DNA from: Acinetobacter sp. GSS19
GTDB taxonomy: Bacteria > Pseudomonadota > Gammaproteobacteria > Pseudomonadales > Moraxellaceae
Reading direction: 5' to 3'
DNA: 64,000 bases
NCBI RefSeq assembly: GCF_028621895.1
Contig: NZ_CP117520.1
Span: forward strand, 310,001 to 374,000
The notes under the pieces are model-generated. The model had not been told where the DNA came from, made no database searches, and was given only the letters and a program-made list of their open reading frames with translations. Positions 1 to 64,000 of this stretch are shown one piece after another. The stretch's first letter is position 1. Each line of letters begins with the position of its first letter. The position numbers and the translations under genes are program-made.

Positions 1-1
1 T

Positions 2-988
2 GCGACCTGGATTCGGCAATGGATGACAGATCTCGGGGTTGAATCGTATGTCGGTTCATCGGGCCGGATTTTTCCGGTTGAAATGAAAGCTGCTCCGCTG
101 TTACGTGCCTGGTTAAAACGTCTTACGGGGCAAGGGGTTAAATTTCATTACCGTCATGTCTGTTTGGGCCTAGAAGGACAGCAGTTGCATTTTCAGGATC
201 TGAAACATGCTGATCAACCGGTTCAGACCGAGCGTTTTGATGCGATTGTGCTGGCCTGTGGAGCAGTTTCTTGGCCGCAACTCGGCAGTAATGGCGCCTG
301 GCAGCAATGGCTCAAGTCTGAACAGATACAGCCTTTCCAGCCGAGCAATGCCGGAGTGGAAAGACCTTGGTCCAGTTTTATGCAGCCAGTTTTTGGCCAG
401 CCACTCAAACGGGTCGAGGCCTGGGTACAGTCTGAACAGAAAACCATGGGTGATATTGTGATTACCCAGTATGGTCTGGAAAGTGGTCTGATTTACAAAC
501 AGGGTCGTGCCTTACGTCAGTTGCAACAACAGCAACAGCCGATGTGTTTGCATCTGGATCTGTTACCGGCATTGAGCCAGGCTGAACTGGCAAAAAAACT
601 GGTGCCCAGTAAAAAACAGTCTTTAAGTAATGTCTGGCGCAAAGCTGGTTTGGATACTGTGAAAGCCAGTTTAGTCCGTGAACTGGTGGATAAAGCCCTG
701 TGGCATGATGCTGAACGACTGGCGGCAAATATCAAAGATTTGGTGATCGAAATTGAGGCCTTCCGCCCGATTGAAGAAGCGATCAGTTGTGCCGGTGGGG
801 TAAAACAATCGGCTTTGACACCAGAATTACAATTAAAATCACATCCCGGCATTTTTTGTTGTGGTGAAATGCTGGATTGGGATGCTCCTACCGGGGGCTA
901 TTTACTCACAGCCTGCTTTGCCACGGGACGTGCAGCAGGCGAAGGCGTTCACCAGGTACTGTCAACTGGATCTGCTAGTGAATGTTGA
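2..988 (+). CDS. Flavoprotein, HI0933/BaiN-like (TIGR03862 type), 3' part
   Basis: This is the C-terminal part of an NAD(P)/FAD-dependent oxidoreductase of the HI0933/YhiN family. The frame is open from base 2 with no stop, so the true start and the N-terminal FAD-binding Rossmann motif lie outside the window. Visible family features are the segment GSSGRIFPVEMKAAPLLRAW near the left edge and the C-terminal GGV...FCCGEMLDWDAPTGGYLLTACFATG, which closes around the flavin in this family. About 328 residues are present of a usual length near 400. The substrate is not known for this family. The gene ends in a strong terminator shared with the convergent HopJ-family gene. An internal ATG at 23 is not the real start, because family homology continues upstream of it. 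Confidence 0.8.
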   Translation, partial: ATWIRQWMTDLGVESYVGSSGRIFPVEMKAAPLLRAWLKRLTGQGVKFHYRHVCLGLEGQQLHFQDLKHADQPVQTERFDAIVLACGAVSWPQLGSNGAWQQWLKSEQIQPFQPSNAGVERPWSSFMQPVFGQPLKRVEAWVQSEQKTMGDIVITQYGLESGLIYKQGRALRQLQQQQQPMCLHLDLLPALSQAELAKKLVPSKKQSLSNVWRKAGLDTVKASLVRELVDKALWHDAERLAANIKDLVIEIEAFRPIEEAISCAGGVKQSALTPELQLKSHPGIFCCGEMLDWDAPTGGYLLTACFATGRAAGEGVHQVLSTGSASEC

Positions 989-1012
989 AGATCAGCTCGG
1001 TCTGCCGCTGCA

Positions 1013-1053
1013 TAAAAAAATAAAAGAGCCGATGAGAAGGCTCTTTTATTTTG
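1013..1053. terminator. Bidirectional intrinsic terminator
   Basis: A 9-bp stem, AAAAGAGCC (1022-1030) with GGCTCTTTT (1039-1047), has A-rich and T-rich flanks. It lies between two convergent genes and can serve both strands. Confidence 0.85.
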
Positions 1054-1086
1054 GGTGTACAGCATGATTTCTGCTTGTGCACTCGA

Positions 1087-1419
1087 TTATTTTGCGCTGA
1101 GTGCCTGACCTGAAAACTGAATACCTGCCCAGCCATTTTGCATGAACTGACGGATATTCTGGTGATCAGTGGCTTCTGGCGTTGCCAGTACCGCTGCATA
1201 GTGTTCAGCAAAGAGGCTGAGGGTTTGAGCTTGATCCAAACCATTCAGCTGGGCAAATGAAAACACTTTGGCACTGCCCTGGTTCTCAGTCGCTGCATTG
1301 GCTTGCTTGCCATTGGTAAATGCAGTAGGGGTATGGGTATAACGTGCATCAATATAAGCGATGACATCGGCAAATTTAGCTTCACCCGCTTGCAGTTGTG
1401 CCAATAAATCTTGAGCCAT
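1087..1419 (-). CDS. HopJ-family protein
   Basis: This is a 110-residue soluble protein of the HopJ (type III effector HopJ) family. It was recognised by the N-terminal LLAQLQAGEAKFADVIAYIDARY, the middle TAFTNG and the C-terminal motif HQNIRQFMQNGWAGIQF. The family name comes from a Pseudomonas syringae effector, but most members are ordinary small cytoplasmic proteins of unknown role in bacteria without a type III system, and nothing nearby suggests secretion. The frame is open to 1458. I chose the ATG at 1419 because TTGAGGAAAAT sits just upstream as a good ribosome binding site and the length then matches the family. Confidence 0.75.
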   Translation of the reverse strand: MAQDLLAQLQAGEAKFADVIAYIDARYTHTPTAFTNGKQANAATENQGSAKVFSFAQLNGLDQAQTLSLFAEHYAAVLATPEATDHQNIRQFMQNGWAGIQFSGQALSAK

Positions 1420-1591
1420 ATTTTCCTCAATTGCTTGAAAAACAGAGCGCTCTAGCATAGCGGTTTTATCCGGGTTTTGCCTGTATCACTGCTGAATTTT
1501 TTCTTCTACAGGGCGTGTTGGGGAGAATTTTTGGATTTATCCACAAGCTTGCGATTACAATGTGGATATCTCGGGCACACTGGAAACTGTA

Positions 1592-1975
1592 ATGAACTGG
1601 CTGCTGGTCGCATGTGGGGGCGCAATAGGCGCAACGTTACGTTATGCTGCAAGTTTGCTGCTGAAACCGCATGGACTGTTTCCCTGGCCGACCTGGTGGG
1701 TCAACTTGCTGGGCTGTTTTTGTGCCGGACTGTTTCTGGCTCTGTGTCAGAAATATCCTGCATTACAGCAGGAAACCCGTCTCTTTTTGATGGTCGGGAT
1801 TCTAGGGGGGTTTACCACATTTTCCAGTTTTGGTCTGGAAACCTTTCAATTGTTACGTCAGGGCCAACACATGCTGACCTTACTGTATGTGCTTTCGACG
1901 CTGTTTTTAGGGGTGCTGGTTCTGGCACTGGGTTTTTATCTGGCACAATACCTGTTGGCGAGCAAAAGCCTCTAA
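1592..1975 (+). CDS. crcB: Fluoride ion channel CrcB/Fluc
   Basis: This is a small inner-membrane fluoride exporter that works as a dual-topology dimer. The sequence shows four hydrophobic segments, an N-terminal GGAIGATLRY, the conserved WWVNLLGCF near residue 40 (normally TLxVN), and GFTTFSSFGLE near residue 75, the Phe-rich TTFSTF-type motif that forms the fluoride pathway. The ATG at 1592 gives 127 residues, the usual length. A GTG at 1562 would add ten residues that do not look like family sequence. No fluoride riboswitch is recognisable upstream. Confidence 0.88.
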   Translation: MNWLLVACGGAIGATLRYAASLLLKPHGLFPWPTWWVNLLGCFCAGLFLALCQKYPALQQETRLFLMVGILGGFTTFSSFGLETFQLLRQGQHMLTLLYVLSTLFLGVLVLALGFYLAQYLLASKSL

Positions 1976-1977
1976 GC

Positions 1978-2019
1978 AAAAAAAAAGAAGTCTAAGCGAA
2001 ATGAGGCGTCTTAGACTTC
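1978..2019 (-). terminator. Terminator of rpmE2
   Basis: A 10-bp perfect stem, GAAGTCTAAG (1987-1996) with CTTAGACTTC (2010-2019), is followed on the minus strand by nine T. It lies 38 bases after the rpmE2 stop. On the plus strand there is no T run, so it is mainly a minus-strand terminator. Confidence 0.8.
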
Positions 2020-2056
2020 GAAAGGAGTCAACACATTCACCGGGGTTGCAACTCTG

Positions 2057-2311
2057 CTAACGCTTATGCTTAAAGCGTGCAAAACGTTTGTTAAAGCTTG
2101 CCACACGTCCTTCATTGCTCGCCTGACGTACTTCACCGGTATAGAACGGATGTGAAGCGCTGGAGATATCCAAAGTCACGTAAGGATAGATTTGACCTTG
2201 ATATTCTTTGGTTTGTTTGCTCTGTAAGGTACTGCGTGTCAAAAAGTACACATCAGCATTGGTATCGTGAAACAGCACCTGCTGATAGGCGGGATGGATA
2301 TCTTTGCGCAT
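2057..2311 (-). CDS. rpmE2: 50S ribosomal protein L31 type B (zinc-independent)
   Basis: This is an 84-residue type B L31 with the N-terminus [16 protein letters not shown] and the C-terminal family signature SHPFYTG...[10 protein letters not shown]. It has no cysteine, so it cannot hold the zinc bound by the CxxC form of L31. In many proteobacteria this paralogue replaces the zinc-containing L31 during zinc starvation, which frees zinc. The start is supported by AGAGGAAATA before the ATG. A Zur-like palindrome overlaps its likely promoter, so zinc-dependent repression is strongly suggested. The zinc-type rpmE is not in the window. Confidence 0.93.
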
Positions 2312-2338
2312 TATTTCCTCTGAATTGTCTTGATTTGA

Positions 2339-2358
2339 TGTAATGTTATAATATTACA
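2339..2358 (-). promoter_or_regulatory. Zur operator of rpmE2
   Basis: TGTAATGTTATAATATTACA is an inverted repeat with only one mismatched base pair, built round the TGTTATAnTATAACA-like core typical of gamma-proteobacterial Zur boxes. It ends 28 bases upstream of the rpmE2 ATG and covers a candidate -10 (TAATAT, minus strand, 2351-2356), with a -35 TTGCAT (2375-2380) at 18 bp. Zur with zinc bound should therefore block transcription. Confidence 0.8.
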
Positions 2359-2376
2359 TTAAGAAAACAAAATCAT

Positions 2377-2396
2377 GCAACCCCCAAAGGAGTTGC
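2377..2396 (-). terminator. Weak hairpin after the ABC1 kinase gene
   Basis: GCAAC (2377-2381) and GTTGC (2392-2396) form a short, imperfect stem downstream of the kinase stop. On the minus strand it is followed by a moderately T-rich stretch. It also abuts the rpmE2 -35 region, so the assignment is tentative. Confidence 0.3.
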
Positions 2397-2426
2397 TGAA
2401 AAATGCGAGGGATGAGGATGAATCGG

Positions 2427-3725
2427 TTAAGCGTCGGAAGGAATCAGCTGCTCAAAAATGTCATTCACGTTGTCATGGACTTTTAAGTGAATCAGGTTCC
2501 AGTAATGGCCGGAAATGGTTCGGTTCACCATAAGCGTGTCAGGTGAAGGTTTAAAGACATCCCAGTATTTGAGCGAACGTTTCACCAGTAACATGCCATC
2601 ATGATGGGCGGAGTTTTCTGAAAAATCGTAATGTGTAGTCAATGGACGTAACAGGACCTCCAGCCATTCCTGATACAACTCTTCAGGGAACTGCCCTTTG
2701 GCTGCCAAGGCATGTAAGGCATCCAGTTGCTGTTCAATTTCAGCAATATTGCCACGGCGTGATGCGCGAACCAAGGTTTTAAAGTGCTCAACGATCTCTG
2801 CGCTCAAGGTTTTGACACCACCGTAATCATAAATGATTACGCTGCCATCCGGGCGGAACGCAAAGTTGCCAGGATGTGGATCACAATGAAACCGCTTGAG
2901 GAAAAAGATTTCTTGCCCCATTGCGGTGAGCAGACGACGTCCCAGTTCGTTCCGGACTTCGAGGGGCCAACTGCTCGCCGTTTCGATACTGTCACCACGT
3001 TCCATACTCAGGGTCAGTACACGGCGGGTTGAATATTCGGGATAGACGCGTGGAATAATGATCTTGTCATCCAGCGCGGCATGAAAGGTACGGAAGACCT
3101 GTAAATTCTGCGCTTCGATTTCATAGTTCAGTTCAGCATTCAGGCTGTCCTGAATTTCTTCAAACAGACGGTCCTGTAATTTCTTATCGACTTTTAATAC
3201 ACCCATCAGGCGTAAAGCCAAACGAACCTGTTTCAGGTCACTTTCACAGGCCTGATCCACGCCTGGATATTGTACCTTAACCACCACCTGTTCACCGCTT
3301 AGCAAGGTCGCTTTATGTACCTGACCAATTGATGCCGCTGCAAACGGTTCAGGATCAAAGGACTGAAACAGTACATTCAATGGCTTGCCGAGTTCTTTCT
3401 CCACCTGGGCTTGAATGGCAGCGAAGGGCATGGCCGGTGCCTGACGTTGCAGTTTAGAGATAGCCTTAGCAACCTCAGGCGGGAAAATATCTTTGTATTG
3501 TGAGGCGATCTGCCCGACCTTCATTACCGCACCTTTCATTTCTCCCAAGGTCTCAGCGATCTGTATCCCGATATCCTGCAACAGCTTACTTTTTGCCTCG
3601 AGTTTCTTTTCCTCATCGGCCGTCAAATGACGGATGGAGTTCGTCATGGTTTTGCTGGCAATGCTGGCTGTCATACTGGCCAGTTTCATAAAACGCCGGC
3701 CGGGAGAACTGGAATGTTTAGCCAT
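2427..3725 (-). CDS. ABC1/UbiB-family atypical kinase
   Basis: This is a 432-residue protein of the ABC1 (AarF/UbiB/COQ8) protein-kinase-like family. Visible motifs are the KxGQ motif (KVGQ, about residue 69) in an N-terminal extension, the Ala-rich nucleotide loop AAASIGQVHKA (about 129-139) in place of a Gly-rich loop, the VVVKVQYPG lysine strand, the catalytic-loop-like HCDPHPGN and the metal-binding DYGG (DFG equivalent). The true ubiB sits with ubiE and ubiJ and has C-terminal membrane helices. This protein has neither, so it is more likely a soluble paralogue of the kind often annotated AarF/ABC1. Substrate unknown; a role in quinone or lipid metabolism is inferred from the family only. 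Confidence 0.82.
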   Translation of the reverse strand: MAKHSSSPGRRFMKLASMTASIASKTMTNSIRHLTADEEKKLEAKSKLLQDIGIQIAETLGEMKGAVMKVGQIASQYKDIFPPEVAKAISKLQRQAPAMPFAAIQAQVEKELGKPLNVLFQSFDPEPFAAASIGQVHKATLLSGEQVVVKVQYPGVDQACESDLKQVRLALRLMGVLKVDKKLQDRLFEEIQDSLNAELNYEIEAQNLQVFRTFHAALDDKIIIPRVYPEYSTRRVLTLSMERGDSIETASSWPLEVRNELGRRLLTAMGQEIFFLKRFHCDPHPGNFAFRPDGSVIIYDYGGVKTLSAEIVEHFKTLVRASRRGNIAEIEQQLDALHALAAKGQFPEELYQEWLEVLLRPLTTHYDFSENSAHHDGMLLVKRSLKYWDVFKPSPDTLMVNRTISGHYWNLIHLKVHDNVNDIFEQLIPSDA

Positions 3726-3927
3726 TCAAAGATACCTCAGAGAAGTCGAGAGATTGCATGCAGTTGTTGATCATAGGCGCTCGCTCAGCCTTTGCCTAGT
3801 TTTTATTGTTACTGGCCGATGAGCACACTGTTAAGCCATTATCTTATTCAATATAAACAGGTTATTCGAGAGAAAATTTTGCTTGAGCAGAAGAGGATTG
3901 CAGTATTTTTCTCGAAAGCGTGCTGCC

Positions 3928-5289
3928 TTAACCTGTATGGGAAAATTTTTGTTTTAAGTGCTGGTTGTTCTGATAGAGCCGGGTCAGCAGCAGGATACAA
4001 GCCACCGTGAGTCCAACAATCAGTCCGACCCAGACACCACTAGCACCCAGGGAACTAAAACGCGCCAGATAAATACTGATCGGGAAAGCCACCACCCAGT
4101 AGGCGATCAAGGTGATCCACATTGGCCCTTGGGTGTCCTGCATGCCACGTAAACAGCCTGCAGCACTGACCTGCCAGGCATCCATTAACTGATAGGCCAA
4201 AGCAAACAGCAGCAAATACATGGCAACCTGAGAAACAGCCGGATCACTGGTATAAATCGCAATAATCTGAGGCCGTGCCAAGGCAATAAACAACATACAG
4301 GCCACGGCCAACAGGGTGGCAGTGAATAGGCCTAGATGCTGGACTTTTTGCATAGCTACCCAATTCTGTTCACCATAATAGGTGCCGACACGAATGGTCA
4401 GTGCAATTGCCAGTGATAGGGGGACCATAAACAGTTGCGAGGTGACCGAAATGGCAATTTGATGGGCAGCAATGACGGTTTCACCGAGTGGGCTGAGAAT
4501 AATCGCCGCCATACTGAACAGGCTGACTTCAAAAAAGATCGCCAGTCCAATTGGCAAACCCAGTTTTAAAATGCGTTTGAGCCAGATTGGATTCAGACGT
4601 TCCCAAGCAGCAAAGACTTGGGTTTTCTCATAGGCCTGGGCTTTGTAAATATAGCCAGCCAGGCTGATCAGCATCAGCCATTGCAGAATGGCCGTCGCAA
4701 AACCACAACCCGCACTGCCTAAAGCCGGAATCGGCCCCCAGCCATACATAAAAATCAGGTTCAGCGGTACCAGAACCAGCAGGGCGAGTAAGCCAATCGC
4801 GGTTACTGGTCGCGGATAACCCAATGCTTCAGAGTAACCTCTGAGTGCTGCATATAATGTCACGGCAGGCATGCCAAAACCGATGGCATGCAGGAACAGG
4901 CTGGCTTTTGGCAAGAGATTGTCCGGTACACCCAGAACCGGCAATAACAATGGCATCAGCTGTAAAATCAGTAAGGCAATAATTCCGAGTCCTAATGCGG
5001 CCCAGAGGGATTGCCGGGTGATGGTGGCGATCTTGTGTGGATCTCGGGCACCGTTAGCCTCTGCAACCAACGGAGTGGTGGCGATCATGATGCCACTGAA
5101 CAGGAGCATGACCGGAATCCATAAACCGACCCCCACAGCAATCGCGGCCAGATCGGTCGGAGAAAGGCGTCCTGCCATAATGGTATCGATTAAGCCTAAG
5201 CCTGCCTGAGCAAACTGGGTCAGTAAAATCGGTAACATCAGACGGAACAGATGGATAAACTCAAAGCGGGTGCTGGTGGCTTTCGACAC
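3928..5289 (-). CDS. abeM: MATE multidrug efflux transporter AbeM
   Basis: This is an inner-membrane antiporter of the NorM branch of the MATE family, with 453 residues and twelve predicted helices. The sequence closely follows what I recall of A. baumannii AbeM: MLPILLTQFAQAGLGLIDTIMAGRLS, then DLAAIAVGVGLWIPVMLLFSG and, in the second half, SAAGCLRGMQDTQGPMWITL. AbeM uses the proton gradient to export fluoroquinolones, aminoglycosides, dyes and biocides. The gene follows the small DMT transporter gene by 35 bases on the same strand and may be co-transcribed with it. Confidence 0.92.
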   Translation of the reverse strand: MSKATSTRFEFIHLFRLMLPILLTQFAQAGLGLIDTIMAGRLSPTDLAAIAVGVGLWIPVMLLFSGIMIATTPLVAEANGARDPHKIATITRQSLWAALGLGIIALLILQLMPLLLPVLGVPDNLLPKASLFLHAIGFGMPAVTLYAALRGYSEALGYPRPVTAIGLLALLVLVPLNLIFMYGWGPIPALGSAGCGFATAILQWLMLISLAGYIYKAQAYEKTQVFAAWERLNPIWLKRILKLGLPIGLAIFFEVSLFSMAAIILSPLGETVIAAHQIAISVTSQLFMVPLSLAIALTIRVGTYYGEQNWVAMQKVQHLGLFTATLLAVACMLFIALARPQIIAIYTSDPAVSQVAMYLLLFALAYQLMDAWQVSAAGCLRGMQDTQGPMWITLIAYWVVAFPISIYLARFSSLGASGVWVGLIVGLTVACILLLTRLYQNNQHLKQKFSHTG

Positions 5290-5324
5290 AAAAAATACTC
5301 GTAATCAACTGGACAGCAGCTGAC

Positions 5325-5783
5325 TTATCGTTGCAAGGTGAGTATGACACCCACAAAGATCACGATTCCTCCGAGTAAACGCTGCCAGTTCACCGGAGCC
5401 TTTTCAGTGCCCAGCCAGCCGAAGTGATCCAGTAGCATCGACATCAGCAATTGCCCAAAAATAACCACACCAGAAAAGGTTAAAAATCCCATTTTCGGTG
5501 CAGTATAAATGCTGAAGCTGATCGCATAAACCCCTAGAAAGCCGCCTAACCAGAGAAACCAGGGGATTTGTGCCAGCTGCTGCAGACCAGGTCTTTCTGC
5601 GGACTGCAGTAGGACCATCACGGCTAACACGAGCGTGCCGATAAGAAAAGATAAAAAAGCGGCCTGAAGCGGAGAAGTCAGATATTCGCGCAGCTGAGTG
5701 TTGATCGCGGTCTGGATGGTCAACGCAATCCCGATGCCTAAGGTGAAAGGCAGAAGTCCTAACAGTTGTGCCGAAATTTTCAT
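5325..5783 (-). CDS. DMT-superfamily small transporter (YdcZ/DUF606)
   Basis: This is a 152-residue integral membrane protein with five hydrophobic helices. The pattern matches the YdcZ/DUF606 family of half-size EamA/DMT transporters: LPFTLGIGIALTIQTAINTQLREYLTSPLQAAFLSFLIGT at the N-terminus and PKMGFLTFSGVVIFGQLLMSMLLDHFGWLG in the middle. Half-size members are thought to dimerise. The substrate is not known. It lies just upstream of abeM and divergent from hemW. Confidence 0.82.
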   Translation of the reverse strand: MKISAQLLGLLPFTLGIGIALTIQTAINTQLREYLTSPLQAAFLSFLIGTLVLAVMVLLQSAERPGLQQLAQIPWFLWLGGFLGVYAISFSIYTAPKMGFLTFSGVVIFGQLLMSMLLDHFGWLGTEKAPVNWQRLLGGIVIFVGVILTLQR

Positions 5784-5913
5784 GGTCCGTTGATGCTGTA
5801 ATTCTTCTTTAGTGATTCGAGGTTAGCATAAAACTGATGGCTTGCCGTCGGTGTATCCGTGTAGTCATGTTAAAATACAGGGCATTCCTGTAGACCTGTT
5901 CTGAGTATATTGT

Positions 5914-7068
5914 TTGGCTATCTTCGATCCGAAAACGATTCCGTTGTCGTTATATATTCACATGCCGTGGTGTGTGCGCAAATGTCCCTATTGTGACTTT
6001 AATTCTCATGCCGTACCGGATGGTAAACTGACGCTGGATCTGGAACAGGAATATCTGCACGCCCTAGTTGAAGATTTCAAAACCCAATTGGATTTTGCGC
6101 AAGGCCGTCCTATCCACAGCATTTTTATAGGAGGGGGAACACCCTCGCTGATTTCTGCCCAAGGCTATCTGTGGCTGTTTGCTCAGTTACGTCATTTACT
6201 GCCGTTCCAAAGTGACTGTGAAATTACATTGGAAGCCAATCCCGGTACCGTAGAGCATGATCCTTTTGCTGATTATTTGCAGGCCGGGATTAACCGGCTA
6301 TCGATTGGGGTGCAAAGTTTTCACAGTGAGCAATTGCAACGCTTGGGACGTATCCATGGCCAGCAGGATGCCTTGTCTGCGATTCAGCAGGCGAAAGCAG
6401 CGGGTTTCCAGTGCATCAATGTCGATTTGATGCATGGCTTACCTGAACAGACCGTTGAGCAGGCACTGACAGATCTGCAACTCGCGGTAGAAGCGGGGGC
6501 AACGCATATTTCCTGGTATCAGCTGACAATTGAACCGAACACGGTCTTTTTCAGAACCCAGCCGCTACTGCCTTCGGATGAGGTGTTAGAAGATATTCAG
6601 GAGCAGGGGGAGGCCTATCTTAAGGCTCATGGTTTTGTGAACTATGAGGTCTCAGCGTGGCGTAAAGAACGTCCATCAGCGCATAACCTGAATTATTGGC
6701 AGTTTGGCGATTATCTAGCGATTGGGGCGGGCGCCCATGGCAAGGTGACCTTACCGGAGGGGGTCTATCGTTTCCAGAAGACCCGGCTGCCGAAAGACTA
6801 TCTGGCTAAAGTCCCTGCGGAACATTTGCAGTTTAAACCGGTCACGGCTGAAGAGTTACCTTTTGAGTTTATGATGAATGCACTGCGCTTGAATGATGGT
6901 GTAGACGCTCAGCTGTATGCGCAGCGAACCGGATTAGATTTAGCCGATTTGGATCAAGTTCTGACTTCTTTGCGACAGCGCAAATTGCTGGTTGATGATC
7001 CTCAGCGTTTGGCCTGTACCGAGCAGGGCCATGTGTTTTTAAATTCCGTGCTGGAAGAATTTTTGTAA
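5914..7068 (+). CDS. hemW: Radical SAM haem chaperone HemW
   Basis: This is a 384-residue radical SAM protein related to HemN. The cluster motif is CVRKCPYCDF near residue 20 (CX3CX2C). Phe follows where HemN has a fourth Cys (CGC), the usual mark of HemW, which inserts haem into apoproteins rather than oxidising coproporphyrinogen. The GGGTPS motif and the HemN C-terminal-type domain (LPFEFMMNALRLNDGV) are present. A TGA at 5902 is in frame, and the only start between it and family sequence is the TTG at 5914, so a TTG start with a poor ribosome binding site is forced. This suggests low expression. Confidence 0.9.
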   Translation: MAIFDPKTIPLSLYIHMPWCVRKCPYCDFNSHAVPDGKLTLDLEQEYLHALVEDFKTQLDFAQGRPIHSIFIGGGTPSLISAQGYLWLFAQLRHLLPFQSDCEITLEANPGTVEHDPFADYLQAGINRLSIGVQSFHSEQLQRLGRIHGQQDALSAIQQAKAAGFQCINVDLMHGLPEQTVEQALTDLQLAVEAGATHISWYQLTIEPNTVFFRTQPLLPSDEVLEDIQEQGEAYLKAHGFVNYEVSAWRKERPSAHNLNYWQFGDYLAIGAGAHGKVTLPEGVYRFQKTRLPKDYLAKVPAEHLQFKPVTAEELPFEFMMNALRLNDGVDAQLYAQRTGLDLADLDQVLTSLRQRKLLVDDPQRLACTEQGHVFLNSVLEEFL

Positions 7069-7121
7069 GTGGTGGAAAGGCTCCACCATGCTTTATTTTT
7101 TCATTTTAAGCTGTCGCATCC

Positions 7122-8057
7122 ATGCCAAGAAATTTAGCACTCGATTATCTCAAAATGGGGCTGGCCATCAGCATTGTGTTTTTACACACCCTGATTTTCT
7201 ATGATTTTGCACCGTTATTGGGACATAGTCTGGTACAAGGCCTGTTTCGACTTGCCGTACCGGTGTTTTTGATCATTAGTGGCTATTATTTTTTTGGCAT
7301 TCAGGATGTCGAAAAATATAAAAAATGGCTATTCAGGATTGCCGGTTTATATCTACTCTGGACCCTGTTCTATGCCCCCATCTGGTGGACCGCTTACCCT
7401 TTTTATAATTGGCTGAATCTACTCTATGGCTATTTTGTCTTGTGGTATCTGGTTGGTGTCCTACTCGGCGGTTCACTGCTTTATGTGCTGAGAAAATGCC
7501 ATTCAGGCCTATTATTGGCTTGTGCTTTGCTGCTGTTTCTCGGCGGCTGGGCGATCCAGGAATTGGGCAATTTGCATGTGCTGAATCCGGTACTGGACCG
7601 GCGCTTTAATTTTGCGCCCTGGCATCGTAATTTTCTGCTGGTCAGTTTTCCTTTTCTGACTGTAGGTTTTTTACTGCGTAAGCACCGTGAGCAAATTACT
7701 GCGCGCTTTAAGGTCAAGTTATGGCATGTGGTATTGGCATTCACCGTGGTTCTGATGGAGTCAATAGCGAATTATTACTGGATCAGTAAAACGGAAGCGG
7801 TAGAACAGATGCTCTCGTTATTTGTAGCTGCGCCGTTGCTGTTTTTATATGTGTTGCAGCAGAAAATCATGGGAAACAATAAAGAACTGGCTAACCTTTC
7901 TACCGCGATTTTCTTTATACATCCCTTGTTTATTTATTTGCTTAAAAACCATTTCATTGGACAGCAAACGCTACTGAGTTTTATGGTGTTGCTATGTTCC
8001 CTCCTAGCTGGTTTTGTACTGGTCGCGCTGAATAAGAAACTGAAGTATCTGTTATAA
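7122..8057 (+). CDS. Acyltransferase-3 family membrane protein
   Basis: This is a 311-residue protein with about ten transmembrane helices. The N-terminus LALDYLKMGLAISIVFLHTL is typical of acyltransferase family 3 (OatA/OafA-like), which moves acyl groups onto sugars or other surface molecules at the inner membrane, and the conserved His is in VFLHTL. The later FRLAVPVFLIISGYYFF and the C-terminal FFIHPLFIYLL also fit. It is a stand-alone membrane form without an SGNH domain. The acceptor is unknown; no polysaccharide genes are near. It follows hemW by 53 bases. Confidence 0.8.
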   Translation: MPRNLALDYLKMGLAISIVFLHTLIFYDFAPLLGHSLVQGLFRLAVPVFLIISGYYFFGIQDVEKYKKWLFRIAGLYLLWTLFYAPIWWTAYPFYNWLNLLYGYFVLWYLVGVLLGGSLLYVLRKCHSGLLLACALLLFLGGWAIQELGNLHVLNPVLDRRFNFAPWHRNFLLVSFPFLTVGFLLRKHREQITARFKVKLWHVVLAFTVVLMESIANYYWISKTEAVEQMLSLFVAAPLLFLYVLQQKIMGNNKELANLSTAIFFIHPLFIYLLKNHFIGQQTLLSFMVLLCSLLAGFVLVALNKKLKYLL

Positions 8058-8065
8058 ATGGGCAT

Positions 8066-8093
8066 AAAAAAGAGCGCCTTGGCGCTCTTTTTT
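8066..8093. terminator. Bidirectional intrinsic terminator
   Basis: The stem GAGCGC/GCGCTC with a CTTG loop is flanked by six A and six T. It separates the convergent acyltransferase and acyl-CoA dehydrogenase genes. Confidence 0.9.
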
Positions 8094-8107
8094 ACAGCGT
8101 TCTCAAA

Positions 8108-9931
8108 TTAATAATCGAAACTGAAATGTTCCGCTGGTAATGCTGTCATGCTACGTGACGGATAAACCATCGCTTCTGCATGGCCTTGTGCCCGTGGTAA
8201 CAGACGTTCAAAGTAGAATTGTGCCACCTTGATTTTGGCCTTATAAAATTCAGGCGTTTCCTGTCCGGTACCTGCTGCAAGATGATTAGAGGCTACGGCT
8301 GCCTGTTGAGCCCAGAAATAGCCCATCATCACATAGCCGGAGAACATCAAGAAATCAACCGATGCGCTGGATACAATGTCACGATCCTTACGCGCAGCTA
8401 GCAGAATACGCACAGTCAGAGTGTTCCATTGTGCGCAGAGTTTGGTGAGATCCCAGGCAAAACCGCGCATATATTTGTTACGCGCATGTAGGCCACAGAA
8501 TTTGAGAATTTCTGAAGTGTAATCACGGATGACCTTGCCGCGCGAGTTCAATAAGACTTTACGACCGATCAAGTCCAGTGCCTGAACACCTGTAGTGCCT
8601 TCATACAGCATGGCAATGCGGGCATCACGCACGATTTGTTCCATGCCCCATTCCTTGATATAACCATGACCACCATAGACTTGCATGCCGTGGTTTGCAG
8701 CTTCGTAGCCCATTTCGGTGAGGAAACCCTTAAGAATCGGCGTATAGAAACCTAAGTGGTCATCTGCCGCCTGGAAGGCCGCCATATCACCCCGTTGCAA
8801 GGCATCGTTCATTTTATCGGCCAGCTGTGCAGCATGATAAATCATGGAACGGCCACCTTCTGCAATGGCTTTTTGCGTGAGCAGCATACGGCGTACATCG
8901 GCATGGTAAATGATTGGATCTGCAACCTTGTCTGGCTCTTTTTTACCAGACAGTGCGCGCATCGACAGACGTTCTTTGGCATACGGCAATGCTCCTTGGA
9001 ACGCCAGTTCAGCATGAGCGATCCCTTGGATTGCGGTGCCAATCCGCGCGATATTCATGAAGGTAAACATGGCGTGCAAACCCTTATTCGGTTCACCAAT
9101 CAGGAAGCCTTTTGCTTGGTCGAAATTCAGCACCGCGGTTGCTGAGGCACGAATCCCCATTTTGTGCTCAATGGAGCCACAAGTGACAGCGTTGCGTTCG
9201 CCCACCTGACCTTCGGCATTGGGCAGGAATTTCGGCACAATAAACAGCGAAATGCCTTTGGTCCCTTGTGGGGCATCGGGTAAACGTGCCAATACGATAT
9301 GCACGATATTTTCTGTTAAATCATGCTCACCGGCAGAGATGAAGATTTTGGTACCGGAAATCTGATAGGTGCCATCTGCTTGCGGTTCTGCTTTGGTTTT
9401 GACCTGACCGAGGTCAGTACCACATTGCGGTTCGGTCAAACACATGGTGCCCGACCAAGTTCCCGCCACCAGATGTGGCATATAGGTTTTTTTCTGTGCA
9501 TCGGTACCGTACTGCATGATGGTGCTCATACAGCCGACACTCAGTCCCGGATACATCTGGAAGGCCCAGTTGGCGGTGCCCATCATTTCCGCCTTGATCA
9601 GATTCAAGGACATTGGCAGATTCTGCCCCCCAAACTCTTCTGGATAAGACAAACCTTGCCAGCCGCCTTGTACGAACTGGTCATAGGCTTCTTTAAAGCC
9701 TTTTGGCGTGGTGACCTGTCCATTATCGAAATGGCAGCCTTCATCATCGCCGGATTGATAGAGTGGGGAAAGGACATTTTCACAAAAATCGGCGGCACCT
9801 TCGAGGATCATATCTACCGTGTCGGCATCAGCCGCTGCACCATTCGATAACGATTGATAGTGGCTGCGGTAGTCAAATACTTCATTCATTAAAAAACGAA
9901 TATCGCGTAATGGAGCTTTATAAGCAGGCAT
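8108..9931 (-). CDS. Acyl-CoA dehydrogenase, long form with C-terminal domain
   Basis: This is a 607-residue FAD enzyme that would form the trans-2 double bond in fatty or aryl acyl-CoA and pass electrons to ETF. The N-terminal helical domain is followed by MCLTEPQCGTDLGQVKTKA and ISGTKIFISAGEHDL (FAD and substrate middle domain). The C-terminal helical domain carries QVYGGHGYIKEWGMEQIVRDARI and the catalytic-glutamate region YEGTTGVQALDLIGRK. The extra C-terminal part (about 470-607) is the domain seen in the 590-610 residue bacterial group. Chain-length preference cannot be read. A second paralogue often follows in Acinetobacter; here the neighbour is a lipoprotein gene. Confidence 0.88.
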   Translation of the reverse strand: MPAYKAPLRDIRFLMNEVFDYRSHYQSLSNGAAADADTVDMILEGAADFCENVLSPLYQSGDDEGCHFDNGQVTTPKGFKEAYDQFVQGGWQGLSYPEEFGGQNLPMSLNLIKAEMMGTANWAFQMYPGLSVGCMSTIMQYGTDAQKKTYMPHLVAGTWSGTMCLTEPQCGTDLGQVKTKAEPQADGTYQISGTKIFISAGEHDLTENIVHIVLARLPDAPQGTKGISLFIVPKFLPNAEGQVGERNAVTCGSIEHKMGIRASATAVLNFDQAKGFLIGEPNKGLHAMFTFMNIARIGTAIQGIAHAELAFQGALPYAKERLSMRALSGKKEPDKVADPIIYHADVRRMLLTQKAIAEGGRSMIYHAAQLADKMNDALQRGDMAAFQAADDHLGFYTPILKGFLTEMGYEAANHGMQVYGGHGYIKEWGMEQIVRDARIAMLYEGTTGVQALDLIGRKVLLNSRGKVIRDYTSEILKFCGLHARNKYMRGFAWDLTKLCAQWNTLTVRILLAARKDRDIVSSASVDFLMFSGYVMMGYFWAQQAAVASNHLAAGTGQETPEFYKAKIKVAQFYFERLLPRAQGHAEAMVYPSRSMTALPAEHFSFDY

Positions 9932-10166
9932 GAGATTAATCCTAATTTAGAAATTGTTTTTGATTGTTCAGGTCGTTACTTTGATTATTCACATGGGTCA
10001 TAAAAATACATTGATATTGTAGCCTCCGGAAATTGTCAGAAAGGCGAATAGAGGACGAAGCCAATTATCTGAATGCTGTATTTTTTCTTTCGTTCTGCAT
10101 ACATTTTCATCATACTCGAGCGCTTAGATTCTGCAAATTTTTATACACAATAATTAGGTTTTTATT

Positions 10167-12491
10167 ATGAAACTTACAATATTAACGGGGTGTTTACTCA
10201 GTTTGGGGCTGATGGGCTGTAGCCAAAATTTAATAAAATCAAAAGTGCAGCAACCCAAGGGAACGGTAGCACCGCAGGCGGTGCAAGGCGTGAATGCGGT
10301 ATACCGTTATCCAAGTTTTGACTATGCTTCGCAGATCAAGTTTGAATTTAATGATCCGGCTCATCCAGGCAATACAGTCAATCGTGCGATAACTTCACCG
10401 AAAACATTGGATCCCGAGATTCGTCAAAAATTACAGCAATTTTTTGCCGCAGAACAAATTCACTTGAAAGCCCGAGAGCAACAGGCACTGTATCAGGCTT
10501 TGTCTGAGCCGCCTCATCCACTGCAACCTAGCAGTATGAGTGCACGTTTGCAAAAGTTTAGTACTCATTTACTGAGCGACCTGGATTTGAGCCTGAATGG
10601 TTCGGTACATTGGCGGGAAAAACAGGCCTCAATGAACCTGCAGTTACGTTATGCCAAGCCAACTTTGCTGGTACAGGCTCAAGTGCCGATGGTGCTGGAT
10701 TTACAGGACCATAAATTTTATAGCAATTTTTTTGCCTTGATGCCGTTCTTGGTCAATCGGGATTCACAAGCCGATTATGCCTATGTCGATTTGGCCAAGT
10801 ACAAAGATCTCTTGCAACAGCTCGATGGCCGTGCTGCTTTACAGTTTTTGCAGGAACTTTCTGCGCTGCCTTACCAGTTAGCAGCGGACTCGAACTTAAC
10901 TCGCCTCCCTTTAACGGCTCAGGATCGTGCGCAAGGTGCCGTAGACAAGATCCGTTTGCAATCGACGCTGGCTGAAAGTCTGTTACAAACCAGCCTGTTT
11001 TTACAGGTCAATGAACAGTATCTGTTACGTCATATTCTAAAAATTGACCCTGTTTCTGGCCAGAGTCAGAATCTGGGTCAACTTTTATTGAGTCAGGCAT
11101 CGGCCACATCTGCTGAAAAAGTAGTGAAGGACCGTACCGCAACGCATGCATCGGCACATTATCAGGATATGTTGAATGCCTACTGGCAACAGTTGCGTGA
11201 GCAACAGCAGAGCGATTGTGACTGTGGGGAAGATGAAGCCTCGCTATCAGCAGAGACAGCCAAAGAAGTGGCACCCGAGGGGAGCGTGCAACAAGAACAG
11301 GAACAGTACCTTGCACAGGATTTGGCACAGTGCCAACGGTTGGCGACTGAAAAGCAGCAGATCAGCTTGGGCGATGCTGCCTATTGTTTGAATGTCTATG
11401 CGGTGGATGTGCTGCAGCCACAGGATTCGACGGTATCTATGAGTTCGCCAGTGATTCAGCAGGAAAAAATGGTGAGACTCAAACAACTTTTTAAAACCTA
11501 TGACACTGGACAGCTGGTTACAGTACAACAATTTAAAGCCTTATGGCAGCAGCATCAGACTGAGATACAAGCCTACCTGCAAGAGGAAAACATGCCGCTG
11601 CCCTCCGTTGTTGAACTGGGGCTAGATGAGCAGGGGCGCATGCTGTATGTGCACAATCAATTTGATTTATCGGGTGTACTCCCTCAGCAGCCGCTACGTA
11701 TTCGGGTTGATACCCAGGTGTCTCATTATGGACAGGCCTCTGCAATTGATCAGCAGGCTTTAAAACAGGCGAAACCGATTGCCGAAGTAATGCGGGGTTC
11801 CGCTTTAGATGGGGTGTTTCAGGGCGTATTGAAGCGTAGCGGCATGGATGATGAAGCATCCTCCATGAGCAAAGATGTGGATTCACTGGATCAGCAACTC
11901 GAACAGCTGGCCACTCAGGTCTATGCCAAGAAACAGGACTACCTCAGCACCTATAATGCAGTTTTTCTGGCTACGCTTGCACAGCAACAGCCGCGTTGGT
12001 TGCAGCATTTTTCTGCCCAAGATCTGGCAGAGGTCGCCAGTCTGCATGCTTACCGTTATGCCAGTGAACAGTATTTGCCATCAACTACAGATATGGAACA
12101 GCAACAGCAGCGTTGGCAACAGCACCAGCATTGGACTGAAGACAGCTATCAGGTCATGTTAGGACGACAGACGGCCAGCTTGGTGGAGCATGTCATCCAG
12201 AAAGCACAACAGAAAAATCGTTTAAAACAGCTCAAGCAGCATTCGCCAAAACCGGAACAGCAGTTTTCGGCCTTGTATGTGCAGGCTTATCAGCAGGCCT
12301 ATGAAGATGAGCTGAACAATCCCCCGCCTAAAGAATTAAAACAGGTGGCGGATATTCTGGGGCATGCCTATGCCACACAGCAAAAACGAGTCCTGCAGCC
12401 AGAGAGTTTTCAGCCGTTGAAATTGTCGGATGAAACATGGGTGGATGTAGAGTTGATCTCGGTGGTCTTTGCTCAGTTGGAAGAAAAATAA
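10167..12491 (+). CDS. Large lipoprotein of unknown function
   Basis: This is a 774-residue protein that I do not recognise. The N-terminus MKLTILTGCLLSLGLMGCSQ is a lipoprotein signal with lipobox LMGC, so Cys18 should be lipidated. The residue after it is Ser, not Asp, which favours the outer membrane. The rest is soluble, glutamine-rich and mainly helical by appearance. An acidic low-complexity stretch (about residues 340-385) contains DCDCGEDE and two further cysteines follow (AQCQ, AYCLN), so disulfides are possible. No enzyme motif is visible. It is monocistronic: divergent from the acyl-CoA dehydrogenase and closed by a 14-bp terminator. Confidence 0.7.
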   Translation: MKLTILTGCLLSLGLMGCSQNLIKSKVQQPKGTVAPQAVQGVNAVYRYPSFDYASQIKFEFNDPAHPGNTVNRAITSPKTLDPEIRQKLQQFFAAEQIHLKAREQQALYQALSEPPHPLQPSSMSARLQKFSTHLLSDLDLSLNGSVHWREKQASMNLQLRYAKPTLLVQAQVPMVLDLQDHKFYSNFFALMPFLVNRDSQADYAYVDLAKYKDLLQQLDGRAALQFLQELSALPYQLAADSNLTRLPLTAQDRAQGAVDKIRLQSTLAESLLQTSLFLQVNEQYLLRHILKIDPVSGQSQNLGQLLLSQASATSAEKVVKDRTATHASAHYQDMLNAYWQQLREQQQSDCDCGEDEASLSAETAKEVAPEGSVQQEQEQYLAQDLAQCQRLATEKQQISLGDAAYCLNVYAVDVLQPQDSTVSMSSPVIQQEKMVRLKQLFKTYDTGQLVTVQQFKALWQQHQTEIQAYLQEENMPLPSVVELGLDEQGRMLYVHNQFDLSGVLPQQPLRIRVDTQVSHYGQASAIDQQALKQAKPIAEVMRGSALDGVFQGVLKRSGMDDEASSMSKDVDSLDQQLEQLATQVYAKKQDYLSTYNAVFLATLAQQQPRWLQHFSAQDLAEVASLHAYRYASEQYLPSTTDMEQQQQRWQQHQHWTEDSYQVMLGRQTASLVEHVIQKAQQKNRLKQLKQHSPKPEQQFSALYVQAYQQAYEDELNNPPPKELKQVADILGHAYATQQKRVLQPESFQPLKLSDETWVDVELISVVFAQLEEK

Positions 12492-12499
12492 CCCATAGA

Positions 12500-12532
12500 T
12501 TTCACCAAGTTCAAATGCTGAACTTGGTGAAA
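12500..12532. terminator. Bidirectional terminator, 14-bp perfect stem
   Basis: TTTCACCAAGTTCA (12500-12513) pairs fully with TGAACTTGGTGAAA (12519-12532) across a five-base loop. A T-rich tail follows on the plus strand. It lies between the lipoprotein gene and aroE, which converge. Confidence 0.8.
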
Positions 12533-12537
12533 CAGTT

Positions 12538-13344
12538 TTATTTTTGCTGTTCTAAGCTCAGAAAATCGCGGGTGTTTGGTCGGACACCATTCCAGATCGA
12601 GAACGATTCGACGGCCTGACCGACCAGCATTCCGAAACCTTCAGAGGTTGGAATACCGCGTGCTTTGGCCTGATCCAGAAAACTCGAAGGTTTGCCATAC
12701 GCCATTTCATAGGCATATTTAAACTGCAACGCTTCCGGTAAAACCAGGGCATCACCCGCCAGACTGGCCGAGGTAGCATTAATCACCAGATCAAAATCAC
12801 CGGCTAACTCATCTAGCCCAATCGCGGCTAAAGTTGCTTGTGGCACCGAAGCAGCGATATCCTGAACCAGTTGTTCGGCACGAGCGAGTGTACGGTTAGC
12901 GATCACGATTTTTTTCACGCCTGCCAGAACCAGTGGATAAATTACCCCACGGGTCGCACCACCTGCACCAATAATCAGCACGGTCGTATTGTGCAATGGC
13001 CAGTCCAGTGCCTGAATGGCTTCCACCAGACCCTGACCATCGGTATTGTCGCCGTGAAGCTGTCCATCTTGCATCCATAGCGTATTGACCGCTTTGGCGA
13101 TTTTGGCACGTTCACTGAGCTGGTCACATAAAGCAAAGGCCTGTTCTTTAAACGGCACCGTGACATTCATACCGACACCACCGGCAGCAAAAAATTCGCG
13201 TACGCTGGCTTCAAAACCATCCAGCGCGGCCAAGCGTTTGCTGTAGTTCAAATCTACACCCATTTTTGCGGCAAAGGCGTGATGTAATTCAGGTGAGCGT
13301 GATTGTTCGATTGGATTGCCGATCACGGCAAATTGTTTTGTCAT
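12538..13344 (-). CDS. aroE: Shikimate dehydrogenase (NADP+)
   Basis: AroE reduces 3-dehydroshikimate to shikimate in aromatic amino acid synthesis. Motifs seen, with the start at 13344, are NPIEQSRSPELH (shikimate binding), VPFKEQA with the catalytic Lys near residue 66, NTDGQGLVEA with the catalytic Asp near 102, the NADP loop GAGGATRGV and NRT for the 2'-phosphate. The frame is open to 13386, but MTKQFAVIGNP is the usual family N-terminus and gives 268 residues. It lies 103 bases after hemF on the same strand, the hemF-aroE arrangement known in Acinetobacter and Pseudomonas. Confidence 0.95.
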   Translation of the reverse strand: MTKQFAVIGNPIEQSRSPELHHAFAAKMGVDLNYSKRLAALDGFEASVREFFAAGGVGMNVTVPFKEQAFALCDQLSERAKIAKAVNTLWMQDGQLHGDNTDGQGLVEAIQALDWPLHNTTVLIIGAGGATRGVIYPLVLAGVKKIVIANRTLARAEQLVQDIAASVPQATLAAIGLDELAGDFDLVINATSASLAGDALVLPEALQFKYAYEMAYGKPSSFLDQAKARGIPTSEGFGMLVGQAVESFSIWNGVRPNTRDFLSLEQQK

Positions 13345-13447
13345 GGTATGGACGATCCCTAAAAGCAAAGGCCCATGATGGATCAACCAAAAACCTGCAG
13401 TATAGAAATCAGCAGGCTAATCTGATAGTCATCATGGGCTCGATAGA

Positions 13448-14410
<963 letters not shown>

Positions 14411-14587
14411 CTAAATTCATCACATCAAAACACAAAATGCCGAAAAGATTAAGCAGGTTTTTCTCATGCGGAGGTCGGCTTGTATTCTGTGTAGAAGCTG
14501 CGCAGAATAGATTCGTGCTACTGTTTTTGTTGAATTGTATTTTTCTGTTGTGTTTTGCAGGCAGAGATTTTTAAGTGGATGGGAAAT

Positions 14588-15952
14588 ATGGGTACTTCGC
14601 TAATTCAAAAATATAATGTTCCTGGGCCACGCTATACCAGTTATCCGACGGTACCCTATTGGGAAGACAGTTCTTTCTCAGCAGAGCTTTGGCAACAGAG
14701 TTTGAAACGTTCCTTTAATGAATCCAATGTCAGTGAAGGCATCAGCTTATATATCCATCTGCCGTTTTGTGAAAGTCTGTGTACCTTTTGTGGCTGTCAC
14801 AAGCGTGTGACTAAACGTCATGAAGTGGAAGCGCCTTATATTGCTGCTGTGTTGAAAGAGTGGGATCTGTATTGCCAACTGCTGGTCAATAAGCCACGTA
14901 TCAAGGAAATTCATTTGGGGGGTGGCACGCCGACCTTTTTCTCTGTTGAGCATCTGGTGCAACTGATGCAGGGCATTCTGTCGAAAGCTGAAATTACGGA
15001 AGAGCACGAATTCAGCTTTGAAGGCCATCCGAACAGCACTACGCGAGAACATTTGCAGGCCTTATATGATCTCGGGTTTCGCCGGGTCAGCTATGGGGTG
15101 CAGGACTATAACCTCACCGTGCAAAAAGCTATTCACCGGATACAGCCATTTGAACATGTCGAGCGTGTGACGCAATGGGCGCGTGAAATCGGCTACACCT
15201 CCATCTCGCATGATCTGGTATTCGGTCTGCCATTTCAAAGTCTGGACGATGTGCTGAATACTATCGAGAAAACCACCAGCCTACAGCCAGACCGTTTGGC
15301 CTTTTACAGTTATGCCCATGTGCCGTGGATCAAGGGCAATGGCCAGCGTGGTTTTAAAGATGAAGACGTGCCGAAAGACCATGTGAAGCGCACTTTATAT
15401 GAGGAAGGCAAAAAACGTTTGCTTGAGCACGGTTATCATGAAATCGGTATGGATCATTTTTCGCTTGCCAGTGATGCCATGTACCAGTCCTTCCAGCAGG
15501 GCAGCTTACACCGTAATTTTATGGGCTATACCGCTTCTAAGACCCAAGTGATGATTGGTCTAGGGGTTTCCTCGATCAGTGATAGCTGGTACAGCTTTGC
15601 GCAGAATGAAAAACAGCTGGAAGATTATTATAGCCGTCTGGAAAATAATGAAATTCCGGTGTTTCGTGGGCATGTGCTGAGCGCAGAAGATCTGATGATC
15701 CGCAAACACATTTTAAACCTGATGTGTACCTTCCAGACCTCGTGGCAAAGTGTCGAGATGCAATTTCCAGAATTGCCCGAGGTCCTGACCCAACTGGCTG
15801 AAATGCAGCAAGACGGTTTACTGGAGATTCTAGAGCAGGGAATCAAAGTGACTGAACAGGGCAAACCCTTTGTACGCAATATCTGTATGGCTTTTGATTT
15901 AAGATTGAAACGCAAGATGCCGAACACCCGCATTTTTTCCATGACCATTTAA
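14588..15952 (+). CDS. hemN: Oxygen-independent coproporphyrinogen III oxidase
   Basis: This is a radical SAM enzyme doing the same step as HemF without oxygen. The motif CESLCTFCGC (CX3CX2CXC) has the fourth cysteine that marks true HemN and is absent from HemW. The N-terminus LIQKYNVPGPRYTSYPT is the classic substrate-site sequence, and GGGTPTFF and VSYGVQDYN follow. The start at 14588 (MGTSLIQKY) gives 454 residues against 457 in E. coli; the frame is open to a TTG at 14555. It is divergent from hemF, so alternative oxygen regimes are covered from one intergenic region. No clear Fnr/Anr box was seen there. Confidence 0.94.
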   Translation: MGTSLIQKYNVPGPRYTSYPTVPYWEDSSFSAELWQQSLKRSFNESNVSEGISLYIHLPFCESLCTFCGCHKRVTKRHEVEAPYIAAVLKEWDLYCQLLVNKPRIKEIHLGGGTPTFFSVEHLVQLMQGILSKAEITEEHEFSFEGHPNSTTREHLQALYDLGFRRVSYGVQDYNLTVQKAIHRIQPFEHVERVTQWAREIGYTSISHDLVFGLPFQSLDDVLNTIEKTTSLQPDRLAFYSYAHVPWIKGNGQRGFKDEDVPKDHVKRTLYEEGKKRLLEHGYHEIGMDHFSLASDAMYQSFQQGSLHRNFMGYTASKTQVMIGLGVSSISDSWYSFAQNEKQLEDYYSRLENNEIPVFRGHVLSAEDLMIRKHILNLMCTFQTSWQSVEMQFPELPEVLTQLAEMQQDGLLEILEQGIKVTEQGKPFVRNICMAFDLRLKRKMPNTRIFSMTI

Positions 15953-15963
15953 TCGGTCAATAC

Positions 15964-16008
15964 CGCATAAAAAACCGGGTGGACTAAGTCCACCCGGTTT
16001 TTTATGCG
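15964..16008. terminator. Bidirectional terminator, 22-bp perfect stem
   Basis: The arms 15964-15985 and 15987-16008 are exact reverse complements around a single central base. The core is ACCGGGTGGAC, with A6 and T6 tracts inside the arms. It separates convergent hemN and ribA and is one of the longest perfect hairpins in the window. Confidence 0.92.
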
Positions 16009-16029
16009 AAGAATTTTTAGAGCAAGGAA

Positions 16030-16632
16030 TTAGAAGTCATCTGTATGATAAAGGTGTGACATACGTTCACGTTTGGTCTTGAGATAATCTTCATTAAACT
16101 GGTTTTTGCCTACCGTCAAAGGCACACGACCCACCACATCAATGCCTTGTGCTTTCAGGGCTTCAATCTTGAGGGGATTATTGGTAATCAACTTCACCTG
16201 TTGGATGCCCAAGTGATTGAGCATGATCGGGCACATGTCATATTCACGGGCATCAGCGGGCAAATTGAGCATGAGATTGGCATCCACCGTGTCATGACCT
16301 TGATCCTGCAGGGCATAGGCACGGATTTTATTGGTTAGACCGATGCCACGACCTTCCTGACGCAAATACAAAATGACCCCTTGTCCGGCATCGTTAATCA
16401 TTTTCTGCGTGGCTTGCAATTGTGGGCCACAATCACATTTTAACGAGGCAAAGGCGTCGCCAGTCAGGCATTCAGAATGGATGCGTACCAGCACCGGACC
16501 ATTTGGTGGTGTCTCCAGTCCTTTAGAGAGTGCCACATGCTCTTCGCCGGTCGCAGGGTCTTGAAAAACACTAATTTTAAAATCACCAAAAGCAGTCGGT
16601 AGTTTAGAAGAGGCAACAAATTCTATTGGCAC
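16030..16632 (-). CDS. ribA: GTP cyclohydrolase II
   Basis: RibA opens GTP to the first pyrimidine intermediate of riboflavin synthesis. This is a 200-residue stand-alone form. The zinc ligands lie in [19 protein letters not shown] (about residues 54-71). [24 protein letters not shown] is the catalytic and GTP-binding block, and [11 protein letters not shown] is the C-terminal family signature. There is no DHBP synthase (RibB) domain, so the gene is not the fused ribBA type. Convergent with hemN; no FMN riboswitch is visible upstream. Confidence 0.95.
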
Positions 16633-16951
16633 AGTTCAACCCATGGTTAGCTTAGAAAGTGATTGAAAGTATAGCGTAATGCTTGGACATTGGTAGAATT
16701 GCCATTATGAATTTATGCATAACATTTTCTTTTTTGTATAAAGCGCACGATAATAGTTGATAAATAGTAAGATTATTCAGGATAATCTGCTGCACCACAC
16801 AAAGCCGTACGCGATGTATGCGAGAATACTCAAGATGACATCACTACAAATGTGGTTGCTTAAAGGTGATTCCATTCGATAATGTTCATCATTTATCGCT
16901 AACCCATTGACCCAGCTCGGATCCGCCAGGCTTTAGAAGGCTTTGCCATAT
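16633..16951. other. Divergent ribA/dxs intergenic region
   Basis: About 320 bases lie between divergent ribA and dxs. On the minus strand a TATACT-like -10 (16668-16673) could serve ribA. On the plus side there is a possible 22-codon ORF (ATG 16814, stop 16882), with no recognisable product and no strong ribosome binding site. A direct repeat AGGCTTT flanks AGA just before the dxs start. I saw no riboswitch or operator that I can name. Confidence 0.35.
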
Positions 16952-18868
16952 ATGTTGTATACCGAAATTCCAACTCAACGCCCTGTTACGCCATTGTTGG
17001 ATGCGATTGATCATCCCCAACAATTACGTCAGCTCGAGCAAAGCCAGCTTGTACAAGTGGCAGATGAGTTGCGTCAGTATATTTTGTATGCCGCTGGGCA
17101 AAGTGGCGGGCATTTTGGCGCCAATCTCGGTGTAATCGAACTTACCGTTGCACTGCATTACTGTTTCAATACCCCACATGACCGTTTGGTTTGGGATGTC
17201 GGTCATCAGGCTTACCCGCACAAAGTTCTGACGGGACGCCGTGAGCAGCTCACCACGATCCGTGCTAAAAATGGTCTGGCGGCTTTTCCGGCACGTGAAG
17301 AATCTGAATTTGATACTTTCGGCGTTGGTCATTCTTCGACCGCAATTTCTGCTGGTTTGGGGATGTCACTGGCACGCCGCTATCAAAATAATCCATGTGA
17401 AGTCGTCTGCGTGGTGGGGGATGGTGCCATGACGGCGGGTATGGCATTCGAAGCTATGAACGATGCGGTCGCACATGATGCCGACCTGATGGTCGTGCTG
17501 AATGACAACGACATGTCGATTTCCTGCAGTACCGGTGGCTTTGCCAAACATCTTGCGGCCATTTGGGAAAAAGGTCACTTCGTCAATATTGATGAAAATG
17601 GCGAAGCCTATATTCAGCCGCACCCACAGTGGACGTATAATTCACGTTTGCATCAATCGGCGACAGATGCTGCAGACAACCTGTTTAAAGCCATCGGTTT
17701 TGACTATTTCGGACCGTTTGATGGTCATGATGTTGAGCAGTTGGTCCAGGTTTTTAATGCGCTGAAAAAACGCAGTGGTCCACGCTTAATCCATGTTTAC
17801 ACCCGTAAAGGCAAGGGTTTTGCACCTGCCGAAGCTGATCCAATTACCTATCACGCCATCAGTAAAATCACGGCGACACCATTTCGCAAGCCGGTCGCCA
17901 AAGCGGCACCGAAATATTCCGATGTCTTTGGACAATGGTTGTGTGATCAGGTCGCTCAGGATCAACGTTTGCTGGCAATTACCCCAGCGATGTGCGAAGG
18001 TTCGGGCATGGTGAAGTTTGCCAAGCAGTATCCGCAACGTTTCTTTGATGTGGCGATTGCCGAGCAGCATGCGGTGACTTTGGCAGCGGGGATGGCCTGT
18101 GAAGGTTTAAAACCTGTTGTTGCGATTTACTCAACCTTCCTGCAACGCGGCTATGACCAGTTGATCCATGACGTGGCTCTGCAAAATCTGGATGTGACCT
18201 TCGCGATCGACCGGGCTGGCCTGGTTGGTGAGGATGGCCCAACGCATGCGGGTGCTTATGATTACGCCTATATGCGTACCGTACCCAACATGCTGATTAT
18301 GGCACCGAAAGATGAAAACGAATGTCGTCAAATGCTGCATACTGCCTATCTTTATCCAGGACCTGCAGCAGTGCGTTACCCACGTGGACAAGGGACAGGG
18401 GTGGAAATTCAACAACAAATGACCGCGCTGGACATTGGTAAAGCGGAGATCCTTGCGGAATTCCATCCACAACAGGACGAGCAGATTTCTATTCTGGCGT
18501 TTGGTAGCCGTGTTACTGTGGCATTACAAGCCGCAGAGCAGCTTGCTCAGCTGCGTGAAGTGGGTGTACGTGTGGTGAATATGCGTTTTGTTAAACCGCT
18601 GGATGAAACACTGATTCAACAGCTTGCTGAACATACCAGTTTGTTTGTGACCGTAGAAGAACATGCGGTCATGGCAGGTGCAGGTAGTGCGGTCAATGAA
18701 TATTTGGCACAAGCTCAAATTGTCAAACCGGTACTGAATCTTGGATTGCCCGATTCATTCTTGCCACAAGCAACCCATGCACAGATGCTTGAGGATTGTG
18801 GTCTTGATGCCATTGGAATCCAAAAAGCCATAGAAAAAGCCTGGTTAAAGCTTGTACAGACAGCCTGA
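16952..18868 (+). CDS. dxs: 1-deoxy-D-xylulose-5-phosphate synthase
   Basis: Dxs condenses pyruvate and glyceraldehyde-3-phosphate with thiamine diphosphate, the first step of the MEP isoprenoid pathway, and also feeds thiamine and pyridoxal synthesis. Visible are [20 protein letters not shown] (substrate His), [11 protein letters not shown], the TPP/Mg motif [17 protein letters not shown]...NDN, the catalytic glutamate in [17 protein letters not shown] and [14 protein letters not shown]. The ATG at 16952 has AGAAGG eleven bases upstream and gives 638 residues. A TTG at 16943 is possible but less well placed. The next gene, suhB, follows on the same strand. Confidence 0.96.
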
Positions 18869-18987
18869 AGCCCTGCTTTAAATTTTTCGCAACATTTTTT
18901 CCCTAAAAGTGCATTCATTTGTTAAAATGTATGCGCTTTTATGCATTATTCTTTGTCAAAATCTTCAAAATTTGTAGTGGGTGTTCA

Positions 18988-19818
18988 ATGGAACCTATGG
19001 TGGTGATGGCTGCGCGTGCGGCTCAAACAGTTGGTCAAGAGCTTTTAAAAGCACATCAGAATCGTCATAAACTCGATCTACAGGTAGAAGATAAAGGCAT
19101 CGATGGTCCGGTAACACGTGTAGATCGCTATTTAGAGCAGTTGACCATTGATACGCTGCGTAAAAGTTATAAAAATCATAGTTTCCTTGGTGAAGAGTTT
19201 GGTTTTCAGGAAGGTAAAGGTCACGATGCAGACTGGTGCTGGGTGATTGATCCACTGGATGGTACACAAAACTTCATTAACGGCTTTCCGCATTTCTGTA
19301 TTTCTATTGCTGTACAACACAAAGGGATCACTCAACATGGTGTGATCTATGATCCGGTACGTGATGAGATGTTCTCTGCCAGCCGTGGTCGTGGTGCGGT
19401 GATGAATCAGCGCCGTATTCGTGTCAATGTTAAAGATAGCTTGGCAAATACTTTCCTGGCGGTAGGTCATCCGTACCGTGCTACGCGTAATGGTGAAGTG
19501 GTCTCTTACGCTGAACAGCATTTTGCAAGTTTGTTGGCCGTCACCAAAGCGGGTGCACATATCCGTCGTGGTGGTTCTGCAGCCTTAGACTTAGCTTACG
19601 TGGCTGCGGGTCGTTTTGATGGTTTCTTTGAACTCGGTTTGAAACCTTGGGATATCGCTGCTGGTGAACTTTTAGTGAAAGAAGCGGGCGGTACACTGGT
19701 TGATGCGCGTGGGGGTACAGATTCAGCAGACAATGGTCAAGTTCTGGCATGTTCAATGAAAATGTTGAAACCTTTGATGCAAGCTGTTGTCCCTGCTTGG
19801 GCGGATGCAGCCAAATAA
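18988..19818 (+). CDS. suhB: Inositol-1-monophosphatase family protein SuhB
   Basis: This is a magnesium-dependent phosphatase of the inositol monophosphatase family. The family metal motifs are GEEFG (about residue 69), WVIDPLDGTQNFINGFP and the C-terminal WDIAAGELLVKEAGG. In E. coli SuhB also takes part in the rRNA antitermination complex. The frame is open to 18919, but MEPMVVMAARAAQ at 18988 is the family N-terminus and is preceded by GTGGGTG. It has 276 residues. It lies downstream of dxs with a 119-base gap and ends in its own terminator. Confidence 0.93.
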   Translation: MEPMVVMAARAAQTVGQELLKAHQNRHKLDLQVEDKGIDGPVTRVDRYLEQLTIDTLRKSYKNHSFLGEEFGFQEGKGHDADWCWVIDPLDGTQNFINGFPHFCISIAVQHKGITQHGVIYDPVRDEMFSASRGRGAVMNQRRIRVNVKDSLANTFLAVGHPYRATRNGEVVSYAEQHFASLLAVTKAGAHIRRGGSAALDLAYVAAGRFDGFFELGLKPWDIAAGELLVKEAGGTLVDARGGTDSADNGQVLACSMKMLKPLMQAVVPAWADAAK

Positions 19819-19843
19819 ATTGATGCGCTGAAAAATATTTACG

Positions 19844-19870
19844 AAAGCCCTCAAAATTGAGGGCTTTTTT
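19844..19870 (+). terminator. suhB terminator
   Basis: The stem AAAGCCCTCA (19844-19853) pairs with TGAGGGCTTT, with loop AAAT, and is followed by further T. Confidence 0.92.
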
Positions 19871-19932
19871 CATGTATGTAGGTACGTGTAATGTGTAATT
19901 GGTCAAGCTTTGTAAAATAATCGCAAAAGCGC

Positions 19933-19960
19933 ATGACATTTGTCTTTTTTCTGTTATACT
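19933..19960 (+). promoter_or_regulatory. Promoter of the DEAD-box helicase gene
   Basis: -35 ATGACA (19933-19938), 16-bp spacer and -10 TATACT (19955-19960). If used, transcription starts near 19967 and the mRNA has an untranslated leader of about 268 bases. Confidence 0.55.
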
Positions 19961-19966
19961 CCGCCG

Positions 19967-20234
19967 ACGCACTTAAATTTCCGTTCATTACCTGAACATT
20001 ATCTTCTAATCATTGTGTATGCGCGTACTGTCCATAGAGAGGACGATTCCTCGCGCCCCAATCGCTTAAGCGATTCCTTCAGGTTACGGCTGCAATCATG
20101 CGTGCGTTTAATCCACATCGTCGTTACACGGATCGCCGCTGAATCCTATTTTTCAGCTCTAGTCGCTGTGCCGCATTTTGCCGATGTCCATACTGTATTT
20201 ATAATGGAGCACCCATTTAGGGTGAACACTCTCT
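19967..20234 (+). promoter_or_regulatory. Long structured 5' leader of the helicase mRNA
   Basis: No convincing gene lies in this stretch. It holds a perfect 16-base palindrome AATCGCTTAAGCGATT (20060-20075) with GATTCCT repeated on either side. Close to the start codon there is a small hairpin, CACCC (20210-20214) with GGGTG (20220-20224), between a GGAG and the ATG. The start codon has no well-placed ribosome binding site. Long leaders are known for cold-induced RNA helicases such as E. coli deaD, so post-transcriptional control is an inference. Confidence 0.5.
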
Positions 20235-22052
20235 ATGAGCAAAACTTTTGCTGATTTTTCTTTGCATGAATCCCTTACTCAAGCCCTTGCAGACTTGGGT
20301 TTTACAGCCCCAACTCCTGTACAAGAACAAGCGATTCCTGCTGCGCTAGAAGGCAAAGACCTTTTAGTTTCAAGCCAAACCGGTTCAGGTAAAACCGCTG
20401 CCTTTTTACTTCCAACATTAAATGCTTTGGCAGGTCAAGACACCTTCGTTCCATTCAAAGAGCGTATGCGTGCTGTCACTCAACCGAATATTTTGGTGAT
20501 CTCACCAACACGTGAATTGGCACAACAAGTCAGCCAAGATGCGATTGCCTTTGTACGTCACATGAAAGGTGTGCGTATTGCAGCGATTATGGGTGGTATG
20601 CCATTCGCTAAACAAATCCAACAGCTTAAAGGCGCTCAAGTTGTCGTTGCGACACCAGGCCGTTTACTTGACTTGGTCAACCGTCGTCAGATCAAGCTTG
20701 ATAAAGTAGATGCTTTAATCGTAGATGAAGCAGACCGTATGCTTGATCTTGGTTTCGCTGAAGACTTGGAAGCTATCAGCGAATTAGCAGCGAACCGTAA
20801 ACAAACTTTGATGTTCTCTGCAACGTTTGCTGACCGTATTATCCGTCTTGCTGAATGTATGATGCAGGATCCGCTACGTATTGCAATTGAAACAGGCCAT
20901 TCAACCAATACCGATATTACCCAGACATTGCACTGGACAGACGGTTTCGAGCACAAGAAAAAGTTGCTCACCCACTGGTTAAATGATGAAACTTTAGATC
21001 AAGCGGTTGTGTTTGCCAGCACACAAGAAGACACTGATATGCTAGCGGAAGAGTTGGCGGAAGCAGGTCACTCTGTGGTTGCACTACACGGTGCTATGCC
21101 ACAAACCGTACGTAACCGTCGTTTACGCAGTATCCGTGAAGGTCGTGCAAAAATTCTGGTTGCAACTGACGTTGCTGCACGTGGTCTTGACGTACCAACA
21201 ATTTCGCACGTGATCAACTTTGGCTTGCCGATGAAACACGAAGACTATGTACACCGTATCGGTCGTACAGGTCGTGCTGGTCGTACAGGTCAGGCGGTGA
21301 CTTTGGCGACTTACCGTGAACGTGGCAAGATTCGTGCGCTTGAAGATTATTTAGAAGCACGTTTGGATGTGTCTGAAATTGAAGGCCTAGAGCCATCTCC
21401 GCCTCCAGCACGTTCTGGTCGTGGTGATGGTGGTCGTGGCGGTAATAAACGCCATGGTGGTGGTCGTGAAGGTGGCCGTGGTGGTTTTGGCGGTGGCCGT
21501 CGCTTTGAAGGTGAAAGCAACTTCAAGCGTCGTGAAGGTGGTCGTGATGACCGTCCACGCCGTAGCTTCGATGATAAACCACGTGGCGACCGTCCATTTG
21601 GTGAAGATCGTCCAAAACGTGATTTTGGTGACCGTCCAGCACGCCGTGAAGGTGGCTTTGGTGACCGTCCACAACGCAGCTTTGCTGACAAACCACGTGG
21701 TGAACGTCCATTCGGTGATGACCGTCCGAAACGTGATTTTGGTGACCGTCCAGCGCGCCGTGAAGGTGGCTTTGGCGACCGTCCACAACGCAGCTTTGGT
21801 GGTGAAGATCGTCCACGTCGCGAGTTCAATTCGGATCGCCCACGTCGTGACTTTGCTGACAAGCCTCGTTTTGACAGCAATGATGACAACCGTGGTAATC
21901 GTGTAGATTACAAACCACGTACTGGTGGCTTTAACAAACCGGCAGGTGAGCAACCACGTCGTTTTGGTGGTGAAGACCGTCCACGTCGTGAGTTCAATGC
22001 GGATCGTCCACGTCGTGACTTTGGCGACCGTCGTCGTAAATTCAACGACTAA
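20235..22052 (+). CDS. DEAD-box RNA helicase with Arg/Gly/Asp-rich repeat tail
   Basis: This is an ATP-dependent RNA helicase of 605 residues. Core motifs in order are the Q motif (FTAPTPVQEQAI), SSQTGSGKT, PTRELAQQ, GG, TPGR, VDEADRMLD, SAT, then domain 2 with VVFAST, ATDVAARGLD and HRIGRTGRAG. After about residue 385 comes a 220-residue basic tail: first RGG-type glycine-rich, then repeats of DRP, KRDFGDRPARREGGFGDRP and similar. It resembles RhlE/DeaD types, but the tail is lineage-specific, so I give no symbol. Such tails bind RNA and can promote condensates. Likely role in ribosome assembly or mRNA turnover, possibly in the cold. Confidence 0.92.
   Translation: MSKTFADFSLHESLTQALADLGFTAPTPVQEQAIPAALEGKDLLVSSQTGSGKTAAFLLPTLNALAGQDTFVPFKERMRAVTQPNILVISPTRELAQQVSQDAIAFVRHMKGVRIAAIMGGMPFAKQIQQLKGAQVVVATPGRLLDLVNRRQIKLDKVDALIVDEADRMLDLGFAEDLEAISELAANRKQTLMFSATFADRIIRLAECMMQDPLRIAIETGHSTNTDITQTLHWTDGFEHKKKLLTHWLNDETLDQAVVFASTQEDTDMLAEELAEAGHSVVALHGAMPQTVRNRRLRSIREGRAKILVATDVAARGLDVPTISHVINFGLPMKHEDYVHRIGRTGRAGRTGQAVTLATYRERGKIRALEDYLEARLDVSEIEGLEPSPPPARSGRGDGGRGGNKRHGGGREGGRGGFGGGRRFEGESNFKRREGGRDDRPRRSFDDKPRGDRPFGEDRPKRDFGDRPARREGGFGDRPQRSFADKPRGERPFGDDRPKRDFGDRPARREGGFGDRPQRSFGGEDRPRREFNSDRPRRDFADKPRFDSNDDNRGNRVDYKPRTGGFNKPAGEQPRRFGGEDRPRREFNADRPRRDFGDRRRKFND
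21573..21800 (+). repeat. Two tandem 114-bp units in the helicase tail
   Basis: Units 21573-21686 and 21687-21800 each encode 38 residues beginning DKPRG and ending GDRPQRSF. They differ at only four residues or fewer. Shorter DRPRRDF/EF fragments continue after them. Such in-frame repeats can expand or contract by slippage or recombination. Confidence 0.9.
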
Positions 22053-22066
22053 AACGTGAAAGTTCA

Positions 22067-22102
22067 ACAAAAAAACCAGTGTTTTTACACTGGTTTTTTT
22101 GT
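22067..22102 (+). terminator. Helicase gene terminator
   Basis: The stem ACAAAAAAACCAGTGT pairs with ACACTGGTTTTTTTGT (22087-22102) over a four-base T loop. A T7 tract is inside the stem. Confidence 0.92.
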
Positions 22103-22163
22103 AACTGAAGGATTTCTATTGATCTCTATAAAATGTATACTACATCAAATTTTAAAGTAGAAT

Positions 22164-22295
22164 ATGAGAACTATGGATCTTAAAGTGAACCGTTTTGTGT
22201 GGCATGAATCGAAGCTCGGAGTATATATGCCTTATCTGTTCATTCTGCTTTTACTTGTCAATATTATTTATTTTCTTTATCAAATTTCTGCTTAA
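22164..22295 (+). CDS. Possible 43-residue single-span membrane protein
   Basis: A short ORF lies alone between the helicase terminator and mlaF. It encodes a basic and aromatic head (MRTMDLKVNRFVWHESKLG) followed by one strongly hydrophobic span (YMPYLFILLLLVNIIYFLYQ). That design is typical of real small membrane proteins. TATACT at 22136-22141 could be a -10, though no good -35 is seen. The ribosome binding site is weak at the first ATG; a second ATG three codons later has GAGAA upstream. No family recognised. The remaining sequence to mlaF (22296-22462) shows no other gene. Confidence 0.5.
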   Translation: MRTMDLKVNRFVWHESKLGVYMPYLFILLLLVNIIYFLYQISA

Positions 22296-22462
22296 TCTAT
22301 TGTTTTTATAACAAAAAAATAAAAATCTCTTCTCTATTGACTCTTCCTTAACTGATGAGTTGACCTTTAGTCAGGCTATCGCTTTTATATGAAAGAGTAA
22401 CAAATTTCCTGCCATTCAGGGTATAGTATGCGGGCTGAAAAAATGCAGGAAACCGCTCAGCC

Positions 22463-23281
22463 ATGAATAATTCTACTGCGCTCCAGACCGATTCGCTGAT
22501 TGAAGTCAAAAATTTGAGTTTCAAGCGCGGACAACGTGTCATCTATGACAATGTCAACATTCAAATTCGTCGTGGTCAGATTACCGCGATTATGGGACCC
22601 TCTGGCACCGGAAAGACGACCTTGTTACGCTTGATTGGTGGTCAGTTGATGCCAGAGCATGGGGAAGTTTTACTCGAAGGTAAAAACTTAAATCACATGT
22701 CACGTCAGGAACTGTTTGCTGCTCGTGCTCGTATGGGCATGCTGTTTCAAACGGGTGCGCTGTTTACCGATATTTCAGTTTATGAAAACGTTGCTTTCCC
22801 TTTACGTGCCCACACCCGATTACCTGAGAATCTGATTGCCGAACTCGTTGCATTGAAGCTCGAAGCAGTAGGATTACGTGGTACTGAACAACTCATGCCT
22901 GCTGAACTCTCTGGCGGGATGAATCGTCGTGTGGCCTTGGCGCGTGCGATCGCTTTAGATCCAGAATTGATCATGTATGATGAACCTTTTGCGGGTCAGG
23001 ATCCGATTGTGAAAGGCGTATTAACCCGTCTGATCCGTTCTTTGCGTGAAGCTCTGGATTTAACCACCATTATTGTCTCGCATGACGTGCATGAAACCCT
23101 TTCGATTGCCGATTATATTTATATCGTGGCGGAAGGCGTTGTACAAGGTGAGGGGACGCCTGCTGAATTACAAGCGAGTGATATTCCTTTTGTTAAGCAG
23201 TTTTTGACCGGCTCGATGGAAGGTCCAGTGGATTATCAATTTAGCCATCAAGCGTATTTAAGTCATGAGGTGCGTGCATGA
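22463..23281 (+). CDS. mlaF: Phospholipid transport ATP-binding protein MlaF
   Basis: This is the ATPase of the Mla system, which maintains outer-membrane lipid asymmetry by moving phospholipids between the membranes. It has 272 residues. Walker A is GPSGTGKTT (about residues 46-54), the Q loop is MLFQTGALF, the signature is LSGGMNRR, Walker B is [12 protein letters not shown] and the switch His is in VSHDVHET. The typical MlaF variant LSGGM replaces LSGGQ. It starts an operon in which mlaE overlaps its stop by four bases (ATGA), so translation is coupled. Confidence 0.95.
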
Positions 23282-24057
23282 ATGCCATTGCCTCCTTAGG
23301 CCGAAGCGTTATTGCAAGTGTCCAGGGGATTGGGGTAGCCACCCTGATGCTGGCACAAATTATTTTTTCCATGCCAACGTGGTTAGGCGTCCGGTTGTTT
23401 ATCTACCAGATGTACCGGGTCGGTGTGATGTCACTGCTGATTATTGCAGTTTCTGGTCTGTTTATTGGTCTGGTTTTAGGCTTACAGGGCCATTCGATTC
23501 TGGTCAATATAGGCAGTGAGGCAATGCTGGGCACTATGGTTGCGTTAACCTTGTTACGTGAACTCGCGCCTGTAGTTACGGCCTTGTTGTTTGCGGGGCG
23601 TGCAGGTTCTGCCTTAACAGCTGAAATTGGCTTGATGAAAGCGACTGAGCAACTGGCCAGTATGGAAATGATTGGGGTTGATCCGCTGAAACGGATTGTC
23701 TCGCCACGTCTTTGGGCGGGTATCGTTAGCTTGCCAATGTTGACCGTGATCTTTTCTGCAATTGGTATTCTCGGCGGTAAAATGGTTGGCGTGGATTTCC
23801 TCGGTGTGGATGAAGGTTCCTTCTGGAGCGGTATGCAAAACAGCGTGGAATTTCACCATGATATCGTCAATGGCATTATTAAAAGTGTTGTGTTTGCCTT
23901 GATCTGTACCTGGATTGCTGTGTATCAGGGCTATGCCTGTGTCCCGACTTCTGATGGAATCGCGACTTCTACCACCCGTACAGTGGTGTATTCGTCATTA
24001 TGTGTTTTAGGATTCGATTTTGTGTTGACTGCGGTCATGTTCGGAGGAATTAAATGA
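23278..24057 (+). CDS. mlaE: Phospholipid transport permease MlaE
   Basis: This is a 259-residue inner-membrane permease of the MlaE family that pairs with MlaF. Family blocks are [61 protein letters not shown] (the coupling region that contacts MlaF) and the C-terminal [24 protein letters not shown]. It overlaps mlaF and mlaD by four bases each. Confidence 0.95.
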
Positions 24058-24737
24058 AGTCACGTACCAGTGAGCTGGCCGTCGGTATCTTTGTCATTAT
24101 CTTCGGTGTTGCATTATTTTTCTTGGCCATGAAAGTCAGTGGTTTATCCGGTACTAACTTGCGTGACAGCTATACCTTGACAGCGACTTTTGACAACGTG
24201 AATGGCTTGAAACCGCGTGCCAAAGTAACCATGAGTGGTGTCACGATTGGCCGTGTTGAGGAAATTAGCTTAGATCCAGTGACTCGTTTGGCTACCGTGA
24301 CTTTTGCCCTAGATGGCAAAATGACTTCATTCAATGCCGAGCAGCTAAAAACCGTGCAGAATAATGCACTCGAAGAGTTGCGTTACAGTTCTGAATATCA
24401 GCAGGCAACACCAGAAAAACAAAAAGCAATGGAACAGCAACAAATTGCGAACATGAAATCCATCACCAGTATTGATGAGGATGCTTATATCATGGTAGCG
24501 ACCAATGGTCTGTTGGGTGAAAAGTATTTGAAAGTTGTACCAGGCGGTGGGCTTAACTACATCAAGCGTGGTGAGCGTGTAGCGAATACCCAAGGCACGA
24601 TGGATCTTGAAGATTTAATTAATAAGTTTATTACCGGTGGTGCGAGCAAATCAGCGCAAGGTACTAATGCTGATCAAAGTGTAATCCCGGCAGAAACAAC
24701 TGAAGCGTCTGAAGCACAAGCTTCATTTGTTGAATAA
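24054..24737 (+). CDS. mlaD: MCE-domain lipid-binding protein MlaD
   Basis: This is a 227-residue protein with an N-terminal transmembrane anchor ([21 protein letters not shown]) and a periplasmic MCE domain (about 38-170: [31 protein letters not shown]...[14 protein letters not shown]). It forms the hexameric ring on MlaE. An insertion of about 35 polar residues ([16 protein letters not shown]... to KQKAMEQQQ) interrupts the MCE fold compared with E. coli. Acinetobacter MlaD is known to be longer than the enterobacterial protein, so this fits the genus. The tail is acidic. Confidence 0.94.
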
Positions 24738-24757
24738 GCCTGAAAGGAGTAAGTTTA

Positions 24758-25402
24758 GTGAACACGTTGTTAAAACAAACACTCACGGCGAGTGTTCTAT
24801 CAACCTTGATTGCAGGTAGCGTATTTGCTGCACCGGCAGAAGCACCGCCTGTGTTTATTAAACGTGTGGCTGACGGCTTGGTTGAGCGCTTAAAAGCAGA
24901 CCGTAGCAAGTTGCAAAACAATCCGGCGGCTGTGAAAGCGATTGTGCGTCAAAAGCTTGATCCTTATGTTGATGCACAGGCTTTTACCCGCATTGTGATG
25001 GGAACTTATGCGACCAACCAATACAGTACGGCTGCGCAACGTGCACGTTTTGAACAAAACTTCCGTGAAACACTGATTGAAAACTATGGCGGAGCTTTTG
25101 CGAAGTATACGAATCAGACTTATAGTATTCGTCCGTATAAAGCGACCAACAGCAAATATCCAGTGGTAACCATCGACTTTATTGATGGTGGTGAAAAAAC
25201 CCCGGTATCGTTCCAGTTGGCTGACAAAGGTAACCAATGGAAAATCCGTAACATCAACGTGGCTGGCATTGACCTAGGTCTACAGTTCCGTAATCAGTTT
25301 GCGGCAACGGTTAAACGTAATGGTAATAACCTTGATAAAGCAATTGCGAACTTTGAGCCGGATGCGGAAGCAGCGGTTAATGCAAATGGCAAAAAGAAAT
25401 AA
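24758..25402 (+). CDS. mlaC: Periplasmic phospholipid-binding protein MlaC
   Basis: This is a 214-residue soluble periplasmic shuttle that carries phospholipid between the outer-membrane MlaA complex and MlaD. It has a cleavable signal peptide (LLKQTLTASVLSTLIAGSVFAAPAEA) and the Ttg2D/MlaC core with VDAQAFTRIVMGTYA, FEQNFRETLIENYGGAFAKYTNQT and WKIRNINVAGIDLGLQFRNQFAATV. The start is GTG with GAAAGGAGT upstream. It sits between mlaD and mlaB in the standard operon order. Confidence 0.94.
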   Translation: MNTLLKQTLTASVLSTLIAGSVFAAPAEAPPVFIKRVADGLVERLKADRSKLQNNPAAVKAIVRQKLDPYVDAQAFTRIVMGTYATNQYSTAAQRARFEQNFRETLIENYGGAFAKYTNQTYSIRPYKATNSKYPVVTIDFIDGGEKTPVSFQLADKGNQWKIRNINVAGIDLGLQFRNQFAATVKRNGNNLDKAIANFEPDAEAAVNANGKKK

Positions 25403-25418
25403 TTGAAGTAGGTGTAGT

Positions 25419-25709
25419 GTGATTAAGTTGCTGAATCAGGAATTGGTACTGTCGGGAAAAATTGATTTTGCTAATGCAGAAGCGGTCTATCGTCAGGGAC
25501 TTGGCTTGATTCAGTCCCAGTCACAATTTCCACTGGTGGTGAATCTGGCTGAGTTAGAGCAGGGCAATACCATGGTTCTAGCGGTGTTAGTGCAATGGTT
25601 GCGCAAAACCCCAAATGCCCAAGGCCTACAGTTCAAGGCTGTGCCAGAAAAAATGCTGAAAATCATTCAGGCTTGTCATTTGCAGGATGATTTACAGCTG
25701 ATCGCCTAA
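25419..25709 (+). CDS. mlaB: STAS-domain protein MlaB
   Basis: This is a 96-residue STAS-domain subunit that binds MlaF and is needed for activity and stability of the transporter. The pattern LVLSGKIDFANAEAVY...PLVVNLAELEQGNTMVLAVLVQWLR is the STAS fold; the Thr of QGNT occupies the usual Ser/Thr position. The start is GTG, 16 bases after mlaC, with AGGTG nearby. It is the last gene of mlaFEDCB. Confidence 0.9.
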   Translation: MIKLLNQELVLSGKIDFANAEAVYRQGLGLIQSQSQFPLVVNLAELEQGNTMVLAVLVQWLRKTPNAQGLQFKAVPEKMLKIIQACHLQDDLQLIA

Positions 25710-25720
25710 CAAGATTGCAT

Positions 25721-25756
25721 CTAATAAAAAAGCACCGTCAGGTGCTTTTTTATTAG
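25721..25756. terminator. Bidirectional terminator, 16-bp perfect stem
   Basis: Arms 25721-25736 and 25741-25756 are exact reverse complements with loop GTCA. The core is AGCACC, with A6 and T6 tracts. It ends the mla operon and overlaps the stop codon of the convergent corA gene. Confidence 0.93.
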
Positions 25757-26766
25757 ATCCATTTTTTCCAGCGGAAATATAACAGGGGGCCGACAAAGAA
25801 TGAAATCAGAATACAAATCACGACCATGAAGCTAGTGGTGCCATGGGCAAAGGGCAAGACTTCCGTGTTCATCCCGTAAATACTGGCGATGAGCATAGGA
25901 GGTGCGAGCATACTCGGTAAAATCGAGAAGCGACGGATTGTGTCACTTTGTTCAGTGTTAATGAATCCTGATGTGGTATCGAGCAGGAAACGTACTTTCT
26001 GGAACAGGAATGCATCGTGTTCGACCAGTGAGCGGACATCTTCGCTGAGTTCGCGGATATCAGCATCATAAATATGACTGCCCAAAGCGCGTGGACGTGA
26101 CAGAAAGGTTAGAACACGGCGTAGATCAATCAGGCACAGTTGAGCTTTCCCCAAGACATCTTCTTGTTGTGCCAGACGGGTAATCATGTCATCCAGATCG
26201 AGAATCTGTTCACGATGGTGGTTATTCAGCACTTCGGTAGAGTATTTTTCCAGATCCTTGTGGATATCTTCCAAGATATCCGCAAGCTCATCTAGTTTAG
26301 CCTCGAGCAAACCGAGCAGAATCCAGGTTGGCTCTTTATAATCCATTTCGTAATCATTGCGGCGAGCACGTGCACGGAAAGCCCGGAAGGCAACCAGCTT
26401 TTCACCCCGTAAGGTAAAGAGACGGTCTTTATGTAAAATGAAGGCAACAGTTTGTACGGTGGCCAACATATTACTGGCATCATCTGCTTCCGCCTCGACC
26501 TGATAATTTTTATTTTTGGTCAAGAAATACGTACTGATGTGTAAAATACCGTCGTCGTCCCTGTAGAAACGCGCGGAAGACGAAATATCTTCAAGTGATT
26601 TCAGGGTCGGCAAATTGCGCTCGTAGGCATCTAATACCCACTGCTGTTCTTCTTGTGAAGGTGCAATCAGATCAATCCACACCAGATCGGAATGCAAATC
26701 GAAACCACCATTGATGGTGGCATCTTCTAAACTACCGCGCTCTGTGGCATAAAAGGCTTCAAGCAT
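25753..26766 (-). CDS. corA: CorA-family magnesium/divalent metal channel
   Basis: This is a 337-residue CorA-type channel. It has a large acidic N-terminal cytoplasmic domain, a long stalk helix and two C-terminal membrane helices, the first followed by the selectivity signature YGMN (about residue 300) and the last ending in the basic YFRWKKWI. Pentameric CorA mediates Mg2+ uptake and can also carry Co2+ or Ni2+. Some CorA/ZntB relatives export metals, so the direction is not certain from sequence. Confidence 0.9.
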   Translation of the reverse strand: MLEAFYATERGSLEDATINGGFDLHSDLVWIDLIAPSQEEQQWVLDAYERNLPTLKSLEDISSSARFYRDDDGILHISTYFLTKNKNYQVEAEADDASNMLATVQTVAFILHKDRLFTLRGEKLVAFRAFRARARRNDYEMDYKEPTWILLGLLEAKLDELADILEDIHKDLEKYSTEVLNNHHREQILDLDDMITRLAQQEDVLGKAQLCLIDLRRVLTFLSRPRALGSHIYDADIRELSEDVRSLVEHDAFLFQKVRFLLDTTSGFINTEQSDTIRRFSILPSMLAPPMLIASIYGMNTEVLPFAHGTTSFMVVICILISFFVGPLLYFRWKKWI

Positions 26767-26926
26767 GTGATTGCTCCCTGCGCAGTACTGTTAAAAGGAA
26801 TGCGGCTATTTTAGCCAAGGCTAGTCAGAAATACACTCGTGTGCGTATTATTTTGAAAAATAATTCTGAATCAAGCATAAACGAGTAAAATGTCAACTTT
26901 GTAACAAAAAACTCAGGAGCGTTGCG

Positions 26927-27505
26927 TTGAAATCAATTGCGATCTATTGCGGGTCAGCTTTAGGGCATGCCGAACACTTTGCCCAGACTGCACGTGAAGT
27001 CGGGCAGACATTGGCACAGCGTGGCTTAACCTTGGTCTATGGTGGTGGTTGTAGTGGTCTGATGGGGGTAATGGCGGATAGCGCCTTAGCAGCGGGTGGC
27101 ATCGTGATTGGTGTTATGCCGCATTTGTTGGTCGAAAGTGAGATTGCCCATCCGCATTTAACCGAACTGCATATCGTGAATACCATGCATGAACGTAAAA
27201 CCAAAATGGCGGAATTAGCGGATGGCTTTGTTGCCTTGCCGGGTGGTTCGGGCACGTTTGAAGAAATTTTTGAGCAATGGACCTGGGCACAATTGGGCAT
27301 CCATCAAAAACCTTGTGCCTTTTTAAATGTGGCTGGTTATTACGATGCCATGTTTGCCATGATGGATATATCGATGCAATGTGGATTTACCTTGGATCGT
27401 CATGTCGACAAACTGATCCGTTCTGACAATTTTGAAGAAATTCTGCAGCGTTTTGCTGCCTATCAACCGCCTGTTCCGAAATGGAATCAGCCAGCGGAAG
27501 CCTAA
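26927..27505 (+). CDS. LOG-family nucleoside 5'-monophosphate phosphoribohydrolase
   Basis: This is a 192-residue Rossmann-fold protein of the LOG/TIGR00730 family. Motifs are IAIYCGSALG, VYGGGCSGLMGVMADSAL, MHERKTKMAELADGFVALPGGSGTFEEIFE (PGGxGTxxE near residue 105) and WAQLGIHQKP. LOG enzymes release adenine or cytokinin bases from nucleoside monophosphates; the old lysine decarboxylase label is wrong. A TTG start is supported by CAGGAGC eight bases upstream. The Nudix gene begins two bases after its stop, so the two are co-translated and may share a nucleotide-clearing role (inference). Confidence 0.9.
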   Translation: MKSIAIYCGSALGHAEHFAQTAREVGQTLAQRGLTLVYGGGCSGLMGVMADSALAAGGIVIGVMPHLLVESEIAHPHLTELHIVNTMHERKTKMAELADGFVALPGGSGTFEEIFEQWTWAQLGIHQKPCAFLNVAGYYDAMFAMMDISMQCGFTLDRHVDKLIRSDNFEEILQRFAAYQPPVPKWNQPAEA

Positions 27506-27507
27506 AT

Positions 27508-27897
27508 ATGAATGTGATTACCGTGGCAGCGGCAGTGATCTTGAATTCACAGCAGCAGTTATTATTGGTGCGTAAACAGCAGACGCAGATGTTTATGCAG
27601 GTGGGCGGTAAGCTCGAAGCCCATGAAACACCCGAACAAACCATGTTGCGTGAAATTCAGGAAGAGATTGGCTGTGAGGCTGAGATTCTGCAGTTTCTGG
27701 GGCGATTTGAAACTGCCACGGCGAATGAGCCGAATCATCTGCTGGTCAGTTATGTTTATGAGGTGCAACTCAAACAGGAGCCTCAGATTGCAGCTGAAAT
27801 TGCTGAAATGAAATGGATCTATTTAGATGATCAAACCACACCGCTCGCTCCCTTGACCCGAGACATCGTCATTCCCTGGTGTCAGCAGCAATTGTAG
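27508..27897 (+). CDS. Nudix hydrolase
   Basis: This is a 129-residue Nudix protein. The Nudix box begins at GGKLEAHE (about residue 33) and continues to LREIQEEIG, matching GX5EX7REUXEEXGU exactly. Such enzymes split nucleoside diphosphate-linked compounds, often oxidised dNTPs, ADP-ribose or nucleotide sugars; the substrate cannot be told here. The start at 27508 has GGAAG upstream and lies just after the LOG stop. The longer frame from 27481 would overlap that gene. Confidence 0.9.
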   Translation: MNVITVAAAVILNSQQQLLLVRKQQTQMFMQVGGKLEAHETPEQTMLREIQEEIGCEAEILQFLGRFETATANEPNHLLVSYVYEVQLKQEPQIAAEIAEMKWIYLDDQTTPLAPLTRDIVIPWCQQQL

Positions 27898-27902
27898 TCC
27901 GG

Positions 27903-28532
27903 TTAAAGTTCGGCTGCCGCAACACAACAGGCATAAATCTGTTCACAGCCCAGAGACTGTAATTGAATACGCAATGCATGTAACGAACTCCCGGTGGTGA
28001 CGACATCATCCAGCATCAGTACACGTCGGTAGCGGATAGGTTGAGGATGAAAAATCTGAAACTGGTTTTCAATATCTTCGATCCGTTCTAGACGGGATAA
28101 GCCCTTTTGTGCATATTGCGATTGTCGTTGAATAGGTTGCCAGACCGGTACATTCAGCTGTTCGGCCAGAATTTTGGCGAGTAAGACGGACTGGTTAAAG
28201 CCACGGCTGGCTAAACGTTCAGTGGCAATCGGCATCGGTACAATTGCTTGTATACGGGGCAGTTTAAGTTGCGATAAGCAGCCTGCGAGTAGTCTCTGAT
28301 AGTGGAGTTGCTGCTGGTATTTGAATTTCTGAATAATGCGATCCAGCGGATAGTGATAATGACAGGCCACCATGATGTCTAATTCATGTCGGGTCACTGT
28401 TTGTTTCAGCCAGGGTAACTGTTGCCAGCAGTCCAGACAGACCGCATGCTGCTGTTGTTTGGCAATCCCACATAAAATACAGGGTAATTGCTGTCGTAAC
28501 CAGCTCAGAGGATCAAATCTAGACGTAGGCAT
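27903..28532 (-). CDS. comF: ComF-family phosphoribosyltransferase-like protein
   Basis: This is a 209-residue ComF/GntX protein. It has an N-terminal four-cysteine zinc site (CILC and, after a gap, CLDC) and a C-terminal type I phosphoribosyltransferase fold with PMPIATERLASRGFNQS and the PRPP loop VLMLDDVVTTGSS. ComF is needed for DNA uptake in competent bacteria, where it may act on incoming single strands, and Acinetobacter is commonly transformable. It overlaps recG by 14 bases, which suggests coupled expression with a recombination helicase. Confidence 0.88.
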   Translation of the reverse strand: MPTSRFDPLSWLRQQLPCILCGIAKQQQHAVCLDCWQQLPWLKQTVTRHELDIMVACHYHYPLDRIIQKFKYQQQLHYQRLLAGCLSQLKLPRIQAIVPMPIATERLASRGFNQSVLLAKILAEQLNVPVWQPIQRQSQYAQKGLSRLERIEDIENQFQIFHPQPIRYRRVLMLDDVVTTGSSLHALRIQLQSLGCEQIYACCVAAAEL

Positions 28533-30564
28533 AACGCGGTGCCTCAGGTAGCCAGCGTTTTAGGAGGGGTGTAACGTGCTCAGGATAATAGTTCAAAATC
28601 TCTTGTGCCACATGATGAGCTTGAGCCAAAAGGTGATCATCACGTTCCAGGCGGGCGACACGAAAGCCTAGATCTCCGGTTTGCTTGGTGCCAAGCAGTT
28701 CACCGGGTCCGCGTAATTCCAGATCTTTTTCTGCAATCACAAAGCCATCATTGCTTTCCCTTAAAATTCGTAAACGTTCCTGGCCATTTTGTGAGAGCGG
28801 TGTTTTATATAACAGGGCACAAAAGCTGGCTTTGGCTCCCCGTCCGACACGACCACGTAACTGGTGTAATTGCGATAAGCCGAGACGCTCGGCATTTTCA
28901 ATAACCATAATCGAGGCATTCGGCACATCGACACCAACTTCAATCACGGTGGTGGCAATCAGCAGTTGTAGTTGATTGTTCTTAAATTGCTGCATCACCG
29001 CCTGCTTTTCATCGGCTTTCATCTTGCCATGGACCAAGCCAATCTTCAGTTCTGGAAAACGCTCCTTAATTTCGGCATAGGTGGCTTCAGCGGCTTGAGC
29101 ATCTAGAGTTTCTGATTGTTCTACCAAGGTACAGACCCAATAGGCCTGTTTGCCTTCCAGGCAATTACTGGCAATGCGCTGCAAGACTTCTTCACGGCGA
29201 TCCAACGGAATGGTCACTGTCTGAATCGGGGTGCGACCCGGCGGCAGTTCATCAATAATCGAGGTATCCAGATCACCGTAGGCACTCATTGCCAAAGTAC
29301 GCGGGATAGGCGTGGCGGTCATGACCAGTTGATGTGGAGTCAATTCACCATTGCCTTTGTTGCGTAAAGCCAGACGTTGGTCAACACCAAAGCGGTGCTG
29401 CTCATCAATAATGACCAGACCCAGTTTGGCAAAGGCAACATTGTCTTGAAACAGCGCATGGGTTCCGACCACCAGTTGTGCTGAGCCATCCAGAATTTGC
29501 TGTTCTGCGGCAGCACGGGTTTTGCCTTTTTGTTTGCCGGAAAGCCAAGCCACCTGGACTCCAAGCGGTTCGAACCAGCGTTTGAAATTGAGATAATGCT
29601 GTTCTGCCAGAATTTCCGTGGGTGCCATTAAAGCCACTTGCCAGCCGGCTTCCAGTGCATGACAGGCTGCTACACCTGCTACCAAGGTTTTTCCGGCACC
29701 GACATCTCCTTGTACCAACCGTAGCATGGGGCGGTTCTGTTTCAGATCGGTAATGATTTCTTTGCTGACCCGTTTCTGTGCATTGGTCATCTGAAAGGGG
29801 AGGCTGGCGAGCAGCTGTTTAGCGAAGTCTTGGCTTGGTGCGAAGGTGGGAGCTTGAATCTGGCGAATATAGGCACGCCGGGTTAACAGGCTGAGCTGAT
29901 GTGCCACCAGTTCTTCAAAAATCAGCCGTTGCTGGGCAGGATGGGAGCCTTGCAATAATTGCTGCATATTGGCGCTGAGCGGTGGCTCATGAATATAGTG
30001 CAGCGCTTCTTTAAGGGCATAGCCATTACTGAATTGAGCAGGTAACAACTCGGCCAGATGGTCACTATGCTCAGCCAGCGCCTGCCGTACAAAATCACGT
30101 ATTTTGGCTTGGGTTAAACCTTCGGTGCTAGGATAAATAGCAGTGAGCTGGGTTTTCGGTAATGGCGTGTGTTCAGTAATCAGCTGAATTTCCGGATGAT
30201 AGAGTTCCAGCCCTCGAGCACCGACCCGAACTTCACCAAAGACCCGTAGCCGGTTACCGGCACGCATTTTATCGGTTAAGGCTTTATACAGATGATAAAA
30301 ACGCAGAGTAACTTTACCGAAATCATCGTCCAGCAAAACCGCCATGGATTTACGCTTACCTGGTGGAAAATCAACGGATTTGACTAAACCTTCCAATAAA
30401 TAGCTACGACCGACGCTGAGTTGGTTCATCGGGATAATGGTGCTACGATCTTCATAGTCCCGAGGCAGATGAAACAGTAAGTCCTCTGTCGTGAAGATAT
30501 TGAGTTTTTCCAGTAAAGCTGCAGCCGCGCTACCCACGCCCTGCAATTGATGGACCAGCGCCAT
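28519..30564 (-). CDS. recG: ATP-dependent DNA helicase RecG
   Basis: RecG remodels stalled replication forks and branched recombination intermediates. This is a 681-residue protein with an N-terminal wedge/OB domain, Walker A GDVGAGKT (about residue 285), DEQH box, MTATPIPRTL, the HGKM motif and the C-terminal GRVGRGAKASFCALLY with the RecG tail motif GELLGTKQTG. The start has GAGGGGAC just upstream. It is followed by overlapping comF and is divergent from the SDR gene. Confidence 0.95.
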   Translation of the reverse strand: MALVHQLQGVGSAAAALLEKLNIFTTEDLLFHLPRDYEDRSTIIPMNQLSVGRSYLLEGLVKSVDFPPGKRKSMAVLLDDDFGKVTLRFYHLYKALTDKMRAGNRLRVFGEVRVGARGLELYHPEIQLITEHTPLPKTQLTAIYPSTEGLTQAKIRDFVRQALAEHSDHLAELLPAQFSNGYALKEALHYIHEPPLSANMQQLLQGSHPAQQRLIFEELVAHQLSLLTRRAYIRQIQAPTFAPSQDFAKQLLASLPFQMTNAQKRVSKEIITDLKQNRPMLRLVQGDVGAGKTLVAGVAACHALEAGWQVALMAPTEILAEQHYLNFKRWFEPLGVQVAWLSGKQKGKTRAAAEQQILDGSAQLVVGTHALFQDNVAFAKLGLVIIDEQHRFGVDQRLALRNKGNGELTPHQLVMTATPIPRTLAMSAYGDLDTSIIDELPPGRTPIQTVTIPLDRREEVLQRIASNCLEGKQAYWVCTLVEQSETLDAQAAEATYAEIKERFPELKIGLVHGKMKADEKQAVMQQFKNNQLQLLIATTVIEVGVDVPNASIMVIENAERLGLSQLHQLRGRVGRGAKASFCALLYKTPLSQNGQERLRILRESNDGFVIAEKDLELRGPGELLGTKQTGDLGFRVARLERDDHLLAQAHHVAQEILNYYPEHVTPLLKRWLPEAPRYAYV

Positions 30565-30589
30565 GTCCCCTCAACCTAGGTCAATGTAA

Positions 30590-31411
30590 ATGCATATTTT
30601 ATTTATCGGTTATGGTAAAACATCTCAACGCGTTGCCAAACATTTATTTGGCCAAGGTCATCAAATTACCACAATCAGCCAGAGTCCGAAAACCGATCCG
30701 TTTGCCAATCATCTGATTCAGGATGTGCATCAGCTGGATTTAAGCCAGATTGCGCCGGTCGACTGGGTGTATGTATTGCTAAGTCCACAGCAATCGAAAG
30801 CGGAAGCCTATCAGCATACCTATCTGAACAGTGTGCAACCGATTGTTCAGGCATTGGCAGATCATCCCGTGCAGCGCATTGTGGTGGTGTCATCCACCCG
30901 GGTCTATGGCGAGCATGCCGGGGAATATGTGGATGACGAGACGTCGACTCAGCCACCCGATGCTCAGGCTGAGATTCTGCACCAGATGGAATTGGCCTGG
31001 CTGGCTGCTTATCCGGGGCGGGTCACCATTATCCGTCCGACAGGGATTTATGGCAGTTCTGTTAGCAGGATGTGCAAGCTGGCACAGCAGACCCAGCATT
31101 ACCCCAATATTCACTACAGTAATCGTATCCATATTGAGGATCTGGCATGTTTCTTGGCATTTCTGACCCAACTGGCGCAACCTGCAGAATCCTATATTGT
31201 CAGCGACAATCAGCCGATCCCGTTGCATGAGGTGATTCTCTGGTTCCAGCAACAGTTGGGCTTAGCGTTATTGTCGTTAACGAGTAGTGGGTTATCTGGG
31301 CGGAAAATCTATGCCTCACGTATGCTGGCCAGTGGGTTTCAGTTACAGCATCCGGACTGTTTTCAGGATTATCTGGCGCAGTTACAGGCATCTGAATACA
31401 AGCTTAGCTGA
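30590..31411 (+). CDS. NAD(P)-dependent epimerase/dehydratase-like SDR (YeeZ-like)
   Basis: This is a 273-residue extended SDR-type protein. It opens with a Rossmann loop variant (ILFIGYGKTSQRVAKHL, GxGxxS instead of GxxGxxG). VVVVSSTRVYGEH matches the Ser-Thr/Tyr region, although the classical YxxxK is not clear, and IIRPTGIYG is the conserved epimerase block. It is like the poorly known YeeZ group. It may bind NAD(P), but its substrate is unknown. It is divergent from recG and ends in a terminator shared with plsB. Confidence 0.75.
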   Translation: MHILFIGYGKTSQRVAKHLFGQGHQITTISQSPKTDPFANHLIQDVHQLDLSQIAPVDWVYVLLSPQQSKAEAYQHTYLNSVQPIVQALADHPVQRIVVVSSTRVYGEHAGEYVDDETSTQPPDAQAEILHQMELAWLAAYPGRVTIIRPTGIYGSSVSRMCKLAQQTQHYPNIHYSNRIHIEDLACFLAFLTQLAQPAESYIVSDNQPIPLHEVILWFQQQLGLALLSLTSSGLSGRKIYASRMLASGFQLQHPDCFQDYLAQLQASEYKLS

Positions 31412-31412
31412 T

Positions 31413-31443
31413 AAAAAAAGCAACTCCGTAGAGTTGCCTTTTG
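31413..31443. terminator. Bidirectional terminator (plsB and SDR gene)
   Basis: GCAACTC (31420-31426), loop CGTA, GAGTTGC (31431-31437). On the minus strand T7 follows; on the plus strand a shorter T run follows. Confidence 0.85.
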
Positions 31444-31447
31444 CTAT

Positions 31448-34012
31448 TTATTTCTTTTTACGTTTTAAGCGACGTTTTGCTTGATGGGCGGCCATTGCCT
31501 CGAGTGCTTCTTTCAGTTCTTCATCGGTAAAGGCAGTAATGTGCTGCAACATCTGCAAGGTAGCATCATCCAGAACCAGTTTGGCATATTGAGCCACGGC
31601 GCTAAAGCCTTCATCAAAGGCAATTGCCCCTTGTGAATTGGTATGGATGTAACCTTGTTGTGTCAACACTTTCAGGAAGCTTTGGAACAGGGCCTTGTCA
31701 AAGAATTCCGGTGAATTGAATTCATACAGGACAGAGAGGCGCTGACCAAGTAAATGACTGAGTTCCTCGACCTGACGGGCAGAAATATTGCCGGAACCAC
31801 GCTGTGTAATCAGTGCCAAGGTCATGTAATAGCGTTCTAGACTTTGTTTGACTGGTGCAGCCAAGACGGTGAGCTGGTTATGCGCTTCGGTATTTGGCAT
31901 TGGGCTGATCAAATCACCATTTTCATCTTGGCTGATCAGCTGCAATCCCATTAAGCCTTCGATATAACGTTCAATCTGGGCCGGGAGATCTTCCACGCCC
32001 CATTTCAGGAATAGCTCGGCTTTCAGGAATGGATACAGGGTACAAATCACGTTGGTTAGATCGGTACGGCTGAGTTTGGCGTTGTGTTCAACCAGAGAGG
32101 CGATCAGTGAAGGCAACACAAAGGCATGCAGAATGTTATTGCGGAAATAGGTCAGCAAGAGAGCCTGATGGTCCTCAATCGCGATAATATCGCCCAGCGC
32201 ATGCTGTACCCGTTTAATCAGTTTTAGTTTGAGACCGTAGGCAATAATTTCTTTGCCTGATAACGGGGTGACCAGTGTCCGTTCATCGTAAGGCAGCGCA
32301 GTCAACAGGTTGCGATATGCGTCTAACTGTTTGATACAGATGGCTTCATCTAGGGTGTGTTTTGGTGTGGCCAATAAAATCAGTGATAACAGTGAGACCG
32401 GATTAATGACGACAGCACGGTTGATATTTTCTTGAATCACCTGTGCAGCAGTAGTGACTGCGCTTGAGATCTCGGTAGGAATCGGATCATCATTTTTCTC
32501 AATAGTGATGTGTTCAGCATGATGCTGCTTCAGCACATCATCTAGAAACACCGGTTCGCCAAAATTCACATGGACTTTGCCAAAGATGCGTTCGATTTTT
32601 CGCAGGGTTTGCATAATGCCGAGCAAGGATTCCGCTTCTTTCGGTTTACCCTGCATTTCGCCGATATAGGTCGAACCTTCCATCAGGCGTTCATAACCGA
32701 TATAGGTGGGTAAAAAGACAATCGGTTTGGAACGACCACGCAAATGGCTATGTACTGTCATCGCTAACATGCCGGTTTTTGGTGGCAGCAGACGGCCGGT
32801 ACGTGAACGCCCCCCTTCAATAAAGTATTCAATCGGTGTGTTACGTGACAGAATGCTGTAAAGGTATTCTTTGAACACTGTGGTATACAGTCCATTTCCA
32901 CCAAAAGTACGGCGAATAAAGAATGCACCACCACCGCGTAAGAGTTGACCGACGAACGGCAGATTCAGGTTGTCGCCGGCAGCGACAAATGGCACCATCA
33001 GTCCACGACGATAAATCACATAAGACAATAATAAATAGTCGATATGGCTGCGGTGACATGGCGTATAAATAATTTCGTAATCTTTGGCCAGTTCACGCAC
33101 GGTGCTGAAATTATGCACCTCCACGCCATCATACAGCTGCGTCCATAGGCGGGTCAGTGCCATGTCGGCAAAACGCACGGTCGATGCCGAATAATCGGAA
33201 ACGATTTCGTTTAGATAGCCAATCGCTCGCTGTTCAGCTTCAATCAGGCTGACTTTACCGCGGATACTTTCACGGCGAATCGCTTCCTGAACATCACGGG
33301 ATTTGATCAGGGACTGCATGACATTGCGACGGTCGGATAAATCCGGGCCGAGTACTACCTCACGCTGACGATCCAGATAATCATTCAGGTGGCTGGTGAT
33401 ATAGGTCGCAGGGGATAAATTCGGATATTGGGTTTGAGCATGCTGGATCAAGGCACGTAACGAAATCGCTTCGTGGAACTCCAGATAAGATTCCCGACCA
33501 TGTAAGCCGATATTGACCAGTTGCTTGACACGACTCGGTGTCGCCCAAGTATCGGTAAAGAGCAGTTTAAGTAAGGAGTCTTCTTTGTCTGGAGAACGGC
33601 CCCAAAGCACGGTAACAGGAATCAGTTCGACTTCATAATCTGGATGCTTTTCCAGAAGTTCGACCAAGCGCAGCAGACGCGGTGAAAAGGCGTGTGTGGG
33701 TGGATTGACAAGGTTGCGCTGATTTTTATGCTGCAAGAAAATCAGGGAGGCTTTTTCCTGATGTTCGCCCAGTCGTAACGGATCAAGTGCCGGATTTAAC
33801 TTGAGACGGCGAGCTTCGCCATCAACCACCAAGGCATTGCTGCGAGAGTAATTCTGCAGCACATAGCACACGACCTTTTGGCTCGGAGTTGTTGCTTCTG
33901 TTTTTGTAACGGTTTCGGTTGGAACCTCACCAAGAACATGTGGTGTTACCACGAGGTCAAGTAACTTACTGGAAAACCGTCGATACATTTGACCAAAACC
34001 ACGCTTGGACAT
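31448..34012 (-). CDS. plsB: Glycerol-3-phosphate O-acyltransferase
   Basis: PlsB is the inner-membrane-associated enzyme that adds the first acyl chain to sn-glycerol-3-phosphate in phospholipid synthesis. It has 854 residues, the usual large form. The acyltransferase motifs are HRSHIDYLL (HX4D, about residue 319), GGGAFFIRR, FIEGGRSRTGRLLPPKTGML and a later VFLPTYIGYERL. The start is supported by GTAGGAGTCTGT upstream. The C-terminus is lysine- and arginine-rich (RRLKRKKK). Monocistronic by spacing. Confidence 0.96.
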   Translation of the reverse strand: MSKRGFGQMYRRFSSKLLDLVVTPHVLGEVPTETVTKTEATTPSQKVVCYVLQNYSRSNALVVDGEARRLKLNPALDPLRLGEHQEKASLIFLQHKNQRNLVNPPTHAFSPRLLRLVELLEKHPDYEVELIPVTVLWGRSPDKEDSLLKLLFTDTWATPSRVKQLVNIGLHGRESYLEFHEAISLRALIQHAQTQYPNLSPATYITSHLNDYLDRQREVVLGPDLSDRRNVMQSLIKSRDVQEAIRRESIRGKVSLIEAEQRAIGYLNEIVSDYSASTVRFADMALTRLWTQLYDGVEVHNFSTVRELAKDYEIIYTPCHRSHIDYLLLSYVIYRRGLMVPFVAAGDNLNLPFVGQLLRGGGAFFIRRTFGGNGLYTTVFKEYLYSILSRNTPIEYFIEGGRSRTGRLLPPKTGMLAMTVHSHLRGRSKPIVFLPTYIGYERLMEGSTYIGEMQGKPKEAESLLGIMQTLRKIERIFGKVHVNFGEPVFLDDVLKQHHAEHITIEKNDDPIPTEISSAVTTAAQVIQENINRAVVINPVSLLSLILLATPKHTLDEAICIKQLDAYRNLLTALPYDERTLVTPLSGKEIIAYGLKLKLIKRVQHALGDIIAIEDHQALLLTYFRNNILHAFVLPSLIASLVEHNAKLSRTDLTNVICTLYPFLKAELFLKWGVEDLPAQIERYIEGLMGLQLISQDENGDLISPMPNTEAHNQLTVLAAPVKQSLERYYMTLALITQRGSGNISARQVEELSHLLGQRLSVLYEFNSPEFFDKALFQSFLKVLTQQGYIHTNSQGAIAFDEGFSAVAQYAKLVLDDATLQMLQHITAFTDEELKEALEAMAAHQAKRRLKRKKK

Positions 34013-34310
34013 ACAGACTCCTACCTAAATGACAAAAACCGCAGCACGCGAAACCTGATGATCAATTCTGCAGCTGTGTGTAGCGGAACAAGACGATATT
34101 GTCTGATAAATTGTAGGTCATTTGCTACATTTTATCGTTAAAAAACGTATTTTTAGCTCAATCAATCGCGTCAGATGATGACAGGCCAGTCAACCAATCT
34201 ACAGGTTTTTATCGTTTAGCTATGGCAAAATAGCCCACCTGAGACCCTTTTGTTGTTCTTTTTGCTGTTTTCTTATTCATACAGCTCTCCCATTGTAGGA
34301 TCCATATTTC

Positions 34311-35183
34311 ATGAATGCCTTGACCCAAGAACTTGTTGAACTGTTAAGTCTGGAAAAGCTTGAAGAAAATATTTACCGTGGCATCAGTCGTAATCTGGTG
34401 GGAAAACGGGTGTTTGGCGGTCAGGTGTTGGGACAGGCGTTACGAGCCGCATCGTACACCACCGATCGTCCAGCACACTCCATGCATGCCTACTTTTTGT
34501 ATGGTGGCGACGTCAATGCGCCAATTGTGTATGAGGTCAACAAGATCCGAGATGGCAAAAGCTTTATTAGCCGTCAGGTGAATGCAATTCAGCATGGTCG
34601 TACCATTTTTACCGCGATGGTGTCTTTTGCACATCCTGAGGAAGCTTTGGATTACCAACCAGAAGAACCGGCATATCCAGCTCCAGAAGCCCTGAAAAAT
34701 GAACAGGAACTCAAGCATGGCCTGATTCATTTTATCCCGGACAATGTCCGTGCCAGTTTCATGCGTGAGCGTCTGATCGAGATTCGCCCGGTGAATCCTT
34801 ACAACCCGTTTCAGCCGCAGCCCGAAGCTCCCACTTACGCCCATTATCTGCGTACCCATGATCCGATCGCAGCTGAAGTGGATGATCCAGCCCTGCATCA
34901 GGCGATCATTGCCTTTTATTCAGACTTTATTTTTATGACCACAGCACTGCGTCCGCATGGTTTGAGCTATTTGACGCCAAATTTACAATGTGCCAGTCTG
35001 GATCATACGATTTATTTCCATCGTCCTTTGCGTGCCGATGAATGGATGCTGTATGACATGGATGCCACGGTCACTACCAGTTCACGAGGGCTGAATTTTG
35101 GTCGCATGTGGCAGAATGGTCAGTTGGTCTGCAGTACGGTACAGGAAGGTTTGATCCGTTTGCGTGAAATTGAAAGCCAGTAA
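34311..35183 (+). CDS. tesB: Acyl-CoA thioesterase II
   Basis: This is a 290-residue double hot-dog thioesterase that hydrolyses medium- and long-chain acyl-CoA. Seen are GKRVFGGQVLGQALRAAS, HSMHAYFLYGGD, YEVNKIRDGKSFISRQVNAIQ and, in the second hot dog, CASLDHTIYFHRP with the catalytic Asp, as in E. coli TesB. The start has TAGGATCC upstream. It has its own terminator; a promoter probably lies in the 298-base gap to plsB, which otherwise shows nothing I can name. Confidence 0.94.
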   Translation: MNALTQELVELLSLEKLEENIYRGISRNLVGKRVFGGQVLGQALRAASYTTDRPAHSMHAYFLYGGDVNAPIVYEVNKIRDGKSFISRQVNAIQHGRTIFTAMVSFAHPEEALDYQPEEPAYPAPEALKNEQELKHGLIHFIPDNVRASFMRERLIEIRPVNPYNPFQPQPEAPTYAHYLRTHDPIAAEVDDPALHQAIIAFYSDFIFMTTALRPHGLSYLTPNLQCASLDHTIYFHRPLRADEWMLYDMDATVTTSSRGLNFGRMWQNGQLVCSTVQEGLIRLREIESQ

Positions 35184-35201
35184 TTTGATCCTGTTGCAAG
35201 C

Positions 35202-35230
35202 AGCCATCCGCTCAGGATGGCTTTTTATTT
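35202..35230 (+). terminator. tesB terminator
   Basis: AGCCATCC (35202-35209) pairs with GGATGGCT (35215-35222) over a five-base loop; TTTTATTTT follows. Confidence 0.92.
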
Positions 35231-35318
35231 TCTGTTTGCGCAGGCAAAAAATAATACTCGATTGTTGATTTGCTGCATGTCATAGTGCGTTCAGAATGAG
35301 CCAAGCATAAGTACCGTG

Positions 35319-36575
35319 ATGAGTCTAAATACACAAATTCTGATAGCTGCAATTTTTGGGGTAGCCTTTGGTTTTTTATTGAATCTCTATCCCCATAGCC
35401 AGTTTTTTGACAGTAGCCTGTATCTTTTGGCGCTGGCCAGCAGTATTTTTATTGGTTCGCTGAAGATGCTGATTGTGCCACTGATTTTTAGTTCGATTGT
35501 CGTGGGAGTATCCAACCTGGAAGCGGGTGGTCAGTTTAGCCGGGTCTGGAAAATCACCTTTTTGTGCTTTATTACGACCACGACGCTGGCACTGGGATTG
35601 GGCTTGTTGTGTGCGCATTTATTTGAAGTCGGCAAGGGCATCGATGTCACTAGTTTTGCCAGTGCCATGCAGGCTCATCAAACAGCGGACAGCTTAACCC
35701 CTGCATCATTCTTGACCAACTTTATCCAGAACACCCTTATCAATCCGTTTAAAGCCTTTAGTGAGGGGAATCTACTTGCCGTGGTGGTGTTTGCCTTACT
35801 GATCGGCGTGGCACTAGTGCATGGTGGAGATCGTTACCATGTGTTCCGTCAGTTAAGTCAGCAGTTTTTTGAGCTGATGATGACCTTGGTAGGTTGGGTG
35901 ATGAAACTGGCACCTATCGGTATTTTTGCCTTGCTAGCAAAACTGATTGCCAGTGAAGATATTTCGGTATTGAGCCGGTTGGCTGAATTCGCGGCAGTGG
36001 TTACCGGAACAACCTTATTTCATGGCTTGGTGGTCTTGCCATTACTTTTGTGGTTATTTGGCCGGATGCAGCCGCTGCGTTTTTTCCGTGGAGCTCGTGT
36101 AGCCTTGGTGACGGCTTTTGCCACCAGTTCCAGCTCAGCGACCATGCCGCTATCTATCGAATGTGCCCGCAAAAACTTAGGGGTTCGTCCGCAAACAGCC
36201 GGCTTCGTGATTCCCTTGGGGACACAGCTGAATATGGATGGCACTGCTCTGTATGAAGCCGCTGCGGCACTGTTTGTTGCCAATCTGATCGGGTTGGAAT
36301 TGAACTTTACCCAGCAGTTGGTGGTATGTTTAACGGCGATGATCGCTTCTCTCGGTGCCCCCGGGATTCCCAGTGCCGGCATGGTGACCATGATCATGGT
36401 ATTGCAGTCAGTTGGCTTGCCAGCGGAAGCGATAGCAATCCTGTTACCTATCGACCGTTTGCTCGATACTGTGCGCACGGTGGTCAATGTGCAGGGAGAT
36501 ATGATGATTAGTGTGGTGGTTGACCGTTATGCACAAGATGTCGAACATTTACCCGACACTGTACAAAAGAGTTAG
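35319..36575 (+). CDS. Dicarboxylate/amino acid:cation symporter (DAACS)
   Basis: This is a 418-residue membrane transporter of the glutamate/aspartate/C4-dicarboxylate family (GltP/DctA/SstT-like). It shows eight helices with the two re-entrant loops: TSSSSATMPLSIEC (HP1 serine-rich), NMDGTALYEAAAALF (the NMDGT motif in TM7) and GAPGIPSAG (HP2). The C-terminal DRLLDTVRTVVNVQGD is also typical and carries the substrate-binding Asp and Arg. An adjacent GTG at 35316 is an alternative start. The substrate could be glutamate, aspartate, serine or succinate; sequence alone does not decide. Confidence 0.92.
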   Translation: MSLNTQILIAAIFGVAFGFLLNLYPHSQFFDSSLYLLALASSIFIGSLKMLIVPLIFSSIVVGVSNLEAGGQFSRVWKITFLCFITTTTLALGLGLLCAHLFEVGKGIDVTSFASAMQAHQTADSLTPASFLTNFIQNTLINPFKAFSEGNLLAVVVFALLIGVALVHGGDRYHVFRQLSQQFFELMMTLVGWVMKLAPIGIFALLAKLIASEDISVLSRLAEFAAVVTGTTLFHGLVVLPLLLWLFGRMQPLRFFRGARVALVTAFATSSSSATMPLSIECARKNLGVRPQTAGFVIPLGTQLNMDGTALYEAAAALFVANLIGLELNFTQQLVVCLTAMIASLGAPGIPSAGMVTMIMVLQSVGLPAEAIAILLPIDRLLDTVRTVVNVQGDMMISVVVDRYAQDVEHLPDTVQKS

Positions 36576-36590
36576 AATTTACGCATCAGC

Positions 36591-36629
36591 AAAAAGCCCA
36601 GATCAGTTGTGACCGATCTGGGCTTTTTT
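36591..36629. terminator. Bidirectional terminator (symporter and engB)
   Basis: AAAAAGCCCAGATC (36591-36604) pairs with GATCTGGGCTTTTT (36615-36628) over a ten-base loop, between convergent genes. Confidence 0.92.
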
Positions 36630-36645
36630 ATTCAGATGGAAGTTT

Positions 36646-37488
36646 TTAGCGTTGATCAGCTTCATCATCCGTTATTTGTTCTGGTTGGAAATCTTCGAGT
36701 TCTTCAAAACTGTCGACTTCATCGTCCTCCACAGCTTCCGGAATGGTATCTAAATCAAATTGGCTCACCTGATCCAGAGTGAAGTTCAGACGACCTCCCA
36801 TCACGCTGGCCAGCTCCTCCAGCCCCTGTTTGTTGAGCGAAGAAAACAGCTGAATAGAGAACTGCAACTTCATCTTTTTCAGGGTTTGTTTGACTTCGAG
36901 CAGGACTTTGTTGGCTGGACCACGATTCAGCTTGTCGGATTTGGTCAGGAGCACATGTACAAACAGCTTTCGTGAGTGTGCCCACTCCAGCATCATGACA
37001 TCAAAGTGTTGCAGCGGATGGCGGATATCCATCAAGAGCACCAAACCTTGCAGGCTTTTGCGGTGAATCAGATAATTTTCCAGCTCTTTTTGCCAGACCA
37101 GTTTCATGGCTTCAGGGACAGCAGCATAACCATAGCCAGGAAGATCGACCAGGCGCTGATCGGGATTACCCAGACTAAAGAAGTTGATCATTTGGGTACG
37201 GCCCGGTTTTTTCGAAGCACGTGCCAGCTGTTTCTGGTTGGTCAAGGCATTAATCGCACTCGATTTTCCGGCATTGGAACGGCCCGCAAAGGCAATTTCA
37301 TAACCGCTATCGTCCACACAGAGAGAGAGCTTGGGCGCACTCATCAAGAATTCGGCTTTGCGTAACCAGTTCAGTGCTTGAACCGCATATTCATTGATCG
37401 CAGGATCTACTTTTTTCTCATAGCTGATCTTTTGCTTGGTCGTATGCGCGGTCTTACTGTTTCTGGATTTTCCACTGCTGCGATGCAT
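36646..37488 (-). CDS. engB: Ribosome biogenesis GTPase EngB/YsxC (YihA)
   Basis: This is a TRAFAC GTPase needed for 50S subunit assembly. It has 280 residues; E. coli YihA has about 210. G motifs: GRSNAGKSS (G1, about residue 69), KKPGRTQ with the G2 Thr, DLPGYGYA (G3), TKSD (G4) and FSSL (G5). The extra length is a basic N-terminal stretch (about 45 residues, with SGKSRNSKTAHTTKQK) and an acidic C-terminal tail of about 40 residues (DDEVDSFEELEDF). Both look disordered and could be a genus trait. A second-codon-rich start is possible inside the extension. Confidence 0.93.
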   Translation of the reverse strand: MHRSSGKSRNSKTAHTTKQKISYEKKVDPAINEYAVQALNWLRKAEFLMSAPKLSLCVDDSGYEIAFAGRSNAGKSSAINALTNQKQLARASKKPGRTQMINFFSLGNPDQRLVDLPGYGYAAVPEAMKLVWQKELENYLIHRKSLQGLVLLMDIRHPLQHFDVMMLEWAHSRKLFVHVLLTKSDKLNRGPANKVLLEVKQTLKKMKLQFSIQLFSSLNKQGLEELASVMGGRLNFTLDQVSQFDLDTIPEAVEDDEVDSFEELEDFQPEQITDDEADQR

Positions 37489-37567
37489 AGCTCTTCACTG
37501 TCATTCTTGAATCAAACCCTAGTATAAAGGAACTCGGGCGTTCTCGCGAATATTGCCGATATGAGGA

Positions 37568-38014
37568 TTATACGTTGAGCAGTTGGATGGCTGGGTAAGC
37601 ATTGTTGGATACGGCACGTTGAATCGGTTCCACAGCTTCAGCCAAGGTGTGTTGATTGAGTTTCTGATAGAATTCTTCCACTGCTTCATCGAGCAAGCCT
37701 TTGAGTCCACAGTAACTGCGTAGTACGCAAGGTGGGGTGCCGCATTCAACAATCGGTTGTCCGCCTTGCAAAATACGGACAAGATCACCCATGCGTAATA
37801 AAAGGGCTTCCGGCTGCAAACGAATCCCCCCGCCTTTACCACGTGTAGTGACGATCCAGTTTTGTTTGCCCATGAAGTGAACAATTTTGACGAGATGGTT
37901 TTGCGAAACATGCAAATCCTGAGCAATCTCGGCAATGGTGTAGGGTATTTCACGAGGACGCGAAATATACATGAGGACGCGTAATGCGTAATCGGTGAAT
38001 TTACTTAATTGCAT
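37568..38014 (-). CDS. nsrR: Rrf2-family nitric-oxide-sensing repressor NsrR
   Basis: This is a 148-residue Rrf2 protein with an N-terminal winged helix (QLSKFTDYALRVLMYIS...YTIAEIAQDLHVSQNHLVKIVHFMG) and the iron-sulfur ligands in ECGTPPCVLRSYC. The spacing CX4CX5C is that of NsrR rather than IscR. NsrR binds DNA with its cluster and releases it when NO nitrosylates the cluster. The gene lies 99 bases after the globin gene on the same strand, and that gene has a perfect NsrR-type operator, so self-contained NO control of the pair is likely. Confidence 0.88.
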   Translation of the reverse strand: MQLSKFTDYALRVLMYISRPREIPYTIAEIAQDLHVSQNHLVKIVHFMGKQNWIVTTRGKGGGIRLQPEALLLRMGDLVRILQGGQPIVECGTPPCVLRSYCGLKGLLDEAVEEFYQKLNQHTLAEAVEPIQRAVSNNAYPAIQLLNV

Positions 38015-38057
38015 GATCGCCTAACCACAAGAGACAGCTTAGGAGATCATCTTGGCG

Positions 38058-38084
38058 CGAGAGTTCAAAGGGGGGGAACTCTCG
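38058..38084. other. Hairpin between globin gene and nsrR
   Basis: CGAGAGTTC (38058-38066) pairs exactly with GAACTCTCG (38076-38084) over AAAGGGGGG. No T run follows on either strand, so it may be an mRNA-stability or processing hairpin or a weak terminator, giving unequal globin and nsrR expression. Confidence 0.5.
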
Positions 38085-38113
38085 GCCTGGATGTTCTAAC
38101 TCAAGCTGCTAAT

Positions 38114-38881
38114 TTAGAGCTTTACTGGAGCAGTGACTTCGACACTGTCACCTACTTGGTAGTCTTCAAGAAGAATTTTGGCTACTGAGAATTCAGTTGG
38201 ATTTTCTTCAGGAGTTACAATGAAACTATAATCGGTATTGCCTTGATTTTCCACAAAAGTAAATTGTTGTGGTTGATCAATACCATGCTTTTTAACGTGA
38301 ACTTTCACAGAAATAAAGTGGCCTGCTTCTGCTGGAGTCACTGCTTTACCATCTTTAGGTGCAATGGTCATACGTTTGCCATTTTCCGCAGCTTCAACCG
38401 CTTTAATCTCAAATTCGCGCCAGCCAGCCCAGCCACCTTGGTTGTGTGCGAGCGTGTCATATTTTTGCTTCTCAACACCGATCATGATATCAGCCAGCTG
38501 TAGATAAGCCTGTTTCCATGCTTCAATCAGGTCAGATTCAAATGGAACATTCAATACTTCGCTGATCGAGTGCAACAGGTTCTCACCCACAATCATGTAT
38601 TGATCCGGTTGGATGTCTAAGCTCACGTGTTTGGTGGTCATACGTTCTACCGCTTTGCCCAAAGCACCCGGATTTTCGATATTTTCTGCATAGGCCAAAA
38701 CTGCAGCAGCAAGGGCGCGAGGTTGGCGACCTGTACTTTGGTGATCTAGGTTAAACACATTTTTCAGCTCTGGATTATTTTTCAACATACGTTGATAAAA
38801 ATAGCTGGTCAGTGTCACGCCATTTTCACGTAGAACAGGTACGGTAGACTTAACGATTTCGATTTGTTGTGGGGTCATCAT
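38114..38881 (-). CDS. Short flavohaemoglobin-like globin lacking the reductase domain
   Basis: This is a 255-residue protein that aligns without gaps to the N-terminal globin of Hmp: Tyr29 (B10), Gln53 (E7), His85 (proximal haem ligand) and Tyr95 are all in the Hmp positions. After GGWAGWREFEIKAV it continues into an FAD-domain-like barrel of about 100 residues, but the flavin motif RxYS is replaced by QQFT. The protein ends (EVTAPVKL) exactly where Hmp goes on to its NAD domain. It is therefore about 140 residues shorter than Hmp, with no remnant downstream. Likely binds or oxidises NO with another reductase, or senses it. NsrR-controlled by its operator. Confidence 0.85.
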   Translation of the reverse strand: MMTPQQIEIVKSTVPVLRENGVTLTSYFYQRMLKNNPELKNVFNLDHQSTGRQPRALAAAVLAYAENIENPGALGKAVERMTTKHVSLDIQPDQYMIVGENLLHSISEVLNVPFESDLIEAWKQAYLQLADIMIGVEKQKYDTLAHNQGGWAGWREFEIKAVEAAENGKRMTIAPKDGKAVTPAEAGHFISVKVHVKKHGIDQPQQFTFVENQGNTDYSFIVTPEENPTEFSVAKILLEDYQVGDSVEVTAPVKL

Positions 38882-38907
38882 AGCGGCGGCTTCATTTTGT
38901 TGTTTAT

Positions 38908-38930
38908 AAGATGTATTTAAAATACATCTT
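38908..38930 (-). promoter_or_regulatory. NsrR operator over the globin promoter
   Basis: AAGATGTATTT (38908-38918), one base, then the exact reverse complement AAATACATCTT (38920-38930). This 11-1-11 palindrome has the NsrR consensus form. It covers the -10 TATTTT (minus strand, 38919-38924), which has a -35 TTGTCA (38942-38947) at 17 bp. Its edge is 27 bases from the start codon. Direct repression relieved by NO is expected. Confidence 0.9.
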
Positions 38931-38972
38931 TAAAATAGCCTTGACAATACACAGCATGATAAAAATACATAA

Positions 38973-39005
38973 AAAAGTAAAGGATAATTAATATCCTTTA
39001 CTTTT
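38973..39005 (-). terminator. metC terminator
   Basis: AAAAGTAAAGGATA (38973-38986) pairs fully with TATCCTTTACTTTT (38992-39005), loop ATTAA. On the minus strand T-rich sequence follows, 24 bases after the metC stop. Confidence 0.85.
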
Positions 39006-39028
39006 CAATATCTTGAATTGTTTTTTGG

Positions 39029-40234
39029 CTAAAATGAGTGAAGTTGCGCTAAAGCTTGCTGAATATCTGCAATTAAATCCTCAGCATGTTCAAGACCAAT
39101 ACAGAAACGTACCAGTAGACCGTCGGCAAGATGTGGATGATTGAGCTGGCGCATTTCTTTGGGGTTATACAGCATGACCAAACTGACCGGGCCACCCCAG
39201 CTAAAGCCGAGTTTAAATAGGGTAAGACTGTCACAGAACCGGCGTATAGCCGCCATATCATATTCTGCTTTAAAAATGACACTGACCAGTCCAGCGCTTA
39301 AGCTATCCTGGCATACTTGTTGCCAGTAGCAATGTCCTGGAGAATCAGGATTGGCAGGATGCAGGACTTGTGCGAACTCTGCTCGTGTTTTCAACCAGTC
39401 TAAAATGGTTAGAGCAGTTTGCTGTTGCTGGCGATAGCGGAGGGACATATGCGCTAGGCTGCGCTGGATCTGTGCCACATCATCACCGGCAACCGCAATA
39501 CCTTGAATTGCATGCATACGGAATAGCTGATGATGCAGCTTACTATCCCGGGTGACAATGCTGCCCATCAAAATATCACCGCCACCACTCGGGTATTTGG
39601 TTAGCGCATGCACGCTGATGTCCACGGCTAAATGTTCTGAAGAAAAATCAAAAGGATTGAAGGCTAACCCTGCTCCCCAGGTATTGTCCAAAACGGTCAA
39701 TACTTTTGCGGAACGTGCCTTTTCTACCAGACCCACCAGATCGGGGAATTCAAGCGTCACCGATCCAGCCGCTTCGAGCCATAACAATTTAGATTGGGCT
39801 GAAAACTCCAGCGAATTAACCTCTAGCGCATTGTAGACACGTACCTGAATCCCATAACGTTTTTGCAGGTTGTGCAAATGTTCCATGTTGGGTCCATAGA
39901 TATTGTCAGGTACCCAAACTTCATCGCCTTGAGCTAGAAAAGTGGAATTCACCAGATTAATGGCTGACAGACCGCTAGGGGCCAGCAAGCAATACTCACC
40001 GTGTTCAATTTGTGCAATTTGATCTGCTAGGGTGAAAGTTGTCGGTGTGCCATGTGTACCATAGCTATAATCGTAGGGATCGGTCCAGTGGCGATTAAAC
40101 AGGGCATCGGTATTGTCAAAAATAATGGTGGATGCACGAAACAGGGGAGGTTGAATCGTCTCGATATATTGCGGAGCCTTTCTTGGTGCATGGATTAGCT
40201 CTGTTTGCGGATTTTTTTTCACAGGAATGCTCAA
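39029..40234 (-). CDS. metC: Cystathionine beta-lyase (PLP-dependent)
   Basis: This is a 401-residue Cys/Met-metabolism PLP enzyme. Seen are YGTHGTPTTFTLADQIAQIE, SGLSAINLV, the DNTWGAGLAFNPF block with the PLP-nitrogen Asp, and SVHALTKYPSGGGDILMGS with the Schiff-base Lys near residue 210. The C-terminal FKLGFSWGGPVSLV fits the MetC rather than the MetB type. It cleaves cystathionine to homocysteine, pyruvate and ammonia. Divergent from the GATase gene; terminator just downstream. Confidence 0.88.
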   Translation of the reverse strand: MSIPVKKNPQTELIHAPRKAPQYIETIQPPLFRASTIIFDNTDALFNRHWTDPYDYSYGTHGTPTTFTLADQIAQIEHGEYCLLAPSGLSAINLVNSTFLAQGDEVWVPDNIYGPNMEHLHNLQKRYGIQVRVYNALEVNSLEFSAQSKLLWLEAAGSVTLEFPDLVGLVEKARSAKVLTVLDNTWGAGLAFNPFDFSSEHLAVDISVHALTKYPSGGGDILMGSIVTRDSKLHHQLFRMHAIQGIAVAGDDVAQIQRSLAHMSLRYRQQQQTALTILDWLKTRAEFAQVLHPANPDSPGHCYWQQVCQDSLSAGLVSVIFKAEYDMAAIRRFCDSLTLFKLGFSWGGPVSLVMLYNPKEMRQLNHPHLADGLLVRFCIGLEHAEDLIADIQQALAQLHSF

Positions 40235-40374
40235 AAACAGTTCTTTTATACGGTTTAGATTAAGAGAAACCCTTCTGTAGTGCCAGTAAAAGTCGACTTT
40301 TGCGAAAAAGCATCCAACTTGGCGTCAATTTTGCAAAAGCAGCAATGACATGAACAACGATAGGATTCTCGCGC

Positions 40375-41112
40375 ATGAAGTCGCATTTAAAGGTCCATTA
40401 TTTTCAGCATATTGCTGGTGAAGGATTTGGAAGCTGTTATGCCTATTTGCAAAAATACCAGGCGCAGATCACCGCTACCGAGTTTTTTGCACTCCCCCTT
40501 GATCAGTCATTAGAAATAGAAGCATTGCCACAGATAGAGGATGTGGATCTATTAATTATTATGGGGGGAACCATGAGCGTGAATGATGAGGCGAATTTCC
40601 CGTGGTTAAAAATGGAAAAACGCTGGATTCGCCGTTATCTGTCTGCTGGTAAGCCGGCGATTGGCTTGTGTCTAGGTGGGCAGTTGATTGCCAATGCTTT
40701 GGGAGCAGCAGTGAGTCGGAATCCTCATCCAGAACGTGGTTGGTCAATGATTCAACGGGTACAGTCGGTGCCTGATTGGTGTTTTCAGTTGCCACCGCAG
40801 TTACAGGTGTTGCAGTGGCATAGTGAAACCTTTGAAATTCCGCGTGGTGCGATTTTACTGGCAGAAAATTCAGCCTGCCGTCACCAGATGTATCAGATGG
40901 GAAAGAATGTATTGGGTTTTCAATTTCATCCAGAAAGTACACCCGAAAGCCTGGCATTGTTTTTGGAAAATGATGAAGAAGAGATACCTTGTATCGGTCC
41001 TTACATTCAGTCTGATGCGGAGTTAGGGAAAATTGAAAAAAAGCATTTTGAACCTGGCAATCAGTTACTTAATCAGGCGATTGAATATGTATTGCAGTGT
41101 TCTGTGCTGTGA
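40375..41112 (+). CDS. Class I glutamine amidotransferase-like protein
   Basis: This is a 245-residue stand-alone GATase1-domain protein, of the kind labelled GMP synthase-like. The catalytic triad is readable: the nucleophile in IGLCLGGQLIANALG (Cys near residue 99), His and Glu in GFQFHPESTPE (about 185). DLLIIMGGTMSVND forms the oxyanion region. No synthetase domain is attached, so it may hydrolyse gamma-glutamyl compounds or serve an unknown partner. Divergent from metC; the next gene is rpsJ after its own promoter. Confidence 0.85.
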   Translation: MKSHLKVHYFQHIAGEGFGSCYAYLQKYQAQITATEFFALPLDQSLEIEALPQIEDVDLLIIMGGTMSVNDEANFPWLKMEKRWIRRYLSAGKPAIGLCLGGQLIANALGAAVSRNPHPERGWSMIQRVQSVPDWCFQLPPQLQVLQWHSETFEIPRGAILLAENSACRHQMYQMGKNVLGFQFHPESTPESLALFLENDEEEIPCIGPYIQSDAELGKIEKKHFEPGNQLLNQAIEYVLQCSVL

Positions 41113-41177
41113 GTAAAATTTAAGCAGTTGATTTGTCTCGTATTGGCTAAAAAAATCATAAAAGCATCAAAAGGGAT

Positions 41178-41206
41178 TTGCTTAAGCCTTAAACAATAGT
41201 TATAAT
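41178..41206 (+). promoter_or_regulatory. S10 operon promoter
   Basis: -35 TTGCTT (41178-41183), 17-bp spacer and a perfect -10 TATAAT (41201-41206). It predicts a start near 41213 and a leader of about 159 bases. Confidence 0.8.
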
Positions 41207-41212
41207 GGGCGA

Positions 41213-41371
41213 CCCTCAATAGGAGGGGGTTAGTTGCGAAGAAAGTAACTAGCATCGTGACAGTCGCGGCATCGATCGTGACCTTAGTGATTTTCACTGC
41301 CTTTGACACTTACCAATAGGTGAGGTGCGTCAAGGGTGATTCTTTATATATTTGGCTTGGAGTTTACTGGT
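41213..41371 (+). promoter_or_regulatory. Structured leader of the S10 operon mRNA
   Basis: The leader contains CCCTC-AATAG-GAGGG (from 41212) just after the predicted start and a second stem, CTTACC with GGTGAG (about 41309-41324), nearer rpsJ. In E. coli the S10 leader binds L4 for feedback control. The structures here do not look the same, so the regulator is open. Confidence 0.4.
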
Positions 41372-41683
41372 ATGTCTAACCAGAGAATCCGTATCCGTTT
41401 GAAGTCTTTTGATCACCGTTTAATTGATCAATCTGCTCAAGAGATCGTAGAAACAGCAAAGCGTACTGGCGCACAAGTATGTGGTCCAATTCCGATGCCT
41501 ACACGCATCGAACGCTTCAACGTTCTTACTTCACCGCACGTTAACAAAGATGCGCGTGACCAGTATGAAATCCGCACCTACAAACGTTTGATCGACATCG
41601 TTCAACCTACAGATAAAACTGTTGATGCATTGATGAAATTAGATCTTGCGGCTGGTGTTGACGTTCAGATCGCATTGGGTTAA
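41372..41683 (+). CDS. rpsJ: 30S ribosomal protein S10
   Basis: This is a 103-residue protein with [19 protein letters not shown] and the [36 protein letters not shown] signature. S10 is also the antitermination factor NusE. The frame is open to 41336, but MSNQRIRI with TTGGAG upstream is the right start. It is the first gene of the S10 operon here. Unlike in E. coli, no str operon precedes it. A terminator-like hairpin separates it from rplC. Confidence 0.97.
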
Positions 41684-41689
41684 GGCTTT

Positions 41690-41728
41690 CGGTTAATTAA
41701 CACTCTAAGTTAATTAAGCCGCTTTTTT
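41690..41728 (+). terminator. Attenuator-like hairpin between rpsJ and rplC
   Basis: CGGTTAATTAA (41690-41700), nine-base loop, TTAATTAAGCCG (41710-41721) with one bulged G, then C and six T (41723-41728). It has the form of an intrinsic terminator inside the operon. The stem is AT-rich, so partial read-through is likely. Confidence 0.55.
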
Positions 41729-41742
41729 AGAGGTTTACACAC

Positions 41743-42381
41743 ATGGCTATTGGTTTAGTCGGTCGCAAGTGCGGTATGACCCGTATCTTCACAGAAGCCG
41801 GCGTCTCTGTGCCAGTTACAGTGATCGAAGTTGATCCAAACCGCATCACGCAAATCAAGACGCTTGAAACTGATGGTTATCAAGCAATTCAAATCACTAC
41901 TGGTGAACGTCGCGAATCTCGCGTAACGAATGCTCAGAAAGGTCACTTTGCGAAAGCGGGTGTTGCTGCTGGTCGTTTGGTTAAAGAATTCCGCGTTTCA
42001 GAAGCTGAGCTTGAAGGTCGTGAAGTTGGTGGTACGATCGGTGTTGATTTGTTCACAGTTGGTCAAGTAGTTGACGTAACTGGTCAATCAAAAGGTAAAG
42101 GTTTCCAAGGTGGTGTTAAGCGTTGGAACTTCCGTACGCAAGACGCAACTCACGGTAACTCTGTATCTCACCGTGTTTTAGGTTCTACAGGTCAAAACCA
42201 GACTCCTGGACGCGTGTTCAAAGGCAAGAAAATGGCCGGTCACCTAGGTGATGAACGCGTAACAGTACAAGGTCTTGAAATTGTATCTATTGACGCTGAA
42301 CGTTCTGTTCTAGTTGTTAAAGGTGCTATTCCTGGTGCAACTGGCGGTGACGTAATCGTACGTCCTACCATCAAGGCCTGA
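41743..42381 (+). CDS. rplC: 50S ribosomal protein L3
   Basis: This is a 212-residue L3 with [18 protein letters not shown] at the N-terminus and the conserved [13 protein letters not shown] and [35 protein letters not shown] loop that reaches the peptidyl transferase centre. The Gln in the GQNQTPGRV loop is the residue methylated by PrmB in relatives. An AGAGG lies upstream. It is followed by rplD after 11 bases. Confidence 0.97.
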
Positions 42382-42392
42382 GGGGAAATAAC

Positions 42393-42995
42393 GTGAATTT
42401 AAAAACTGTTTCCGGCTCTGCTGTTGAGTTGTCTGAAGTTGCTTTCGGACGTGAGTTTAATGAAGCGCTTGTACACCAAGTTGTAACTGCTTATCTAGCA
42501 GGTGGTCGTCAAGGTTCTAAAGCTCAGAAATCACGTGCTGACGTATCTGGCGGTGGTAAAAAACCATTCCGTCAAAAAGGTACTGGCCGTGCTCGTGCTG
42601 GTTCTATTCGTAGCCCAATCTGGGTTGGCGGTGGTAAAACTTTTGCTGCGCGTCCACAAGACTGGTCTCAAAAAGTTAACCGTAAAATGTACCGCGGTGC
42701 AATGCAATGTATCTTAGCTGAACTTGTTCGCCAAGATCGTCTTGTATTGGTTGAAGAGTTTGCTGTTGCAGCTCCAAAAACTAAAGACTTGCTTGCTAAA
42801 CTGAACGACTTGAATGCAACTCGCGCATTGATCGTTACTGAAGCTGTAGATGAAAACTTGTATCTAGCAGCGCGTAACCTTCCACACGTTGATGTGGTTG
42901 ATGCAACTGCAATCGATCCTGTGAGCTTGATCGCGTTCGATAAAGTTGTGATGTCTGTGGCTGCTGCTAAGAAAATTGAGGTAGAACTCGGATGA
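42393..42995 (+). CDS. rplD: 50S ribosomal protein L4
   Basis: This is a 200-residue L4 with the extended loop [23 protein letters not shown] that lines the exit tunnel. It starts with GTG after a strong GAGGGGAAATAAC site. In E. coli L4 represses the S10 operon; whether it does so here is unknown. Its end overlaps the rplW start by four bases. Confidence 0.97.
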
Positions 42996-43312
42996 ACAAC
43001 GAACGTATCTATCAAATCCTCAAAGGACCAGTCTTCTCAGAAAAGGCACAAGTTTTAGGTGAAACTGCTGGTGTTCAAGTTTTTAAAGTTGCACTTGATG
43101 CAAACAAACTTGAAATCAAAAAAGCAGTTGAGCAATTGTTTGGTGTAGAAGTTGTTAAAGTTAACACGACTATCACTAAAGGTAAGACTAAGCGCTTTGG
43201 TAAAACATTAGGACGTCGTTCTGATGTTAAAAAAGCATACGTCACCCTGAAAGCTGGCCAAGATGTAGAGATGGCTGACTTGGGCGATACCGCTGAAAGC
43301 GCAGCGGAATAA
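42992..43312 (+). CDS. rplW: 50S ribosomal protein L23
   Basis: This is a 106-residue L23 ([37 protein letters not shown] core, [20 protein letters not shown]). L23 docks trigger factor and SRP at the tunnel exit. Compared with E. coli (100 residues) it has an extra acidic tail, [11 protein letters not shown]. Translation is coupled to rplD by a four-base overlap. Confidence 0.96.
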
Positions 43313-43323
43313 GGACGAGAATT

Positions 43324-44148
43324 ATGCCGATTCAAAAATGTAAGCCAACGTCTCCAGGACGTCGCTTTGTAGAGAAAGTCGTTCACGACCATCTTCACAA
43401 AGGCGCGCCTTACGCACCGTTGGTTGAAGCTAAAAAACGTACTGGTGGCCGTAATAATAATGGTCACATCACGACTCGCCACGTAGGTGGTGGTCATAAA
43501 CAGCACTACCGTCTTGTTGACTTTAAACGTAACAAAGATGGCATTCCTGCTGTTGTAGAGCGTATCGAATACGATCCTAACCGTACTGCACACATTGCAT
43601 TGTTGAAGTATGCTGACGGTGAACGTCGTTATATCATCGCACCTAAAGGCTTGCGTGCTGGCGATAAAGTACAATCTGGTAACGATGCTCCAATTCGTCC
43701 AGGTAACTGCTTGCCACTTCGTAACATGCCAATCGGTTCTACACTTCACAACATCGAACTTAAAATCGGTAAAGGTGCTCAGTTAGCACGTTCTGCTGGT
43801 ACTTCAGTTCAATTGTTGGGTCGTGATGGTTCTTACGCGATCGTTCGTCTACGTTCTGGCGAAATGCGTAAAATCCATGTTGAATGCCGCGCTGTAATTG
43901 GTGAAGTTTCTAACCAAGAAAACAACCTGCGCTCACTAGGTAAAGCTGGTGCTGCACGCTGGCGTGGTGTTCGTCCTACCGTACGTGGTATGGCAATGAA
44001 CCCGGTTGATCACCCGCACGGTGGTGGTGAAGGGCGTAACAAAGGTATTCAACCTGTAAGCCCATGGGGTCAAAAAGCTAAAGGGTACAAGACACGTACC
44101 AACAAGCGTACGACTAAGATGATTATTCGCGACCGTCGCGTCAAGTAA
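43324..44148 (+). CDS. rplB: 50S ribosomal protein L2
   Basis: This is a 274-residue L2 with [47 protein letters not shown] and the C-terminal [24 protein letters not shown], which carries the conserved His near the peptidyl transferase centre. Length and order are normal. Confidence 0.97.
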
Positions 44149-44161
44149 AGGAATCTGACTA

Positions 44162-44437
44162 ATGCCTCGTTCTCTGAAAAAAGGTCCATTCGTCGATGCG
44201 CACTTGTTCGCTAAGGTTGAAGCGGCTGTTGCGGCTAATAACCGTAAGCCGATCAAGACTTGGTCTCGTCGTTCGATGATCCTTCCAGATTTTGTTGGTT
44301 TAACAATTTCTGTTCACAATGGTCGTAACCACGTTCCAGTAATCATTACTGAGCACATGGTTGGTCATAAACTCGGTGAATTCGCGCCAACTCGTACCTA
44401 TCGTGGTCACGGTGTTGACAAGAAGTCTAAACGTTAA
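44162..44437 (+). CDS. rpsS: 30S ribosomal protein S19
   Basis: This is a 91-residue S19: [63 protein letters not shown]. It contacts S13 in the head of the small subunit. Its TAA overlaps an ATG of the rplV frame. Confidence 0.97.
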
Positions 44438-44445
44438 TGGGTGCT

Positions 44446-44778
44446 ATGATGGAAGTAACTGCTAAATTACGCGGTGCCGCTATCTCGGCACAAAAAGCTC
44501 GTTTGGTTGCAGATCTAATTCGTGGCAAATCTGTTGCTCACGCGCTTAACATCTTGAACTTCAGCAACAAAAAAGCTGCAGCTCTTGTTAAGAAAGCATT
44601 GGAATCTGCGATTGCAAACGCTGAACACAATAACAGTTTAGATGTTGACGACCTTAAAGTTTCTACGATTTACGTTGATGAAGGCATGAGCCTTAAACGT
44701 ATTATGCCACGTGCTAAAGGCCGTGCAGATCGTATTACTAAGCGTACTTGTCACATCACCGTTAAGGTAGGGGTTTGA
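44446..44778 (+). CDS. rplV: 50S ribosomal protein L22
   Basis: This is a 110-residue L22 ([26 protein letters not shown], with the tunnel loop [26 protein letters not shown]). The frame is open to an ATG at 44437 that overlaps the rpsS stop. I chose 44446 because GGGTG precedes it and family members start MMEVTAK or MEVTAK; 44449 is equally possible. Confidence 0.95.
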
Positions 44779-44779
44779 T

Positions 44780-45523
44780 ATGGGTCAGAAGGTTCATCCA
44801 ATCGGTATCCGCCTAGGTGTTGTGAAACGTCATAACGCTAACTGGTATGCGAGTCCGAAACAATACGCTGAATACTTGCTTAAAGATCTTCAAGTTCGTG
44901 AGTTTTTAACTAAAAAACTTAAGAGCGCAATGGTCAGCAATATTCTTATCGAACGTCCAACAGGCGCTGCTAAAGTAACAATTAGCACTGCTCGTCCTGG
45001 TATCGTAATCGGTAAAAAAGGCGAAGATATTGAAAAATTACAACGTGAGCTCACCGCTATTATGGGTGTGCCTGCGCAAGTAAGCATCAACGAAATTGAT
45101 CGCCCAGACTTAGATGCGCGTCTAGTTGCTGAAGCTATCGCTTCTCAATTGGAAAAACGTGTAATGTTCCGTCGTGCTATGAAGCGTGCGGTACAAAACA
45201 CAATGCGTGCCGGTGCTAAGGGTATCAAAGTTGAAGTATCTGGTCGTTTAGGTGGTGCTGAAATTGCACGTACTGAATGGTATCGTGAAGGTCGTGTACC
45301 TTTGCATACGCTTCGTGCTGACATCGACTACGCAACTATGCGCGCTGAAACTACTTACGGTACGATTGGTGTTAAAGTTTGGATCTTCCGTGGCGAGATC
45401 TTGGGTGGCATGAAGCAAGTCATGAACCCAGCTCCAGCTGAAGAACGTCCAGCTAAACGCGGTCGCGGTCGTGGTGAAGGTCAAGAGCGTCGTGGTCGTC
45501 GCGCTGCAGACAAGGGAGAATAA
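44780..45523 (+). CDS. rpsC: 30S ribosomal protein S3
   Basis: This is a 247-residue S3: [24 protein letters not shown], the KH-domain [14 protein letters not shown] and the C-terminal domain [22 protein letters not shown]. The tail is Arg/Gly-rich ([21 protein letters not shown]), longer than in E. coli (233). It starts one base after the rplV stop. Confidence 0.97.
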
Positions 45524-45526
45524 TCC

Positions 45527-45940
45527 ATGTTGCAACCAAAACGTACCAAATTCCGTAAAGTGCATAAAGGCCGTAACACTGGTCTAGCACATCGTGGCAG
45601 TACAGTATCATTTGGTTCGATTGCTATTAAAGCGACTGAACGTGGTCGTATGACTGCGCGTCAGATCGAAGCTTGCCGTCGTACCATTAGCCGTCGTATT
45701 AAGCGTGGTGGTAAAATCTTTATCCGCGTATTCCCAGACAAACCAATTACCGAAAAGCCATTAGAAGTTCGTATGGGTAACGGTAAAGGTAATGTGGAGT
45801 ACTGGGTTTGCGAGATCAAGCCAGGTAAGATCCTGTACGAAATTGAAGGTGTGAACGAAGAATTAGCAACTGAAGCGTTCAAGCTTGCTGCTGCTAAACT
45901 TCCGTTTAAAACCACAATCGTGACTCGGACGGTAATGTAA
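45527..45940 (+). CDS. rplP: 50S ribosomal protein L16
   Basis: This is a 137-residue L16 ([65 protein letters not shown]). It binds near the A site, and its conserved Arg lies in the [11 protein letters not shown] region. Its TAA overlaps the rpmC ATG by one base. Confidence 0.97.
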
Positions 45941-46137
45941 TGAAAACTAAAGATCTACGTGAAAAATCGGTAGAAGAGTTGAAAGCTTTGCTTGATGAGC
46001 AACAGCTTAACCAATTCCGTCTTCGTATGGCGAAAGCAACTGGTCAATTGGGTAAATCGCACGAAGTGCAACTTACTCGCAAGACTATTGCGGTTATCAA
46101 GACACTCCTTACCGAAAAACAGGGGAACGGACAATGA
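45940..46137 (+). CDS. rpmC: 50S ribosomal protein L29
   Basis: This is a 65-residue L29: [38 protein letters not shown], a helical hairpin protein at the tunnel exit. TAATG overlap with rplP and a four-base overlap with rpsQ. Confidence 0.96.
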
Positions 46138-46391
46138 GTGAAAAAACAGTCCGCACGTTAACCGGCAAAGTCGTAAGCGACAAAATGGACAAGTCTATTG
46201 TTGTGCTTATTGAACGCCGCGTTCAACACCCGTTGTATGGCAAATCAATCCGCCGTTCAACTAAACTACACGCTCATGATGAGAACAACGTTGCTAAACT
46301 TGGTGACCTTGTGACTATCAAAGAAAGCCGCCCAATTTCTAAAACTAAGTCATGGACATTAGTTGAAGTTGTTGAAGCAGCTGCTGAGTAA
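46134..46391 (+). CDS. rpsQ: 30S ribosomal protein S17
   Basis: This is an 85-residue S17: [31 protein letters not shown], then [27 protein letters not shown]. It is an OB-fold rRNA-binding protein and the last gene of the S10 segment. It is followed by a 92-base gap holding a large stem-loop. Confidence 0.97.
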
Positions 46392-46406
46392 TTAGACGTT
46401 CTTGTT

Positions 46407-46464
46407 GCATCATCGGACAATTTCGAGTACTCTTTGAGCCTTTCGAAATTGTGACCGGTGATGC
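46407..46464 (+). promoter_or_regulatory. Large stem-loop ahead of rplN
   Basis: The lower stem is GCATCATCGG (46407-46416) with CCGGTGATGC (46455-46464), ten pairs including one G-U. The upper stem is CAATTTCGA (46418-46426) with TCGAAATTG (46443-46451), nine pairs, separated by a small internal loop. The apex is 16 bases. It ends 19 bases before the rplN ATG. No T tail, so not a terminator; an RNA control or processing element is likely. Confidence 0.7.
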
Positions 46465-46483
46465 TCGGTTTTGGAGTAGGGCA

Positions 46484-46852
46484 ATGATTCAAACCGAAAC
46501 GATGCTCGACGTAGCAGACAACAGTGGTGCTCGCCGCGTACAATGTATTAAAGTACTTGGTGGTTCACATCGTCGTTATGCTTCTGTTGGCGACATTATT
46601 AAAGTTACTGTAAAAGAAGCTATTCCACGCGCACGTGTTAAAAAAGGTGACGTGATGAATGCTGTAGTTGTACGTACAAAGTTCGGCATTCGTCGTCCAG
46701 ATGGTTCAGTGATCCGTTTTGATGACAACGCTGCTGTGATTTTGAACAACAACAAAGCGCCGATTGCTACTCGTATTTTCGGACCAGTGACTCGTGAACT
46801 TCGTACTGAACAGTTCATGAAAATTATTTCACTGGCTCCTGAAGTTCTATAA
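46484..46852 (+). CDS. rplN: 50S ribosomal protein L14
   Basis: This is a 122-residue L14 ([62 protein letters not shown]). The frame is open to 46451; the start at 46484 has TTGGAGTAGGG upstream and gives the exact family length. It heads the spc segment behind the stem-loop. Confidence 0.97.
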
Positions 46853-46861
46853 GAGGCAATC

Positions 46862-47179
46862 ATGGCTAAGATCAAAAAAGGCGATCAAGTAATTGTGATC
46901 GCAGGTAAAGAAAAAGGCAAACAGGGTACTGTTCTGTCTGTTTCTAATGACCGCGTTAAGGTTGAAGGCCTTAACTTGGTGAAGAAGCACCAGAAGCCAA
47001 ATCGTGTAACCGGCGCTGAAGGCGGTGTTGTTACTCAGGAAGCTTCGCTTCACATCTCTAACGTGGCAATTTTTAATGCTACAACCCAAAAGGCTGACCG
47101 TGTTGGTTACCAAACGATTGATGGCGTGAAAACTCGCGTTTATAAATCAAATGGTGAATCAGTGGCGGCAGCGAAGTAA
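46862..47179 (+). CDS. rplX: 50S ribosomal protein L24
   Basis: This is a 105-residue L24 with a KOW motif (KIKKGDQVIVIAGKEKGKQGTVL) and VEGLNLVKKHQKPN. It is an early assembly protein. Normal position between rplN and rplE. Confidence 0.97.
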   Translation: MAKIKKGDQVIVIAGKEKGKQGTVLSVSNDRVKVEGLNLVKKHQKPNRVTGAEGGVVTQEASLHISNVAIFNATTQKADRVGYQTIDGVKTRVYKSNGESVAAAK

Positions 47180-47195
47180 TAGGTTGAAATAGGCA

Positions 47196-47732
47196 ATGGC
47201 CAGACTTAAAGCGCGTTATAACGACGAACTTAAAGCTCAATTACAAGAACAATTGGGCATTAAGAATGTGATGGAAATTCCTCGCATCACTAAAATCACC
47301 ATTAACATGGGTGTTGGTGCAGCTGCTGCTGACAAAAAACTCCTTGATGGTGCACTTTCTGATATGCAAGCAATTGCTGGTCAAAAACCAGTTCTTACAT
47401 TAGCTCGTAAATCTATCGCGGGTTTCAAAATCCGTGATGGTTGGCCGATCGGCTGTAAAGTTACTTTACGTGGCGAGCGTATGTACGAATTCTTGGACCG
47501 TTTGATCTCTATCGCGATCCCTCGTATCCGTGACTTCCGTGGTTTCTCAGCGAAATCATTCGATGGTCGTGGTAACTACTCTATGGGTCTTAAAGAACAA
47601 ATCGTTTTCCCTGAAATCGATTTCGATAAGATTGATCGTATTCGTGGTATGGATATTACCATCACTACGACTGCTCGCACCGATGACGAAGGCCGTGCGC
47701 TTATGCGTGCATTCGGCTTCCCGTTCAAATAA
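47196..47732 (+). CDS. rplE: 50S ribosomal protein L5
   Basis: This is a 178-residue L5: [57 protein letters not shown] and [30 protein letters not shown]. It binds 5S rRNA. In E. coli the S8 repressor site lies at the start of this gene. Confidence 0.97.
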
Positions 47733-47741
47733 GAGGTCGAT

Positions 47742-48047
47742 ATGGCTAAGAAAGGTATGATTAATCGCGAATTGAAACGCGAAGCTACTGTTGCTAAATA
47801 CGCTGCAAAACGTGCTGAATTAAAAGCAACGATTGCAAACGTAAATGCAAGCGACGAAGAACGTTTCGAAGCGATGATGAAGTTACAAGCATTACCTCGT
47901 AATGCGTCTCCAGTACGCCTTCGTAACCGTTGTGGTTTAACTGGTCGTCCTCATGGTTACTTCCGTAAGTTCGGTCTAAGCCGTAACAAATTACGTGACA
48001 CAGTAATGCAAGGTGATGTACCGGGCGTTGTTAAGGCAAGCTGGTAA
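47742..48047 (+). CDS. rpsN: 30S ribosomal protein S14
   Basis: This is a 101-residue S14 of the long, zinc-free type ([51 protein letters not shown]). The CxxC pairs of the short zinc type are absent. Confidence 0.97.
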
Positions 48048-48060
48048 GGAGCGACTATAA

Positions 48061-48459
48061 ATGAGTATGCAAGATACCGTTGCCGACATGCTAACACGTG
48101 TTCGTAACGCACAAATGGCGAAGAAACAAACTGTTTCTATGCCAAATTCTAAGTTGAAGGTTGCTATTGCAAACGTACTTCAACAAGAAGGTTACATTTC
48201 GAATGTAGAAGTTGCTGAAGCTGAAGGCAATAAAGCAACTTTGACCATTACGTTAAAATATTTCGAAGGCAAACCAGTTATCGAAACCGTTAAGCGCGTA
48301 AGCCGTCCAGGTCTTCGCCAATACCGCGGTAAAGATAATCTTCCAAGCGTTAAGCAAGGTTTGGGTATTGCAATTGTTTCTACAAGCAAAGGCATCATGA
48401 CTGATCGCGCTGCACGTGCTGCGGGCGTCGGTGGTGAAGTTATTGCTTTTGTTTCATAA
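48061..48459 (+). CDS. rpsH: 30S ribosomal protein S8
   Basis: This is a 132-residue S8: [22 protein letters not shown] and the C-terminal [34 protein letters not shown]. In E. coli S8 is the translational repressor of the spc operon. Confidence 0.97.
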
Positions 48460-48472
48460 TAGGTGATTCCTC

Positions 48473-49006
48473 ATGTCTCGTGTGGCTAAAGCCCCAGTAA
48501 CTGTACCTAACGGTGTAACAGTTACTCAGAACGGCCGGCAGGTCGAAGTGAAAGGCAGCAAAGGTACATTGTCTTTCAACCTGCATGCGCTGGTCGAGCT
48601 AAAACAGGAAGAAGGTAAACTTCAAGTTGCTCCAGTTAAAGAGTCGAAAGACGCTTGGATGCAAGCTGGTACTGCTCGCGCTGTGTTAAACAACCTTGTT
48701 AAAGGTGTTAACGAAGGCTTCGAACGTAAATTGCAATTGATCGGTGTTGGTTATAAAGCTGCGGTTAAAGGTAACGTTGTTAACCTTAACCTTGGTTACT
48801 CTCACCCAATCGATTATGCACTTCCTGAAGGCGTAACTGCAGAAACTCCAACTGCAACTGAAATCGTATTGAAATCTGCGAACAAACAGTTGTTAGGTCA
48901 AGTAGCTGCTGACATCCGTTCATATCGTGAGCCTGAGCCATATAAAGGTAAAGGTGTTCGTTATTCGGATGAAGTTGTCCTTCGTAAAGAAGCTAAGAAG
49001 AAATAA
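48473..49006 (+). CDS. rplF: 50S ribosomal protein L6
   Basis: This is a 177-residue L6 with two similar domains: [39 protein letters not shown] and the signature [16 protein letters not shown]. It lies near the factor-binding site. Confidence 0.97.
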
Positions 49007-49020
49007 GGCGCGAGGTTCTT

Positions 49021-49371
49021 ATGAACGAAAAGAAACAATCCCGTTTGCGTCGTGCGAAAAGCACACGCTTGCACATCCGTGCATTGGGTGCGACTCGTTT
49101 GTGTGTAAACCGCACTCCGCGTCACATCTATGCTCAAGTTATCTCAGCAGATGGTGGCAAAGTTTTAGCGCAAGCTTCTACTTTAGATGCATCTTTACGT
49201 AGTGGTACTACTGGTAATGTTGAAGCGGCAACTAAAGTTGGTGCTTTAATCGCGGAACGTGCTAAAGCAGCTGGTATTACTAAAGTTGCGTTTGACCGTT
49301 CTGGTTTCAAATATCATGGTCGTATCAAAGCCTTGGCTGATGCTGCTCGTGAAAACGGCTTGGAGTTCTAA
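49021..49371 (+). CDS. rplR: 50S ribosomal protein L18
   Basis: This is a 116-residue L18: [60 protein letters not shown] C-terminus. It binds 5S rRNA with L5. Confidence 0.97.
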
Positions 49372-49373
49372 TC

Positions 49374-49871
49374 ATGGCTAAAGTTGAACAAAACGAAGGT
49401 CTTGTTGAAAAGCTGGTTGCCGTTGATCGTGTAGCCAAAGTTGTTAAGGGTGGTCGTATCTTCTCTTTCACAGCATTAACGGTTGTGGGTGATGGTAATG
49501 GTCGTGTAGGTTTTGGTCGTGGTAAAGCGCGTGAAGTTCCAGCTGCTATTTCTAAAGCACTTGAAGCTGCTCGTCGCAACATGATCACGGTTGATCTTGC
49601 AGGTACTACTCTGCAACACCCTGTGAATGCTCGTCATGGTGCAAGCCGTGTATACATGCAACCTGCTTCAGAAGGTACTGGCGTAATCGCTGGTGGCGCA
49701 ATGCGTGCCGTTCTTGAGGCTGCAGGTGTACAAAACGTACTTGCTAAATGTTATGGTTCTACTAACGCTGCGAACGTTGTTAACGCGACTTTTAAAGGTC
49801 TGCGTGACATGACTTCTCCTGAGAAAGTTGCTGCGAAACGTGGTCTTTCAGTAGAACAAATTCAAGGGTAA
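49374..49871 (+). CDS. rpsE: 30S ribosomal protein S5
   Basis: This is a 165-residue S5: [45 protein letters not shown] and [31 protein letters not shown]. It is involved in decoding fidelity; the residues linked with spectinomycin resistance lie in the GGRIFSF loop, which looks wild type. Confidence 0.97.
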
Positions 49872-49877
49872 TCAATC

Positions 49878-50054
49878 ATGAAAACGATTAAAGTTACCCA
49901 GACTAAATCTGCTTCGCACCGCTTGAAAAATCACAAGCTTTGCCTTCAAGGTTTAGGTCTGCGTCGTATTGGTCATACTGTAGAAGTGCAAGATACACCT
50001 TCTAACCGCGGTATGATCAACCAAGTCTACTATATGGTTAGTGTAGAGGAATAA
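49878..50054 (+). CDS. rpmD: 50S ribosomal protein L30
   Basis: This is a 58-residue L30 read directly from the sequence: [19 protein letters not shown], then [20 protein letters not shown] and a C-terminus YYMVSVEE. Start 49878, TAA at 50052-50054. It fills the gap between rpsE and rplO exactly. Confidence 0.96.
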
Positions 50055-50057
50055 GCC

Positions 50058-50498
50058 ATGACTCTGCGTTTAAATGAACTTGCGCCTGCAGAAGGTGCAA
50101 AACGTGAAAATCGTCGTCTAGGTCGTGGTATCGGTTCTGGCGTTGGTAAGACTGGTGGTCGTGGTATCAAAGGTCAAAAATCACGTAAAAGTGGTGGCGT
50201 TCGTCCGGGCTTTGAAGGTGGTCAAACTGCACTTTACCGTCGTTTGCCTAAATTCGGCTTCACTAGCCAAATCGCTTTGAAAACTGCTGAAGTACGTTTA
50301 TCTGAGCTTAGCAAAGTGGAAGGCGACATCGTTAGCCTTGAAACTTTGAAAGCTGCGAATGTTGTTCGTAAAGACATGATTCGCGCTCGTATCGTGCTTT
50401 CTGGTGAAATCACTCGCGCATTCACTATCCAAGGTGTTGCGGTGACTGCAGGCGCTAAAGCAGCTGTTGAAGCTGCTGGCGGTAAAGTCGAGGAGTAA
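50058..50498 (+). CDS. rplO: 50S ribosomal protein L15
   Basis: This is a 146-residue L15: [44 protein letters not shown] and [19 protein letters not shown] normal late assembly protein located before secY, as usual. Confidence 0.97.
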
Positions 50499-50504
50499 TC
50501 ACTA

Positions 50505-51863
50505 GTGTCTATGTCTCCTAGTTCTTCAGGTCATGTTCACATGATGAAAGGCCAGCCATTTCACGTGAAATATCGTGAAATTATTCGCCGAATGATGTTT
50601 CTCATCGGGGCGTTGTTGGTGTTTCGACTAGGAGCGCATATTCCAGTACCGGGCATTAATAATGCTGCACTTGAGAACCTCTTCAATGCAAACCAAGGTA
50701 CGATCCTTGGTTTGTTTAATATGTTTTCAGGTGGCGCATTAGAGCGAATGTCTATTCTTGCGCTTGGGATCATGCCATACATCTCTGCTTCAATTATTGT
50801 GCAGCTGATGTCTACAGTGGTTCCACAGCTCGAAGCTTTGAAAAAAGAAGGCGAGCAAGGTAAACGTAAGATTAACCAATATACGCGACAAGGAACATTG
50901 TTGTTGGCACTGGTACAGTCCGTCGGGATGTGTGCAGGTCTGATCAGTCAGGGAATTACTTTGACGTCAGGCATGGCATTTTATATTCCTGCTGTGACTT
51001 CTTTAGTTGCTGGTACTATGTTCTTAATGTGGTTAGGAGAACAGATTACCGAACGTGGTGTCGGTAATGGGATCTCCATGATCATTTTTGCGGGTATTGT
51101 GGCTGGGTTGCCTAATTTGATTATGCAATCATTCACCTCAATCGAAAATGGCCAAGCAAGTTTGATTGGTCTGGCAGTTTTTGCACTGCTTTCATTAGGT
51201 GTGTTGGCCGCAATTGTGTTTATTGAAAAAGCACAGCGTCGTATCCCCGTGAACTACGCACAAAAACAGCAAGGTCGACGTGTATTTACCGCGCAGCAAA
51301 GCCATTTGCCATTGAAAATTAATATGGCGGGCGTGATTCCTGCAATTTTTGCCAGTTCATTGCTTTTGTTCCCTGCGAGCTTAGGTCAGTGGGTGGGTAG
51401 TGCAGATCCGAATGCGGGTATTATCAAGCGTAGTCTGCAAGATTTGGCTTTAGTTTTATCGCCTGGACAACCTTTGTATTTGGTGCTCTTTGGTGCGTTA
51501 ATTATCTTTTTCTGTTACTTCTATACCGCGCTGGTTTTCAGTCCAAAAGAAGTTTCAGAGAACTTGAAACGCAGCGGAGCTTATGTGCCTGGTATTCGTC
51601 CAGGTGAGCAAACTGCTCGTTACTTAGATCATATTCTCAATCGTTTGACCTTTATTGGCGCGATTTACATTACAGTGATCTGTTTGATGCCGATGGTATT
51701 GCAAAGTTCATTTGGTATTCCATTCTCTTTGGGTGGTACCTCTTTGCTGATCGTTGTAGTTGTAGTGATGGACTTTATGGCTCAGCTTCAAGCACATCTC
51801 ACCTCGCACCAGTACGATAACCAAACGTTAATGAGAAAAACGACTGCTCATCCGAAGGGATAA
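50505..51863 (+). CDS. secY: Protein translocase subunit SecY
   Basis: This is the channel subunit of the Sec translocon in the inner membrane, with 452 residues and ten helices. Signatures: [13 protein letters not shown] (TM1), [29 protein letters not shown] (TM2 with plug), [33 protein letters not shown] (ribosome and SecA contact loop) and [21 protein letters not shown]. It starts with GTG six bases after rplO; GAGGAG lies ten bases upstream. The ATG two codons later is an alternative. Confidence 0.96.
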
Positions 51864-51883
51864 GCGCACTTAGAGGTTTCATC

Positions 51884-52000
51884 ATGAAAGTACAAGCTTC
51901 TGTAAAGAAAATTTGTGGTAGCTGTAAAGTTATCCGTCGTAATGGGGTTATCCGCGTGATTTGTAGCGCAGAACCTCGTCATAAGCAGCGTCAAGGTTAA
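51884..52000 (+). CDS. rpmJ: 50S ribosomal protein L36 (zinc-ribbon type)
   Basis: This is a 38-residue L36: [19 protein letters not shown], then [17 protein letters not shown]. The ligands C11, C14, C27 and H33 are present, so this is the zinc-binding type, in contrast to the zinc-free L31 at 2.2 kb. Its place after secY is standard. Confidence 0.96.
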
Positions 52001-52045
52001 TCTGATCAAGACCTGTTGATTTCAGTAGGCTAATTAGGTTAATAT

Positions 52046-52073
52046 CCGCCCCTCAAGATTTTTTGTGGGGCGG
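52046..52073 (+). promoter_or_regulatory. Alpha-operon leader hairpin with candidate promoter
   Basis: CCGCCCC (52046-52052) pairs with GGGGCGG (52067-52073), and CAA/TTG extend the stem after a T-T mismatch. A possible promoter, -35 TTGATT (52016-52021) and -10 TAATAT (52040-52045) with an 18-bp spacer, lies just before. In E. coli this leader is where S4 represses the alpha operon; the same role here is only inferred. Confidence 0.45.
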
Positions 52074-52106
52074 TTGATTATCTACTGCCTTTTTGGAGAA
52101 AAGTGA

Positions 52107-52463
52107 ATGGCTCGTATTGCCGGTGTAAACATTCCGGATAACAAGCATGCTGTTATCTCCCTCACGTACATCTTTGGTATTGGTCGCCACACTGCTAAGA
52201 ATATCTTAGCTGCTGTTGGTATTGCTCCAACAACTAAGATCCGTGAATTGGATGATGCTCAGCTTGATGCGATTCGTGCAGAAGTTGCTAAGGTTCCGAC
52301 CGAAGGTGACTTACGTCGCGAAATTTCCATGAACATTAAACGTTTAATGGATCTAGGCTGCTACCGCGGTCTTCGCCATCGTCGCAGCTTGCCTGTCCGT
52401 GGTCAACGCACCAAAACTAACGCACGTACCCGTAAAGGTCCGCGCAAACCGATTAAAAAGTAA
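52107..52463 (+). CDS. rpsM: 30S ribosomal protein S13
   Basis: This is a 118-residue S13: [67 protein letters not shown]. It forms bridges between the subunits. First gene of the alpha segment. Confidence 0.97.
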
Positions 52464-52482
52464 GATTTCTGGAAGCTAAAAG

Positions 52483-52869
52483 ATGGCTAAAGATACTCGC
52501 ACACGCAAGAAGGTCACTCGTACCGTCTCTGAAGGTGTTGCACACATTCACGCGTCTTTTAATAACACCATTGTAACGATTACCGATCGTCAAGGTAATG
52601 CATTGGCTTGGGCCACCTCAGGTGGACAAGGCTTCCGTGGTTCACGTAAATCAACTCCGTTTGCTGCTCAGGTAGCTGCTGAAGTTGCTGGTAAAGCAGC
52701 TTTGGATTACGGTTTGAAAAACCTAGACGTCCTTGTGAAAGGTCCTGGTCCTGGTCGTGAGTCTGCGGTTCGTGCATTAGGCGCAGTGGGTTATAAGATT
52801 AACAGCATTACCGATGTGACACCAATTCCTCACAACGGTTGCCGTCCACCTAAAAAACGTCGCGTGTAA
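52483..52869 (+). CDS. rpsK: 30S ribosomal protein S11
   Basis: This is a 128-residue S11: [50 protein letters not shown] and the C-terminal [18 protein letters not shown]. It is part of the platform of the small subunit. Confidence 0.97.
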
Positions 52870-52881
52870 GGAGAAACATTC

Positions 52882-53508
52882 ATGGCTCGTTATATTGGTC
52901 CAAAATGCAAACTCTCTCGCCGCGAAGGGACAGACCTGCAATTAAAATCTGGCGTTAAACCATTTGACGTTAAGACTAAAAAACATGCTAAAGCTCCTGG
53001 CCAACACGGTGGAGCTCGTGGCAGCAAACAATCTGAGTACTCACTACAATTACGTGAAAAACAAAAAGTACGTCGCATGTACGGTGTTTTAGAGCGTCAA
53101 TTTAGTAACTACTATAAAGAAGCAGCTCGTGTTAAAGGCGCAACTGGCGAGAACTTGTTAAAGTTACTTGAAAGCCGTCTTGATAACGTCGTTTATCGCA
53201 TGGGTTTTGGTTCTACACGTGCAGAAGCTCGTCAGCTCGTATCTCACCGTAGCGTTACTTTGAATGGTCGTCGTGTTAACATCGCGTCTATCCAAGTTAA
53301 AGCTGGTGATGTGATTGCAGTTCACGAAAGCGCTAAACAACAATTACGTATCAAAAACGCAATTGAGTTGGCTGCGCAACGTGGTATTCCTTCTTGGATG
53401 GAAGTTGACCATTCTAAATTAGAAGGTACCTTCAAAGCTGCTCCAGATCGTTCTGATTTACCTGCTGAAATCAACGAAAGCTTGATTGTAGAATTGTATT
53501 CTAAATAA
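52882..53508 (+). CDS. rpsD: 30S ribosomal protein S4
   Basis: This is a 208-residue S4: [41 protein letters not shown] and the S4 RNA-binding domain [38 protein letters not shown]. The zinc knuckle of some S4 proteins is absent (a single Cys). In E. coli S4 represses the alpha operon. Confidence 0.97.
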
Positions 53509-53525
53509 TCCTTGAGGTAGCAATA

Positions 53526-54533
53526 ATGACGCGTACTGCAAACGAGTTTCTAACTCCGCAAGCGATCAAGGTCGAAGCGGTTAGCGGGACCTCGGCAAAA
53601 GTGATTCTAGAACCTTTAGAGCGTGGCTTTGGTCATACTCTAGGTAATGCTCTACGTCGTATTCTATTGTCATCTTTACCTGGCGCAGCTGTGGTTGAAG
53701 TTGAGATAGAAGGTGTCGAGCACGAGTACAGTACTTTAGAAGGCTTGCAGCAGGACATCGTCGAGCTCTTGCTGAACCTAAAAGGATTGTCTATTAAGCT
53801 GTTCGATCAAAACGAAGCTTACTTAACGTTGGAAAAACAGGGTCCTGGCGACGTAACTGCTGCTGACCTTCGTCTACCTCACAACGTTGAAGTGGTTAAC
53901 CCAGAGCATTTGATCGGCACATTGAGTGCTTCAGGTTCATTGAAAATGCGCCTGAAAGTCTCTCAAGGTCGTGGTTATGAAACATCTGACTCACGTTTCC
54001 CAGAAGGCGAGACTCGCCCAGTGGGTCGTTTACAGTTGGATGCTTCTTATAGCCCAATCAAACGTGTATCTTACACCGTAGAAAACGCGCGTGTAGAACA
54101 ACGTACTGACCTTGATAAGCTGGTCATTGATCTTGAAACCAACGGTACTGTTGATCCTGAAGAAGCAATCCGCAAAGCGGCAACAATCTTGCAACAACAA
54201 ATTGCAATTTTTGTTGATCTTCAGAAAGACCAGGCACCTGTGGCTCAAGAACCTCGCGAAGAAGTTGACCCAATTTTGCTTCGTCCAGTAGATGATCTTG
54301 AGCTTACTGTTCGTTCTGCTAACTGTTTGAAAGCAGAAAATATTTACTACATTGGTGATCTTGTTCAACGTACTGAGGTTGAGTTGTTAAAAACTCCAAA
54401 CCTAGGTAAGAAATCGTTGACTGAGATTAAAGATGTTTTGGCTTCGAAAGGCTTGCAACTCGGCATGCGTTTAGAAAACTGGCCACCAGCTAGTTTGCGC
54501 ATGGACGACCGTTTCGCCTATCGTAGCCGTTAA
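53526..54533 (+). CDS. rpoA: RNA polymerase subunit alpha
   Basis: This is a 335-residue alpha subunit. The N-terminal dimerisation domain has [23 protein letters not shown], and [27 protein letters not shown] follows. The C-terminal domain (from about residue 250: [55 protein letters not shown]) binds UP elements and activators; its 265-type Arg is in VRSAN. Normal position between rpsD and rplQ. Confidence 0.98.
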
Positions 54534-54551
54534 TTAAGTAGGACTATCACC

Positions 54552-54926
54552 ATGCGTCATCGTAATAGTGGTGTGAAATTAGGCCGTACCAGCAGCCACC
54601 GTAAGGCGTTGTTCCAAAATTTAACCAATGCACTTGTTGAGCATGAGTTAATCAAAACAACTTTGCCTAAAGCGAAAGAACTTCGTCGCGTTGCTGAGCC
54701 TTTAATCACTTTAGCTAAAAACGATACAGTAGCAAACCGTCGTTTGGCGTTTGCTCGTACTCGTAATGCAGCAACTGTAGGTAAATTATTTACCGTGCTT
54801 GGCCCTCGTTACAAAGAGCGTAACGGCGGTTATCTACGTGTTCTTAAAGCGGGCTTCCGTGCAGGTGATGCTGCACCGATGGCTTACGTTGAGCTTGTAG
54901 ATCGCGAGCTTAAATCTGCTGAATAA
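54552..54926 (+). CDS. rplQ: 50S ribosomal protein L17
   Basis: This is a 124-residue L17: [56 protein letters not shown]. It is the last gene of the ribosomal cluster, closed by a terminator 12 bases after its stop. Confidence 0.97.
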
Positions 54927-54938
54927 TTTCACAGATTT

Positions 54939-54972
54939 AAAAAAACCGGCTTAATGGCCGGTTTTTTTTATG
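54939..54972 (+). terminator. Terminator of the S10-spc-alpha cluster
   Basis: AAAAAAACCGGC (54939-54950) pairs with GCCGGTTTTTTT (54957-54968) over a six-base loop; T follows. Confidence 0.95.
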
Positions 54973-55077
54973 CTTTTTATTTTGTTTACTGTCCGTTCAG
55001 CTTTATCTGTATGACGAATAGGTGGTGTGGTTAAAATTATGTTTTAATCATTTTCTCTAGCATGAACCTTTAAAAGT

Positions 55078-56529
55078 ATGATGAGCAAGCAGATTGATGT
55101 TCTAATTATCGGTGCGGGTATTTCGGGGATTGGCCTCGCTGCACATCTTGCTCAGCAATGTCCAAAACGACAATTTGCGATTCTCGAAGCACGGGAGAGC
55201 ATCGGCGGTACTTGGGATTTATTCCGCTATCCCGGTATTCGTTCTGACTCGGATATGACGACTTTTGGCTATCGTTTTAAGCCGTGGCGCAAAGCAAGTG
55301 TGCTGGCTGATGCGGCTTCTATTCGAGGGTATCTGTCAGAAGTCGTTGATGAACAACATTTGCGCGAAAAAATCTATTTTGGCCATCGGGTGATCGCTGC
55401 GAATTACGATTCAGCAACCAAACAATGGTGGGTTGAAGTCATCAATGCACAACAGGAAAAACAAACCTGGATCGCCAATTTTATCTTTTCCTGTACCGGC
55501 TATTATGACTATGCACAGGGTTTTTTGCCTCACTATCCAAATCAAACTGCCTTTCAAGGTCAGTTGATTCACCCACAGCATTGGCCGGAGTCGCTAGATT
55601 ATCAGGGTAAGAAGATTGTGGTGATTGGTAGCGGTGCCACTGCGATCACGTTACTTCCAGCCTTGGTGCAAGGTGGGGCTGGGCATGTAACCATGCTGCA
55701 ACGTTCACCCACCTATATTGCTTCGATTTCTGCCTTGGATCAGATGTATCATAAATTGCGTAAATGGCTGCCAGAACAGACCGCTTATCAACTGATCCGT
55801 GGTCGTAATATTGTAACGCAGCGCTTGATCTACGCCTTGGCTCGTAAATATCCTCAGCTGGTCCGTACCTTTTTATTGCATGCGGTGAAAAAGCAGTTGC
55901 AGGGGAAAGTCGATATGAAGCATTTCACGCCACATTATTTTCCCTGGGAGCAGCGTCTCTGTGTGGTGCCTGATGGTGATCTCTTCCAGGTACTGAGAGA
56001 TGGGCAGGCGAGTGTAGTTACCGATGAGATCGAACATTTCACCGAACATGGAATTCAGCTGAAATCTGGACAACATCTGGATGCGGATATTATTGTGTCT
56101 GCCACCGGCCTGCAAATTCAGGTCCTGGGTGGGATTCAGGCAACAGTGGATGGTAAACCCATTGATCCTGCTCAACACCTGCTTTATCAAGGAATGATGC
56201 TCAATAATGTACCGAACTTGGCCATGATGATTGGTTATATCAATGCATCGTGGACGCTTAAGGTCGATATTGTTGCAGATTATCTCTGCAGTTTATTAAA
56301 TTATATGGATCAGCAAGGCTATGCCGAAGTCATGCCGGCTGGCCAGGCAGAGCAACTTCCTCAGAGTGTTATGGGAGGCTTAACTGCAGGGTATATCCAG
56401 CGTGCTACTCACTTAATGCCAAAGCAGGGGGCAACATCTCCTTGGAAAATGACCAATAATTATCTGGCAGACCGTAAAGCATTAAAACATGCAAGTTTTG
56501 AGGATGGTATTCTAACTTTCCGTAGCTGA
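55078..56529 (+). CDS. Flavin monooxygenase, Baeyer-Villiger type (EthA-like)
   Basis: This is a 483-residue FAD- and NADPH-dependent monooxygenase. The first Rossmann loop is VLIIGAGISGIGLA (about 8-21). FQGQLIHPQHWP (about 159-170) fits the Baeyer-Villiger fingerprint FxGxxxHxxxWP. The second Rossmann loop, IVVIGSGATAITLLPAL, follows, then VSATGLQI. It resembles the EthA/AlmA type of oxidase that acts on ketones or long-chain compounds; AlmA of Acinetobacter degrades long alkanes and is of similar size, but I cannot assign it surely. The gene is alone between the ribosomal terminator and sdhE. Confidence 0.85.
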   Translation: MMSKQIDVLIIGAGISGIGLAAHLAQQCPKRQFAILEARESIGGTWDLFRYPGIRSDSDMTTFGYRFKPWRKASVLADAASIRGYLSEVVDEQHLREKIYFGHRVIAANYDSATKQWWVEVINAQQEKQTWIANFIFSCTGYYDYAQGFLPHYPNQTAFQGQLIHPQHWPESLDYQGKKIVVIGSGATAITLLPALVQGGAGHVTMLQRSPTYIASISALDQMYHKLRKWLPEQTAYQLIRGRNIVTQRLIYALARKYPQLVRTFLLHAVKKQLQGKVDMKHFTPHYFPWEQRLCVVPDGDLFQVLRDGQASVVTDEIEHFTEHGIQLKSGQHLDADIIVSATGLQIQVLGGIQATVDGKPIDPAQHLLYQGMMLNNVPNLAMMIGYINASWTLKVDIVADYLCSLLNYMDQQGYAEVMPAGQAEQLPQSVMGGLTAGYIQRATHLMPKQGATSPWKMTNNYLADRKALKHASFEDGILTFRS

Positions 56530-56638
56530 TTGTTCAGCTGTTTACCATTCCTATCGCCAGATGCTATCGCTGAAATGATGCATGAAATGCTGTTGAGTTG
56601 GGTTAAACTAGACACCTTATCAAACGTTGGGGATAAAC

Positions 56639-56896
56639 ATGTCAGAAGAAATGAGCTTGGAAGAGCGTAAAGTGATTTATCGTGCACGTCGTGGTTTGAA
56701 AGAAATCGATGTGTATTTTGATCCTTATGTGAAACAGTATTATTTGCAAGCTGATCCTGCTGAAAAAGCCTTATTTGCTGAATTGGTTGCTCAAGAGGAT
56801 CCGGATTTGCTGGACTGGTTTATGGAAGTCACCGAACCACCACGCCCAGAGCTTAAAACGTTTATCGCGAAGCTTAAAAATTACATTCATGGCTAA
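56639..56896 (+). CDS. sdhE: FAD assembly factor SdhE (CptB)
   Basis: This is an 85-residue all-helical protein that helps attach FAD covalently to succinate dehydrogenase. The family motif RRGLKEIDVYFDPYV is at residues 19-33, with FAELVAQEDPDLLDWFME later. The ATG at 56639 has TTGGGGATAAAC upstream; the frame opens earlier at a TTG (56627). It overlaps the next gene by eight bases, the same pairing as E. coli sdhE-ygfX. Confidence 0.93.
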   Translation: MSEEMSLEERKVIYRARRGLKEIDVYFDPYVKQYYLQADPAEKALFAELVAQEDPDLLDWFMEVTEPPRPELKTFIAKLKNYIHG

Positions 56897-57281
56897 GCCA
56901 CGTGCTTTTCAATTGAAACGCAGCCGTATCGCGCTTGCGTTTCAGTGTTTGATATTCATGATCTTGCTTGCACTGCTATATGCTGTTGTCAATCCAGTCC
57001 TTTGGTTGATCTGTGCCGTGTTAGGCTTGATGAGTTATCTACTGTTTCGTAAACGGGCAGATTTGTTGCGTTTAGAGCATCTTGATGCGGATGATTGGTC
57101 TGTACTGTATCGCCAATCCTCACAGGTATTGCAGCTACAATTGCATCAAGTTATTGATCATCAACTGTATATCGTGCTGTACTTTCAAGGGAGTAAAATC
57201 CCGCCTATCGTGATCTGGTGTGATCAATTGACAGTTCCACAATGGAAATCTTTAAAACAGTTAGCGCTGCTCAATCATTAG
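56889..57281 (+). CDS. YgfX-like small membrane protein
   Basis: This is a 130-residue protein: a basic N-terminus (MAKPRAFQLKRSRIALA), two close hydrophobic helices (about 16-55, with CLIFMILLALLYAVVNPVLWLICAVLGLMSYLLF), then a soluble beta-rich C-terminal part. The size, topology and overlap with sdhE match YgfX/CptA of enterobacteria, reported as an envelope or division-linked partner of SdhE. Sequence likeness is low, so the match rests partly on context. The frame is open from 56775, but the start at 56889 is the one compatible with sdhE. Confidence 0.65.
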   Translation: MAKPRAFQLKRSRIALAFQCLIFMILLALLYAVVNPVLWLICAVLGLMSYLLFRKRADLLRLEHLDADDWSVLYRQSSQVLQLQLHQVIDHQLYIVLYFQGSKIPPIVIWCDQLTVPQWKSLKQLALLNH

Positions 57282-57327
57282 CGAGTAAAGTCAAATTTCT
57301 TTCTAAAGTAGTTAGGCTTTTATTGGG

Positions 57328-57406
57328 TTATCCTAAAAAGATAAGTTTATTATCGTATTGTGGATAACATGTGATTTATCCACATCTAACACTACAGTTA
57401 TCCGCA
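57328..57406. other. Cluster of DnaA-box sequences
   Basis: TTATCCTAA (57328, weak), TGTGGATAA (57359-57367, perfect box on the minus strand), TTATCCACA (57376-57384, perfect box on the plus strand) and TTATCCGCA (57398-57406, one mismatch). AT-rich sequence follows to about 57424. The two perfect boxes face each other with eight bases between. dnaA and dnaN are not in the window. It may titrate or reload DnaA, or be a hairpin that only looks like boxes. Confidence 0.55.
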
Positions 57407-57574
57407 ATTTAAAAAATTTTAATGCCATTATGGGCTTGTAGACCATAACGAAGCAGAGTGGCCGCCAAAGATTGAGCAAGCCGCACGACAATGAAATAAA
57501 TTTTAAAAAGACGCCTCATGAACTTTCGGGCGAGGTCAACAATTTATTCGCCCGAGAGGTAACATCAATTTAAG
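57407..57574. other. Rest of the sdhE-ygfX / coiled-coil intergenic region
   Basis: No gene seen. TCGGGCGA (57526-57533) and TCGCCCGA (57548-57555) form an 8-bp stem with a 14-base loop downstream of the minus-strand gene. A T-rich stretch lies about 20 bases further (minus strand, GTCTTTTT), so it might end that transcript. The middle part (57430-57490) has mixed composition with no clear signal. Confidence 0.4.
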
Positions 57575-58000
57575 TTATTTCTGAGCCAATTGCGCTTCTA
57601 GCAGCTTGATCTGTTCTTCTTTAAGTTTGATTAAGTCATCGGCATCTTTGTGTTGCTGTTGCAGGCTATTTTCTTGCTCTTTCAGCTGTTGCTGCACATC
57701 TTCCAGTTTGGCGATTTCATCTTTGGCCAGGGTCTCATTTTCAGCAACGGGCGCTTTTAACAGACTGTCATCGACGAGCGTGGTAGCAGGCTCAGAAGCA
57801 GCAGCTGCAACCTGTGCTTGGACTTCAGCTGGTTTTACTTGTGGCTTAGTCATCGGTTGACCGATCACGGCTTCGGTATTGGCGGCAGATGGATCTTCTG
57901 CCAAGAACTGGGCATAGGCCACATAGGCACCCACCAGAATAACGATCGTACCAATAATTCCCCATAATAAGGTGGAGGTGTTTTTTTGCTCTAATGTCAT
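57575..58000 (-). CDS. Single-span membrane protein with coiled coil
   Basis: This is a 141-residue protein of unknown role. It has a short cytoplasmic head (MTLEQKNTST), one transmembrane helix (LLWGIIGTIVILVGAYVAYAQF), an Ala/Pro-rich linker (about 35-90) and a C-terminal coiled coil (about 91-139: DEIAKLEDVQQQLKEQENSLQQQ and following). The layout is like envelope or division helper proteins, but no family is recognised. It sits 11 bases after the zinc-ribbon gene and upstream genes on the same strand are prlC and rnr, so all four may be one transcript. Confidence 0.7.
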   Translation of the reverse strand: MTLEQKNTSTLLWGIIGTIVILVGAYVAYAQFLAEDPSAANTEAVIGQPMTKPQVKPAEVQAQVAAAASEPATTLVDDSLLKAPVAENETLAKDEIAKLEDVQQQLKEQENSLQQQHKDADDLIKLKEEQIKLLEAQLAQK

Positions 58001-58011
58001 GAATCGAACCT

Positions 58012-58227
58012 TTATTCGGAACGACGAGGCTTGAACTGTATAACCCCAATTTCATCGGGTTCAGCAGGAATTTCCGGCTGTTCCACATGGGTTGGCCGGT
58101 TCTCGCTGTAACCACATTCTATACATTCAATCCACTCGTCATCAGCAGAGGTCAGCATGACAACACGGTCCAAAGCTTCACATTTTGGACACTTCACACC
58201 TGCAATAAAACGACGTTTAATATTCAT
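58012..58227 (-). CDS. YheV-like zinc-ribbon protein
   Basis: This is a 71-residue protein with two CxxC knuckles (VKCPKC and IECIECGYSE), the YheV family pattern MNIKRRFIAGVKCP. Its function is unknown; a nucleic-acid or metal role is a guess. The frame is open to 58239, with starts possible at 58239, 58230 and 58227; the last gives the family N-terminus. It lies 37 bases after prlC, as in pseudomonads. Confidence 0.85.
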   Translation of the reverse strand: MNIKRRFIAGVKCPKCEALDRVVMLTSADDEWIECIECGYSENRPTHVEQPEIPAEPDEIGVIQFKPRRSE

Positions 58228-58264
58228 CATTCTAACCATCTGCTGATCAAATTAGGCGCCTAGT

Positions 58265-60304
58265 TTAAGCCGTTTTGGGGCGGTTCGTCCAACCTTGATG
58301 ACGTAACAATGCATCTATTTTTGGCTCCCTTCCGCGGAAACTGATAAATGCGTCAAGCGCTTTTTCTTTTCCGCCAACTGCTAGGATTTTCTTACGAAAC
58401 TCATGTCCAGTCTCGGTATTAAAAATCCCTTCATTTTCGAAACGGTCAAAGGCATCACTGGCCAGAACTTCAGCCCATTTGTAAGAGTAATAGCCTGCTG
58501 CATAGCCGCCGGCAAAGATGTGGGTAAAGCTGTGCTGAAAGCGGTTATAGGCCGTCGTAGGTGCAACTGCATATTTGGCACGAATGGCATTGAGTGTGCT
58601 TTGAATTTGTTCGGTTGTTAATGCAGGGGTTTGGCAGTGAATTTCCAGGTCAAACAGGGCAAACTCAAGCTGGCGTAAGGTCTGCATTCCGGATTGAAAG
58701 AAGCGCGCAGCGAGCAGAGCTTCAAGCAGCTCATGAGGCAAGCTTTCTTTGCTTTTGATATGTTCGCTGAGTAAGTCCAGACTATGCTGATCCCAAGTCC
58801 AGAATTCCATAAACTGGCTTGGCAATTCAACCGCATCCCAGGCTACCCCGTGCGTACCGGCAACCGCAATATTGTCGACTTCGGTTAATAAATGATGCAA
58901 GCCATGACCAAATTCATGGAACAGGGTATTCACTTCATCGTGGGTTAATAGCGCTGGCTGATCACCGACCGGTGGGGTAAAGTTGCAGACCATGTAGCAG
59001 ATTGGTTTTTGCAGACCTTGAGCAGTTTGCATGCGTGAACGGAAGCCACTCATCCAGGCACCACCACGTTTGCCACTCCGTGCATATAGGTCAAAATAAA
59101 ATCCGCCCAGCACTTGGCCCTGATCTTCCAGCTCGAAATAGCGGGCGTCTGGATGCCAGACTGGCGCTGCACGCTCAACAATCTGTACACCATAAAGGCG
59201 GTTCACAATCTGGAACAGACCTTGCAAAATTCTTGGTACAGGAAAATAAGGTTTCAGGGCTTCTTGCGAAAGATTAAAACGCTGCTGCTTTAATTTCTCC
59301 GAATAATAGGTGGTATCCCAAGGTTGGAGTGTTTCGATACCATCACTTTGAGCCATGGCCTTGAGCTCAGCAATCTCAGCCAGTGCTGGTGTCAAGGCAT
59401 GTTCTGCCAGTTCAACCAGGAACTGTTGCACTGCTTGCACATTCGGCGCCATTTTACTGGCCAGAGAATATTCAGCATAATTGTTGAAACCCAATAACTG
59501 TGCCATTTCCTGACGCAGTGCCAAAACTTCTTGCATGATGGCGCTGTTGTCAAATTCTGTATGCTCAGATTGATCTGATGCACGGGTCGTATAGGCTAGA
59601 TAGAGTTCTTCACGCAGACTGCGGTCATCCGCATAGGTCATAATTGCCAGATAAGATGGAATATCAAGGGTCGCGACCGCCTGATCGAGTTCATGCTGTG
59701 CACCATACTGTTTCAGTAATTCAATACTTGATACTGGTAAACCCTGCAGTTGTTGTTCAGTCAAAGGCTTATGATAGGCTTGGGTCGCGTCTAGCACATG
59801 ATTGGAAAAATCAGAGGAGAGTTGTGACAGGCGTGCAGAAATTTCTGCATAACGTTTTTTGGCTGTACCCTCGAGCGCTACGCCTGAAAGTTTGAAATCT
59901 CGCAGAGCCAGTTTGACGGCACTTTGCTGGGCTGCGCTTAATTCACTAAATTCGCTACGGTCGTGCACCTGCTGATAGGTTTGATAGAGAACGGTATGTT
60001 GACCCAGTTGTGTGTAATAGTCACTTAAAGCTGGAAGCAGAAACTGGTAGGTGTCACGAGTTTCCGTGTTATTCATCACGGCATTCAAATGCGATAGGAT
60101 GCCCCAAGATTCATTGAGCTGGTTCTCTAAACCGTCAATATCCGCTAAGACCTCACGCTGCGCCGAAAATTGCTGAGGTACCTGTTGTAAGCCCTTGAGA
60201 AAATTCAGGCCATGCTGTAAATGCTGTTCGATCTGTTGTTTCAGTTCAGTAAGCTGAATCTGCTCAAACTGTGGAACAGGTAATGTTGCGTGTTCTAAAG
60301 TCAT
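58265..60304 (-). CDS. prlC: Oligopeptidase A (M3 metallopeptidase)
   Basis: PrlC is a cytoplasmic zinc peptidase that degrades signal peptides and short oligopeptides. It has 679 residues (E. coli 680). The zinc motif HEFGHGLHHLL is at about 463-473, with the third-ligand region GVAWDAVELPSQFMEFW about 27 residues later. FDLYARSGKRGGAWMSGF is also typical. The frame is open to 60445, but MTLEHATLPVP at 60304 gives the right length; its ribosome binding site is weak. Follows rnr on the same strand. Confidence 0.94.
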   Translation of the reverse strand: MTLEHATLPVPQFEQIQLTELKQQIEQHLQHGLNFLKGLQQVPQQFSAQREVLADIDGLENQLNESWGILSHLNAVMNNTETRDTYQFLLPALSDYYTQLGQHTVLYQTYQQVHDRSEFSELSAAQQSAVKLALRDFKLSGVALEGTAKKRYAEISARLSQLSSDFSNHVLDATQAYHKPLTEQQLQGLPVSSIELLKQYGAQHELDQAVATLDIPSYLAIMTYADDRSLREELYLAYTTRASDQSEHTEFDNSAIMQEVLALRQEMAQLLGFNNYAEYSLASKMAPNVQAVQQFLVELAEHALTPALAEIAELKAMAQSDGIETLQPWDTTYYSEKLKQQRFNLSQEALKPYFPVPRILQGLFQIVNRLYGVQIVERAAPVWHPDARYFELEDQGQVLGGFYFDLYARSGKRGGAWMSGFRSRMQTAQGLQKPICYMVCNFTPPVGDQPALLTHDEVNTLFHEFGHGLHHLLTEVDNIAVAGTHGVAWDAVELPSQFMEFWTWDQHSLDLLSEHIKSKESLPHELLEALLAARFFQSGMQTLRQLEFALFDLEIHCQTPALTTEQIQSTLNAIRAKYAVAPTTAYNRFQHSFTHIFAGGYAAGYYSYKWAEVLASDAFDRFENEGIFNTETGHEFRKKILAVGGKEKALDAFISFRGREPKIDALLRHQGWTNRPKTA

Positions 60305-60422
60305 ATGGATGCTACAAATGGTCTTCTTGCCCTTAGATGTAAGTCTTGTCGTTACTGAAATCAAGCGTTGAAGTGATTTTATTTGTGCGGAACAAGCTTC
60401 AGTGAGAGTGTGGGGCCTGGGA

Positions 60423-60448
60423 AAAATGGGAGCCAAAGCTCCCATTTT
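60423..60448 (-). terminator. rnr terminator
   Basis: AAAATGGGAGC (60423-60433) pairs with GCTCCCATTTT (60438-60448) over CAAA; the stem ends in T on the minus strand. It separates rnr from prlC, though the T tract is short. Confidence 0.65.
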
Positions 60449-60465
60449 GTTTTACTTAAGCGAAT

Positions 60466-62883
60466 TTACTCAGTGCGAGGTTTAGCATTGGATTTTTTCT
60501 TTTTGACTTTGTCTTTTTTCTTGGCTTTCTCTTTGCTTTTCACATCTGCTTTAGCCATCGATTTTTTACCCGGCTTTTTGGTGTAAGCGCTTGGTTTGCT
60601 CTTGGGCTTTTTCTTACGTTCAGGTGTATCGCGCTCTTCCGTTGTGGGCGTCCGCTTGTCGGCATAGACTTGTTCATCGATTGCCGGTTTTGCAACACGT
60701 GGGGCACGACTGCGAATAATCCGGCCAGCATGGGTCAGTTGTTTGACCAAGGCAAAATCAATTTTGCGTTCTTCCAGATTGACGCCTGCCACTTTAATCA
60801 GGACTTCATCCCCGAGGCTAAAACTCTGTCCTCGGTTTTGTCCAACCAGACTTTGGCTGGCTTGATCATACACAAAGAAGTCATCCCCGAGCTGGCTGAC
60901 GTGAATCATGCCGTCGATATAAAAATTCTTTAATGTCACAAATAGACCAAACTCAGTCACTGCACTGACCACACCAATAAAGTCTTCACCCAGATGCTGC
61001 TGCATATAGTGGCACTTCAACCACATGGTCACGCTACGTGAAGCTTCATCGGCACGGCGTTCGGTTTGTGAGAAATGTTCTCCGGCATCATCTAGCGCAG
61101 CACCAGAAAGCGGATATGTTTTTTGTTGCAGTTGCGCTTTGATGGCACGGTGTAACAGTAAATCCGGATAACGGCGAATCGGTGAGGTGAAATGTGTATA
61201 GGCTTCATAAGCCAAGCCGTAGTGACCGGAATTTTTGGCGCCGTAATAGGCCTGCATCATGGAACGCAATAACACCGCATGAATACTTGGTGCATCAATA
61301 CGATCTTTGGTTGCATCAATCACGGCTTGATAGTCCGCTTGTGTTGGCTGTTCAGGGAAATTCAGTCCCAGCAGTTTGACAAAATCGCGGACTTTCTGGA
61401 TACGAGAAAATTCTGGTGGCTCATGCACCCGGTACAAGATCGGGATCTCATTTTTCAGCGCATAGTCTGCTGCTGCCACGTTGGCCAGTAACATACATTC
61501 TTCGATCAGCTTGTGCGCATCATTACGGCTACGCGGCAAGATTTCATCAATCCCGCCGAGCTGGTCAAAGGTCATGTAGGTTTCAATGGTTTCAAATTCC
61601 AATGCATGACGTTGGCTACGCAAAGTAGTGAGCACCTGATAGAGCTGGAAGAGTGTATTCAGTGATTTCTGTACTGCACGATCAGCGGGAATGACCTCAC
61701 TGTCACCTTGGAAATATTTGGCGACCTGATTGTAGGTGAGGCGTGCCTTGGAGTGCATGACGGCCGGATAAAACTCATAATCGGTGACCCGGCCAGCACG
61801 TGACACTTTCAGGTCACACACCATGCACAAGCGATCAACATGGGGATTGAGCGAACACAGCCCATTGGATAAGGCTTCAGGTAACATCGGTAACACGAAG
61901 TGTGGGAAGTAGACGGATGTGCCACGTTCCACTGCCTCCTGATCAAGTGCTGAATCCAGTTTGACATAATGGCTCACATCGGCAATCGCAACAACGACTC
62001 GGTAGCCACCACCCGGACGTTTTTCTGCATACACGGCATCATCAAAGTCACGGGCATCTTCACCATCAATGGTTACCAAGGCCAGATCGCGTAAATCAAC
62101 ACGACCTTCACGGTCTTTCTCGCCCGGTTCTTTGTAGCTGGCGGCTTGTTTGAGAACGTCTTCTGGGAACTCATACGGCAGACCAAATTCCAGAATGGTC
62201 TGTGGGATAATGATTTCGGTATCCGATTTATCTGCCATCGATTGCACAATATGGCCGGTCGCGAGTTCTTCACGGGTTGGGTAGTCATCAATCGCGACGC
62301 GGATGGAATCTCCCAGTTTGATCTGCGCATGTTCGATCAATTCTTTTTCGAGCGTGATCGGTTGATGAGCATTTGGCATGCTCGGCTGGACAAAGTATTC
62401 ATTGTCATAGCAGCTGACTTTGCCAATAATCTGTTTGACCCGACGCTGGGTCACTTCGCTAATAAAGCCCCAAGGCTTGCCTTTACGGTCTACCGAGGTC
62501 TGGCGTACTTTAACGCGGTCACCATTAAACACTAAACGCAGTTCGCGTTCGGGAAGTAACAAGTCGTCTTGGCCATCGACCTGGGCAATGCCGAGACCCT
62601 TACTGTTGATATAAACAGTTGCATCATGGGTCGGTTGATCAGTGGCCAACTGAAACTTGAAACCATCTTTCATGAGTTGGCCATCACGCACCATTGCACT
62701 CAGGCGATGATTTAGCGCTTCAATGCTCTGCTGATCCTGGATTGCAAAATGCTCGACCAGATCTGCATGTGATTGCGGGGATTGTAATTGTTCAATCGTA
62801 TCAGTAATCAGTGTGCGGCTTGGAATAGGATTGTCGTAGCGTTCGGCTTCGGCTTTTGCTTCAGGATCGACCCAGTTTTTCAT
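60466..62883 (-). CDS. rnr: Ribonuclease R
   Basis: This is a 3'-5' exoribonuclease that digests structured RNA and takes part in rRNA quality control and stress survival. It has 805 residues. Order: N-terminal helix-turn-helix, cold-shock domains, the RNB domain with catalytic Asp cluster DGEDARDFDDAVYAE (about 270-284), YTHFTSPIRRYPDLLLHRAI, an S1 domain (GVVSAVTEFGLFVTLKNFYIDGMIHVSQL) and a Lys-rich tail of about 80 residues. The frame is open to 62961; MKNWVDPEAKAEAERYDNP at 62883 is the family start, with a weak ribosome site. Confidence 0.95.
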   Translation of the reverse strand: MKNWVDPEAKAEAERYDNPIPSRTLITDTIEQLQSPQSHADLVEHFAIQDQQSIEALNHRLSAMVRDGQLMKDGFKFQLATDQPTHDATVYINSKGLGIAQVDGQDDLLLPERELRLVFNGDRVKVRQTSVDRKGKPWGFISEVTQRRVKQIIGKVSCYDNEYFVQPSMPNAHQPITLEKELIEHAQIKLGDSIRVAIDDYPTREELATGHIVQSMADKSDTEIIIPQTILEFGLPYEFPEDVLKQAASYKEPGEKDREGRVDLRDLALVTIDGEDARDFDDAVYAEKRPGGGYRVVVAIADVSHYVKLDSALDQEAVERGTSVYFPHFVLPMLPEALSNGLCSLNPHVDRLCMVCDLKVSRAGRVTDYEFYPAVMHSKARLTYNQVAKYFQGDSEVIPADRAVQKSLNTLFQLYQVLTTLRSQRHALEFETIETYMTFDQLGGIDEILPRSRNDAHKLIEECMLLANVAAADYALKNEIPILYRVHEPPEFSRIQKVRDFVKLLGLNFPEQPTQADYQAVIDATKDRIDAPSIHAVLLRSMMQAYYGAKNSGHYGLAYEAYTHFTSPIRRYPDLLLHRAIKAQLQQKTYPLSGAALDDAGEHFSQTERRADEASRSVTMWLKCHYMQQHLGEDFIGVVSAVTEFGLFVTLKNFYIDGMIHVSQLGDDFFVYDQASQSLVGQNRGQSFSLGDEVLIKVAGVNLEERKIDFALVKQLTHAGRIIRSRAPRVAKPAIDEQVYADKRTPTTEERDTPERKKKPKSKPSAYTKKPGKKSMAKADVKSKEKAKKKDKVKKKKSNAKPRTE

Positions 62884-63112
62884 AATATCTTTTGGCTTTA
62901 CGTCAGAACATAGCTTTAAGCATAAGTCATGCTGAGTAAGACTGCACGTCATTGCGTACAATATTCTTGTTTATACGGTGTTTTCCATCCGATTTTTTCT
63001 TGGAGATCCTGCTGTATCCCGGATAAACCGGTAATTCAAACCGCTTTTTGGGGTAAATTGCTTAAAAAGTATTTAATTGAACCAAAAATACGGTTTTTTT
63101 TAGGGGTATCCC

Positions 63113-63141
63113 TTGAAGAACCGAAGTTTAGTTTGTATTAT
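63113..63141 (+). promoter_or_regulatory. Promoter of the tRNA cluster
   Basis: -35 TTGAAG (63113-63118), 17-bp spacer and -10 TATTAT (63136-63141), with start near 63148, seven bases before tRNA-Ser. Confidence 0.7.
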
Positions 63142-63154
63142 GGCGGCTCGTTAC

Positions 63155-63244
63155 GGTGAGATGGGTGAGTGGCTGAAACCACGTCCCTGCTAAGGACGCA
63201 TACGGGCAACTGTATCGAGGGTTCGAATCCCTCTCTCACCGCCA
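63155..63244 (+). tRNA. tRNA-Ser (GCU)
   Basis: This is a 90-base class II tRNA. The acceptor stem is GGTGAGA with TCTCACC, then G and encoded CCA. The anticodon loop CTGCTAA gives GCT. A long variable arm is present and the T loop is GGTTCGAATCC. It reads AGC/AGU serine codons. Confidence 0.95.
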
Positions 63245-63260
63245 CGTTTACTTACGTGAA

Positions 63261-63337
63261 GCGCTCATAGCTCAGCTGGATAGAGCACTTGGCTACGAAC
63301 TAAGGGGTCGGGAGTTCGAATCTCTCTGAGCGCACCA
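63261..63337 (+). tRNA. tRNA-Arg (ACG), copy 1
   Basis: This is a 77-base tRNA. The acceptor stem is GCGCTCA with TGAGCGC, CCA is encoded, and the anticodon ACG sits in loop CTACGAA. A34 would be edited to inosine to read CGU, CGC and CGA. It lies 16 bases after tRNA-Ser, so likely one transcript. Confidence 0.96.
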
Positions 63338-63370
63338 AGTAAGTTAAACGAAAACGAAACACAAGTATAT

Positions 63371-63447
63371 GCGCTCATAGCTCAGCTGGATAGAGCACTT
63401 GGCTACGAACTAAGGGGTCGGGAGTTCGAATCTCTCTGAGCGCACCA
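63371..63447 (+). tRNA. tRNA-Arg (ACG), copy 2
   Basis: Identical to copy 1 over all 77 bases. It is followed by a terminator, ending the first transcription unit. Confidence 0.96.
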
Positions 63448-63459
63448 ACTTGAATAAGA

Positions 63460-63483
63460 AACCGCTTTATAGCGGTTTTTTTG
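63460..63483 (+). terminator. Terminator after tRNA-Arg copy 2
   Basis: AACCGCT (63460-63466), loop TTAT, AGCGGTT (63471-63477), then T run. Confidence 0.92.
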
Positions 63484-63698
63484 TGCCTGAAATTTTCTAA
63501 TAAATTCATTTGCATCTTCGTAAGAAAGCTTGTTTTTTAGCTGTTCTTATTCATCAAAACTGTACCAGTCTTCAGTATTTTTACTGCTTGAATATAAAAC
63601 AGTGGGCTGAAAAACAAGATTTTCTGCAAAGTAGAACAATATCTAAACGTTTGGTTGCAGTTCAATGAAAAAAACCTCATCTTTCGATAAAAACTGCG

Positions 63699-63704
63699 TA
63701 TAAT
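63699..63704 (+). promoter_or_regulatory. Candidate -10 of tRNA-Arg copy 3
   Basis: TATAAT at 63699-63704, 16 bases before the tRNA. No good -35 was seen. Because a terminator lies upstream, copy 3 needs its own promoter. The 225-base spacer before it shows no gene. Confidence 0.6.
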
Positions 63705-63720
63705 GCAACGCATCAGGTAC

Positions 63721-63797
63721 GCGCTCATAGCTCAGCTGGATAGAGCACTTGGCTACGAACTAAGGGGTCGGGAGTTCGAATCTCTCTGAGCGCACCA
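63721..63797 (+). tRNA. tRNA-Arg (ACG), copy 3
   Basis: Identical to copies 1 and 2. It stands as a separate unit with its own -10 and terminator. Confidence 0.96.
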
Positions 63798-63809
63798 ACT
63801 TGAATAAGA

Positions 63810-63833
63810 AACCGCTTTATAGCGGTTTTTTTG
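63810..63833 (+). terminator. Terminator after tRNA-Arg copy 3
   Basis: Same hairpin as at 63460: AACCGCT, loop TTAT, AGCGGTT, T run. Confidence 0.92.
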
Positions 63834-63954
63834 TGCCTGAAATTTCCCCAATCTTCTCCCTTTACCCCTCTTGAAATAAATCCGTCTATTATTTTTCAAG
63901 ACTATCTGAATATGCTCTAATAGCGGCGATTATACGACCAACCGAATTTTCGTT

Positions 63955-64000
63955 ATGACAGATCAACAACCTGCCTTGGCGCTACGTTATCAGCTCAATC
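63955..64000 (+). CDS. Start of an unidentified gene (cut by window end)
   Basis: Fifteen codons (MTDQQPALALRYQLN) are open to the window edge. The reading starts 120 bases after the tRNA terminator. No strong ribosome binding site is seen. Too short to identify. Confidence 0.35.
   Translation, partial: MTDQQPALALRYQLN

Follow-up and report, generated by a model that had tools for sequence, protein, structure and literature searches.

The window (the whole stretch of 64,000 nucleotides of Acinetobacter sp. GSS19 that was analysed) contains a short flavohaemoglobin-like gene, encoding a globin joined to an FAD-type barrel without a NAD domain, and we consider it probable (roughly 0.6) that its product serves as the oxygenase of a two-component NO dioxygenase and receives its electrons from a separate reductase of the cell. 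We put forward more tentatively, with somewhat less than even confidence, a fuller version in which the degenerate FAD barrel of this split flavohaemoglobin is a docking module for a general ferredoxin or flavodoxin reductase, the split and one-chain forms are interchangeable alleles of one NsrR-controlled locus that replaced one another on 14 or more occasions, and A. baumannii and A. baylyi rely on the split version against NO.

The short gene is an intact, open frame of 255 codons on the minus strand (38114–38881; 255 aa). Its globin domain (residues 1–146; 38444–38881, minus strand), placed by the Pfam Globin match at residues 28–132 and by residue counts, has the catalytic pocket residues of Hmp (Tyr29, Gln53, His85 and Tyr95) together with Phe43, Gln48, Lys84 and Glu137. 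The rest of the protein (residues 147–255; 38117–38443, minus strand) is a barrel homologous to the FAD domain of Hmp, as aligned to the structures 3ozu and 1gvh, with its flavin-domain residues replaced: the position of the RxYS motif reads Q205-Q206-F207-T208. In the Pfam search of the window protein only the globin exceeded its cut-off, and FAD_binding_6 gave no match at E ≤ 0.01; it reached that value in 16 of 52 short-form family members. The flavohaemoglobin equivalog of NCBIfam (PRK13289) matched residues 1–253 with its positions 1–251 of 399, at a score of 264.4 bits that is below the curated cut-off of 432, and the closest solved structures were full flavohaemoglobins (FHP 3ozu/1cqx, residues 1–255 of 403, E ~1e-55). 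Homology to flavohaemoglobin spans residues 1–253 only and the protein stops at the barrel; no C-terminal NAD(P)H-binding domain was found by profile or structure-sequence comparison. An earlier note on this DNA had described a kept haem pocket, an FAD-domain-like continuation with QQFT in place of RxYS and a missing NAD domain, and all three descriptions agree with these results.

Downstream of the stop lies a 99-bp spacer (38015–38113, minus strand), in which an inverted repeat was recognised by eye, followed by nsrR (37568–38014, minus strand), whose 148-aa product belongs to the Rrf2 family, has cysteines 91, 96 and 102, and scored 101.6 bits with the NsrR model, under the model cut-off of 182. 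The note had also claimed that these 99 bases hold no remnant of the lost part, and a tblastn search of the spacer for an NAD-domain or Hmp remnant with the full Hmp of the same genome gave nothing significant, in agreement with the note, the best match (E 0.029) being on the opposite strand and not to the NAD domain. The conserved neighbours on both sides, identified by neighbour comparison and found at the equivalent places in an A. baumannii record, are a downstream gene that we take to encode an EngB/YihA-type GTPase (36646–37488, minus strand) and an upstream gene that is presumably cystathionine beta-lyase-like (39029–40234, minus strand). Neighbours were compared in 32 short-form genomes (of 54) and at every one of the 65 full loci: the beta-lyase-like gene flanked the globin at 29 short and 56 full loci, nsrR lay beside it at 31 and 57, and engB at 30 and 55, respectively. 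Overall, nsrR was directly downstream at 53 of the 54 short loci, with a gap of 24–588 bp (the sole exception, G014, has nsrR about 4 kb off), and downstream of the full Hmp in 56 of the 59 full-only genomes. A 516-residue gene, presumably a HerA-like ATPase, preceded the globin at 76 of the 97 compared loci; it is missing from the window at 38882–39028, where the beta-lyase-like gene and the globin are 147 bp apart.

An exact AAGATGTATTTAAAATACATCTT palindrome was found by sequence match at 38908–38930, 26 bp before the first ATG, and it agrees with the NsrR consensus gATGyAT-N5-ATrCATc in the available excerpt of PMC1274295. Boxes of this type with at most three mismatches preceded 51 of the 54 short genes and 64 of the 65 full genes, at a median distance of 27 bp and 28 bp before the start, respectively; the three remaining short genes had 4, 4 and 5 mismatches. 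In a shuffle control (one per gene) no box with up to three mismatches appeared, the best having seven mismatches for the short and six for the full genes, and a genome-wide search allowing two mismatches matched in 104 of the 119 genomes, with none for the reversed control pattern. The short gene is therefore a predicted member of the NsrR regulon, as the note had supposed, on the strength of a palindrome close upstream and an nsrR in the genome. The sole expression evidence that we met concerns an A. baumannii gene pair named hmp/nsrR, described as sulfide-induced in the excerpt of PMC7315123 available to us, and this induction is not NO-specific.

Some further boxes were observed. Besides the exact palindromes before the short gene and before a full-length Hmp gene described below, only one weaker NsrR-like site was found in the window genome (C1:120476-120498, 3 mismatches), about 220 bp past a 307-aa transporter-like ORF, and no convincing target gene was found at it. 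Eight genomes, including carriers of the short and of the full form, share a site near rpoB with two mismatches, located approximately 225–268 bp upstream of a ~200-residue gene resembling an outer-membrane protein, which is perhaps a second member of the NsrR regulon; this site was not seen in the rpoB-proximal stretches opened of the window genome, G084 and G113. Among the matches listed, four genomes (G084, G107, G094 and G118) carry a tandem pair of NsrR-type palindromes, spaced 25 bp apart, before either globin form.

We searched 119 Acinetobacter genomes and obtained a match in 113. With the class assigned by open-frame length, 48 genomes had the short form only, 59 the full Hmp only, six had both and six neither, so that the architecture of the window gene was recovered in 54 genomes and the full Hmp in 65. 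If the two forms were independent, about 29 genomes would be expected to have both (Fisher p ~8e-20), but related genomes are not independent and the tree-based change counts given below weigh more. Fifty-three of the 54 short genes are intact with the same architecture and a length of 252–277 aa, counted from the first start codon; the only broken copy (G087) has a frameshift in the barrel with the globin part intact. A recent truncation or frameshift in this genome is thereby ruled out, and the concern that a full Hmp might be hidden behind a frameshift was not borne out. The short gene of A. gerneri is duplicated in tandem (L213, 4001–5737), with both copies intact and the second preceded by its own NsrR-type box. 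Regarding the genomes without a globin match, one of them (G114, 80% complete) does carry nsrR, immediately preceded on that contig by a frame of 149 residues that encodes part of an Hmp reductase; the other five also have no nsrR. The nsrR gene is likewise missing in G032, which has a full Hmp and is 90% complete.

Among the named species with the short form are A. pittii, A. nosocomialis, A. calcoaceticus, A. lwoffii, A. ursingii, A. rudis, A. portensis and A. baylyi. For A. baumannii there were four matching records, with one place each, and the three that were opened each showed a 254-residue ORF; these records are labelled plasmids, two of them being of chromosome size and the third of 538,712 bp. 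The annotation of the latter gives the order cystathionine beta-lyase, flavohemoprotein, Rrf2 regulator and YihA GTPase. A record labelled A. baumannii ACIN00150 was placed far from the A. pittii/A. nosocomialis clade on the rpoB tree, and its species label is probably wrong. Outside Acinetobacter no short form was detected, either in the order (245 genomes, 98 with a match) or in the class (369 genomes, 41 with a match), counting matches that started in the globin and passed residue 190, all of which were in frames of at least 391 residues. One genome of the order (G330) gave a weak match in a 218-residue frame, aligned to residue 187 with 24% identity and one internal stop. In a scan of species genomes, the best 80 of 252 loci comprised 55 short forms, all from Acinetobacter or from a Moraxellaceae MAG.

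The short forms constitute one clade, with SH-aLRT support of 100 in the tree of 54 rows and 100/100 in a thinned tree of 22 rows. In a tree with Hmps from outside the genus, this clade was nearest to the full Hmps of an Ignatzschineria and of an Alcaligenaceae MAG (96/83), and the full Hmps of Acinetobacter grouped with those of Pasteurellaceae and enterobacteria. A larger tree without the Ignatzschineria and Alcaligenaceae sequences returned the short and full forms as sister groups within Acinetobacter, and the place of the short clade is not certain because of its long branch. That the full Hmp of Acinetobacter was shortened in place is not favoured, since the tree with outside Hmps put the short clade nearest to full Hmps of other genera. 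A distinct type of full Hmp (426–431 residues), present in A. brisouii, A. harbinensis and relatives (five loci), grouped with enterobacterial Hmps, which suggests that it was acquired by transfer.

To place the two forms on the species history we used a quick rpoB tree of 110 of the 116 rpoB-bearing genomes (48 short, the genomes with both forms being scored as short, 57 full and 5 with none). The short/full state changed at least 15 times on this tree, well-supported branches alone forcing 15 to 16 changes; a 101-row rpoB tree, from which four genomes with a globin not beside nsrR were left out, still required at least 14. The NsrR proteins were not sorted by their globin partner: their tree, which is weakly resolved, gave 17 changes, and its supported branches account for no more than three forced ones. 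As an example, G084 (short) and G113 (full) have rpoB genes that are 97.4% identical and flanks that are collinear up to the globin gene. The short and full genes hold one and the same locus slot and have been repeatedly swapped there; given this shared slot and the number of swaps, the two forms are likely functional equivalents.

Conservation was examined on an alignment of the 54 short forms with 93 Hmps, of which 65 are the full forms from Acinetobacter and 28 were drawn from the order. Y29, F43, Q48, Q53, L57, H85, Y95, V98, Y126 and E137 were unchanged in all 54 short forms, and K84 was kept in 53. In the terms of the globin fold, for which we paired helix positions B10, E2, E7, E11, F7 and G8 with residue numbers by globin numbering as a working assumption, TyrB10, GlnE7, HisF8, TyrG5 and GluH23 of the Hmp globin were present in 54 of 54. 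According to the part of PMC7948479 available, LeuE11, ValG8, GlnE2, GlnE7, TyrB10 and LysF7 admit O2 and NO and gate electron transfer in NO dioxygenase. Positions constant in Hmps (at least 92 of 93) were kept in the short forms at 98.6% in the globin (34 positions) versus 45.8% in the barrel (21 positions). The barrel is nonetheless under purifying selection: the median dN/dS of the short forms was 0.045 for the barrel and 0.021 for the globin (52 pairs past the synonymous filter), with 0.179 as the highest barrel value among these pairs. The corresponding values were 0.029 and 0.008 in full Hmps (58 pairs), and 0.110 and 0.035 for the window gene against that of G045.

The short forms have also gained lysines, namely K76 in 53, K123 in 50, K140 in 52 and K169 in 48 of the 53 sequences considered (the frameshifted copy was left out), versus Lys or Arg at these positions in 0, 2, 0 and 5 of the 93 Hmps, respectively. 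Compared with Hmp, the net charge of the short globin is slightly less negative and that of the short barrel more negative; overall charge argues neither way on a positive docking face.

We then looked for the source of electrons. Searches with the reductase half of Hmp found no close stand-alone reductase in short-only genomes, where the best E ranged from ~9e-10 to 8e-16 (some of these matches being the short gene's own barrel) versus ~7e-53 or better in full-Hmp genomes, and a detached Hmp-type reductase was rejected as the partner. No reductase was a conserved neighbour at the 32 of 54 short loci compared. Of the 15 stretches with extra NsrR-like sites that were opened, 12 hold such a site among those listed, eight of them being the shared site near rpoB, and inspection by eye found a reductase beside none of the 12; for these loci and sites we accordingly discarded a reductase that shares its operon or operator with the globin. 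Eight short-only genomes, selected in part because they have few reductases, each contained two proteins that combine an FAD with a NAD domain (frames of 258–270 aa). In G107 these two and one 366-aa reductase were the only FNR-type matches besides the globin, and NCBIfam scoring, applied to the three G107 proteins only, gave ferredoxin-NADP reductase as the best model for the two shorter ones (160 and 202 of 390 bits, below the cut-off); those of G012 look like near copies. Two such Fpr-like proteins were also found in 8 of 8 genomes of another set, including that of the window, full-Hmp genomes and two without a globin. As they occur equally in full-Hmp and globin-less genomes, they are housekeeping candidates, not specific partners, and nothing singles them out as donors.

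A two-component NO dioxygenase would operate as follows. NO would lift the repression by NsrR, O2 would bind the ferrous haem of the short form, NO would be converted to nitrate at the haem, and the ferric haem would be re-reduced by outside electrons. The best candidate donors would be the two housekeeping ferredoxin-NADP-reductase-like proteins, acting directly or via ferredoxin, flavodoxin or free reduced flavin, and the kept barrel may form a docking surface together with lysines 76, 123, 140 and 169; a docking role for the gained lysines is a guess.

The strongest competitor, which we consider rather unlikely, is a stoichiometric or slow NO scavenger, whose oxy-globin turns one NO into nitrate and is then re-reduced slowly and non-specifically, e.g. 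through free flavins, a behaviour that single-domain globins may share. It would fit the finding that no specific reductase is linked to the short gene, and single-domain globins are the nearest solved relatives after the flavohaemoglobins; however, the electron-gate lysine F7 and glutamine E2 are retained as counted above even though their normal flavin partner is gone, and repeated swaps with a fast enzyme suggest a comparable performance.

The window genome (2.59 Mb, one contig) also encodes a full-length Hmp outside the window (G000:C1:1229973; region C1:1229923-1231193), which is 52% identical to the short form over the common part and preceded by the identical exact NsrR-type palindrome; no nsrR was found within about 4 kb of it. 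In all six genomes with both forms the short gene adjoins nsrR and the full gene lies elsewhere, and in one of them (G046) the full Hmp is adjoined by a second, divergent nsrR-like gene. These six genomes represent three lineages, and this co-retention hints at incomplete redundancy of the two forms, which may not be equal in all conditions. It is also one of the observations that speak for a non-enzymatic role as NO/O2 sensor or as NO/haem carrier, with the barrel as the contact site for a partner protein, the other being that the barrel is selected without its flavin-domain residues and has conserved residues of its own, such as Y241 and F/Y231. We regard such a role as improbable, given that the full set of NO-dioxygenase residues is conserved, that the short form replaces Hmp in 48 of the 54 genomes instead of accompanying it, and that no signalling output domain was found by Pfam in 52 short forms, in 11 of which the sensor-type Protoglobin model gave a weak second match. 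The repeated exchange with full Hmp at one locus likewise favours detoxification with outside electrons over a sensor or carrier. The earlier proposal that a one-chain dioxygenase had been turned into a two-component enzyme, a sensor or a carrier stands in part: the pocket is intact, and the flavin residues and NAD domain are gone; yet this was not a recent loss here, as the clade is genus-wide and was placed nearest to full Hmps of other genera, and the genome keeps a full Hmp.

A barrel that still holds a flavin or other cofactor through non-canonical contacts, in a protein working with a separate NAD(P)H dehydrogenase, appears very unlikely. Such binding would agree with the retention of barrel core residues and with Tyr189 of the GQY stretch, a position at which 22 of the 54 short forms have Tyr. 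Against it, R205, G231 and H238 were found in 0 of 54 short forms versus 93 of 93 Hmps (the frameshifted copy being gapped at 231 and 238), and S170, constant in at least 92 of the 93 Hmps, in 0 of 54. At position 231, 51 of the 54 have Phe or Tyr where Hmp has Gly, at position 207 Phe takes the place of Tyr in 51, and S234 is kept in eight; we assume from the ferredoxin-reductase superfamily that the RxYS residues, G231 and S234 are flavin contacts. A decaying pseudogene or an assembly error, for which only the one frameshifted copy could be cited, is refuted for the family by the intact copies in separate genomes, the low dN/dS and the conserved operator.

The short form shares with Hmp/FHP (PRK13289; 1gvh, 1cqx, 3ozu) the globin catalytic residues, the FAD-type barrel, the NsrR-type operator and the locus beside nsrR, but differs in having no NAD domain, in the loss of flavin-domain residues and in its length (255 versus ~400 residues). 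It resembles the single-domain globins, such as the Vitreoscilla haemoglobin (1vhb) and Campylobacter Cgb (which we take to be 2wy4, listed as a single domain haemoglobin), in being an Hmp-type globin without a built-in reductase; unlike these, which have 140–146 residues and end after the globin, it has a conserved barrel of ~108 residues. Cgb is inducible and protects against NO according to titles cited in PMC3820574. For a separate reductase there is a precedent in Legionella, where the available excerpt of PMC1274295 proposes NO detoxification under NsrR control by glbN and a ferredoxin reductase (lpg2536); glbN, however, is described there as a haem-containing cyanoglobin with the reductase in the same operon, in contrast to the Hmp-type globin with a barrel and no linked reductase reported here. 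Globin-coupled sensors differ in their signalling output domain. We found no description of a reductase-less Hmp in Acinetobacter in titles and abstract openings of the open-licence literature.

Public records name the short protein flavohemoprotein or nitric oxide dioxygenase, yet judged by its sequence it has no domain accepting electrons from NAD(P)H. Close relatives such as G084 and G113 form natural matched pairs, one genome having the one-chain form and the other the split form under an operator of the same kind. Should the short form prove to be an active NO dioxygenase, Hmp's covalent reductase would be dispensable, and our reading, if true, would correct the assumed NO defence in the hospital pathogen A. 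baumannii and in A. baylyi, a standard laboratory species.
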